From: Patescibacteria group bacterium
GTDB taxonomy: Bacteria > Patescibacteriota > Gracilibacteria > UBA1369
Assembly: GCA_963169815.1 (NCBI GenBank)
Contig: CAUJDC010000047.1
Span: 1 to 39,830 of the forward strand
DNA length: 39,830 nucleotides
Direction: 5' to 3'
A program made the position numbers and the translations under genes. Below the pieces are notes generated by a model, which did not search any database, was not told where the DNA came from, and saw only the letters and a list, made by a program, of their open reading frames with translations. Of the stretch, positions 1-39,830 are shown piece by piece. Every line of letters begins with the position of its first letter. The first letter of the stretch is position 1.

Positions 1-398
1 GCTAAAGATTGAAGTCTCAAAGCCTGAGAAGGAAGATGATGAAAGGAGGCTATGGAAAGTACTAGATCAGCTTGATTTTCTTCTAGTGGAATATTGATCA
101 AATCTCCAGGCAAAAATACTTCTTTGGGGTATTTTTGATGAGCTTTGGCCAGTAGAGAACTGTTGTTATCTATGCCAATGTAACGAAAATTATGACTTAG
201 ATAATGGCCATATAAAAAGTCTAATAAACGTCCATTACCACAGCCAAGATCCACTATTTCAGCGTCAGGCTTTAAATATGGTTTAAAATAAATAAATTCT
301 TCCCAGCTATAATGTCTGGTATCTGAAAATTCATTGGCTATTTGATGATAAGACTCCTGAACTTCTCTTAGTAGTTTGTTGACAATTTTTTGCCGCAT
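1..398 (-). CDS. Trm9/ALKBH8-like class I SAM methyltransferase (C-terminus cut by window edge)
   Basis: The reading frame is open from an ATG at 398 down to base 1, giving 132 residues with the C-terminus outside the window. Motif I of a Rossmann-fold methyltransferase, DLGCGNG, is at residues 50-56. An acidic SAM-binding strand (YIGID) is near 73-77 and a GDL...IPL segment near 98-105. The N-terminus has YHQIANEFSDTRHYSW (residues 17-32). This resembles the signature ahead of the methyltransferase domain in eukaryotic Trm9 and ALKBH8, which methylate the terminal carboxylate of cm5U34 in tRNA. The later SFHHL block also fits that family. The gene diverges from elp3, whose product makes the cm5U precursor, which supports a tRNA wobble role. 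A general small-molecule methyltransferase remains possible. Confidence 0.8.
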   Translation of the reverse strand, partial: MRQKIVNKLLREVQESYHQIANEFSDTRHYSWEEFIYFKPYLKPDAEIVDLGCGNGRLLDFLYGHYLSHNFRYIGIDNNSSLLAKAHQKYPKEVFLPGDLINIPLEENQADLVLSIASFHHLPSQALRLQSL

Positions 399-415
399 TG
401 CAAAGATATTGATTT

Positions 416-445
416 TTGGCTGGAATTCTAGTATCAGTTTATAGC
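416..445 (+). promoter_or_regulatory. Candidate elp3 promoter
   Basis: TTGGCT at 416-421 and TATAGC at 440-445 are separated by 18 bases, about 28 bases before the elp3 start. The match is moderate. The -10 overlaps that of the opposing promoter. Confidence 0.35.
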
Positions 446-467
446 ATTTTTCTTGTATTAAAGCCAA
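438..467 (-). promoter_or_regulatory. Candidate promoter of the Trm9-like gene
   Basis: Read on the minus strand, TTGGCT (462-467) and TATAAA (438-443) are 18 bases apart. The -10 overlaps the elp3 -10 on the other strand, and both -35 boxes are the same hexamer, so the two promoters form a nearly symmetric back-to-back pair. Confidence 0.4.
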
Positions 468-473
468 ACTAAA

Positions 474-2105
474 ATGCCTAATGCACCTGAAACAATTAGC
501 CCCGCTGATTATAAAAAACGCCTGAATACTATTCATCGCGATTTATTGATCAGTGCTTACAATAAATCTGTTTCTGAACAGCGAGAATTGCAGGATTTGA
601 AAAATGAATTCAGTCTAAAGTATCGCATTCCTTCTGCTTCTAATGTGGAATTAATTAAAGTTTATAGAGATTTAATAGCCGAGAAAGCTTTGCCTGAAGA
701 TCGTGATTTTTTGAAAATACTGAGAAAACGTGCTGTTAGATCTCAATCTGGTATTGCTAATATAACTGTTTTAACAAAAGCCTATCCTTGTCCTGGCAAA
801 TGTATTTTTTGTCCTACTGAGCCAGGTATGCCAAAGAGTTATCTCTCAAATGAACCGGCTATGATGAGAGCGGTACTCAATAATTTTGATGCTTTTAGAC
901 AGACTAAAAATCGCATTGGCTCACTGCAAAAAACCGGTCACTTTACCGATAAAGTTGATGTGATTGTTTCTGGAGGAACTTTTTCATTTTACCCTAAGCG
1001 TTATCAGGTTGAATTTACTCGCGGTATATTCAATGCTTTGAATTATCCGGCCAAGCCGGTTAGATCTTTGGCTGAGGCACAAAGAATTAATGAAACTGCG
1101 CAAAATCGCTGTATTGGGCTTTCCTTTGAAACCAGGCCAGATCATATCAATCCAGCTGAATTGCGTCGCTTACGCATGCTTGGTTGTACTAAAATTGAAA
1201 TTGGAGTTCAGTCACTCAATGATCATGTTTTAGAATTAAATCGTCGTGGTCATGGCATTGCAGAAACTAAAGAGGCTATCAAATTAATTAGAGATGCGGC
1301 CTACAAGATCAATGTGCATATGATGCCAAACCTTTTAGGTGCAACTCCGGAAATTGATTTGACTGATATGAAAGAACTTTTTGAAAATCCGGCATATCGT
1401 CCTGATTGGATGAAAGTTTATCCTTGTATGGTTGTACCTTGGTCACAGCTAGAAGGTATTTATAAAAAAGGGATTTATCAAAGTTACGATGATGCAACTT
1501 TGGTTAAGTTAATGGTAGAAATGACTAAAACTTGGCCAGAATATGTCAGAGTTACCCGTATGTATAGGGATATTCCAGCGACTACTATTGTTTCTGGTTG
1601 TAAGGCTTCTAATCTCCGTCAAATAGTAGAAGCTGAAATGAAAAAACAGGGTATAGAGTCTCGAGATATTCGCACTAGAGAAATCAAAGATGCCAAAGTT
1701 AACTTTGAAGATTTAGAGTTAAGGGTTAAAGAATTTGAAGCTTCAGAAGGCCAAGAATTCTTTATCAGCTTTGATCATGTTGCAAAAGATAAGTTATGTT
1801 CATTACTTAGACTTAGATTCTCTTCACAGTCTCTCCAGGGTAAAAAACATTTTATGAAGGAATTAGAAGGAGCTGCTTTGGTTAGAGAAGTCCATACTTA
1901 TGGCGAACAAGTGGCTATTTCCAATCGTGATAAGAAAGTATCTCAACATATCGGTTTAGGTCGCCAAATGATGAATAAAGCTGAAGAAATAAGCAAAAAG
2001 GCTGGTTTTAATAAAATTGCTGTAATTGCTGGTATTGGTGTGCGGGAATACTATCGAAAATTGGGGTATAGACTGAATGGAACCTATATGGTTAAGGATA
2101 TTTAG
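474..2105 (+). CDS. elp3: Elp3-family radical SAM / GNAT tRNA uridine-34 carboxymethylation enzyme
   Basis: Elp3 combines a radical SAM domain with an acetyltransferase domain and uses acetyl-CoA to build 5-carboxymethyluridine at tRNA position 34. The length, 543 residues, is usual for the family. A basic N-terminal tRNA-binding region is followed by a cysteine cluster at C106, C110 and C113 (PCPGKCIFCP), likely ligands of the 4Fe-4S cluster. Radical SAM core segments follow, including VSGGTFSFYP and GLSFETRPD. The C-terminal GNAT part carries a GLGRQ acetyl-CoA loop near 494-498 and the terminal REYYRKLGY motif at 524-532. No Elp1 or Elp2 gene is seen, as expected for stand-alone bacterial or archaeal Elp3. 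It diverges from a Trm9-like methyltransferase that could act on its product. No Shine-Dalgarno sequence precedes the ATG. Confidence 0.95.
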   Translation: MPNAPETISPADYKKRLNTIHRDLLISAYNKSVSEQRELQDLKNEFSLKYRIPSASNVELIKVYRDLIAEKALPEDRDFLKILRKRAVRSQSGIANITVLTKAYPCPGKCIFCPTEPGMPKSYLSNEPAMMRAVLNNFDAFRQTKNRIGSLQKTGHFTDKVDVIVSGGTFSFYPKRYQVEFTRGIFNALNYPAKPVRSLAEAQRINETAQNRCIGLSFETRPDHINPAELRRLRMLGCTKIEIGVQSLNDHVLELNRRGHGIAETKEAIKLIRDAAYKINVHMMPNLLGATPEIDLTDMKELFENPAYRPDWMKVYPCMVVPWSQLEGIYKKGIYQSYDDATLVKLMVEMTKTWPEYVRVTRMYRDIPATTIVSGCKASNLRQIVEAEMKKQGIESRDIRTREIKDAKVNFEDLELRVKEFEASEGQEFFISFDHVAKDKLCSLLRLRFSSQSLQGKKHFMKELEGAALVREVHTYGEQVAISNRDKKVSQHIGLGRQMMNKAEEISKKAGFNKIAVIAGIGVREYYRKLGYRLNGTYMVKDI

Positions 2106-2111
2106 CTTACT

Positions 2112-2139
2112 TTGTTAAAATTTGTATTTATGCTATAAT
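2112..2139 (+). promoter_or_regulatory. Promoter of the hypothetical gene at 2172
   Basis: TTGTTA (2112-2117) and a perfect TATAAT (2134-2139) are 16 bases apart, and TG at 2131-2132 makes an extended -10. It lies just after the elp3 stop, so the next gene probably has its own promoter. Confidence 0.6.
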
Positions 2140-2171
2140 ATAGTGAATTAACTATATTTGTCTGTTGGCGC

Positions 2172-3830
2172 ATGGCACCACTAGAAAAATACAAACAAAA
2201 AGATCCAGAACAAAAGCCTGAGAAGGCTAAAGAAGGTCAAAGAACTGAAAAACAGGCTCAATCTTTACAATTAGAGTTGGAAAAGATGCGAATTGAGCTC
2301 AGAGAAGGCAGAGTTAAGAAAAAGAGAGAAGCGATTAAAAGGACATTAGCTGAAGAGAAAGATAAGCTAGATCAAGAGGAGGTTTTTTCAGGTAATGATG
2401 CTGAGAAACTAAATAAAAAATTTACTAAAGAAAGAAAAATATCTTATACAGAATATTTAAAAGATAAAGATAGTTTTGATCTAGCTGGTTTTGCATATGC
2501 GGAAATGACTGATTATGGGATTAATCACGAAATTTTTAATGCTAAAGGTGGTTGGTTAGAAGAATTTCAATTAACTGACGCCAAAGATAAGGTTAGTTTA
2601 GAAGAATTTGTATTACAGAAGCAGTATGAACAATTGAACGCAATCCGTGAGTCAATGACTGAGGCTAGGGTAAATGTTACTATTTTAGATATTTATCCTG
2701 ATTTAGAAGGAGATGATAAGAAAGCTGATAAACAGCAAAAGATACAGGAAGTAACTACAAAAGCTAATAATTATTTCAAAATCAATTCTCTACTTGTAGA
2801 AATGTACTTGGGAACTGATGGTGAAGAGAAAGAAAAGTATCGAAAGCAAATTATAAAAGATTTTACTGGTAGCGTTTTCTCTGATGTTGATACTAAAGAC
2901 GCTCAGAAGCAGGGGATAATACTGGCACTGTTAAATGACATGTTGTCTGATTATCAGGCTATGCTTACTAAAAAAGATCAGTTAAAAGAATTCAATCCGA
3001 AAATGGTTTCAGCTCTGATGGATAAGGATATGACTGAGGCTAAATGGAAAAAGTGGATGGAAGAAGAAACTGAAAAAGTTTCTAAGAAAATTAAAGAAGA
3101 ACAGTTAAAGAAGCAATCTGAGCAAATGCTTGTGGCAGGAGCTCCAGCCGCTTTTAGCCCTGAAGTTAATTATTACTCTGGAGTTTCTGCAGGAGAAATG
3201 CTTGGCAAAGAAAGTAAAATTACTTTTGAAGAGACTAGGCCAGGTGAATATCGTGTTATTTATCCTAGTGATAATGGCAATCAAGAAAGTCTTTTCTTTG
3301 CCAGAAAAGTAACTGAGGGTGGTGTTGAAAGAACTGTATTTGTTTTTAAAGACCCATTAATGGACAGTACTTCAATTGTTGATTCTAAGGATTTTAGAAG
3401 CAAAATTAATGATTTGTATCTTGATCATGCTATGAATGAAGGCTTGAAGCGTGGCGCCGATTATCTAGGTCCCAGTCTAAATGATGTTCTTAAGGATAAA
3501 GAAATGTCTTCAATGGCAGAAAAACTTTTTTATCCTAGAAAATTATCTGATTCTAATTTGAATACTGAAGATATTGTTCAATTTAAAAAGTTAATGCAAG
3601 TGCTTACTAACTCGGTTAACTCAAAGCCCGGTGAGGGGATTTATGGAAATATGATGCCGGTGAATAATCGAATAAAGCTAATCAATTTTGTTCTCTCAGA
3701 AAATAATGGACAAAATGCTCCTTTATTTTTAAAACTATTAATTTCCAAGACTCCACAACAGTTAAAAACTTATAGTATTGAATCATTGATGAAAGAGTTT
3801 GGAGTAAAAACTAATTATGGGAATTATTAG
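2172..3830 (+). CDS. Large charged protein of unknown function, N-terminal coiled coil
   Basis: I do not recognise a family. The 552-residue product is very rich in Lys and Glu. Residues about 1-80 look like a long charged helix or coiled coil (repeated KEG, EKM, EGR and AEEK runs). The middle (80-330) is mostly helical by composition and ends in another Lys/Glu helix near 275-325. A short more apolar segment (LVAGAPAAFSPEVNYYSG, about 320-337) then leads into a mixed region with alternating hydrophobic residues (345-400) and a helical tail. I find no cysteine, no signal peptide and no membrane segment, so it is probably cytoplasmic. It has its own extended -10 promoter. The following gene, recG, converges on it. 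A structural or scaffold-like role is only a guess. The reading frame is clean and codon use matches its neighbours, so it is a real gene. Confidence 0.85.
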   Translation: MAPLEKYKQKDPEQKPEKAKEGQRTEKQAQSLQLELEKMRIELREGRVKKKREAIKRTLAEEKDKLDQEEVFSGNDAEKLNKKFTKERKISYTEYLKDKDSFDLAGFAYAEMTDYGINHEIFNAKGGWLEEFQLTDAKDKVSLEEFVLQKQYEQLNAIRESMTEARVNVTILDIYPDLEGDDKKADKQQKIQEVTTKANNYFKINSLLVEMYLGTDGEEKEKYRKQIIKDFTGSVFSDVDTKDAQKQGIILALLNDMLSDYQAMLTKKDQLKEFNPKMVSALMDKDMTEAKWKKWMEEETEKVSKKIKEEQLKKQSEQMLVAGAPAAFSPEVNYYSGVSAGEMLGKESKITFEETRPGEYRVIYPSDNGNQESLFFARKVTEGGVERTVFVFKDPLMDSTSIVDSKDFRSKINDLYLDHAMNEGLKRGADYLGPSLNDVLKDKEMSSMAEKLFYPRKLSDSNLNTEDIVQFKKLMQVLTNSVNSKPGEGIYGNMMPVNNRIKLINFVLSENNGQNAPLFLKLLISKTPQQLKTYSIESLMKEFGVKTNYGNY

Positions 3831-3888
3831 CTGATTTTTGAAAAAACAGGTTAATAGGGAAGATAAGGTTTTGACATTAGGTTATTTT

Positions 3889-3906
3889 GCACAATGTATC
3901 TTGTGC
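3889..3906. other. Small inverted repeat between convergent genes
   Basis: GCACAA (3889-3894) and TTGTGC (3901-3906) form a perfect 6-bp stem with a 6-base loop in the 118-base gap between the hypothetical gene and the end of recG. No T-run follows on either strand, so terminator function is doubtful. The rest of the gap shows nothing else clear. Confidence 0.3.
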
Positions 3907-3948
3907 GTAATAATTAAGATATTGGATCTAGACATAGACTATAGAATT

Positions 3949-6015
3949 TTAATCTTTCACATAAACATTATCAAAATCGCTGATTTTGTTTTTGAGAATT
4001 GGATAATGGTCAAGTTCAGGATCTATATTGATAATTGACTGAGCTGCTTCCCTTGCCTTGACGATCATTTCTGAGTCTGTCAACGAGGCCATTTTTAAAT
4101 CAGGTATGCCAGATTGTCTAACTCCATAGATTTGTCCCGGTCCGCGTAATTCTAAATCTATTTCTGATAATTTGAATCCACTATGATGATCAACCATTGC
4201 TTTAAGTCTTTGTTTTGCAGTTTGTGAATCATTTTGCATGAAGAGGAAACAGTAAGATTGATGCTCCCCTCTTCCGACACGTCCGCGGAATTGATGCAAT
4301 TGGGATAGACCGAATCTTTCTGCCCCTTCAATCATCATAATGGTGGCATTTGGTACATCGATACCTACTTCAACTACTGAAGTTGATACCAAAATCTGGA
4401 ATTCATTTGCTTTGAATTTAGTCATTACTTCTTCTTTCTCTGAAGGCTTTAATTTGCCGTGAAGTAAGCCAATATTTAGGAGTGGGAAAATATCGCGTTT
4501 GAGATTTTCATATTCTGATAAGACGGATTTTAATTCTAGAGTATCTGATTCATCGATGAGTGGACAAATTATGAAAGCTTGCCGGCCAGTTTTAATGCGG
4601 TCTTCAATCCATAGATATGCGTCTTTACGTTTTCTCTCAGGCACTATGCGTGTTACTATTGGCAATCTTCCTTTTGGCATTTCGTCGATTATGGATAGAT
4701 CCTGATCACCATAAATGGTCATGGCTAAGGTTCTGGGGATGGGAGTCGCGGAAAGGCTTAATAGATGCGGAGACCCTTGAGATTTAAGTATACTGCGTTG
4801 ATGAACTCCAAAGCGATGCTGTTCGTCGATGACTGCCAAACCAAGGTTTTTGAATTGAAGGCTTTCTTGAATTAAAGCATGAGTTCCGATGACAAAATCG
4901 ATGGTGCCAGTTGCCAGTCCTAAATAAATTTCTGCTTTTTCAGTGGCTTTAGTGCTGCCAGAAAGAAAACGAATATTGAAAGTTTGTTTAAGGACTTCTG
5001 GGTTTTGAAAAAGTTTGGAAATGGTTTTGTAATGTTGTTCAGCGAGAATTTCAGTAGGTGCCATTAAGGCGGCTTGATAGCCATGAAGCAAAGCATTAAG
5101 AATAGCGAGACCGGCAACGATGGTCTTACCGGACCCCACATCTCCTTGTAGTAAACGAGACATGGGAAAATCCTGATTTAAGTCACTCAGGATTTCAGTA
5201 AGGCTTTTAGTTTGTGCATTAGTTAATTCAAAAGGAAGAATTTTTTGAAATTCAGGTAATGAGTCATGAATGGAGAGTCTTTTGCGATTTTTTTCAGCTG
5301 TTTGCTGCCATTGCCATTTTTTTTGTAGCGCTTTTAATTGAAGCAGGAATAATTCGTCGAAAGCTAATCTTGATTTGGCTGTTTCTAGTTTGTTTTGTGT
5401 GGCTGGGAAATGCGTTTCCATGATAGCATTTGCATACGGCATTAGCTGGTATTTTTCGATAATGTCTGATGGGAGATATTCTGGAAAAAGTTGTTTGGCA
5501 GATTTTAAAAGTGGATGGATCTTTTCTCTAATCCACTTGGAAGTTAATCCTTCTGTTTCATGGTAGACAGGAACTAGGCGTGCGGTGTGAAGTTGTTTTT
5601 GCCCCACAGCTTCGTATTCTGGACTGAGTAGAGTGACTTTACCTAAGTCGAATTTGGCCTTACCTGAGAGGATAATTTGCTGCCCATTGTGAAGTAATTT
5701 TTTGATAAATGGCTGATTGAACCAAATTATATCTACGGAGCCACTCTGATCAGTAAGTTTGGCTTTTATCAATTTTTTTCCGAATTTAGTGCGGATTTCT
5801 ACCAATTGGCTAAGTGTACCTTTGACAGTATTGATTTGATCAGTGCGAATTTCTAAAATAGGAATTAGATTGGAAGAGTCAGTGTAAGTTCGAGGAAAAT
5901 AACGCAAAAATTCAGCAACATTTTTGACACCAACAGTTTCTAGGCGATTGAGCTGGGCCTTAGTCGTTGAAATAGCTTTTCCCAATGGTGTTTTCGAGGT
6001 GAAAAGTGTGGTCAT
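3949..6015 (-). CDS. recG: ATP-dependent DNA helicase RecG
   Basis: RecG remodels stalled replication forks and branch-migrates Holliday junctions. The 688-residue product has the expected order: an N-terminal helical part with RLETVGVKNVAEFLRYFPRTY, an OB-fold wedge domain (about 60-135) that grips branched DNA, then a superfamily 2 helicase core. Walker A is GDVGSGKT at 291-298, the Walker B box is DEQH at 397-400, and motif III reads LSATPIPRT. The second RecA domain contains VVEVGIDVPNA and the QFRGRVGR motif, followed by the RecG-type LELRGPGQIYG tail region. The ATG overlaps the stop codon of the upstream PAS gene by one base (TAATG), which implies translational coupling. It is the last gene of the tyrS-sensor-recG cluster and converges on an unknown gene. 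Confidence 0.97.
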   Translation of the reverse strand: MTTLFTSKTPLGKAISTTKAQLNRLETVGVKNVAEFLRYFPRTYTDSSNLIPILEIRTDQINTVKGTLSQLVEIRTKFGKKLIKAKLTDQSGSVDIIWFNQPFIKKLLHNGQQIILSGKAKFDLGKVTLLSPEYEAVGQKQLHTARLVPVYHETEGLTSKWIREKIHPLLKSAKQLFPEYLPSDIIEKYQLMPYANAIMETHFPATQNKLETAKSRLAFDELFLLQLKALQKKWQWQQTAEKNRKRLSIHDSLPEFQKILPFELTNAQTKSLTEILSDLNQDFPMSRLLQGDVGSGKTIVAGLAILNALLHGYQAALMAPTEILAEQHYKTISKLFQNPEVLKQTFNIRFLSGSTKATEKAEIYLGLATGTIDFVIGTHALIQESLQFKNLGLAVIDEQHRFGVHQRSILKSQGSPHLLSLSATPIPRTLAMTIYGDQDLSIIDEMPKGRLPIVTRIVPERKRKDAYLWIEDRIKTGRQAFIICPLIDESDTLELKSVLSEYENLKRDIFPLLNIGLLHGKLKPSEKEEVMTKFKANEFQILVSTSVVEVGIDVPNATIMMIEGAERFGLSQLHQFRGRVGRGEHQSYCFLFMQNDSQTAKQRLKAMVDHHSGFKLSEIDLELRGPGQIYGVRQSGIPDLKMASLTDSEMIVKAREAAQSIINIDPELDHYPILKNKISDFDNVYVKD

Positions 6016-6944
6016 TAAATCTTACGATGATTACGTGGAAGCATCTCTCTAAAAATACCTTGAATAATTTTGCGACCAGTTTGCTGATCATTAATTAGTT
6101 TGGCATTTGTTTCAAAATATTTTTCTTGGCCTTGAGGAGTTCTGACATTGGCGGGCCAATTAATGATTTGACCTTCCTTTTTTAATATCTCTAGATAATG
6201 GCTGCGTTCATTTGGTCTAATGTAAATATCCTTGACTGCTTTGCCAATAAGCAATTCAGGTTTGTCATACCCTAATAACTGAGCTCCGGCTGGATTGATG
6301 TCGAGGAAAGTTCCATCTTCCAAGTCGGCTAGATATATTCCGTCTGTAACAGTTTCAAAGATACGTTTATATAGATCATTTGATTCTTCCAGTTGTGTTG
6401 TGAGTTGCTGATTTTTTTTGGTAATGGCGGCTCCTTCAGTTTCAAGGGTGAAAATAGTTGTACCAATCAGTTTGATAAGATTTGCAGCTGCTTCTAAGCG
6501 TTCTTTAGTAAAGAATGGTAAATTTAGATAGGAATCCAGATAATTATCTATGTCTATGCCAATTAGCTTGGCCTGTTCGGAAGCGATCTCTAGATTAGGA
6601 TTGCCGAAGCGAACTAGTCCACCGATAAAAAAGGCGGTAATAACTCCGCCCAGATAAATCGGTGCTAAAAAGGCATAAGTGTCCGGGTGTCTTTCAAACG
6701 TTACTATTTGCCCAGTACGTAGGCATTTTTCAATAGCTACTTTTAGTATTTTCAAAAGTTTTTTTTCAGCTTCGGCATTGGAGTGAATGAGATTCCAAAG
6801 ACGGCTCGCGTTGCTGAGCTTAGTAACAAGTTCGCCATCGAGATTTCTGATAGAAATTGGAATACCAAGAGCAGTAGAATAATTGTCCTGAATTTTCTGG
6901 AGTACCTGAAGTGGCAGATTGATTAATTGGTCTTTGGCCTTCAA
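6015..6944 (-). CDS. Orphan sensor: PocR-like domain plus PAS domain, no output domain
   Basis: The 309-residue product has a PocR-like ligand-binding domain at about 10-165 (TALGIPISIRNLDGELV, then FLAPIYLGGVITAFFIGGLV), a short linking helix, and a PAS domain at about 185-300 (FETVTDGIYLADLEDG, DINPAGAQLLGY, then a PAC-type end). No kinase, GGDEF, HTH or phosphatase module follows, so it may sense a ligand and signal by protein contact. Most cysteines often present in PocR domains are absent; C114 is the only one I see. The best start is a TTG at 6944, one base after the tyrS stop; no ATG lies in frame nearby. Its stop overlaps the recG start. Position in the operon suggests coupled expression, but a functional tie to TyrRS or RecG is not shown by the sequence. 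Confidence 0.75.
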   Translation of the reverse strand: MKAKDQLINLPLQVLQKIQDNYSTALGIPISIRNLDGELVTKLSNASRLWNLIHSNAEAEKKLLKILKVAIEKCLRTGQIVTFERHPDTYAFLAPIYLGGVITAFFIGGLVRFGNPNLEIASEQAKLIGIDIDNYLDSYLNLPFFTKERLEAAANLIKLIGTTIFTLETEGAAITKKNQQLTTQLEESNDLYKRIFETVTDGIYLADLEDGTFLDINPAGAQLLGYDKPELLIGKAVKDIYIRPNERSHYLEILKKEGQIINWPANVRTPQGQEKYFETNAKLINDQQTGRKIIQGIFREMLPRNHRKI

Positions 6945-6945
6945 A

Positions 6946-8142
6946 CTATACTGATTTAAATTTTACAAATTTGCGTTTGCCAACCTGTACAAGTCTTTCT
7001 TGGCTCATTTCTAGACTGTAATTATAGTCGGTAATCTTGTTTTGATCAACTTTTAATCCTCCTCCATCGACTAAACGCTTGGCTTCACCTTTGGAAGAAA
7101 CTAGTTTGTTCTCTACTAATAGTTCGATTAAGTTCTGGTCAGAAACATTAACTTTGATTACATCTATTTGATCAGGGATTCCTCCCTTGCTGAAAATGTT
7201 GGAGAATTCTTCAGCGGCTTGATTTGCAGCTTCGGAGCTGTGATAAATGCTGACAATAGTTTTTGCTAATTTGACTTTGATATCGCGAGGATTGGCACCT
7301 TTTTTGAGCTCTTTTTCGATAGTTTTAATTTCATCTTCCTCAAAATTAGTACACATTTGATAATATTCAAGAATCAAATTATCAGGTATGGACATGATTT
7401 TGCCGAACATCTCTCTAGATTCATCCATAACGGCGATGAAATTCCCCTCGCTCTTACCCATTTTTTTGACACCATCAGTTCCCACTAGAATTTTCATGGT
7501 CATAACAGATTGTGGTATTTGACCAGCAGCTTTCTGCAAAGTTCTAGCGGTCATCATGTTAAACATTTGATCATTCCCTCCAAGCTCAACATCTGCATGT
7601 AAGGCTACTGAGTCATGTCCTTGCATCAATGGGTAGAGGAATTCATGTAATCCAATTGGTTGATCTTTCTTCATTCTTTCTTTGAACATGTCTCTTTCCA
7701 GCATCTGAGCGACTGTAAACTGACTAGCTAGTTTTAAGACGTCATCGAATTTGAATTCTGCCAACCAGTCAGCGTTCCAAACAACTTTTACTGTGGTTAA
7801 ATCTAACACTTTGCCAGCTTGTTCGAGGTAAGTTTGAGCATTATTTTCTACTTGTTCGCGAGTAAGTGGTTTGCGTGTTTCGCTTTTGCCAGTTGGATCA
7901 CCAATTTGAGCAGTAAAATTGCCAAATAATAAGTAGATTTCGTGACCGGCTTCCTGGAATTCTCTTAGTTTACGCATAACTACCATATGGCCTAAAGTCA
8001 GGTATGATCCAGTTGGGTCAATGCCAAACTTAATTTTGAGTTTTTTGCCAGACATTAATTTGGCTTCTAACTCTTTGGCGGTAAAGATTTCGGAAACATT
8101 GCGGCTAAGAATTTTTTTAATTAGTTGTTTATTGACTTCCAT
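6946..8142 (-). CDS. tyrS: Tyrosyl-tRNA synthetase
   Basis: This class I synthetase charges tRNA-Tyr. The 398-residue product has the HIGH-equivalent LGHM at about 50-53 within GIDPTGSYLTLGHMVVMRKL, the GNDQMFN segment at 189-195 that helps bind tyrosine, and a KMSKS variant KMGKS at 227-231. The C-terminus (about 335-398) is an S4-like RNA-binding domain (KLVSSKGEAKRLVDGGGLKVD region). Family signatures favour TyrRS over the related TrpRS. It is the first gene of a minus-strand operon with the PAS sensor and recG. A promoter lies about 30 bases upstream, and no Shine-Dalgarno sequence is visible. No T-box-like leader is visible in the short 75-base upstream gap. Confidence 0.96.
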   Translation of the reverse strand: MEVNKQLIKKILSRNVSEIFTAKELEAKLMSGKKLKIKFGIDPTGSYLTLGHMVVMRKLREFQEAGHEIYLLFGNFTAQIGDPTGKSETRKPLTREQVENNAQTYLEQAGKVLDLTTVKVVWNADWLAEFKFDDVLKLASQFTVAQMLERDMFKERMKKDQPIGLHEFLYPLMQGHDSVALHADVELGGNDQMFNMMTARTLQKAAGQIPQSVMTMKILVGTDGVKKMGKSEGNFIAVMDESREMFGKIMSIPDNLILEYYQMCTNFEEDEIKTIEKELKKGANPRDIKVKLAKTIVSIYHSSEAANQAAEEFSNIFSKGGIPDQIDVIKVNVSDQNLIELLVENKLVSSKGEAKRLVDGGGLKVDQNKITDYNYSLEMSQERLVQVGKRKFVKFKSV

Positions 8143-8169
8143 ACGGTTTTTAAGTTTTGATTTAACGCT

Positions 8170-8197
8170 ATTTTACTGTAAAAATTGATTTGTACAA
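8170..8197 (-). promoter_or_regulatory. Promoter of tyrS operon
   Basis: On the minus strand, TTGTAC (8192-8197) and TAAAAT (8170-8175) are 16 bases apart, about 28 bases before the tyrS ATG. A weaker plus-strand pair for the rluD-like gene (TTGATT 8157-8162, TAAAAA 8179-8184) overlaps it. Confidence 0.5.
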
Positions 8198-8217
8198 AAT
8201 TGACTTTGAACTCAAAA

Positions 8218-9177
8218 ATGTTTGCTGAGAAGAGAAAATATGTTGTAGGAGCAGTTCAGGCTGGGAAAAGACTGGATATTGCTCTAGTTGAGCTTGAGAA
8301 TGGTGTTTCCAGGCAGTATTTACAAAAAATGATTAAAGAAAAACGGGTTTTACTCGAAGATCGTTATTTAAAGCCAAGTTACAAAGTTACTGAAAATGAT
8401 GTTTTGGTTGTCGATTATCCTGAGAATGTGGCTTTGGAGATTCTACCAGTGAAACTTCCTCTAAAGATAGTTTATGAAGATGAGGACTTGCTGGTGATTG
8501 ATAAAGATCCGGGGGTGGTTGTGCATCCTTCTGAACATGGTAAGTTTATGGGAAAGAGTTTAGTAAATGCTGTACTTGCTCATGTTGGTGAAGGTTTAAA
8601 AGGTATTGGAGGTGTTTTGAGACCTGGGATAGTGCATCGATTGGATAAAGATACCTCAGGCTTAATTGTAGTTGCCAAGAGTGATTTAGCTCATCAAGGT
8701 CTGGTTGAAATATTTAAGTCTAGAAAAGTTGAAAAACGCTATATGGCACTTGTTTGTGGTGATTTAAAAGAAGATCAAGGGATTATTGAAGGAGCTATTG
8801 GAAGAAATCCAAAAGATAGAAAGAAAATGGCTGTAGATGGTGTAAAAGCTAAAGAAGCTATAACAGAATATTCTGTAAAAAAGCGTTTTGAAACTAAATT
8901 GGGTGATTTTTGCTTAGTGGATGTTAAGTTGCATACTGGCAGAACTCATCAGATTAGAGTACATTTTCAGTATATAGGCCATCCATTGGCTGGAGATAAG
9001 CATTATGGAAGGGATAAAGTTAATGCTCAGCTGGAAAAGAAGTTTGGGCTTGTTAGACAGTTTTTACATGCATATAAGCTCAAATTCGTTCATCCGGTCA
9101 GCAAAAAAAAGATAGACCTGGAAATAGGTCTATCTAAAGATTTGCAGAAGGTTTTAAGCGATTTAGAAGTCGCTTAA
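8218..9177 (+). CDS. rluD: RluA-family 23S rRNA pseudouridine synthase (RluD-like)
   Basis: This enzyme isomerises specific uridines of 23S rRNA to pseudouridine. The product (319 residues from the ATG at 8218) begins with an S4 domain (GKRLDIALVELENGVSRQYLQ), followed by the RluA catalytic domain. The catalytic aspartate lies in the HRLDKDTSGL motif, and the RxHQIRVH motif is present near the C-terminus. An in-frame TTG at 8185 would add 11 residues, but the ATG fits the family start better. Exact target uridines cannot be read from sequence, so the D-type assignment is by overall layout. The last 15 bases overlap the 3' end of rplU on the other strand. The terminator of rplU lies inside this coding region. 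Confidence 0.9.
   Translation: MFAEKRKYVVGAVQAGKRLDIALVELENGVSRQYLQKMIKEKRVLLEDRYLKPSYKVTENDVLVVDYPENVALEILPVKLPLKIVYEDEDLLVIDKDPGVVVHPSEHGKFMGKSLVNAVLAHVGEGLKGIGGVLRPGIVHRLDKDTSGLIVVAKSDLAHQGLVEIFKSRKVEKRYMALVCGDLKEDQGIIEGAIGRNPKDRKKMAVDGVKAKEAITEYSVKKRFETKLGDFCLVDVKLHTGRTHQIRVHFQYIGHPLAGDKHYGRDKVNAQLEKKFGLVRQFLHAYKLKFVHPVSKKKIDLEIGLSKDLQKVLSDLEVA
9103..9135 (-). terminator. Intrinsic terminator of rplU, inside the rluD-like coding region
   Basis: Bases 9110-9119 and 9126-9135 form a perfect 10-bp stem with a 6-base loop. On the minus strand the stem is followed at once by eight T residues (plus-strand A-run 9103-9110), a textbook rho-independent terminator about 28 bases past the rplU stop. 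On the plus strand no T-run follows, so it is one-directional. Confidence 0.9.
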
Positions 9178-9471
9178 TTCAATCACTGTGTAGTTTTGGC
9201 GATGACCTTGAGTTCTCGCGTATCTTTTCTTTGGTCTGAACTTGAAAATACGAACTTTGTCGCCTTTGACATGTTCGATTACTTTAGCTGTGAGAGTGTC
9301 GCCAGTGTAAGGTTGACCTACTTGGCAGTCCTTGCCGTCATCAGCTGATTTTAGTAATACTTTGTCGATAGTAACGTCTTCGCCAACATTGGCTTCGAGT
9401 AAATCTACCTGAATTTGGCTCTTTGGAGCTACTTTATATTGTTTTCCTGCGATTTCTACAACTGCGAACAT
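9163..9471 (-). CDS. rplU: 50S ribosomal protein bL21
   Basis: bL21 is a 23S rRNA-binding protein of the large subunit. The 102-residue product matches the family along its whole length: MFAVVEIAGKQYKV at the start, the VGQPY segment in the middle, and the KFRPKKRYARTQGHRQ motif near the C-terminus that contacts rRNA. The usual partner rpmA (bL27) is not next to it; the transcript instead ends at a strong terminator inside the facing gene. Its stop lies within the last codons of the rluD-like gene (15-base overlap). No Shine-Dalgarno sequence is visible. The 121-base gap to the divergent amidotransferase gene may hold its leader, but I could not define a convincing minus-strand promoter. Confidence 0.97.
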   Translation of the reverse strand: MFAVVEIAGKQYKVAPKSQIQVDLLEANVGEDVTIDKVLLKSADDGKDCQVGQPYTGDTLTAKVIEHVKGDKVRIFKFRPKKRYARTQGHRQNYTVIELSDF

Positions 9472-9492
9472 AGTGTTAAATTAGATCTTACA

Positions 9493-9542
9493 GCGCCGTT
9501 AATTTAATGGAAAAGCACCCTGGATGCAAGTGAAATTTGACA
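9493..9542 (+). other. Sequence resembling the 5' half of a tRNA
   Basis: The stretch starting at 9493 contains AATTTAATGGAAAAGC (9501-9516), similar to a tRNA D-arm, followed by a possible anticodon-arm-like CCCTGGATGC. No matching acceptor 3' strand, T-arm or CCA follows. It may be a tRNA relic or chance similarity within the rplU leader. Confidence 0.2.
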
Positions 9543-9564
9543 GTAGAAAATAATTGCCTAAAAT
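9537..9564 (+). promoter_or_regulatory. Promoter of the amidotransferase gene
   Basis: A consensus -35 TTGACA (9537-9542) and TAAAAT (9559-9564) are 16 bases apart, about 28 bases before the ATG at 9593. Confidence 0.6.
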
Positions 9565-9592
9565 TTTGATACTAAATTTAAAATAATGGAGA

Positions 9593-10357
9593 ATGAAAGT
9601 ATTAATTTTGGATGTGATTGACTTCGATAAAGATATACATGCTTTGGAAAATGTTCGTAATGTAATGAGTGGAAGATCAGCTGTAAAAAGCCGTTTTAGT
9701 GCACAAAAATTACATGAAAATGATTTGATTGAAGAAGAAATTGCTGCTGCTGATAGAATTATCATCTCCGGTTCGGCTAGATCAGCTTATGAAGATTTTC
9801 ATTGGAAACCTCGTTTAAAAAGAGCTTTACAGCTTATTTTGAATAGTGGAAAGCCTACTTACGCCATTTGTTTTGGTTGCCAGTTTCTCGCCCAGGAAAT
9901 GGGTGGAAAGGTTGTTAATAACCCTAATGGTCCAGAATTTGGTTCAGTTAGAATAAATTTGACTGAAGTGGGTATGAAACACCCTTTCTTGCATGGTTTC
10001 AATCAAGACAAAATGGTGCATGAGTCCCACAATGACAGAATTGAAAAGTTGCCAGAAGGTGCTGTACTGCTTGCTTATAATGAAAACTCCCCTGTCCAGG
10101 CATTTCAGTATAAAAATATTTTTGCCACTCAATTCCATCCTGATATTCCAGTAGATAATCTTTATAAACTTTTGGATGGACGCAAGCAAAAATACTTTGA
10201 CTTGGGTGTATTTAAAAGTGAGTCAGATTATGAAAAATTGAAAGCTGAAATACCTTTGGGGGTTGAAGGCTATGTGATTTTGGAAAGGTTCTTAAATTTT
10301 GGCAGAGCTGATGGTGATACCAAAGATTTAGTTGAACTCATTCATGGCGCAGTCTAG
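9593..10357 (+). CDS. Class-I glutamine amidotransferase domain protein
   Basis: The 254-residue product is a stand-alone class-I (triad) glutamine amidotransferase of the kind that releases ammonia from glutamine or hydrolyses gamma-glutamyl bonds. The nucleophile is C93 in the elbow AICFGCQFLA. The catalytic His is H182 in QFHPD, where the usual Glu of HPE is D184. An oxyanion-type ISGS loop is at 58-61. About 60 residues follow the catalytic core (DGRKQKYFDLGVFKSESDYE and beyond), ending in a helical tail. No synthase partner is adjacent, so the acceptor is unknown; GMP-synthase-like and gamma-glutamyl hydrolase-like roles are both possible. It is transcribed alone from a good promoter and overlaps pth tail to tail by 30 bases. 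Confidence 0.85.
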   Translation: MKVLILDVIDFDKDIHALENVRNVMSGRSAVKSRFSAQKLHENDLIEEEIAAADRIIISGSARSAYEDFHWKPRLKRALQLILNSGKPTYAICFGCQFLAQEMGGKVVNNPNGPEFGSVRINLTEVGMKHPFLHGFNQDKMVHESHNDRIEKLPEGAVLLAYNENSPVQAFQYKNIFATQFHPDIPVDNLYKLLDGRKQKYFDLGVFKSESDYEKLKAEIPLGVEGYVILERFLNFGRADGDTKDLVELIHGAV

Positions 10358-10906
10358 ACCTTCTTTAAGGCCAGTTTCAATGGCGAGTATGGTTTTTTCG
10401 ATTACTTCAATAAGTAAATCTTTTTCTTGACCAAAAAAGTCACTTAAGACAAAGGAATGTGTGTCCTGAAGATTCGAGGCTGTTGTTCCTCTGCTCTCTA
10501 TACCAATACGAAAACGAGGAAAATCTTTGCCGATATGTCCTACTACTGATTTAACGCCATTGTGAGTTCCTGCACCACCTGATTTACGTATTTTGATTGT
10601 TCCTAAAGGTAAATCTAATTCATCAAAAACCAACCATAATTGGCTTGGATCTACTTTGTAAAATTGTAAAATTTTTTGAATCGCTTCTCCTGAATTATTC
10701 ATGAAGGTCTGAGGTTTTACCAGTAAAATTGGCTCAGCGTACAAATTAGAGTTGTTAATTTCGGCAATTTCAGCATTAAATTTCTTATCCATTTTGAACT
10801 CAGCCTGATATTTGTAAGCAAAGGCATCGATTGCTACAAAGCCTACATTATGACGATTTTTTGAATACTTGTTGCCTGGATTGCCCAGACCAGTAATAAC
10901 GATCAT
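10328..10906 (-). CDS. pth: Peptidyl-tRNA hydrolase
   Basis: Pth releases tRNA from prematurely dropped peptidyl-tRNA. The 192-residue product has the family's GLGNPG start (6-11), the catalytic His in NRHNVG (H19), the KPQTFMNNSG motif, and the acidic partner in FDELDLPLG. GGAGTHNGVKS, which contacts the peptidyl end, and FPRFRIGI complete the pattern. It lies 10 bases downstream of obg in the same direction and is probably cotranscribed with it. Its last 30 coding bases overlap the 3' end of the amidotransferase gene on the opposite strand. No Shine-Dalgarno sequence is seen in the short gap after obg. Confidence 0.97.
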   Translation of the reverse strand: MIVITGLGNPGNKYSKNRHNVGFVAIDAFAYKYQAEFKMDKKFNAEIAEINNSNLYAEPILLVKPQTFMNNSGEAIQKILQFYKVDPSQLWLVFDELDLPLGTIKIRKSGGAGTHNGVKSVVGHIGKDFPRFRIGIESRGTTASNLQDTHSFVLSDFFGQEKDLLIEVIEKTILAIETGLKEGLDCAMNEFN

Positions 10907-10916
10907 GGCTAAATGG

Positions 10917-12360
<1,444 letters not shown>

Positions 12361-12377
12361 TCATTTACATTTTCTAG

Positions 12378-12464
12378 GCGAGAGTGGCGGAACTGGCAGA
12401 CGCGCACGACTCAAAATCGTGTACTAGCAATAGTGTGAGGGTTCAAGTCCCTCCTTTCGCACCA
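12378..12464 (+). tRNA. tRNA-Leu (anticodon CAA)
   Basis: The gene is 87 bases long with the long variable arm of a class II tRNA. The acceptor stem pairs GCGAGAG (12378-12384) with CTTTCGC (one G-U pair). The anticodon stem CACGA/TCGTG encloses the loop CTCAAAA, giving anticodon CAA for UUG codons. The T-arm contains GTTCAAGTC. The discriminator A (12461) and an encoded CCA (12462-12464) are present. The tsaC start codon follows only 15 bases later with no promoter between, so the two are probably cotranscribed. Confidence 0.95.
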
Positions 12465-12479
12465 AATAGATAGATTTAC

Positions 12480-13484
12480 ATGAGAATTGTCCAAAAAGAA
12501 GAGGCTGTCATGCTTTTAAAACAGGGTGATTTGGTTGTTTTACCTACAGAAACGGTTTATGGGTTAGCTGCTGATGGTTTAAATACAGATGCGGTTAAAA
12601 AAATATTCACAGCGAAAGGAAGGCCGTTTGGTAATCCATTAATTTTGCATGTGTCTTCTTTGGAAATGCTGGAAAGACTGGTTAAAGATATTTCGATACA
12701 ATCGAAAATTCTGATGCAATTATTTTGGCCAGGTCCACTAACGTTAGTTTTTAATAGAAGTGAATTAGTGCCTGATATTGTAACTGCTGGACTAGATACT
12801 GTTTGTGTTCGTATGCCAAAACAAGATAGCACACTTGCTATTATTGAGGCACTAGGCAAGCCTCTGGCGGCTCCTTCTGCTAATAAATCTGGCCGCCCTA
12901 GTCCAACTAATTTAGCTGATTTAGAGAAAGAAATGCCTGAAATTGCAGTAATTGATGGAGGGCAGACTGAGTTGGGAATTGAATCTACTGTTGTTGATGC
13001 TCGTGAGAAAGATGTAAAGATTTTGCGCTTAGGTAGTTTGGAGGTGGAAAAGATAGAGGCAGCCCTTGATGAAAAAGTTATTTTAATAGAGAAAGATTCT
13101 AGAGCTAAATCGCCTGGGCAAAATTTCAAGCATTATTCTCCAAATGCCGAGGTGATTTTGATTTGGCCTTGGGAAACTTTTGGTGAAAAAGTTTCTAATG
13201 AAAATGGTTCTCGCTATACAACCGTTGAAGAAGCAATTGCTGATCTTTATGATAGATTTAAATGTGGCATCATTTGCGATAGTTCTCGAGAAACTTTGTA
13301 TTTAGGTTACGATGTTTTACCCTTAGGGATAGGCTCGATAGAGCATGCCAAGAACTTATTTGCTACATTGCACAAAGCAGAAGATTTGGCTTGGGAGAAA
13401 ATTATTGTAGATATGAGTAAAATCTATTCAAAAGAGGCTTTAGGGCCAACTGTAGTTGAACGTCTGAAAAGATCTGCAGAATAA
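12480..13484 (+). CDS. tsaC: L-threonylcarbamoyladenylate synthase, Sua5 type
   Basis: This enzyme condenses threonine, bicarbonate and ATP into threonylcarbamoyl-AMP for t6A37 formation in ANN-decoding tRNAs. The 334-residue product has the YrdC domain first: PTETVYGLAAD at 22-32, KGRP at 46-49, the PGPLT segment, and SANKSGRPSPT at 133-143. The SPGQNFKHYSP linker follows, then a C-terminal Sua5 domain (about 215-334), so it is the long Sua5 form rather than short TsaC. It sits 15 bases behind tRNA-Leu, whose 3' processing would leave a very short mRNA leader with no Shine-Dalgarno sequence. Its stop lies one base from the rmuC stop on the other strand. Confidence 0.95.
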   Translation: MRIVQKEEAVMLLKQGDLVVLPTETVYGLAADGLNTDAVKKIFTAKGRPFGNPLILHVSSLEMLERLVKDISIQSKILMQLFWPGPLTLVFNRSELVPDIVTAGLDTVCVRMPKQDSTLAIIEALGKPLAAPSANKSGRPSPTNLADLEKEMPEIAVIDGGQTELGIESTVVDAREKDVKILRLGSLEVEKIEAALDEKVILIEKDSRAKSPGQNFKHYSPNAEVILIWPWETFGEKVSNENGSRYTTVEEAIADLYDRFKCGIICDSSRETLYLGYDVLPLGIGSIEHAKNLFATLHKAEDLAWEKIIVDMSKIYSKEALGPTVVERLKRSAE

Positions 13485-13485
13485 A

Positions 13486-14619
13486 TTAGCTATCTAATTG
13501 AGGCTTTTCTAATTCTTTCAGTTGATAGCCCACCTGGTCTACTCCGCCAGAGATTTTGATGACATCTTTATCTATTTTGCGGAATTCAGAAGTAGCATTG
13601 TTGTACATGCTGACTGTTGTTCCGAGATGATTACCAAGCTTATCCATGTAAGTTTGGTAAGTGTTGAGATGTTTGGATAATTCCCCTACTTTCTTGATTA
13701 CGTCTTTCACTGAAGCTTCCATTTCTAAAGCTTTTAAACCTTGTAAAAGTGTCTGTAAATATGCGTAAAAAGTAGCTGGAGAAACTATCATTACACGTTT
13801 TTTGAAAGCGTATTCAATTAAATTCTGGGTGTTTATTTCTACTGTTCCTGTTTTGTAGATAAGCATGTTGTAGTAAATCCCTTCAGCCGGGATAAACATA
13901 ATAGCAAAGTCGGTGGTATTTTCCTCAGGACGAATATATTTGGACGTTTCATCAATACGTTTCATGATGTCTTGCTTGAATTCTTTCTCCAGTTTCGCGC
14001 GTTTTGCTTCGTCATTTTCTTGCATCAATCGATTATAGTTTTCCAAAGAAAATTTGGCATCTATAGGTACAACTCTATCTCTAACATAAATAGCCGCATC
14101 TACTATTTCCCCATTTTTAAAAGAATACTGCATTTTGAAGCCGTTTGGAGGAAGTACGTTCGCTAGTAGAGTTTCTAAAAAATATTCTCCTAAAATACCT
14201 CTTTGTTTTGGATTGGTGAGGATTTTTTCTAAAGACTTCATCTGTTCAGCGAAAGAAACGACTTGTTTATTTGTCTCATCAAGTTGAGTTAATTTGCTGG
14301 TAACGTCTTTGATAATATCTGAAGACTGTTTGAATTGAGACTGCATTGTTTTGACGTTTTCAGAAAGGCTATTTGAAAGCTTTTCATTTACTTTTTCTAG
14401 TTGAGATTGAACTTCTTGACGGTTTTGTTTGTAAATGTCTGACATTTCACTGCGAGTTCTAGAAGAGCTGTCATGTAGCTCTTTACGTAAATTGTCGAGC
14501 ATTTCTAGGAAAAGCTTGTCATTTTGATTTGATGGACCTTTTTTTAGTTCCTGCATTTGCCACACCAGATAGATAAGTCCTCCGAAAACGATAACTAAAA
14601 TGAGTAAATTGAGATCCAT
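13486..14619 (-). CDS. rmuC: DNA recombination protein RmuC homologue
   Basis: RmuC-family proteins are membrane-anchored and limit inversions at short inverted repeats; they contain a nuclease-like fold. The 377-residue product has an N-terminal membrane anchor (about 4-20, LNLLILVIVFGGLIYLVW), a long coiled coil (about 35-125), and the RmuC domain (130-345) with KQRGILGEYFLETLL, DAAIYVRDRVVPIDAKFSLENY, and the MFIPAEGIYY segment. The PIDAKF stretch carries the conserved D and K of the nuclease-like core. It follows uvrC after a 3-base gap and is probably in the same transcript, giving a DNA-repair pair. The domain order is usual for the family. Confidence 0.95.
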   Translation of the reverse strand: MDLNLLILVIVFGGLIYLVWQMQELKKGPSNQNDKLFLEMLDNLRKELHDSSSRTRSEMSDIYKQNRQEVQSQLEKVNEKLSNSLSENVKTMQSQFKQSSDIIKDVTSKLTQLDETNKQVVSFAEQMKSLEKILTNPKQRGILGEYFLETLLANVLPPNGFKMQYSFKNGEIVDAAIYVRDRVVPIDAKFSLENYNRLMQENDEAKRAKLEKEFKQDIMKRIDETSKYIRPEENTTDFAIMFIPAEGIYYNMLIYKTGTVEINTQNLIEYAFKKRVMIVSPATFYAYLQTLLQGLKALEMEASVKDVIKKVGELSKHLNTYQTYMDKLGNHLGTTVSMYNNATSEFRKIDKDVIKISGGVDQVGYQLKELEKPQLDS

Positions 14620-14622
14620 GTT

Positions 14623-16833
14623 TTACTGTAAGAATTTTTTAAGTTTTTGAGCTAATTTTGTACCAACTTCCAGTGCTATTTCTGATTCAGGTAAATTTTT
14701 TAAATTTTCAACTGAACCAAATTTTCTGAACAGCTTTTGAGTTAGTTTTTTGCCAATTCCGGCGATATTTTCCAGCTCGGAGCTAGTATAGTCTTTTTCG
14801 CGTAATTTCCTATTGTATTCGATAGCAAAACGATGTGCTTCATCTCTTAAATGTTGTACCATTAAACGAGTTGCGTCATTTGGCTCTAATTTTATCGAAA
14901 CTGGATTATTTGGCAGAAAAAATTCTTCCTGTTTTTTGGCAATGGAAATGATAGGAATGAATAAATGATGGTCTTGCATAGCCTTTACAGCATGTGATAA
15001 TTGGCCTTTGCCGCCATCTATGACTATCAGATCAGGAATTTTTTTGAAAGAGGGGTCTTCATAATTTCTAGTAGTATCATAAACTACCACCATTTTTTCT
15101 GAGGAATGTTGGTATTCGCTCATCTCTATTTTTACTTCTTGAAAGCCTTGTTTTTCGTATTCTCTAATTTGATCTTTATCTATTTGAATATAAAGACGTC
15201 GTGTTTTAAATTTCTCAGTGATTTTTTTGATAATTTGCTCTGTATACTCGTTTTGATAATCGAATTCGTTGACGAAAGTTTTTAATTTGCTCACAGAAAT
15301 TGTTTTGAATTTGCCCACTATTTCTTTGTTTGATTTGATTTGATAGTCGGTTTTTCCTTTGGTGATTTTAATCCCTTTAGTGGCAATTGATGGTTTCAGA
15401 TATTTGAGGCGTCTAAGTATGACTTCTTCCATTGATTTAAAATCGTCAGGACTGCCCGCTTCTTCCAGATTTATTTTGAAGTGACGATAATCACTGTTTT
15501 TAGGAAAACCATTTTCAAATACGCTCATTGAAGCGACTGTATTGGTGCCCGATAAATGAGAGATATCATAACATTCGAGGCGTTTTGGTATTTTAGGTAA
15601 ACCAAGTAGTTGAGCCAGATTTTCTAGAGCCTCTTCTCTGGTTGCCTTGCTTTCCCCTTCCCATCTGGCTCTAGATTGTTTGGCGAAACTAAGAGCGTTT
15701 TCCAAACATAATTCTAGTAATTTATCTTTTTTGCCTTTTTGTGGGATGACAATTTTTACTTTATGATCAGACATTTCCGAAAGCCAAGATTCAATAATGC
15801 TTTTTTGATCTAGTTCAGTGCTGATGAGGATTTCTTTTGGTATATTGGTGTTTTCAGAGTAAAATTGCTGAATGAATGAAGTAGTTAATTGCTCATCAGT
15901 TGAATCTAAATCCGGTTTTTTAAGTATGGCATTTTGTTGGTCGATTAACTTGCCTTCTCTTACTTGGAAAACATTGAAGTAGACGCGATCATCTTCAAGA
16001 ATAAAGTTAATTATATCCGCATTTTGATGATCCGCGCTGGTCACTAATTGATGCTGGTAGAGATTTTCTATACTAAGAATTTTATCTCTAATTTTGGCTG
16101 CCTGCTCAAATTTTTTGTTTTGTGCCGCAATTAGCATGTCAGCTTTGAGAGTTTTTAAAATATCTTCATGTTTTCCTTCCAGAAAACTGATAATGCGATC
16201 GATGATTTGGCGATATTCTTCTTTGGTTGGACGTCCAACGCAGGGAGCAACGCAACGTTTAATATGGAGGTCTAGACAGGGGTATTTGATGCCTGCCTTG
16301 GTGACTTTAACATTGCTTTGTTTGCTTGGATCTGAGCCATCAGAGAGCCCTAAATGTTGAATTTCTAGATTGCAATTGCGGTATGGGAAAATTTTACGTA
16401 AGTGATTTAACGTTTCATGGATTCTACTGGCTGCGGTTTTTGGTCCAAAGTATTTGGCTTTGTCCTTAATGACTTTTCTAGTGACGTAGATCCTGGGATA
16501 ATCTTCGTTTACGGTAATTTTAATATAGGCAAAGTTTTTGTCGTCCTTCATCAAGATATTATATTTTGGACGATTTTCTTTAATTAAATTGGTTTCCAGC
16601 ATGATGGCTTCGAGGTCGCTGCTGGTGATGGTGTATTCTATATCAGTTATTTGCTCGACCATTTTGGCCGTTCGAATTGGATGCTTTTTGGTGTTTTGGA
16701 AATAGCTGTTTACACGTTTAAAAAGGTCTTTGGCTTTGCCAATATAAATAATGTCTCCATTATCATTTTTCATGCGATAAACGCCTGGTTGATGAGGTAT
16801 TTTTCTGATTAAATGTTGTAGGTTTTGTTGCAA
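14623..16833 (-). CDS. uvrC: UvrABC nuclease subunit UvrC with a GNAT-like insertion
   Basis: UvrC makes both incisions in nucleotide excision repair. The 736-residue product exceeds the usual length of about 600. It has the GIY-YIG nuclease domain (17-95), four cysteines for an Fe-S site (C154, C186, C194, C198, with the first gap about 20 residues longer than in E. coli), a UVR motif (about 235-258), the RNase H-like nuclease with D423, D606 and H667, and terminal helix-hairpin-helix motifs (685-736). An extra segment of about 118 residues (481-598, bases about 15040-15393) separates the first two catalytic aspartates and resembles a glycine-poor GNAT fold ending in REYEKQGFQEV. The start is a TTG at 16833; no in-frame ATG is near. 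rmuC follows after 3 bases. Confidence 0.96.
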   Translation of the reverse strand: MQQNLQHLIRKIPHQPGVYRMKNDNGDIIYIGKAKDLFKRVNSYFQNTKKHPIRTAKMVEQITDIEYTITSSDLEAIMLETNLIKENRPKYNILMKDDKNFAYIKITVNEDYPRIYVTRKVIKDKAKYFGPKTAASRIHETLNHLRKIFPYRNCNLEIQHLGLSDGSDPSKQSNVKVTKAGIKYPCLDLHIKRCVAPCVGRPTKEEYRQIIDRIISFLEGKHEDILKTLKADMLIAAQNKKFEQAAKIRDKILSIENLYQHQLVTSADHQNADIINFILEDDRVYFNVFQVREGKLIDQQNAILKKPDLDSTDEQLTTSFIQQFYSENTNIPKEILISTELDQKSIIESWLSEMSDHKVKIVIPQKGKKDKLLELCLENALSFAKQSRARWEGESKATREEALENLAQLLGLPKIPKRLECYDISHLSGTNTVASMSVFENGFPKNSDYRHFKINLEEAGSPDDFKSMEEVILRRLKYLKPSIATKGIKITKGKTDYQIKSNKEIVGKFKTISVSKLKTFVNEFDYQNEYTEQIIKKITEKFKTRRLYIQIDKDQIREYEKQGFQEVKIEMSEYQHSSEKMVVVYDTTRNYEDPSFKKIPDLIVIDGGKGQLSHAVKAMQDHHLFIPIISIAKKQEEFFLPNNPVSIKLEPNDATRLMVQHLRDEAHRFAIEYNRKLREKDYTSSELENIAGIGKKLTQKLFRKFGSVENLKNLPESEIALEVGTKLAQKLKKFLQ

Positions 16834-16868
16834 GTTGATTTTGGTTGTTTTGCCAGTTGATTGGCCAT

Positions 16869-16897
16869 AGTATAGGATAAGTTTAGATAAATGTTAA
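16869..16897 (-). promoter_or_regulatory. Promoter of uvrC-rmuC
   Basis: On the minus strand, TTAACA (16892-16897) and TATACT (16869-16874) are 17 bases apart, about 35 bases before the TTG start of uvrC. Confidence 0.6.
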
Positions 16898-16906
16898 TTT
16901 GTACTG

Positions 16907-17770
16907 ATGGATTTTGATAGTTTAGTTAAATCAGATTTAGAAAAACGCATCAAGGCTACTCAGTTTTATTTTTCTTTATTTGAAAAAAAACTAACTGCGG
17001 TAGAACTAGATAGACTGATTCTTGGTGAAAAAGAGAGTGACAAAATCTATGCGCCAATTGTTTCTACAAATGAATTAGCTCAAAACTTACTGGTTAAGGC
17101 TGGAAACATGGCTTGGATATTTGCTTATGTCCCATTTGTTAAATCTGTATCTCTCTGCAATTATTTGTCTTTTGATATAGCTGAAAAAGATAGTGATATA
17201 GATTTGCTTATTATCGCTGAGAAAAATCGTATTTATTTATGTAGATTTTATGTGACGATTTTGCTTCATTTAATGCGCATGAGACGACATGGTAAAAAGA
17301 TTAGTGGCAGATTTTGCTTAAGCTTTTATCTTTCTGAAGAACATTTGAATTTATCCAAAATTGAACAAAATCCTTATGATATTTATTTAGCATATTGGTT
17401 TTTGGGATTAAAAGAGTTGACTAATTTTGATCCTCATATTTGGGAGATGCTGCTCGTTGAAAATGAAAAGTGGTTACAAAGATATTTTGGACAGATAGAG
17501 CTTAGAAGAGAACCTCCTGCTATTCTTAGTGAAAAAAGACTATTAAGAAGGTTGGTTGAATGGCTTTATAAAGGCTGGCTAGGTGATAAGTTTGAAGCTT
17601 TGTTGAAATGTTTTTTTGAAAAAAGAGCTTCAAAATTAGCCAAATTATTGCCTGAAAATGCTTCAATTGTGGTTTCAGACGAGATGCAGAAGTTTCACAA
17701 TAATGACAGAAGAGGCTTGTTTAGGCGTAACTGGGAAGCAGCCTTAAATAGGCTTGGCCTTTTTAAGTAA
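16907..17770 (+). CDS. Nucleotidyltransferase-like protein
   Basis: The 287-residue product has a DSDIDLLII motif at 95-103, preceded by SVSLCNYLSFDIAEK. This is the layout of the pol-beta-type nucleotidyltransferase fold, where a GS-containing helix precedes a DxD metal-binding pair. The usual GS is replaced by CN (84-85), seen in divergent members. A long helical region surrounds it, with NPYDIYLAYWFLGLKELTN after the catalytic part and a basic tail (KKRASKLAKL region and RRGLFRRNW). No substrate can be named; tRNA, protein or small-molecule nucleotidylation are all possible, and the enzyme may be inactive. It diverges from uvrC and overlaps the end of der by 27 bases. Expression is probably from a promoter in the 73-base gap, which I could not define. 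Confidence 0.7.
   Translation: MDFDSLVKSDLEKRIKATQFYFSLFEKKLTAVELDRLILGEKESDKIYAPIVSTNELAQNLLVKAGNMAWIFAYVPFVKSVSLCNYLSFDIAEKDSDIDLLIIAEKNRIYLCRFYVTILLHLMRMRRHGKKISGRFCLSFYLSEEHLNLSKIEQNPYDIYLAYWFLGLKELTNFDPHIWEMLLVENEKWLQRYFGQIELRREPPAILSEKRLLRRLVEWLYKGWLGDKFEALLKCFFEKRASKLAKLLPENASIVVSDEMQKFHNNDRRGLFRRNWEAALNRLGLFK
17743..17767. terminator. Candidate bidirectional hairpin in the overlap of two convergent genes
   Basis: CTTAAA (17743-17748) pairs with TTTAAG (17762-17767), and AGGC (17750-17753) pairs with GCCT (17757-17760), with a T-T mismatch between them and a 3-base loop. It spans the overlap of the nucleotidyltransferase-like gene and der. The run TTTTT (17760-17764) follows the inner stem on the plus strand. 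Terminator function is uncertain. Confidence 0.35.
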
Positions 17771-19120
17771 TTTAGGATCCAAAGTTTTGAAAAGAAAGTT
17801 GATGGCCGTGCCATCAAAACCAAAGTCGGCTCTAAATTCATTTTCCAAATATCGACGGTAAGAGAAGTGAACGTTTTCAGCTTTATTTACTGTAAATTGG
17901 AAAGTAGGAGTAGCAGCGTCAAACTGCACCATATCATAAAAATTGACTTTATTGTGACCAACCAAAGGAGGTTGATGTTTGTGGAATTTCTCTCTGATGA
18001 AGTCTACTAATTGCTCATGATCAATCTTCCTTCGTCTTTCAAAGACAATATGTTGGGATGTTTCTAATACAAGATCTAAGTTACGGCCATTTTTAGCAGA
18101 AACGAATAAAACTGGAGCCCATGATAGAAAATCGAAACGACTTTTCAAAATACGTCCAATACGATCTCTTTCTGCTTCTTTGTCTTCCATTAAATCTGAT
18201 TTGTTGATCAGAATGATTAAACCTTTGTGTGCTTCAAGTATATAAGAAGAAATATGCAAATCTTGAGCTCTAATACCAACACTATAGTCTAAAACTAAAC
18301 AAACGATGTCAGATCTTTCTATTGAGTCGATTGTTCTGAATGAAGAGAATTTCTCAATCCCCTGCTCTATTTTACCTCGACGTCGTAAACCAGCGGTATC
18401 AATCAGAGTATAATGTTGATTGTCTTTACTTAATTCAATGTCTATAGAATCGCGAGTTGTGCCAGGCACATCAGAAACAATAACTCTTTCCTGACCTAGT
18501 AATGAATTTACTATTGAGGATTTACCAGCATTAGGTCGCCCAATAAGAGCTATTTTCACTGTGTTATTGGTGGTGGTAGCTGTATTTTCTTCATCCCAGC
18601 CGAAACTGCGTAAATGTGTTTCAATTTGGTGAATGAGGCCGTCGACATTCTTGTTATGGATAACTGAAATCCAATGTGGCATGCCAAAGCCTAATTCTGT
18701 CCAAGTATTAAGGGATTCGTGATTTTGTGGGTGATCAATTTTATTAGCAATAAAAATGACTTTTTTGGATTTGCGACGTAGAATCTGGGCTGCGTCCAAA
18801 TCATCTTTAGTTGGTAAAGCACGGCCATCGACCATAAATAGTACTAAATCGGCTTCGTTGATTGCGATATGTGACTGACTTTGCATGTCAGCTTCGATAT
18901 TTTCTTTTTTATTAAATTCAAGTCCACCAGTATCTACAAGGATGCTTTGTAACCCGTTAATGTCTATTTTTCTAAAAACGCGGTCACGAGTAGTGCCCGG
19001 CAATTCTGAGGTAATGGCAATTTTTTGGCCTACAACTCTGTTGAATAAGCTGGATTTGCCTACATTTGGTTTACCTACTATGGCAATAAATGGTAATTTG
19101 TGCTGGCTACTCATTGTCAT
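17744..19120 (-). CDS. der: Ribosome-assembly GTPase Der (EngA)
   Basis: Der is an essential double-GTPase needed for 50S maturation. The 458-residue product has G domain 1 with P-loop GKPNVGKS (16-23), DTGG and NKID, and G domain 2 with GRPNAGKS (194-201), DTAG and NKSD. A C-terminal KH-like domain (about 370-458) ends in a basic tail (FLFKTLDPKLLKKAKPI). An ATG two codons downstream (19114) is an equally good start. The start codon is only 5 bases from the ATG of the divergent YggS-like gene, so each promoter must lie inside the other's coding sequence. The 3' end overlaps the nucleotidyltransferase-like gene by 27 bases. Confidence 0.97.
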   Translation of the reverse strand: MTMSSQHKLPFIAIVGKPNVGKSSLFNRVVGQKIAITSELPGTTRDRVFRKIDINGLQSILVDTGGLEFNKKENIEADMQSQSHIAINEADLVLFMVDGRALPTKDDLDAAQILRRKSKKVIFIANKIDHPQNHESLNTWTELGFGMPHWISVIHNKNVDGLIHQIETHLRSFGWDEENTATTTNNTVKIALIGRPNAGKSSIVNSLLGQERVIVSDVPGTTRDSIDIELSKDNQHYTLIDTAGLRRRGKIEQGIEKFSSFRTIDSIERSDIVCLVLDYSVGIRAQDLHISSYILEAHKGLIILINKSDLMEDKEAERDRIGRILKSRFDFLSWAPVLFVSAKNGRNLDLVLETSQHIVFERRRKIDHEQLVDFIREKFHKHQPPLVGHNKVNFYDMVQFDAATPTFQFTVNKAENVHFSYRRYLENEFRADFGFDGTAINFLFKTLDPKLLKKAKPI

Positions 19121-19125
19121 TTTTT

Positions 19126-19794
19126 ATGCAATTTCAGGTCGCAAGACTACAGGAAATAATCAATAAAATAAAGCTTTCTTCTAAACTTAATTTCAAAAAT
19201 TCAGTTGATGTCGAAATGATTTTGGAAGTCGATGGTTTGGAAATTGAGGAAATAAACAAACTTATTGGCGCAGGAGTGAATAAATTGAGGTTCAGAACAT
19301 TGGCTAAATTATTAGAAATTGAGAATATGCTTTTGCCTTCTAAAAAGCATTACTCTGGAGATTTCGCTGAGAAATTAAATGATATTTTTGATAATTTTGA
19401 CGTTTTAGATACGGTTCAGGATATGGGAATTGCTAGGGCGGTTAATTTGTGGAGCGCTAAATCTGGTAAAACAAAAGATGTGCTGGTTCAAATTAATGCA
19501 GTAAATGATCAGATTAAATACGGAATTTTGCCTAAAGATTTTACTGTTTTTGTTTGGGAAATAAATAAACTTTTTGGAGTTAAATTAAAAGGAATTAGTT
19601 GTTTTGTGCCGGATACAGGAAATCAAAAACTTTCGAAAACGATTTTAAGAAAGGCTAGTGTTCTTTATAAATTGATGCGTTCCAGATATCGAGGCGTTGA
19701 GGTGTTTTCGGTTAATGCTGGCCTTGGAATTGAAGAGTTGGTTGGAGATGGGGTTAATATGATTAGACTGGGTATCAATAGTTTGGGAAATTAG
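19126..19794 (+). CDS. YggS/PLPBP-like protein lacking the PLP lysine
   Basis: YggS (PLPBP) proteins carry pyridoxal phosphate on an alanine-racemase-like barrel and maintain PLP balance. The 222-residue product aligns with YggS from memory: FDVLDTVQDMGIARAVN, DVLVQINAVNDQIKYGIL, LKGISCFVPDTGN, then GLGIEELVGDGVNMIRLGINSLG. Where YggS has the PLP lysine (AVSKTKP), this protein reads LEVDGLE, so the lysine appears replaced by Asp. The FGEN motif reads LRFR, and the S-x-GMS and RIGT phosphate-binding segments are altered. It is therefore probably PLP-free. I start it at the ATG at 19126; a frame from 19090 would overlap der. It precedes the TrbC/VirB2-like gene but is separated from it by a possible terminator. 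Confidence 0.75.
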   Translation: MQFQVARLQEIINKIKLSSKLNFKNSVDVEMILEVDGLEIEEINKLIGAGVNKLRFRTLAKLLEIENMLLPSKKHYSGDFAEKLNDIFDNFDVLDTVQDMGIARAVNLWSAKSGKTKDVLVQINAVNDQIKYGILPKDFTVFVWEINKLFGVKLKGISCFVPDTGNQKLSKTILRKASVLYKLMRSRYRGVEVFSVNAGLGIEELVGDGVNMIRLGINSLGN

Positions 19795-19815
19795 ATTGGC
19801 AAAGCCGATTTTTTT
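19793..19815 (+). terminator. Short hairpin and T-run after the YggS-like gene
   Basis: Bases 19793-19800 pair with 19804-19811 (8 bp, two G-T pairs, 3-base loop), followed by T residues to 19815. It includes the end of the stop codon and overlaps the -35 of the next promoter. The T-run is short. Confidence 0.4.
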
Positions 19816-19823
19816 GTTATGAT
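19796..19823 (+). promoter_or_regulatory. Promoter of the TrbC/VirB2-like gene
   Basis: TTGGCA (19796-19801) and TATGAT (19818-19823) are 16 bases apart, about 20 bases before the ATG at 19844. Confidence 0.5.
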
Positions 19824-19843
19824 AAAGAAAAACTTTGAACAAA

Positions 19844-20314
19844 ATGAAAAGAATTAATTTTTGGAAAAAACTGTTTGCTACGATCGCTGTAACGATGATT
19901 TTTTTTAGTTTTTACAGCTTGGTTTTCGCTCAGGGAACTATTTTACCCAAGGCTAGTAAAGATGGTGACTGTGATGTTTTGATCAACGCTTTTGTCGTTG
20001 CTGAAGCCTCCGGCCAAAAAGTGAGTGGTAATGTTACTAATGAAATACTTGGTTGCGCGGTAGTAACGGGTAGAGTGAGTTTGAGTATGGTTCCCTATTT
20101 TATTAGATACTTCAGCAATTATCTGCTCGGTATTATTAGTTTAGTTGCTTTGCTTTTTATAGTCTTGGGTGGATTCTTCTATACAATGAGCGGGCTTACG
20201 CCTGATAAAAAGGATCGTGGTAAGACTTATATTAAAAATGCTATAACTGGCATGATTGTGGCTTTTCTTGCTTGGTCAGTAGTAAATGTAATTATATCTG
20301 CAATAACTGGATAA
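19844..20314 (+). CDS. TrbC/VirB2-like small membrane (pilin-like) protein
   Basis: The 156-residue product has an N-terminal signal sequence (basic MKRINFWKK, hydrophobic core, likely cut after VFA near residue 29). An outer segment with two cysteines about 27 residues apart (C43 and C70) could form a disulfide. Two membrane helices follow (about 95-113 and 133-152) separated by a short basic loop, TPDKKDRGKTYIKN. This two-helix layout with a small basic loop matches the TrbC/VirB2 pilin-like family common in CPR genomes. In conjugative systems such proteins form pili, but no VirB4, VirB6 or VirD4 gene is present here, so function is open. A TTG at 19835 is less likely as the start. The AI-2E permease gene starts 2 bases after its stop and is surely cotranscribed. 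Confidence 0.75.
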   Translation: MKRINFWKKLFATIAVTMIFFSFYSLVFAQGTILPKASKDGDCDVLINAFVVAEASGQKVSGNVTNEILGCAVVTGRVSLSMVPYFIRYFSNYLLGIISLVALLFIVLGGFFYTMSGLTPDKKDRGKTYIKNAITGMIVAFLAWSVVNVIISAITG

Positions 20315-20316
20315 AA

Positions 20317-21543
20317 ATGAAAAATCCAAAAAGAATTGGTGCTTTAGGGATAATTAATGAAAAAATTAGAGGTATTAGAGCGAGAATGGAAAAGCAAAAG
20401 GCTTTAGATAATGCTACTGAAGAGCTTTTAATGAGAACTGAGAAAAAATCTAAACAAGAGAAAGTCTTGATTGAAATGTCTCCGTCTAGCGTTTTCAAAT
20501 CCTCATTAGTGATTTTGGCAGTGATTTTAGCTTGGCAGGTGTTTTTCCAAATCAGTGGAATTTTTATTCTCTTCTTCACGTCGTTCTTTATTGCTGCGGC
20601 CTTAGATCCTTTGATTGACTTTCTCCAGGTTAGAAAGCTCCCTAGGGCTCTTGCTGTAATTTTAATTTATCTGGTTATATTTGTTTTAGTAGCTTTGTTA
20701 ATTGCCAATTTACTTCCTCTGATTGCTGCCCAGCTCTTTAGTTTAGCTAACACGATTAATGTATTTATTCAAAAAGTTTCAGAAAACCCTACTCTCAATT
20801 TACCATTCGGAGAACAACTAAAGCCCTATTTGAATGATTGGTTAAAAGCAGTTGATTTTAAAGTAGTGGCAGTTCAATTGCAGAGCTCGCTACAATTACT
20901 TTCTACGCAATTGTTTAATTTGGGTGGCAATTTGTGGTCATTTGTCATTCAAGTATCAAATGGTTTAATGAATTTTGTCTTGGTACTCATTTTGGTCTTC
21001 TTTATGACAGTGGATGAGAATGCTTTAGAAAATTTCTGTATCTCAATTTTCCCAGAAAGACATAGTGATTACATCTCGATGAGGATGCAGATGATTAAAA
21101 ATAAAATTGGTGAATGGATTAGAGGACAGTTAATAGTATCGGTTGTAGCTGCATTAATAACGTTTATTGGATTGGCTATTGCAGGCGTTGAATATTCTCT
21201 ACTTATCTCGGTTATTACTGGTATCTGTATGATAATCCCTGTCTTCGGTAGGGTTGTAGCTGCGTTGATCGCTATCCCAATTGTTTTGAATCAATCCCCC
21301 GCTTTGGCTTTATTTCTGATCATTTACTACTTTGCCATTTCCCAAGTAGAAAATAATATTTTAGTTCCTCTATTGATGAATAAGGCTGTAGGACTCAGTC
21401 CAATATTAATTATCTTTGCTTTACTGGTTGGATTCCAATTTTTAGGTATATTAGGTTTGATACTAGCAATACCAACTGCCACTATCTTGGCAATTTTTGC
21501 GAAAGACATCGGAAAAAGAATTCATGCCAAAGCTTTAGACTAA
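20317..21543 (+). CDS. AI-2E family (PerM/TqsA-like) membrane permease
   Basis: The 408-residue product (from the ATG at 20317) has a charged cytoplasmic N-terminus of about 50 residues (IRARMEKQKALDNATEELL region). A polytopic core with about eight helices follows, in the family's arrangement: three early helices, a long extracytoplasmic amphipathic part (LPFGEQLKPYLNDWLKAVDF), and later helices with VEYSLLISVITGICMIIPVFG and the VENNILVPLLMNKAVGLSP loop. Members have been described as AI-2 exporters or Na+/H+ antiporters, so the substrate cannot be assigned. A longer frame from a TTG at 20272 overlaps the preceding gene and is rejected. The gene overlaps the Wzz-like gene by 4 bases tail to tail. 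Pairing with the pilin-like gene may be simple operon packing. Confidence 0.88.
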   Translation: MKNPKRIGALGIINEKIRGIRARMEKQKALDNATEELLMRTEKKSKQEKVLIEMSPSSVFKSSLVILAVILAWQVFFQISGIFILFFTSFFIAAALDPLIDFLQVRKLPRALAVILIYLVIFVLVALLIANLLPLIAAQLFSLANTINVFIQKVSENPTLNLPFGEQLKPYLNDWLKAVDFKVVAVQLQSSLQLLSTQLFNLGGNLWSFVIQVSNGLMNFVLVLILVFFMTVDENALENFCISIFPERHSDYISMRMQMIKNKIGEWIRGQLIVSVVAALITFIGLAIAGVEYSLLISVITGICMIIPVFGRVVAALIAIPIVLNQSPALALFLIIYYFAISQVENNILVPLLMNKAVGLSPILIIFALLVGFQFLGILGLILAIPTATILAIFAKDIGKRIHAKALD

Positions 21544-22472
21544 ATTCTGTTGAAAACAATTACTTCGTGATTTTCTAAGCTGAAAAGGTTCAATTCTGTT
21601 AAATGTTGATTTGAAGTTTCTCCTAATTGAACTAAAATGATTGCTGGACAATTAGCCTTAATATCTTTGAGTTGTTTTGGAAACTCATAGCTTTTCATTT
21701 CTACTCCTTCACTCATGCTGGATAAAGTTTCTAGGCCAACTTTTGGTTTTTTGGTTAGATTAATCAACTGGATTTTTTGCTGATGATATTTTCTATCTAA
21801 ATAGGCTGTTAGAATAGCGTGATGCTTTTTGAAGTGATAGAGACTACTGAAATAGAAGAGTGCTTGATGATTTATTAACTTAGATAAAGTTTTTACAGTA
21901 ATTAATTTGTTTCTATATTGTTCATGCAAATAAGCCGCCCAAATACCTAAAAATTTGCCTATAATTAGACCGCCGAAGATGAATATGAAGCTTAAGTCTA
22001 ATTTAGACTCGCTGTGAAAACTTTGACTGCCAATAGCAATATCAAAACTGCTAGCCAGGTTGTATGTTGAAAGTCTTTTTCTCAATTCATGGTCTATGGC
22101 TTTTTGATAAAGATCGGCTTCTGCCGTGTTCTTGCTGTCAAAACTGATAATTAGATTATTTTTTTCCTGTTTCTTGCCTCTAATCTGTAATTTTAAATTA
22201 CTTTCATTAGTAACATTGTCTTGAAAAGCGGGGTCTTTAATCCACCCTTGTATGCTTTCGGTAATTTGATCTGCTGATTGAAGATTTTCGTAATTGTTAT
22301 TTTGCGTTGAATTTTTGGCATTTACTGAAAAACTGTAGAAAAGACTGTTTTCGAGGTTGGCTGTGGGCTTAATTTTTGTTACGCCAAAACCTGCCATGAG
22401 GCCTACTAGGGCTGCTAAAGTGATGAATAAAAAATTTCTTTTTACTAATCTGAGTAAATCAATTGTTGACAT
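21540..22472 (-). CDS. Wzz-like chain-length protein with degenerate BY-kinase-like tail
   Basis: The 310-residue product has the Wzz layout: a short cytoplasmic N-terminus with TIDLLRLVKRN, a membrane helix at about 12-31, an extracytoplasmic domain (35-155), and a second helix at about 160-182. The remaining 125 residues are cytoplasmic. They end in PAIILVQLGETSNQHLTELN and a final VIVFN strand, which resembles the last part of a bacterial tyrosine kinase (Wzc/CapB). Where the kinase P-loop should be, the sequence reads LTKKPKVGLETLS, without a Walker A, and no tyrosine-rich tail follows. It may therefore be a kinase-dead co-polymerase. The start overlaps the GT4 stop (TAATG), so the two are coupled and probably work on a surface glycan. 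Confidence 0.7.
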   Translation of the reverse strand: MSTIDLLRLVKRNFLFITLAALVGLMAGFGVTKIKPTANLENSLFYSFSVNAKNSTQNNNYENLQSADQITESIQGWIKDPAFQDNVTNESNLKLQIRGKKQEKNNLIISFDSKNTAEADLYQKAIDHELRKRLSTYNLASSFDIAIGSQSFHSESKLDLSFIFIFGGLIIGKFLGIWAAYLHEQYRNKLITVKTLSKLINHQALFYFSSLYHFKKHHAILTAYLDRKYHQQKIQLINLTKKPKVGLETLSSMSEGVEMKSYEFPKQLKDIKANCPAIILVQLGETSNQHLTELNLFSLENHEVIVFNRI

Positions 22473-23593
22473 TATTTAATTGGTGAATGTTGGTAGTGAT
22501 GCCATTTTGATGCAATGTACTCGAGTATCTGCTGATTAAAATTTTCACGATTAAAAGCCTGAGCATGCTTGGCGATTGCTTGATGATCAAACTTAGTTTT
22601 TCCTAATTCATTGATAGCAGTTTGGAGAGACGCTACTGTTTGTTCTTCAAAAAATACTCCGGTGTTTTTGTTTACTGTTTCTGTCGCTCCACCTTTTTTA
22701 TAAGCAATTACTGGGCATCCGCTAGCCATGGCTTCTATGGGGATGATGCCAAAATCTTCTATTTGTGGAAAAATTAATGCTTTAGCTTCAGAATATAGTT
22801 TTTTTAGTTCATTGTCTGGCACAAAGCCGAGGAGTTCGATGTTGCTTTTGGCTGTTTTCTTTAATTTTTCGAACATACTGCCTGTTCCTGCTATCTTTAA
22901 AGGTAAGCCGTTCTTATTAAAAGCCTCAACTATTAAATCATATTTTTTATAGGCAGTTAATCTCCCGACAGATAAGTAAAATTCTTGTCTCTTATTGTTG
23001 TACTGAAAATTCGATGGATCGATAAATGGATGAATTATTTCGCTGTCTCGACGATAGTATTTCTTTACTCTTTTTTGGACACATTCTGAATTAACAATAA
23101 AATGGTCGACTCGATCAGCACTTAATCTGTCCCAAAGACGAATTTTATGAATAAAAAATGGTGCAATTTTTTTTACTATTCCTGAAATGGCATATTCATT
23201 TAAATATTGCTGATGATTTTCCCAAGCATAACGCATTGGAGAATGACAGTAAGAAATGTGCATCGTTTGAGGTGCAAGTATCAATCCTTTGGCGCAAGAA
23301 TGCGAGCTGGAAATAACTATGTCGTAATCGTTTAAATCAAATTTTTCGAAAGCATCTGGCATCAAATGTAAGAAGAATTGATGGTGCTTGTTAGCAGTTG
23401 GGATCTTTTGAAGATATGAAGTGATGACTTTAGCATTTTCGAAACCTTTAATTTTTTCTGGATTGTAAAGACTCGTATAAATTGGCGCATTGGGAAAAAG
23501 ATGATGAAGACCCAAGATAACTTTCTCCGCACCACCTTGATTGGTAAGCCAGTCACAGACAATAGCGATTTTTGCGTTTTTAAGATCTTTCAA
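22472..23593 (-). CDS. GT4-family glycosyltransferase
   Basis: The 373-residue product is a GT-B retaining glycosyltransferase. The N-terminal domain has the donor-side glycine pair in LTNQGGAEKV (16-25), and HSPMRYAW follows near 117-124. The C-terminal domain has LSVGRLTAYKKYDLIVEAF, the LLGFVPDNEL segment, and the E-x7-E motif E279...E287 in EDFGIIPIEAMASG, which binds the nucleotide-sugar. Its closest-looking relatives are mannosyltransferases of the WbaZ type, but the sugar cannot be fixed. The start is a TTG at 23593, three bases from a 7-bp inverted repeat. It is followed by the Wzz-like gene with overlapping stop and start. Upstream lies PrsW, 54 bases away, in the same direction. Confidence 0.92.
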   Translation of the reverse strand: MKDLKNAKIAIVCDWLTNQGGAEKVILGLHHLFPNAPIYTSLYNPEKIKGFENAKVITSYLQKIPTANKHHQFFLHLMPDAFEKFDLNDYDIVISSSHSCAKGLILAPQTMHISYCHSPMRYAWENHQQYLNEYAISGIVKKIAPFFIHKIRLWDRLSADRVDHFIVNSECVQKRVKKYYRRDSEIIHPFIDPSNFQYNNKRQEFYLSVGRLTAYKKYDLIVEAFNKNGLPLKIAGTGSMFEKLKKTAKSNIELLGFVPDNELKKLYSEAKALIFPQIEDFGIIPIEAMASGCPVIAYKKGGATETVNKNTGVFFEEQTVASLQTAINELGKTKFDHQAIAKHAQAFNRENFNQQILEYIASKWHHYQHSPIK

Positions 23594-23595
23594 AA

Positions 23596-23617
23596 TTGTT
23601 TGTTAGTGTGCAAACAA
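23596..23617 (-). promoter_or_regulatory. Inverted repeat just before the glycosyltransferase start
   Basis: TTGTTTG (23596-23602) and CAAACAA (23611-23617) form a perfect 7-bp stem with an 8-base loop, ending two bases before the TTG start. It could limit translation or be a weak terminator after prsW. A weak promoter-like pair (TTTATT, 17 bases, TATATT on the minus strand) lies upstream. Confidence 0.35.
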
Positions 23618-23647
23618 TATAGTTAAAATCCGCTCAAAAATAAATGT

Positions 23648-24736
23648 CTATTTTGTTGTTTTTTCCTCTTTGTTGTCTGGAAACAACTTGGAAAGGATGG
23701 TTCTATATGGATTTGATGAGTCCATTTTGTCCAAGGCTTTGGCTTTAAACAATTTAACAATTTTATTGTCGGGGTCTCTTTTTAGAAGTCTCTCACAGAT
23801 ATGCATGACATCAACATATTTACCTTTATTAAACCACATGCCAAGAAGTTCGATAATTACATCTTCATCGGTTTTGGCTATGGTGGAAGGATGTGATTGA
23901 GTTGAATCTTGAACTAGAATCAGTCTGCCTGCCCTCTGTTTCAGTATGTGATTGAGTCCTAAATAACAGCTAATGATGAAAATTGCTGCAAAAATGATAT
24001 AAGCGGGATTGCCGGTGGAGCTATTCATTTCCAGGGAATAATTGAAAGTTGTATGCATTAATATTGCTGCCAAAAGCCCCTTTAAAATAGTCGCTTCCTG
24101 ATATGCCTGTATTTTAGAAATATTGAGCAGTTTGCCTAACATCCTGCTTACAAAAAAGGATTTTCCAGAAAGGTTGGATTGTTCGACAATACTGATGGAA
24201 AATTTGGCGATGCCATAATAGTAGCCAAAGAACCCAGAGAATACTAAGTGTCCACAAGTAGTGAAAACAGATCTGAATAAGTAAGCCACGATTAAGGGTG
24301 CGAATCCGAAATTCGTTCCGATCTGGTAAAAGTAAAAAATGTTTTCGGCAAAAGAGAAACCCAACGCTGAAACCAAGCTCAGCTGTATTGAATCATTAAT
24401 GGTTTCTATGAGTAAAAATTTACTATCTAAGTATCTTACTAACCATTGTTTGACTAATTCTTCAGTAATACTGACCCAGGCATATAAAATTATGAACTGC
24501 AGAGTGGGACTTTTAATCGAGCTTTCTAAAGTATTTACAAAATCAAGTTGTGGAAAATTTAAGAATAGGTACTGAATCAAGAAAATTGGTACTACTGAAA
24601 AAGTACCTAAAAAGAATATTAGTAACTGAATTTTCTTGTTACGAGTCTTTTTAAATATTACCAATAGCCAGATAATAGCTGGTAAGAAGGCCAAACCTCC
24701 ATAGACGATATATAGTGGATCAAAGTTTGGCATCAT
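23648..24736 (-). CDS. PrsW-family glutamic intramembrane protease, with C-terminal TPR-like tail
   Basis: The 362-residue product has seven or eight membrane helices in its first 270 residues. The PrsW signature motifs are present: the EEL..K motif with E92 and E93 at the end of a helix, E131 in FSFAENIFY, H163 in the TTCGHLVFSGFFGYYYG segment, and H228 in LMHTTFNYSL. B. subtilis PrsW cuts the anti-sigma factor RsiW. The soluble tail (about 285-362) looks like a TPR-type helix pair (LGMWFNKGKYVDVMHICERLLKRDPDN). It follows the STAS gene after 14 bases and belongs to the same transcript, so it may act in the same regulatory circuit. Substrate unknown. No substrate with one membrane helix and an anti-sigma domain is seen in this window. 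Confidence 0.85.
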   Translation of the reverse strand: MMPNFDPLYIVYGGLAFLPAIIWLLVIFKKTRNKKIQLLIFFLGTFSVVPIFLIQYLFLNFPQLDFVNTLESSIKSPTLQFIILYAWVSITEELVKQWLVRYLDSKFLLIETINDSIQLSLVSALGFSFAENIFYFYQIGTNFGFAPLIVAYLFRSVFTTCGHLVFSGFFGYYYGIAKFSISIVEQSNLSGKSFFVSRMLGKLLNISKIQAYQEATILKGLLAAILMHTTFNYSLEMNSSTGNPAYIIFAAIFIISCYLGLNHILKQRAGRLILVQDSTQSHPSTIAKTDEDVIIELLGMWFNKGKYVDVMHICERLLKRDPDNKIVKLFKAKALDKMDSSNPYRTILSKLFPDNKEEKTTK

Positions 24737-24750
24737 TTGCAGTTATAATG

Positions 24751-25203
24751 CTAGGCTGCTATTAGAGAAGAATTGTCGCCGCCTTGGTTAGAGTTAGTGA
24801 TACCGCTCGTGTCAAGTAACTCTAATTTTGCTTCATCCACTGTAGGAAGGCATTTAATTAACTGAGTCAGGCCAACTACTTCAAGAATATCTAAAATATT
24901 TGGATGGGCCATAGCAATAACCATTTTCCCACTGCCTTCGGAGATTTTGCTATACCAGTCAGTTAAATAACCGATGGCTTTACTGTTCATATATTCAAGT
25001 CCTTCGAAGTTCATCAATAAATGAAGGTTTTTGGGGTTTTGCTCAAGTAAGGCGTAAATAAGTTTAGCTTTTTCGTCTACATTAGTTTCGTCAAGTTGGC
25101 CTTTGAAAAGTACAATCTTGGCTACTTTGCCTTCTGATTGGCTATTGTCATTGGCTGATCCTCCAATTTTAATGTCTTCGATGGTGATATTAATGTCAGT
25201 CAT
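24751..25203 (-). CDS. STAS-domain anti-anti-sigma-like protein, Lys at the phosphoserine site
   Basis: The 150-residue product has one STAS domain (about 25-125) flanked by short disordered ends. STAS proteins such as SpoIIAA and RsbV bind the anti-sigma kinase when unphosphorylated. The loop that carries the phospho-acceptor (DSS in SpoIIAA) reads YMNSKAIG here: S74 keeps the first Ser but the acceptor Ser is K75. It follows the kinase-type ATPase gene by 20 bases and precedes prsW by 14. The family is clear. Whether it is phosphorylated at all is doubtful from the missing acceptor; S74 could serve instead. A second STAS gene is at 28288. Confidence 0.85.
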   Translation of the reverse strand: MTDINITIEDIKIGGSANDNSQSEGKVAKIVLFKGQLDETNVDEKAKLIYALLEQNPKNLHLLMNFEGLEYMNSKAIGYLTDWYSKISEGSGKMVIAMAHPNILDILEVVGLTQLIKCLPTVDEAKLELLDTSGITNSNQGGDNSSLIAA

Positions 25204-25223
25204 ACTATTTTATTAATTTTTAT

Positions 25224-25763
25224 TTAATTTAATACAATGTGAGTTGGATCGTTGCTGGCAATAGCCTGCTTCAATTTTGGATCATTTAAGAATTTCTTTA
25301 CACGTACCCTTATACCTCCTTTTTCAGTATCTGTGAATTCTAATTCGTCAGTCCATTCTGAAACGATTTTTGGTAATCCCCTGCCTCTTATTAATCCATT
25401 GAGTGCATTTTGTTTTTTCCTACTCTCAATCAGTTTATTGATTTCGTCTGCTTTCATATGTTGGGCGGCGGTACCCGTATCTTCGACCATAATCTGAATA
25501 AAATCTTTAGGATTGTTTTGAAAAACTATCTTAATTATTTCACCTTCTTTGGAACCATGCTCAATAGCATTATTGCAAAGTTCGTCTACAATAGACTGAA
25601 AACGGTAGGCCCATTGTTCGCTGAAATTAGTCATGTTCTTGATTAAGGTCAGTGTAAAGTCACGAATTCCAGACAAAAAATATGCTTGAGTTGGCATAGT
25701 AATCGTAATTTCGATCATTTTTTGCCCTTTGTCATCGATGTGTTGTGTCGTCACATTTTCCAT
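25224..25763 (-). CDS. RsbW/SpoIIAB-type ATPase (anti-sigma kinase family)
   Basis: The 179-residue product is a GHKL-fold ATPase. The N-box is IVDELCNNAIEHG, the G1 box VEDTGT, and the G2 segment LIRGRGLPKIVSEW. This single-domain layout is that of serine-protein kinases RsbW and SpoIIAB, which hold a sigma factor or another target and phosphorylate STAS partners. It is the first gene of a five-gene minus-strand operon and has a near-consensus promoter. Its likely partners are the STAS protein directly downstream and perhaps the one at 28288. No sigma factor gene is in the window, so the controlled target is unknown. The tail past residue 155 (KLKQAIASNDPTHIVLN) is not typical of the core fold. 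Confidence 0.88.
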   Translation of the reverse strand: MENVTTQHIDDKGQKMIEITITMPTQAYFLSGIRDFTLTLIKNMTNFSEQWAYRFQSIVDELCNNAIEHGSKEGEIIKIVFQNNPKDFIQIMVEDTGTAAQHMKADEINKLIESRKKQNALNGLIRGRGLPKIVSEWTDELEFTDTEKGGIRVRVKKFLNDPKLKQAIASNDPTHIVLN

Positions 25764-25787
25764 GTATTTTTGCTTTTTGATCTATGT

Positions 25788-25816
25788 ATAATATCAGTAA
25801 ACCGTGTTTTTGTCAA
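25788..25816 (-). promoter_or_regulatory. Near-consensus promoter of the partner-switching operon
   Basis: On the minus strand, TTGACA (25811-25816) and TATTAT (25788-25793) are exactly 17 bases apart, about 24 bases before the ATPase ATG. This is the best-matching housekeeping-type promoter in the window. Confidence 0.8.
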
Positions 25817-25840
25817 AATTGGCATGTGGAAAAACTTGCA

Positions 25841-25859
25841 AAGTTGGCTAACTTATAAT
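25841..25859 (+). promoter_or_regulatory. rpsB promoter -10 with overlapping palindrome
   Basis: A perfect TATAAT lies at 25854-25859; the -35 region is weak. The palindrome AAGTTGGCTAACTT (25841-25854) abuts the -10 and could be an operator, though this is only inferred from symmetry. Transcription would start near 25866, giving a leader of about 100 bases. Confidence 0.45.
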
Positions 25860-25881
25860 AAAGTCGTGGTGTTTTATTTCA

Positions 25882-25952
25882 AGTTTATCTCTAGATTGGG
25901 CGATCCTCCGAGGGTTGTACCCTTGGCTAAGCTCAAAATGAAGAGATAAATT
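25882..25952 (+). promoter_or_regulatory. Structured leader RNA of rpsB
   Basis: Three nested helices are seen. The outer one pairs TTTATCTCT (25884-25892) with AGAGATAAA (25942-25950), 9 perfect pairs extendable by two. The middle one pairs TTGGGC (25896-25901) with GCTCAA (25931-25936). The inner one pairs CCGAGGG (25908-25914) with CCCTTGG (25920-25926) with a 5-base loop. The structure ends just before the ribosome-binding site, as expected for an autoregulatory ribosomal-protein leader. I do not recognise it as a named family. Confidence 0.7.
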
Positions 25953-25958
25953 AACCAA

Positions 25959-25963
25959 AAGGA
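25959..25963 (+). promoter_or_regulatory. Shine-Dalgarno-like site of rpsB
   Basis: AAGGA ends two bases before the rpsB ATG. It is notable because almost no other gene here has one, though the spacing is short. Confidence 0.5.
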
Positions 25964-25965
25964 TT

Positions 25966-26655
25966 ATGTCAAAGAACGTTGTAAAAGAAATGATGGATGC
26001 AGCAATGCATTTCGGTCACCAAACTCAAAGATGGAACCCAAAGATGAAGCCATTTTTGTATGGCTCAAAGAGTGGTATCCATATTTTTGATTTGGAAAAA
26101 ACTGCAGTTTGTTTAGAGAAAGCTATGGAATTTCTCAAGCAAACTTCTGCTAGTGGTCGTATGGTAATGTTGGCTAGTACTAAGCCCCAAGCTGCTAAAC
26201 TAGTTATGGACGCTGCGAAAAACGCTAAAATGCCTTATGTAATTCACAAATGGATGCCTGGGCTTTTAACTAATTTTTCTACAATGAAAAAGAGAATTAA
26301 ATACTTTAATGATCTTTTAGAGCAAGAAAAGAATGGTGAATTAGGCAAATATACCAAGAAAGAAATCGCTAAAATTAAGAAAGAATTGGTTAAGCTTCAA
26401 GATGCTTTTGGTGGTGTGAGAGAATTGGATAAACTACCGGGAGTTGTGTTTGTTGCTGATGTGGTAAGAGATAGAATCATTGTAAATGAGGCTAATAAGA
26501 TGAGAATTCCAGTTGTTGCAATAGTTGACTCTAACTCTGATCCAGATGGTGTAGATTACCCTATCCCAGCTAATGACGATGCACTTTCATCATTAACTTT
26601 TGTTATCTCTAAAGTAAAAGAATCTTTGGGGGAAGCTAAGGGTGCTAAAAAGTAG
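25966..26655 (+). CDS. rpsB: 30S ribosomal protein uS2
   Basis: uS2 binds the 30S subunit near uS3, uS5 and bS1. The 229-residue product matches the family end to end: MMDAAMHFGHQTQRWNPKMK at the start with the FGHQ motif, KPFLYGSKSGIHIFDLEKT, the WMPGLLTNFSTMKKRIKYF segment, a coiled-coil hairpin (about 115-150, rich in Lys and Glu), the LDKLPGVVFVADVVRD block, and the PVVAIVDSNSDPDGVDYPIPANDDA box. It is preceded by a strongly structured leader RNA and a purine-rich site close to the ATG. It shares direction with tsf, but a membrane-protein gene lies between the two, unlike the usual rpsB-tsf pair. Confidence 0.97.
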   Translation: MSKNVVKEMMDAAMHFGHQTQRWNPKMKPFLYGSKSGIHIFDLEKTAVCLEKAMEFLKQTSASGRMVMLASTKPQAAKLVMDAAKNAKMPYVIHKWMPGLLTNFSTMKKRIKYFNDLLEQEKNGELGKYTKKEIAKIKKELVKLQDAFGGVRELDKLPGVVFVADVVRDRIIVNEANKMRIPVVAIVDSNSDPDGVDYPIPANDDALSSLTFVISKVKESLGEAKGAKK

Positions 26656-26691
26656 GAATAAAAAAATATATATTAAATTTCCTCAATCCAT

Positions 26692-27588
26692 ATGCAAAAT
26701 AATGATAATATCAAGCCACAAGATGATCAGCCAAAAACTGATAATAGTGTACAGCAAAGCAATGTCGCCGTTCAAAATAACGATGCGTTGAACAATTCAG
26801 CAATAAATCAAGCTGCGCAAGTAGGTAATGAGGTAAAGGATCAGGTTTCAAATTTGGGCGAGCAAGGAGCTAAACAGGTTGCGAATCTTGGGAAAGCTGG
26901 TGCTGATCAAGTCCAAAATCTTGGAAAAGAAGGTATGAAACAGGTAGGTAATCTAGGGAAAGCTGGTGCAGATCAAGTCCAAAATCTTGGAAAAGAGGGT
27001 ATGAAGCAGGTTGGTGGTATGATGAGTGCTTTCACTCAGCCACTTTCTGCTGAATTTAAACAGCAACAACCTCCTGTTACTAAAGACGAAAAAGTTTATG
27101 CCACTTTGGCTTATGTGCCACTTGTCGCTTTCCTTTCAATTATCGTTAAACCGGATAGTGCTTACGTTAGATTGCATGCTAGACAAGGAATTTTAATTTC
27201 AATTTTATTCTTCTTTACTGGTATTTTTGCAGCAATTGTAAGTTTATTTGGTTTCATTGGAGCTCTACTCGCCTTCTTGATTGGTTTGATTCCTTTGGCT
27301 TGTATGATTATTGGTATTTATTCCATGTATTTAGCCTTAACTGGCATATGGTGGAAAATACCTGTACTGAGCTCAATTGCTGAAGTAATACCGGTAGAAT
27401 GGATGGCAAAAACTTCAAAAGAAAATATCACTGGCCAGGCTGGGGTTGCTAAAGTTGATTATGATAATAGATCAGATGTTATCAAAGCTGAAAAAGCTGA
27501 AACAACGCCTACTGTACCAGTTGCTCCAGCAACACCTGAGGCTCCTACTGATGCCAATCAGCCAGATCAATCTGCTGTGAAAAAATAA
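26692..27588 (+). CDS. DUF4870-like membrane protein with five 11-residue N-terminal repeats
   Basis: The 298-residue product starts with a polar, Asn- and Gln-rich stretch (1-53). Five 11-residue repeats follow at 54-108 (consensus NLGKxGxxQVx), a periodicity that suggests a long amphipathic helix lying on a membrane or a coiled coil. A core at about 125-240 has three hydrophobic helices (FLSIIVKPDSAYVRLHARQG, then long Ile/Leu/Phe runs and WWKIPVLSSIAEVIP), matching the DUF4870/Tic20-like group. The tail (245-298) is polar with Ala/Pro/Thr-rich spacing. Function unknown. It sits between rpsB and tsf in the same direction, 36 bases after rpsB and 27 before tsf. It may be cotranscribed and respond to the rpsB leader. 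Confidence 0.85.
   Translation: MQNNDNIKPQDDQPKTDNSVQQSNVAVQNNDALNNSAINQAAQVGNEVKDQVSNLGEQGAKQVANLGKAGADQVQNLGKEGMKQVGNLGKAGADQVQNLGKEGMKQVGGMMSAFTQPLSAEFKQQQPPVTKDEKVYATLAYVPLVAFLSIIVKPDSAYVRLHARQGILISILFFFTGIFAAIVSLFGFIGALLAFLIGLIPLACMIIGIYSMYLALTGIWWKIPVLSSIAEVIPVEWMAKTSKENITGQAGVAKVDYDNRSDVIKAEKAETTPTVPVAPATPEAPTDANQPDQSAVKK
26884..27015 (+). repeat. Two tandem 66-bp repeats in coding sequence
   Basis: Bases 26884-26949 and 26950-27015 differ at about five positions, all synonymous by my reading, and encode two identical 22-residue units (each two 11-residue repeats). A fifth, more divergent 11-residue repeat is at 26851-26883. This points to a fairly recent in-frame duplication. Confidence 0.9.
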
Positions 27589-27615
27589 TTCAAGTAATAT
27601 TAATTTTATACTAAA

Positions 27616-28203
27616 ATGACTAATATGTTAGAAGACGTAAAAAATTTACGTGAAGCTACTGGTGCGTCTATGATGGCTTGTAAGAAGGCTTTAGAAGAGG
27701 CAAACGGTGACTTTGAAAAGGCTTTAGATGCTCTTAGAAAAAAGGGGGAAGCTAAGGCAGCTGAAAAATCTGACAGAACTACTGGGGAAGGTATTGTTTA
27801 TTCTTACATTCACACGAACAAAAAAGTTGGTGCTATGGTTCAATTGGCTTGTGAAACAGATTTCGTTGCTAAAAATGAGAAATTTATTGAGTTTGCCGCG
27901 GATTTGGCGATGCAGGTTGTCGCTACTAACCCAAAGGCTGTAAATCCTGAAGAAATTAGCGATGAATTTATCGCTAAAGAAAAAGAAATTTGGAGAGCTC
28001 AATTAGAAAATGAAGGCAAGCCAGCTGACAAGATTGAGATGATCTTAACTAATAAAGAAAAATCTGCTCGAGAAGAAATGGCTTTGATGAAACAAGCATT
28101 TGTAAAAGATCCTGATAAGACAATTGAGGCTTTGGTAAAGGAAAACATTAATAAGCTTGGTGAAAATATCAAAATTGTTAAGTTTGTTAGATACGAAGTT
28201 TAA
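27616..28203 (+). CDS. tsf: Translation elongation factor EF-Ts (short form)
   Basis: EF-Ts recycles EF-Tu-GDP to EF-Tu-GTP. The 195-residue product has the N-terminal UBA-like domain (KNLREATGASMMACKKALEE and GDFEKALDALRKKG) and the core TDFVAKNEKF box that contacts EF-Tu. It is close in length to compact EF-Ts proteins such as that of Thermus and much shorter than the E. coli one. An ATG three codons downstream (27625) is an alternative start that would fit the family equally well. It ends at a strong terminator. The gene is separated from rpsB by a membrane-protein gene. No Shine-Dalgarno sequence is visible. Confidence 0.96.
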   Translation: MTNMLEDVKNLREATGASMMACKKALEEANGDFEKALDALRKKGEAKAAEKSDRTTGEGIVYSYIHTNKKVGAMVQLACETDFVAKNEKFIEFAADLAMQVVATNPKAVNPEEISDEFIAKEKEIWRAQLENEGKPADKIEMILTNKEKSAREEMALMKQAFVKDPDKTIEALVKENINKLGENIKIVKFVRYEV

Positions 28204-28213
28204 TTAATAGCTC

Positions 28214-28243
28214 AAAGCCCAGCAAATTTGCTGGGCTTTTTTT
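28214..28243 (+). terminator. Intrinsic terminator after tsf
   Basis: GCCCAGCA (28217-28224) and TGCTGGGC (28229-28236) form a perfect 8-bp GC-rich stem with a 4-base loop, followed by seven T residues (28237-28243). Flanking A and T runs lengthen the stem. Confidence 0.95.
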
Positions 28244-28256
28244 ATATTCAAATATG

Positions 28257-28265
28257 TGGTAAAAT
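28257..28265 (+). promoter_or_regulatory. Extended -10 promoter of the second STAS gene
   Basis: TGG directly followed by TAAAAT (28260-28265) makes an extended -10 just after the tsf terminator and 22 bases before the ATG. No clear -35 is present because the region is the T-run of the terminator. Confidence 0.4.
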
Positions 28266-28287
28266 AGTATGAAATTAAAGAAAACAA

Positions 28288-28665
28288 ATGTTAAACAGTA
28301 CTTTAGAACTAGTTGTAGATAAAAAGACGAATCCTAATGTTTGGAAGGTGGATTTTTTTGGTAATCTTGATTCTTATAGCCTCCAGACAAAGAAAAAAGA
28401 GATTTTAGATTATATTGATTTGGTTGAACCAGCTACTCTGTTATTCGATTTTACAGGCTTAAACTTCATTAATAGTGAAAGCATTGGCTTAGTTTTGCAT
28501 ATCAGTGAAAAGTTAGCTGAAAAGAATAAGAAATTGGTATTAATTGGTGCTAAAAAGAATGTGTTCCAAGTTTTGGATGTAATTGGTGCATTCGAATTGA
28601 TACAGCATTATAAATCTTATGATGACTTCCTAAGAAATCAAGGTAATGCTAATCAGGCCAACTAA
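28288..28665 (+). CDS. STAS-domain anti-anti-sigma-like protein, Glu at the phosphoserine site
   Basis: The 125-residue product is a single STAS domain (LELVVDKKTNPN start, then LLFDFTGLNFINSESIGLVL). At the phospho-acceptor loop, where SpoIIAA has DSS, it has N62, S63 and E64, so the acceptor Ser is replaced by Glu, which could mimic the phosphorylated form. S63 and S65 remain. It is first in a transcript with the PP2C phosphatase, whose start overlaps its last 20 bases. In classical systems such a phosphatase dephosphorylates a STAS protein. The partner kinase is probably the ATPase at 25224. The family call is firm; the substitution comes from a by-eye alignment. Confidence 0.88.
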   Translation: MLNSTLELVVDKKTNPNVWKVDFFGNLDSYSLQTKKKEILDYIDLVEPATLLFDFTGLNFINSESIGLVLHISEKLAEKNKKLVLIGAKKNVFQVLDVIGAFELIQHYKSYDDFLRNQGNANQAN

Positions 28666-29836
28666 AAAGATATATTGGAATTTGCTGATGGTGAGCCTTT
28701 TTGCTATTGCGATGGCTCTTTTTTTAAAATTTGTACTTCAAATTGAATTTTGGCCTTGGCAATGGGTTATTGTGGCATTTATTGGATACTTCGCCGCAGT
28801 TATTCTGATTTATTTGATCAATGTAAGTTGGCCATTTAAAGTAGTTTTGGATCAAGTTAAGGCATTACTTACTGGTAGGAAATATAAAAAAATTCTGACT
28901 AAAAGAACTGATGAAATTGGCATTTTTGCCCACTTTTTCAATGAAGTAACAACAGATTTGGAAAAGGTGACTGTGGATTTGGAAGAAAGTAAAAAAGTTA
29001 GTGGTGAACTTAAAACTGCTGGGCAGCTTCAAAAAGAGCTTATTCCTGCATTGGCGCCTACTATTGAAGGATTTGATATTGCTGTTAAAAATAGATCTGC
29101 CGAAGAATTGGGTGGTGATAATTTGGATTTTATTAAAGTTGGCAATTCTACTTACTTTTATGTTGGTGATGTGACAGGTCATGGTGTACCAGCTGCGATT
29201 GTTATGACTATGGTTAATACACTGATTAATACTTTCGCAGAAATCTATGACACAGCCTATGATGTTGTGGTTCAGACAAATAGACGTTTGAAGACTAGAA
29301 TTAGGGCAACTATGTTTATGAGTATGTTAATGCTTAAATGGAATGGCCTAACAAAAAAAATGACTTATGTAGGTTGTGGTCATGAACATTTGATAGTTTA
29401 TAAGGCGAGAACAGGTTTAGTAGAGGCTACAGTAAGCGGCGGTATTGCTTTGGGTATGCTTGCTGATAATAGTAAAATCGTTAAAGAAAAAGATGTGCCA
29501 TTGGAAACTGGTGATGTGATAGTGCTTTATACTGATGGTATTACTGAGGCTAGAAACATGAACGGGGAAATGTTTGGCCTGGAAAGATTGAAACAAGTGG
29601 TAGCACTTTATGCTGGACAAGGAGATGCGCAACGGATTATTCAATCTATTGCTAAGGATTTTTCTAAATACGTGGAGGAGCATGTGCAAGAAGATGATGT
29701 GACTTTAATTGTAATTAAAAAATTAAGTGAAGGTGAGGAAGGAAGATCTTCTGTTGATCAAAAACAGGCTAGATGGACTGATGAAAATGCTGTGGATAAA
29801 GCAGAAACTTTGCCTACAGAAAAGGCTGCTGTATAA
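28646..29836 (+). CDS. Membrane-anchored PP2C (SpoIIE/RsbU-type) serine phosphatase with HAMP-like linker
   Basis: The 396-residue product has two N-terminal membrane helices (about 13-31 and 38-60), a HAMP-like linker and coiled coil (62-130), and a C-terminal PP2C/SpoIIE domain (135-360). Metal-binding acids include D158 in GGDNLDF, D175 in VGDVTGHG, D in LYTDGITEARN, and the DDVTL end. Phosphatases of this type dephosphorylate STAS proteins, freeing them to displace an anti-sigma factor. The short loop between the two helices leaves little room for an outside sensor. The gene overlaps the STAS gene by 20 bases, so the two are translated together. queA follows after 23 bases. The tail past residue 365 is polar and probably disordered. 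Confidence 0.9.
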   Translation: MLIRPTKKIYWNLLMVSLFAIAMALFLKFVLQIEFWPWQWVIVAFIGYFAAVILIYLINVSWPFKVVLDQVKALLTGRKYKKILTKRTDEIGIFAHFFNEVTTDLEKVTVDLEESKKVSGELKTAGQLQKELIPALAPTIEGFDIAVKNRSAEELGGDNLDFIKVGNSTYFYVGDVTGHGVPAAIVMTMVNTLINTFAEIYDTAYDVVVQTNRRLKTRIRATMFMSMLMLKWNGLTKKMTYVGCGHEHLIVYKARTGLVEATVSGGIALGMLADNSKIVKEKDVPLETGDVIVLYTDGITEARNMNGEMFGLERLKQVVALYAGQGDAQRIIQSIAKDFSKYVEEHVQEDDVTLIVIKKLSEGEEGRSSVDQKQARWTDENAVDKAETLPTEKAAV

Positions 29837-29859
29837 TCTGTTAAGATTAAGCCAATGCC

Positions 29860-30879
29860 ATGCGATATAAAACCAGTGATTTCGATTTTGATTTGCCCGA
29901 AAATTTAATAGCTAAATCCCCTGCTCAACCTAGAGATTCGGCCAAGCTTTTAAATTATTCGCTTTTATCCAGAGAAATAATTGATCATTCTTTTTACCAA
30001 TTACCCGATTTGTTAGATGAGAAGGTGGTTCTGATTTTCAATGATTCTAAAGTAGATCCAGTTAGGCTTAACTTTCAATTAGATGGTGTTGCTGCAGAAA
30101 TGTTTTTTCTAGAAAAATCTAATGATTTATGGAAGGTAATGGTTAGACCTGGTAAAAAATTTAAGCTTGGTTCTAAAATCAAATTTGCTGATTTAGAAGC
30201 AGAAATCGTTCAAATTGATATGGATGGATACAGACTGGTGAAGTTGAATTTAAATGATCTTGAGCTGAAGAACTTTTTAGATAAATATGGAAAAATGCCA
30301 GTGCCACCTTATATCAAAGGTGAGATTTATAAGGAAAGAGACTATAACACTGTTTATGCCAACAAATCAGGTAGTGTGGCCGCGCCTACTGCTGGTTTAC
30401 ATTTTACCAATGAATTGATTGCTAGGTTGATTTCTAAGGGTATTAAGATTGAATATGTGACTTTGAAAGTTGGTTTAGGAACTTTTTTGCCAGTTAAGGC
30501 TAATGATATTAGGAATCATAAAATGCATAGTGAAGAGTACTCAATAGATTATTTGACCGCTAAAAGACTCAACAAATATGTTAAAGATGGTTATAAAATC
30601 ATACCTGTTGGTACTACTTCATTGAGAGTACTAGAGTCAAATTATTCGGCAGATACTGGTTTTAATGCTGGTATATTTAACACTAATATATTTATTTTCC
30701 CTGGTTACAAATGGAAGGTAGTGAATGGTTTGATCACAAATTTTCATTTGCCAAAAAGTACTTTGCTAATGCTAGTAGCTTCAATGATAGGCAAGAATGA
30801 TCTTGAGAAGGTTTATAAGTATGCTATTCAAAAAGCTTATAAATTTTATAGTTTCGGCGATGGTATGCTGATTAAATAG
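29860..30879 (+). CDS. queA: QueA, S-adenosylmethionine:tRNA ribosyltransferase-isomerase
   Basis: QueA transfers and rearranges ribose from SAM onto preQ1 in tRNA to give epoxyqueuosine at position 34. The 339-residue product matches the family: DFDFDLPENLIAKSPAQPRDSAKLL start, the FNDSKVDPVRL segment, MPVPPYIKGE, VAAPTAGLHFT, VGLGTFLPVKA, IIPVGTTSLRVLES, and LITNFHLPKSTLLMLV near the end. Tgt or other queuosine genes are not in the window. It follows the phosphatase by 23 bases and may share its transcript. Its TAG stop directly abuts the stop of the ATP-grasp fusion gene on the other strand, so there is no room for an intergenic terminator. Confidence 0.97.
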   Translation: MRYKTSDFDFDLPENLIAKSPAQPRDSAKLLNYSLLSREIIDHSFYQLPDLLDEKVVLIFNDSKVDPVRLNFQLDGVAAEMFFLEKSNDLWKVMVRPGKKFKLGSKIKFADLEAEIVQIDMDGYRLVKLNLNDLELKNFLDKYGKMPVPPYIKGEIYKERDYNTVYANKSGSVAAPTAGLHFTNELIARLISKGIKIEYVTLKVGLGTFLPVKANDIRNHKMHSEEYSIDYLTAKRLNKYVKDGYKIIPVGTTSLRVLESNYSADTGFNAGIFNTNIFIFPGYKWKVVNGLITNFHLPKSTLLMLVASMIGKNDLEKVYKYAIQKAYKFYSFGDGMLIK

Positions 30880-33243
30880 TTATTTTAACCAATTTGGCAA
30901 AATAATCTGATCGTAATTTAGAGAGTTGATGTTTTTGATATAAGGCAAATCTTTCAAATTGTATTTTCCAAAATACAGTTCGCGCAAATCTCCGCCCTTT
31001 TCTACGAATTTTTTTATGGATTGATAGCCTCTATAATAAAGATAATCCTTGGTAAAGGCTCCATGATTGGCCGTATCGTGTAAACCTCTTTTTACTCTTA
31101 AACAAATATTTAAAGCGGCTTTTTTAGTAAGCTTATTTGCTCTGAGGCTGCTGTAGAGCTCTGAGAATGAATGATTTGTGGAGAGATAAATGGCTTCAAT
31201 TAGCCTGTTCTTTGGGCTTTCTAAACCTGGCTGACTAGCTCTTGAACGTATATTATAGATGGCCAAGCCTTCCTGTGTTTCTAGATAATTAGCAAAACCT
31301 AATTGGAAAAGTTTAAATTTTTGGCGACTGCCATTTTCATTAGTTAATAGATGAGTTTCCAATTCATGAGTGATTAGTTCTTCAGCACGGCTTTTAGTAA
31401 AAAGTAGGTTGTTTCTCAAAATAACGTGCTTATTTTTGTTGGTTATACAATGCGTAAGTATTCTTTTGCTAATATTAACTTTCCAGTATTTTAGGCCGTA
31501 TTCGCGAATTTTCTCTTCAAAAATTGATTTAAGTTCTTCAGAAGTAATATTTTTTTCTTCTTTTTTACGCTTAATCTTTTTGAATGAAAATGTTACCAGA
31601 TCTTCTGCTGTGGGCATGCCGAAAAGCCTTGTGGATATTTCTGTAAATTCTTTTGACCCTCTTACCTTAATTAATTCTGCATACAGAGCTAGTTCTTCGA
31701 TTCTTTCTTTAAAAAGATATCCTAAATCGCTGTCATCATAGTGGATTTTTTTGAGACTTTTGATTGTTTGCTCGTATTCCCCAGCGTAATCATGATATTT
31801 GAATTGGGGATTGTAGCTATTGTCTTGAAGGAATTTTGTTAGCTCTTCTTTTTGGTTAATTGGTCTCAAATGACTGAGAAATTTCATTTGATTATTGATT
31901 CGGCAAATCTGTCTATCTGTTTCGATTGGATTATAGTGAGAAACAAAAATATTACTTTTCTTACCAGTATTTTTTTCTGTAATGAAATTATTAATTGATG
32001 TGTCGATAAGAAAGTTTCCAGTAATATCTTTATTGCCAATCACTACTTGGTACTTTTTTCTGATGTTCTTATCTATTTTGAAGCTGGAAATGATTTTTTT
32101 CCCATTTAGTCTATATTTGAGGGTGGCTCTGACAGTGTCTAGGTCCTTGGCTTTTTTAGATTTAATTAGACCAAGTTGCTTGGCAAGTTCGGTACTTAAA
32201 TAGTTTTTTTTGCGTGATGTGTTAATAAAAGCAATTGCCTCGGTTTGCTTTTGAGGCTCTATGAATTCTACTTTTTCGAATAAGCCAATTACTTTCTTGC
32301 CTGAAATTGTTTTAATGTTTTTTTCGATAGAATATCCAAAGAGGTCTTTACCGATTCTAATCCCCTTCTCTACGCTGTTTAGATTGATGTCTGCAAGTTG
32401 TTCTAGACGTTTACGTAAAGGAGTGAGATTGGCTAATTGTATGCCAATACCGGCTCTGGCGTTTATTTCCAATAAAACTGGTCCGTTGGTTTTATCGATA
32501 GCTATGTCGGCTCCTAGGTAGCCCAAATTACTAGCTAATTGAGCTTTACAGGCAATACGTAGTGCTTCTTCCCAGAAAGGAATTTTGAGTCCTTTGATGC
32601 TGCCTTTACCAGGTATTTCCTTAATAATCTTTCCATGATGAATGAGATGTGTAATTTCTCCCTTGGCAATATCAATGCCAGCGCCGATGGCGCCTTGATG
32701 CAAATTTGCTTTGCCGTTTGATTCAGTGGTGGGGAGCCTTAGCATCGCCATTACTGGGACCATTTTATGGACAATAATGCGGATGTCTGGAAGTCCAAAT
32801 GTACTATATTTTCCTAAGACTTCATCTGTCACGATTAGTTTTTCAAAAAGCGCTTTGTCTGGTTTATCAGAAATAGCAAAATTTCCTGAAAGTATTTCTC
32901 TAACATGCTGAGTCAAATCTTTTTCGCTGTAACGTACTCCTTTGGCTGTAAAGTAATAACCATTTTCTTTATAAGTAATCGGTATGATGCCTTCGCCACC
33001 GAAGCCTAGATTGGGCTTAATAACAAATTCATGTCCCAATTTTGCCCATTTAAAGTTTAGTAATTGCTTATTATTTTCAATTAAGCCAAGTAGTCTAGGG
33101 ACTGGAATCTCACGGGCTGATAAAAATGCTTTGGTCTTTAACTTATCGTCTGCAATTTCAACGTTTTTTTCGGCGTTGAATGGTTTAATATACAATAAAT
33201 TTCGGGCATTGATGCCTAAAATGGAGTTAGCTCTGAATGGCAT
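30880..33243 (-). CDS. ATP-grasp ligase fused to retropepsin-like and DUF1704/MATCAP-type metallopeptidase domains
   Basis: The 787-residue product joins three modules. Residues 1-290 are an ATP-grasp ligase of the RimK/alpha-L-glutamate-ligase-like type, with EFVIKPNLGFGGEG (K76) and the metal-binding ExN in LLEINARAG (E259, N261). Residues about 318-420 resemble the retropepsin-like domain often found beside such ligases, but where a DTG motif is expected the text is INTS (N341), so it is probably inactive. Residues about 450-787 match DUF1704, the MATCAP-type metallopeptidase family, with HELETH (626-631) and TQEGLA (656-661). The known order is ligase, protease-like domain, peptidase. It lies one base after the 7TM gene in the same direction. 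Substrate unknown; a writer and eraser of amino-acid tags is inference. Confidence 0.85.
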   Translation of the reverse strand: MPFRANSILGINARNLLYIKPFNAEKNVEIADDKLKTKAFLSAREIPVPRLLGLIENNKQLLNFKWAKLGHEFVIKPNLGFGGEGIIPITYKENGYYFTAKGVRYSEKDLTQHVREILSGNFAISDKPDKALFEKLIVTDEVLGKYSTFGLPDIRIIVHKMVPVMAMLRLPTTESNGKANLHQGAIGAGIDIAKGEITHLIHHGKIIKEIPGKGSIKGLKIPFWEEALRIACKAQLASNLGYLGADIAIDKTNGPVLLEINARAGIGIQLANLTPLRKRLEQLADINLNSVEKGIRIGKDLFGYSIEKNIKTISGKKVIGLFEKVEFIEPQKQTEAIAFINTSRKKNYLSTELAKQLGLIKSKKAKDLDTVRATLKYRLNGKKIISSFKIDKNIRKKYQVVIGNKDITGNFLIDTSINNFITEKNTGKKSNIFVSHYNPIETDRQICRINNQMKFLSHLRPINQKEELTKFLQDNSYNPQFKYHDYAGEYEQTIKSLKKIHYDDSDLGYLFKERIEELALYAELIKVRGSKEFTEISTRLFGMPTAEDLVTFSFKKIKRKKEEKNITSEELKSIFEEKIREYGLKYWKVNISKRILTHCITNKNKHVILRNNLLFTKSRAEELITHELETHLLTNENGSRQKFKLFQLGFANYLETQEGLAIYNIRSRASQPGLESPKNRLIEAIYLSTNHSFSELYSSLRANKLTKKAALNICLRVKRGLHDTANHGAFTKDYLYYRGYQSIKKFVEKGGDLRELYFGKYNLKDLPYIKNINSLNYDQIILPNWLK

Positions 33244-33244
33244 A

Positions 33245-33997
33245 TTATTTCTTAAAGATTAAGTCTCTAAAACGAATTAACTCACTGATTCTTAGGCCAG
33301 TGTATCTGCCAATTAGAAGGTTAAGAATTACGCAAACTGAGATTATTTCCGGAAAAAAAATGATAAAATCTTTGATTACTGTCCAATGAAAACTGAATAA
33401 TCCGCCTCCCAAAAAAAGATAAATTGCTAAGCTAAATAGACTAGTCTTAAAAAGGTTTTTAAAGTCTGTCAAGAGGCCACTTTGGGTCATTTTAAATGAC
33501 AAAAACTTCTCTGTAATAAGGGCTAAAGTTATGATTATTATTGAAATGGAAGGTAAGGTAATTGAAGAAATTTGGTAATTTGCTATCAAGAGAGGTGCGA
33601 GTAGAAGTATCAATATGAACACCAGATTAACTATAATTGGCATTTTAACTGAAAAATGTAAATGAAGTTCATTGAGTAGATACTTTATAAAAAGCGCCGT
33701 AACTGCTGATCCTATAAAGATGATTCCGGTTAAAATTGGGCCTAAAAGAAAACAACAGGCCACTAAAATTGATGGTACGATAATAGAAGTTACGTTTAAG
33801 CCAACCATTATCCTAAAAGTGGCTATGATTAGAGCTATACAAGGTGTTATTAAAAGTAAGTACACTTGATCGATATTTACGCCAAGTTGTACTAAATGAC
33901 TGATTGAGATGCGGAAAAGACCGAAAAATGCTGGTATTAAGCCTAAAAGTACAATTAAGCCTCCAAAAAATATATTTTTTACAAGATTTTTGTCCAT
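33245..33997 (-). CDS. 7TM membrane protein of the 7TM_transglut group, without the transglutaminase domain
   Basis: The 250-residue product is almost entirely hydrophobic, with about seven membrane helices. It ends in the conserved GRYTGLRISELIRFRDLIF tail. In many bacteria this 7TM block is joined to an inactive transglutaminase domain and encoded beside an ATP-grasp ligase and a retropepsin-like protease. Here only the membrane part exists, and the ligase gene follows after one base, so the pair is surely cotranscribed. An amphipathic loop (NELHLHFSVKMP) links the middle helices. It probably anchors or scaffolds the fusion enzyme at the membrane or forms a channel for its substrate; this is inference. 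It diverges from the surface-protein gene. The promoter must lie in the 73-base gap, but I see no strong match on this strand. Confidence 0.8.
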   Translation of the reverse strand: MDKNLVKNIFFGGLIVLLGLIPAFFGLFRISISHLVQLGVNIDQVYLLLITPCIALIIATFRIMVGLNVTSIIVPSILVACCFLLGPILTGIIFIGSAVTALFIKYLLNELHLHFSVKMPIIVNLVFILILLLAPLLIANYQISSITLPSISIIIITLALITEKFLSFKMTQSGLLTDFKNLFKTSLFSLAIYLFLGGGLFSFHWTVIKDFIIFFPEIISVCVILNLLIGRYTGLRISELIRFRDLIFKK

Positions 33998-34012
33998 TCG
34001 TGGCTATGGTAT

Positions 34013-34041
34013 TTGGGATTTACGTGAAAGTATGATATAAT
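34013..34041 (+). promoter_or_regulatory. Promoter of the surface-protein gene
   Basis: TTGGGA (34013-34018) and TATAAT (34036-34041) are 17 bases apart, and TG at 34033-34034 gives an extended -10. Because transcription would start near 34048, the ATG at 34044 cannot be used and the ATG at 34071 is chosen. Confidence 0.75.
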
Positions 34042-34070
34042 GAATGGATTTAAAAATAAACAAAAAAGCT

Positions 34071-36281
34071 ATGGTTTTCAATCAAAATAAACTGCAGCTC
34101 AAAATAAAGACTATTTCTCTTCTGACTGCGATATTGTTGCTATCTGGACAAATGCTTTCTATTGCACAGGCTGCCAACTATGTTTTTGGCCAAGATACAG
34201 TCGCTGGAGTGCCTACTCTGATCAAGGCGAGAGGATTTTCTCCAAATCAGGCTTTAAATTTACATTTAGTCAAACCAGATGGTGTAGACCTCGGAATGGC
34301 TACTAAGGCAAATCAAGCAGGAGAGGCTGATACTGTAGTTGATGGTTATCATACTACAAAAGCAGGTACTTACTTTGCCTATGCCAGCTCTGGTAACTTA
34401 ACTACTTCTCAAATCAGTTTCACTGTATTTGCTGGAGAAATTGATGAAAATAAATCTGAAGTTGAATTAAGCAGAGCAGTAGTTGCCGCAGATGGACGGG
34501 ATAACGCTACCATTTCTCTTCTAATGAAAGATGCTTATGGTAATCCAGTTGAGGGTAAAGCTATGAAATTAATTCCGAGTAAAAAAGCTGCCATTATTTC
34601 TCCTAATGTGGCTGTTTCTGATAAGGAAGGTAAGGCAAGCTTTACGGTAAAGTCTAGTCAGATAGGTTTGATTAATTTCACTGTAATGGACACCACTGCT
34701 GACCTTTATCTGGAAAATCATCCGGAAGTTTCATTTGTAAGTGGGGGTGAATATTTGGCGGACGCTGGTGGCGATATGATTAAGATTGCTAATGCAGCAG
34801 GTCCACTTGCTGGTTTTGAAATCACGGATATGCCGGCTTCTATTAAACCAAGTGAAAATGTTACATTTAAAGTTAAGGCTGTTGATGCTTCTAAAGAAAT
34901 CGTTCAAGATTATACTGGTACAATTAGATTTTCTGCAGAAGGCACTGATAGTTCTGGTGTAGCTCTTCCTGCTAATTATAAGTTTTTAGCTGAAGACTTA
35001 GGCCAGCATCAATTCAATTTAGGTTTAAGCTTTGCAAAAGCTGGTAGCTATAAAATTTCTGTCAATGATTTAACAGACAAGCTTAAAAAAGGTGAAATTA
35101 ATGTAACTGTATCTTCTGGTACTTCTACAACTACTACTAGTTCAAGTGGTGATAAACCAGTAATTTCAGCCCCAGCGGCTGGTACTTATAGCCAAGCTGA
35201 GCAAACTGTGACTGGTACTGCTAAACCCAGTTCATCTGTGAAGATTATGGATAATAACGCAGAACTGGCTAGTGTTCCAGTAGGACCTACAGGAAAATTC
35301 TCTTATCAAACCTCTGCTCTTGCAGAAGGTAAACATTCTATTTATGTGGTTAATATAGACGCTATTTCTCTGGAAGTAATCAGTAATTCTGATCCTGTAG
35401 AAATCAATATTGATACTACTCCTCCGGCATTAGACGACATTGTACTTGATCCAAGCGAAGGTATTAAGCCCGGTGATGTCATTAATGTGAAAGTATATAG
35501 CGAAAAGAACCTTTCTCAAGTGGCGTTGTTATTTAACTATGACATAGTTCAGTTGAATGCTAGTTTAGATGATGCATCAGTATATGTTGGTACAATTCAG
35601 GCCCCAGCTGATCCGGGAGAATATAAACTTGGAGTGCTGGTTGCTGATGAATTAAGTAATGAAAAGACTTATGAAGAACAGGCTACTGTTAAAGTAGTGG
35701 CTGGTGGTGAAGGCACTATTGATAAAAATCCAGACTTGGGACCTGCCACTCCAACTGACACAACAACAACGCCTGAAGATACTAGCGGCGAAGTTAAGCC
35801 TGCAGCTGGAGCTCCTTCAACTGTATCAGGCTTGATTGCCTATGGATCAGATAAAAAAGTAACTTTGGTTTGGGATGCTGCTACAGACGATAAAAAAGTT
35901 CAGAACTATAAAGTTTATTATGGTCAGACTGTCGAGGCTATGGCTCAGGTGGCTTTGACTAAAGATGCTAGCACAACTTGGTACATTCCGAATTTGGAAA
36001 ATGGTAAAGAATATTTTTTCGCAGTAAGCGCGGTTGATGATGAAGGTAATGAGAGTTCTGCTAAGAGTGAAATTGTTAGCGGCATTCCATTTGTACTAGA
36101 AGTGAACAATGCGCTCACAGAAAAACCTACTAAACCTTTAGATGACCCTGTTCTTCATGAAGCAGCTTATAATGGCCCATTCCCTACAAATACCTCTAAA
36201 ACTGGTCCTGAATTGATTCTATTGATCGGCGCAAGTGGGCTTGGTTCCTCAGTCTGGTTTTCTAGAAAAAAGAAAAAATAA
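34071..36281 (+). CDS. Secreted multidomain surface protein with Ig-like and FN3 domains and C-terminal anchor
   Basis: The 736-residue product starts at the ATG at 34071 with a signal peptide (basic NKLQLKIK, hydrophobic core, likely cut after AQA near residue 34). A first extracellular region is followed by a Big/invasin-like Ig domain (about 125-220, with VAADGRDNATISLLMKDAYG). Further beta-rich Ig-like modules follow, the second after a Thr/Ser-rich linker (SSGTSTTTTSSSGDKP). After a Thr/Pro linker (TPTDTTTTPEDTSG) comes a fibronectin type III domain (about 580-672, TLVWDAATDDKKVQNYKVYYG). The C-terminus has TSKTGPE, a membrane helix and a basic end (RKKKK), like a sortase signal but with the LP of LPxTG missing. 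Likely role: surface structure or adhesion. It has a strong promoter. Confidence 0.88.
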   Translation: MVFNQNKLQLKIKTISLLTAILLLSGQMLSIAQAANYVFGQDTVAGVPTLIKARGFSPNQALNLHLVKPDGVDLGMATKANQAGEADTVVDGYHTTKAGTYFAYASSGNLTTSQISFTVFAGEIDENKSEVELSRAVVAADGRDNATISLLMKDAYGNPVEGKAMKLIPSKKAAIISPNVAVSDKEGKASFTVKSSQIGLINFTVMDTTADLYLENHPEVSFVSGGEYLADAGGDMIKIANAAGPLAGFEITDMPASIKPSENVTFKVKAVDASKEIVQDYTGTIRFSAEGTDSSGVALPANYKFLAEDLGQHQFNLGLSFAKAGSYKISVNDLTDKLKKGEINVTVSSGTSTTTTSSSGDKPVISAPAAGTYSQAEQTVTGTAKPSSSVKIMDNNAELASVPVGPTGKFSYQTSALAEGKHSIYVVNIDAISLEVISNSDPVEINIDTTPPALDDIVLDPSEGIKPGDVINVKVYSEKNLSQVALLFNYDIVQLNASLDDASVYVGTIQAPADPGEYKLGVLVADELSNEKTYEEQATVKVVAGGEGTIDKNPDLGPATPTDTTTTPEDTSGEVKPAAGAPSTVSGLIAYGSDKKVTLVWDAATDDKKVQNYKVYYGQTVEAMAQVALTKDASTTWYIPNLENGKEYFFAVSAVDDEGNESSAKSEIVSGIPFVLEVNNALTEKPTKPLDDPVLHEAAYNGPFPTNTSKTGPELILLIGASGLGSSVWFSRKKKK

Positions 36282-36298
36282 TTGTGGATTATATAGCT

Positions 36299-36330
36299 AA
36301 CTGATAGACTTACTCTGCTCTATCATTAGT
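36299..36330 (+). other. Inverted repeat before yggT
   Basis: The segment pairs AACT and GATAGA on the left with TCTATC and AGTT on the right, with a 3-base bulge (ATT). It fills most of the 50-base gap between the surface gene and yggT. No T-run follows, so terminator function is unlikely; its role is unknown. Confidence 0.3.
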
Positions 36331-36331
36331 T

Positions 36332-36595
36332 ATGTTAAAACTAGTTTTATTAAATTTTGGTCAGATCTTTTGCGACGTTATGTCGGCTTTAATTATGATT
36401 CAGGTAGTCTTGTCATGGATTGTAGCTCCTAACAATAAAGTATATCAGTTTGTTTATTCGCTTACTAAGCCGCTTTTAACTAGAATTAGGGCTGTACTTC
36501 CAGATACTAGACCTTTAGATTTATCGCCTTTAGTTGCCTTTTTCTTGATAGAGGCCATCCGCGCAGCTTGGCTTACTATAATTAATTTATTATGA
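36332..36595 (+). CDS. YggT-family membrane protein
   Basis: The 87-residue product has two membrane helices (about 5-28 and 68-86) around a short loop with SWIVAPNNKVYQFVYSLTKPLLTRIRAV, typical of YggT/Ycf19 proteins. These are small membrane proteins linked to division or membrane organisation in some bacteria and chloroplasts; the precise role is not settled. The TGA stop overlaps the cysS start in ATGA, so the two are translationally coupled. The same TGA shows that TGA is a stop codon here. It follows the surface-protein gene by 50 bases in the same direction. Confidence 0.88.
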   Translation: MLKLVLLNFGQIFCDVMSALIMIQVVLSWIVAPNNKVYQFVYSLTKPLLTRIRAVLPDTRPLDLSPLVAFFLIEAIRAAWLTIINLL

Positions 36596-37983
36596 GTATT
36601 GTTTTATTTAATAGTTTAGGAAGAAAGTTACAGAATTTTGAGCCAATCAAGCTAGGCCAGGTGAACATGTATTGCTGTGGACCGACCGTATATAATTTTG
36701 CTCATTTAGGGAATCTACGCACTTACTTATTTGAAGATGTTTTGCGTCGTACCCTAGAAATGAATGGCTACAAAGTAAATCATGTAATGAATATCACTGA
36801 TGTAGGCCATTTAACTGGTGATAATCTTGGTGATGCCAATACAGGTGAAGATAAAATGGAAAAGGGTTCAAAGAGAGAAGGTAAAACTGCTTGGGAAATT
36901 GCTGAAATGTATACCAAAGCTTTCTTTGAAGATTTTAAACTGCTAAATATCGAAATGCCTACGGTTACTCCTAAAGCTACTGATCACATTGCTGAGCAGA
37001 TTGAAATGGTAGAGAAGTTAATGTCGGAAGATTTTGCTTATGAAACTGCTGATGGGATTTATTTTGATGTAAGTAAGTGGTCTGAATATGGAAAACTTTC
37101 TGGTCAGAAATTGGAAGATAAAAAAAATGGCGCAAGAATCGGTATAAACGATGACAAAAAAAATCCTCAAGATTTTGCCCTTTGGAAATTCACTCCTGAA
37201 GGTGAAACTAGACAAATGGAATGGGATGGCCCAGGTAATAGAAAGGGCTTTCCTGGTTGGCATATCGAATGTAGTGCCATGAGTATGAAATATTTAGGTA
37301 AACATTTTGATATTCACTGTGGTGGAGTAGATCACATACCAGTCCATCACGAAAATGAAATTGCTCAAAGCGAAGCCGCCAATCATCAACCTTATGTGAA
37401 TGTTTGGATGCATGGAGAATTTATGATGGTGGATGGAAAAAGAATGGGCAAATCAGAGGGTAATGCTTTTTTGGTAAAAGATTTGATTCAAAAAGGTTAT
37501 GACCCACTCGCTTTTAGATATTTAAATTTGGGGACACATTACCGCATTCAACTTAACTTTACTTGGGAGGCACTAGATGCGGCTCAAACTGCTTTGAGTA
37601 GACTTAAAATACAAGTTGCTAAACTACAAGGTGAAGGTTCCACAGATGGAAACTATTTCAATAAATTTAAGGCCTGCTTGAACAATGATTTAAATTCTGC
37701 TGAAGCACTAAGTGTTGTTTGGGAAGTTTTAAAATCAAATATTGCTGATGAAAATAAACTAGCTACAGTAAAAGATATGGATAAAGTTTTAGGTTTGAAT
37801 TTAACAGCTCCACTGAATGTCAAACTTGATGTATCAGATGAAGTTAAAAACCTGCTAGATCTTAGGGCTATGGCCAGAACTGAAAAAAACTTTGCAGAAT
37901 CAGATAGATTACGTGATCAAATTGCAGCTTTAGGCTATGGAGTTAAAGATGGGGCGAATGGACAGGAATTAACTAAGCTTTAA
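36592..37983 (+). CDS. cysS: Cysteinyl-tRNA synthetase
   Basis: CysRS charges tRNA-Cys. The 463-residue product has the HIGH-equivalent HLGN at 38-41 in TVYNFAHLGNLRTYLF. Zinc ligands are C28, C227 in WHIECSAM, H252 and E256 in VHHENEIAQS. The KMSKS variant RMGKS is at 284-288. The DALR-type and C-terminal anticodon-binding parts follow (ARTEKNFAESDRLRDQIAALG). The gene starts within the yggT stop (ATGA). Its last 15 bases overlap the 3' end of murC on the other strand. There is no intergenic terminator between the two. Confidence 0.97.
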   Translation: MSIVLFNSLGRKLQNFEPIKLGQVNMYCCGPTVYNFAHLGNLRTYLFEDVLRRTLEMNGYKVNHVMNITDVGHLTGDNLGDANTGEDKMEKGSKREGKTAWEIAEMYTKAFFEDFKLLNIEMPTVTPKATDHIAEQIEMVEKLMSEDFAYETADGIYFDVSKWSEYGKLSGQKLEDKKNGARIGINDDKKNPQDFALWKFTPEGETRQMEWDGPGNRKGFPGWHIECSAMSMKYLGKHFDIHCGGVDHIPVHHENEIAQSEAANHQPYVNVWMHGEFMMVDGKRMGKSEGNAFLVKDLIQKGYDPLAFRYLNLGTHYRIQLNFTWEALDAAQTALSRLKIQVAKLQGEGSTDGNYFNKFKACLNNDLNSAEALSVVWEVLKSNIADENKLATVKDMDKVLGLNLTAPLNVKLDVSDEVKNLLDLRAMARTEKNFAESDRLRDQIAALGYGVKDGANGQELTKL

Positions 37984-39348
37984 AATCTGATCTGATAACT
38001 TTGTTATATCCCCTGCTCCTATTGTCATAACCACATTGTAATCTCTGATTGAGGATGAGATTTTGGTGAGGGTTTCTTCAAAGTTTTTGGTGTATTCGGC
38101 TGAATTTGGCTGTACTGAGTTGATCGCATCTACTAATATTTCTGGACTTACCTTTTGCAAATCTTCTTCCGTGTCGCGGCTACGATAGATATTTGGTATG
38201 TAAACTTTGTCAGCTAGTTTGAAGCTTTTGGCAAAGTCATTTAAAAACAAATGAGTTCTTGAATATTGATGTGGTTGGAAAATACAAAGAATTTTCGCTG
38301 TTTTACCGAATTTTTCTCTTGTACCTTCAAGAGTAGCTTGTATTTCAGTAGCGGTATGGCCGTAGTCGTCTATTACGGTAGTTTTGCCTATTGCGCCTTT
38401 GATTTCGAAACGTCGATTGGCCCCTTTAAATGAATTTAAACTATTAATTGTCTTTTCTAAATCGAGATTCAATAAATCTGAAATAATAATACTGACTGCG
38501 GCATTGCGGATATTGTGTTTGCCCGGTATGGAAAGATTTAGTTCGCAGTATTGGTTACCTGTTTTAAATATTTTGTGACTTTGAATTAGATAATTGTTGC
38601 TCTGATCTTCTCCAAAAGTAATAATGTTAATACCGTTGAGTTCAGAAAGTATTTTTTTTATATTTTGATCGTCACCATTTACTACTAAATGGCCGCCGGC
38701 TTTGAGATTGCCAATAAATTTCTTGAAACTGTTTAAATAATTTTCTTCATTACCAAAATAATCGAGATGTTCTGGATCGACATTATTTATAACTAGAATC
38801 TCTGGATGGTAATTCAGAAAAGAGTCTTGGTATTCGCATGATTCTAAAACTAATATATCACCTTTACCAAGCAGTTCATTTTTGTTATTAAACTCTTTAA
38901 CCAAACTTCCGACAATGACAGTTGGGTCTTGTTGATTAGCTTGTAGCGCTAAACCTAAAAGAGCTGTGGTAGTGGTTTTGCCGTGAGTTCCTGAAAGACA
39001 AATGGTTTTATAAGATTTACTTAAAAAACCTACTGCTTCTGGATAAGACAGCATTTTTACAGTTTGTTTTTTAGCTTCGATGAATTCAGGATTGGAGTTC
39101 GGAATAGCCTTGGTGTAAATAACTAAATCGATCTGATTAGAGAGATTTTCTGGCTTTTGATCATAATTGACCTTGATACCCTCTTCTTCCAGTAATTCAG
39201 TATTGCGGTTTTTGCTTAAATCGGAGCCCGATACGGTATGTCCTTTGGCCTTTAGAATGCGAGCTAGAGCACTAATTCCTATTCCGCCAATTCCAATAAA
39301 GTAAATGTTAGGGTAAACTTCGAAAGAATCTTGATTAGTTAGAGGCAT
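37969..39348 (-). CDS. murC: UDP-N-acetylmuramate--L-alanine ligase
   Basis: MurC adds L-Ala to UDP-MurNAc in cytoplasmic peptidoglycan synthesis. The product (459 residues from the ATG at 39348) has the N-terminal Rossmann motif FIGIGGIGISALARIL, the SGSDL segment, the ATP loop SGTHGKTTT at 119-127, LVLESCEYQDSFL and INNVDPEHLDYFGN in the central domain, and DDYGHTATEI plus FQPHQYSRT in the C-terminal domain. A frame from 39399 would add 17 residues that overlap the divergent FtsB-like gene and lack family similarity, so 39348 is chosen. The start codon is then four bases from the FtsB-like ATG. The 3' end overlaps cysS by 15 bases. Confidence 0.95.
   Translation of the reverse strand: MPLTNQDSFEVYPNIYFIGIGGIGISALARILKAKGHTVSGSDLSKNRNTELLEEEGIKVNYDQKPENLSNQIDLVIYTKAIPNSNPEFIEAKKQTVKMLSYPEAVGFLSKSYKTICLSGTHGKTTTTALLGLALQANQQDPTVIVGSLVKEFNNKNELLGKGDILVLESCEYQDSFLNYHPEILVINNVDPEHLDYFGNEENYLNSFKKFIGNLKAGGHLVVNGDDQNIKKILSELNGINIITFGEDQSNNYLIQSHKIFKTGNQYCELNLSIPGKHNIRNAAVSIIISDLLNLDLEKTINSLNSFKGANRRFEIKGAIGKTTVIDDYGHTATEIQATLEGTREKFGKTAKILCIFQPHQYSRTHLFLNDFAKSFKLADKVYIPNIYRSRDTEEDLQKVSPEILVDAINSVQPNSAEYTKNFEETLTKISSSIRDYNVVMTIGAGDITKLSDQILKLS
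39341..39345 (+). promoter_or_regulatory. Shine-Dalgarno-like site of the FtsB-like gene, inside murC
   Basis: AGAGG (39341-39345) lies 7 bases before the ATG at 39353. It sits within the first codons of murC on the other strand and supports the chosen start. Confidence 0.5.
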
Positions 39349-39352
39349 TAAT

Positions 39353-39763
39353 ATGGCGTTTAAATTTAGTCCTACCTCAAATATAACAAAATTAATCATA
39401 GTTGTTGAGTTAATTTTAGTAATCTATCTGCTCAACACTTTGACTGTGTCCGTTTATAGAGGGTATCAAATAGATCAGGTTATTAAAGAGTACGACGCTG
39501 AAAACCAACGAATTGAGACTGATAATAGGCAAAAACTTGAAGATTATGAATACTTCACTTCTCAAAATTATATTGAAAAGATAGCTAAACAGAATTTAGG
39601 ATTAATAAATCCGGGAGAACACGTGTTGATTTTGCCACTTGATGCCACAAATCAGGATGTTAAACAGGATGGTGAAGACTCTAAAGAAAGCGCTTTGAGT
39701 GAGTTTAACAATGCTCAAAGGTGGTGGATATTTTTCTTTGACAGGAATAAGGCTTTGCAGTAA
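39353..39763 (+). CDS. FtsB/DivIC-like septum formation protein
   Basis: The 136-residue product has one membrane helix (about 12-32, KLIIVVELILVIYLLNTLTV), a coiled coil (about 38-65) and the signature end YIEKIAKQNLGLINPGE typical of FtsB/DivIC. These proteins bridge FtsL and FtsQ in the divisome outside the membrane. A polar Asp/Glu-rich tail follows (DATNQDVKQDGEDSKESALSE). It diverges from murC, so division and peptidoglycan precursor synthesis share a locus. The exact paralogue (FtsB, FtsL or DivIC) cannot be told by eye. tRNA-fMet follows 19 bases after the stop and may be cotranscribed. Confidence 0.85.
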   Translation: MAFKFSPTSNITKLIIVVELILVIYLLNTLTVSVYRGYQIDQVIKEYDAENQRIETDNRQKLEDYEYFTSQNYIEKIAKQNLGLINPGEHVLILPLDATNQDVKQDGEDSKESALSEFNNAQRWWIFFFDRNKALQ

Positions 39764-39782
39764 TCTAGCGCAGCAATTATGA

Positions 39783-39830
39783 CGCGGGGTAGAGCAGAGG
39801 CAGCTCGTCGGGCTCATAACCCGGAGGTCG
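39783..39830 (+). tRNA. Initiator tRNA-fMet (anticodon CAT), cut by window end
   Basis: The visible 48 bases start with CGCGGGG, then a D-arm with stem GAGC/GCTC, and the anticodon arm with GGG/CCC pairs around loop CTCATAA. The CAT anticodon is at 39815-39817. Three consecutive G-C pairs in the anticodon stem and a starting C are features of initiator tRNA. The variable region begins (AGGTCG); the T-arm and acceptor 3' strand lie beyond the window. Confidence 0.9.

Follow-up and report, generated by a model that had tools for sequence, protein, structure and literature searches.

A predicted RimK/RloC-type ligase fused to a MATCAP-type metallopeptidase and paired with a 7TM protein in Gracilibacteria and related Patescibacteria

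MATCAP-type peptidases have been studied as animal tubulin enzymes. The TMCP/MATCAP enzymes process tubulin tails and carry out deglutamylation (PMC10499314). Among the Rim proteins, RimK adds glutamate to the tail of RpsF, and RimB removes it and stimulates both the ATPase and the poly-Glu synthesis of RimK; a natural RimBK hybrid exists, and when RimB is present RimK also produces free poly-alpha-L-glutamate, whose length reaches 28-36 units (PMC11957791). In the rlo operon of Pseudomonas (RloA-RloB-RloC), the secreted peptidase RloA cleaves poly-Glu, RloC is cytosolic, and losing RloB or RloC rescues cells that lack RloA; the distribution of RloB is reported as 96% proteobacterial (PMC12239564).

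The window analysed here, a stretch of 39,830 nucleotides from a Patescibacteria genome of 1.09 Mb, holds on the minus strand a 787-aa fusion protein (30880..33243), composed of an ATP-grasp ligase, a pseudo-retropepsin and a MATCAP metallopeptidase, and a 250-aa 7TM protein (33245..33997, PF14402) whose gene lies upstream with a spacing of one base. The original prediction gave the coordinates, ORF lengths and one-base gap of this pair correctly, and its domain identities are supported by matches to Pfam (PF14397, PF08014 and PF14402) and NCBIfam models. The system is not wholly new: parts familiar from Pseudomonas and from animal tubulin biology are arranged in a new way. By analogy it is, on balance, probably a writer/eraser unit that is linked to the membrane and akin to the poly-glutamate systems Rlo and Rim. 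Its cytosolic ATP-grasp domain would ligate amino acids, likeliest L-glutamate, onto a peptide or a C-terminal tail, the MATCAP domain of the same chain would act as a metallo-carboxypeptidase trimming the added residues, and the 7TM protein would tether the unit to the membrane. A writer and an eraser in one chain had been proposed at the outset, and this predicted reading finds support in the domain identities and the conserved catalytic residues. The fusion protein is probably cytosolic, as no signal peptide or TM segment is evident in its 787 residues. Its AlphaFold2 model has a mean pLDDT of 83 and a pTM of 0.49, and with this whole-chain pTM the arrangement of the domains in the model is not reliable.

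All of the parts are already known, as are the grouping of ligase, retropepsin and 7TM protein in rlo and the fusion of ligase and retropepsin in RimBK (PMC11957791). The rlo operon, compared here in its Aeromonas form (locus L185), and the window contain the same three families, 7TM_transglut, PF14397/TIGR02291 ATP-grasp and PF05618 retropepsin, which bears out the link drawn earlier to systems encoding such proteins in separate genes. However, RloA is a separate, secreted and active aspartic protease, whereas the retropepsin of the window is internal, cytosolic and decayed; RloB carries an inactive transglutaminase ectodomain (PF14400), whereas the 7TM proteins of the fusion unit carry a PKD and a Rossmann-like domain or none; and the Aeromonas operon is without a MATCAP gene, which in the fusion unit is joined to the ligase. 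RimB-RimK and RimBK likewise pair a glutamate ligase, here a putative one, with a retropepsin, but in RimBK the retropepsin is N-terminal and active and there is neither a MATCAP domain nor a 7TM partner, and RimK acts on S6. The animal enzymes MATCAP1/TMCP1 and TMCP2 (KIAA0895L and KIAA0895) have the same fold and metal-site motif as the window protein, and acidic C-terminal tails as substrate are a proposed further parallel. In contrast to the fusion, which carries its own ligase, they are stand-alone proteins that act on tubulin, where the ligases they counteract, TTL/TTLL, are separate enzymes. Proteobacterial QEGLA proteins (TIGR02421), of about 630-660 aa, contain the MATCAP domain as in the window, separate from the ligase. 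The Sinorhizobium QEGLA gene lies between genes for an N-formylglutamate amidohydrolase and a glutathione-synthetase-like ATP-grasp protein, and on a Photobacterium replicon a glutathione-synthetase-like ATP-grasp gene is directly upstream of a stand-alone QEGLA gene; MATCAP therefore accompanies ATP-grasp ligases more than once.

An earlier mention of gene neighbourhoods of this kind would most likely be in the 2009 work of Iyer et al. on amidoligases. A literature search made without that work found no account of the three-domain fusion, of the PKD form or of an operon of this type that includes MATCAP, did not find MATCAP, bacteria and ATP-grasp treated together, and found no assigned substrate for bacterial MATCAP relatives; the MATCAP/DUF1704 family is not named in PMC4431377 or PMC8939145. 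The conserved fusion with a RimK-like ligase and the separate-gene versions described below provide a direct functional partner for bacterial MATCAP, suggest that the opposition of ligase and MATCAP may predate tubulin modification, and extend Rlo-type systems beyond Proteobacteria.

The ATP-grasp ligase domain (aa 4-284, 32392..33234, minus strand) is identified by PF14397, TIGR02291, its residues and a fold match to RimK. ATPgrasp_ST PF14397 matches aa 14-282 with E=4.7e-65 and 220 bits against a cut-off of 31.4. TIGR02291, the RloC-type model, is by far the best NCBIfam ligase model for the protein (E=6.4e-79), which at 265.2 bits misses its curated cut-off of 314.2, and the RimK model scores far lower (E=1.4e-11). 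K76, the glycine loop G80-G85, E134, R169, D246, E259 and N261 are invariant in all 93 fused relatives, among them the three residues on which the ligase had originally been recognised (K76, E259 and N261). RimK poly-alpha-L-glutamate synthetase is the first-ranked ligase in a fold search with the window model (aa 7-288, Z 16.2, rmsd 3.5, 209 aligned); the fold is common to D-Ala-D-Ala ligases and LysX/ArgX as well. The domain is thus of the RimK/RloC type and a predicted ligase; glutamate as the added residue does not follow from sequence alone and is probable by analogy with these relatives.

The MATCAP/QEGLA metallopeptidase domain (aa 443-773, 30925..31917, minus strand) is matched by PF08014 (DUF1704; E=1.2e-48, aa 473-773, 166 bits against a cut-off of 27) and by QEGLA TIGR02421 (E=1.1e-49), whose equivalog cut-off is missed (169.7 vs 338.65 bits), and the window model matches human MATCAP over aa 456-787 (Z 24.3, rmsd 2.8, 277 aligned). 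The HExxxH metal-binding/catalytic motif HELETH (aa 626-631, 31351..31368, minus strand) aligns with HEIGTH of human MATCAP, and QEGLA (aa 657-661, 31261..31275, minus strand), which includes E658, resembles the EEG motif of TMCP1. H626, E627, H631 and E658 are conserved in 92-93 of the 93 fused relatives, so that the two histidines named in the original prediction proved invariant or nearly so, and both of its motifs are conserved. Its metal site stands as far as H626 and H631 are concerned, and the "distal Glu" is refined to E658 within QEGLA itself, which is probably the third metal ligand if the EEG motif of TMCP1/MATCAP serves as a guide (PMC10499314). The domain would work in the carboxypeptidase direction.

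Between the two lies a decayed retropepsin-like domain (aa 314-416, 31996..32304, minus strand), delimited by profile alignment to unfused relatives containing PF05618, in which INTS (aa 340-343, 32215..32226, minus strand) aligns with the catalytic DTG position. On its own, this domain of the window has no PF05618 match in Pfam, and the retropepsin homology proposed for it emerges through the unfused homologues of other Patescibacteria. These read like AKIDTGAxxTSI and IIGRxDLKxFLVDP, three of them (L176, L169 and L173) match PF05618 above the cut-off, and their profile matches two crystal structures of RloA, 9g59 (E=3.6e-7) and 9g58, both reported in PMC12239564. Because these relatives match PF05618 and RloA, and because the profile of the fused domain aligns with theirs (99.7% probability; reversed control 0.2%), the middle domain is regarded as retropepsin-like. 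The catalytic Asp of D(T/S)G is absent from the window protein, in agreement with the dead retropepsin foreseen in the original prediction. D(T/S)G is intact in 9 of 11 unfused proteins, one of which (L170_U_8293) is a doubtful member, versus 9 of 93 fused ones, and these nine fused proteins are without a segment that the unfused forms have. The domain would be a former hydrolase, as in RimB and RloA, which may have lost its active site after the MATCAP fusion and was most likely kept as a ligase activator or scaffold. Two variants were also seen: in a 921-aa relative (L173:7411-10176) the ligase and PF05618 are followed by one more ATP-grasp domain (PF02655, aa 595-775), and at L181:5573-7669 a weak MATCAP-like protein adjoins a small separate PF05618 protein with an intact DTGA.

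The 250-aa partner matches 7TM_transglut PF14402 (E=4.7e-13, 49.6 bits against a cut-off of 25) and, as had been noted, is a 7TM protein without a transglutaminase domain: PF14400, present in the Aeromonas control, matches neither the window protein nor any of four full-length relatives, all of which have a PKD domain, and the RloB model NF052267 gives the window protein 18.8 bits against a cut-off of 900. In most relatives the 7TM partner has ~500-540 aa, with a signal-peptide-like start followed by a PKD domain (PF18911/PF00801), a Rossmann-like domain and the 7TM part. In a structure model of such a full-length PKD-7TM partner (pLDDT 85.5), residues 40-123 match PKD (Z 14.8) and residues 123-283 give a weak Rossmann-type match to the GluR2 ATD (Z 9.8, 129 aligned), with no transglutaminase core among the matches listed, of which the best is itself weak. 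Alignment leaves only the 7TM part in the window and two close relatives, and the window copy has lost the PKD and Rossmann-like ectodomain of most relatives. Where present, the extracellular PKD and Rossmann-like domain may sense a signal.

The 7TM proteins end in Glu-Glu in 86 of 98 cases, compared with 8 of 855 other proteins of the same loci, counts that are non-independent trials since the sequences are related. One odd ORF (L023/L088), taken as 7TM in part of the tail counts, is probably a neighbouring gene. Among controls from the same loci, 2 of 153 upstream genes with tight spacing and none of 72 polytopic proteins end in this way; the ending is mostly absent in unfused relatives (2/10) and is missing from Aeromonas RloB and from the window's subclade. 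A Shine-Dalgarno origin of the tail was considered and rejected: the codons are mainly GAAGAA (50/86), start distances vary, and of the 153 other upstream genes spaced as tightly only 2 end likewise. Given the extracellular N-terminal domain and seven helices, the C-terminal tail would be cytosolic. As it ends in Glu-Glu in 86 of 98 proteins, it is a named candidate substrate, and the likely target in most of the clade would be this tail of the 7TM protein itself; with the loss of the tail in the window's subclade, this proposed substrate cannot apply there. In that subclade (window 33245-33997, L032 and L033) the ectodomain and the Glu-Glu tail are lost together and ligase-domain branches are longer (0.33-0.39 vs a median of 0.15), which suggests a functional shift.

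The survey for the same fusion in other genomes that the original prediction called for found it in 37 of the 59 relatives searched, which covers 31 of 46 genera; PF14402 is present in 34 of the 59, and all 34 also hold the fusion. In a search of genome contigs, all 80 fetched loci, nearly all from Peregrinibacteria, Peribacteria, Gracilibacteria or other Patescibacteria records, contain the fusion, and in 68 the 7TM gene is directly adjacent. The fusion is a conserved architecture of Peregrinibacteria, Peribacteria and Gracilibacteria, not a local oddity. Across the phylum, a MATCAP protein occurs in 40 of 192 sampled genomes, and in several lineages other than those with the fusion (L166, L167, L168, L172 and L176) the parts are separate neighbouring genes in the order PKD-7TM, ATP-grasp plus retropepsin, MATCAP, so that the link does not depend on fusion alone. 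Typical Peregrinibacteria-type loci also turned up in records titled Nitrospirota (L073) and Kiritimatiellales (L123), which are probably mis-binned contigs.

A tree of the ligase domain, from a quick search and with some long branches, separates fused from unfused proteins by one change (SH-aLRT 100), and the D(T/S)G pattern on it needs at least 12 changes. The sequences show a single fusion event, followed by repeated erosion of the retropepsin motif. As the fusion arose once, all fused genomes represent one evolutionary event for any correlation linked to it. The pattern is most simply read as a hydrolase role that passed from the aspartic to the metallopeptidase, the aspartic domain being disarmed after the metallopeptidase had joined; a switch of the ligase's antagonist from one peptidase type to the other is the best reading.

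A tentative and rather unlikely extension of the writer/eraser reading is a bacterial counterpart of the tubulin code, in which the cytosolic Glu-Glu tail of a membrane receptor-like protein would be lengthened by the ligase and shortened by the MATCAP peptidase of one chain and an outside signal stored as length; the tail would then have become fixed with the fusion, and loss of the receptor's ectodomain would have gone along with its renewed loss. With a similarly limited chance, the unit may instead produce free poly-alpha-glutamate or another peptide, with export or coupling to the envelope by the 7TM protein, as the rlo system of Pseudomonas may also do, and recycling by MATCAP inside, no tail being modified. 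RimK with RimB does make such a polymer, of up to 28-36 units (PMC11957791), Pseudomonas secretes the peptidase but keeps RloC in the cytosol (PMC12239564), so that something may cross the membrane, and the window's subclade without a Glu-Glu tail would fit. However, this account leaves the conserved tail unexplained, and it is opposed by the absence of any separate PF05618 protein above the cut-off in the 59 relatives and by the location of all enzyme domains here in a single chain that has no signal peptide.

Less likely still is another amino acid or a small-molecule acceptor, such as a coenzyme, a cell-wall precursor or a surface-sugar peptide, with MATCAP as a pathway peptidase and neither glutamate nor tails involved. 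The sugar-transfer association for which PF14397 is named, the fold held in common with D-Ala-D-Ala ligases and LysX/ArgX, and the Sinorhizobium MATCAP gene next to a glutathione-synthetase-like ATP-grasp gene, by which MATCAP accompanies other ligases, would agree with it, but RimK is the top ligase by fold, the best family model is of the RloC type, and the family of the fused retropepsin has tested members that cut poly-Glu. That the unit is a RimK/RimB-like system modifying ribosomal protein S6, with MATCAP replacing RimB, is very improbable: RimK and RimB do have this ligase fold and this retropepsin domain, yet the C-terminus of S6 in the window genome is ...EEKEKKAA and not Glu, the RloC family model (E 6.4e-79) far outscores that of RimK (E 1.4e-11), and Rim systems have no 7TM partner.

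Several other genes recur around the pair. One of them (34044-36281, plus strand), transcribed divergently from the 7TM gene and conserved beside it in about 20 of the loci read, encodes a secreted-looking protein of 745 aa that combines Big_1/invasin-D3-like and fn3 domains and has a hydrophobic segment near its C-terminus, after which comes RKKKK. Genes for a SpoIIE/RsbU-type phosphatase and a STAS-like protein (28288-29836, plus strand) are found near the fusion in many relatives, often accompanied by an MFS and HEAT-repeat protein of about 800 aa. In four relatives, a class IV aminotransferase-like gene lies directly upstream of the PKD-7TM gene (L036:10674-11561, with similar ORFs in L047, L048 and L059; the profile match is on L036 only).
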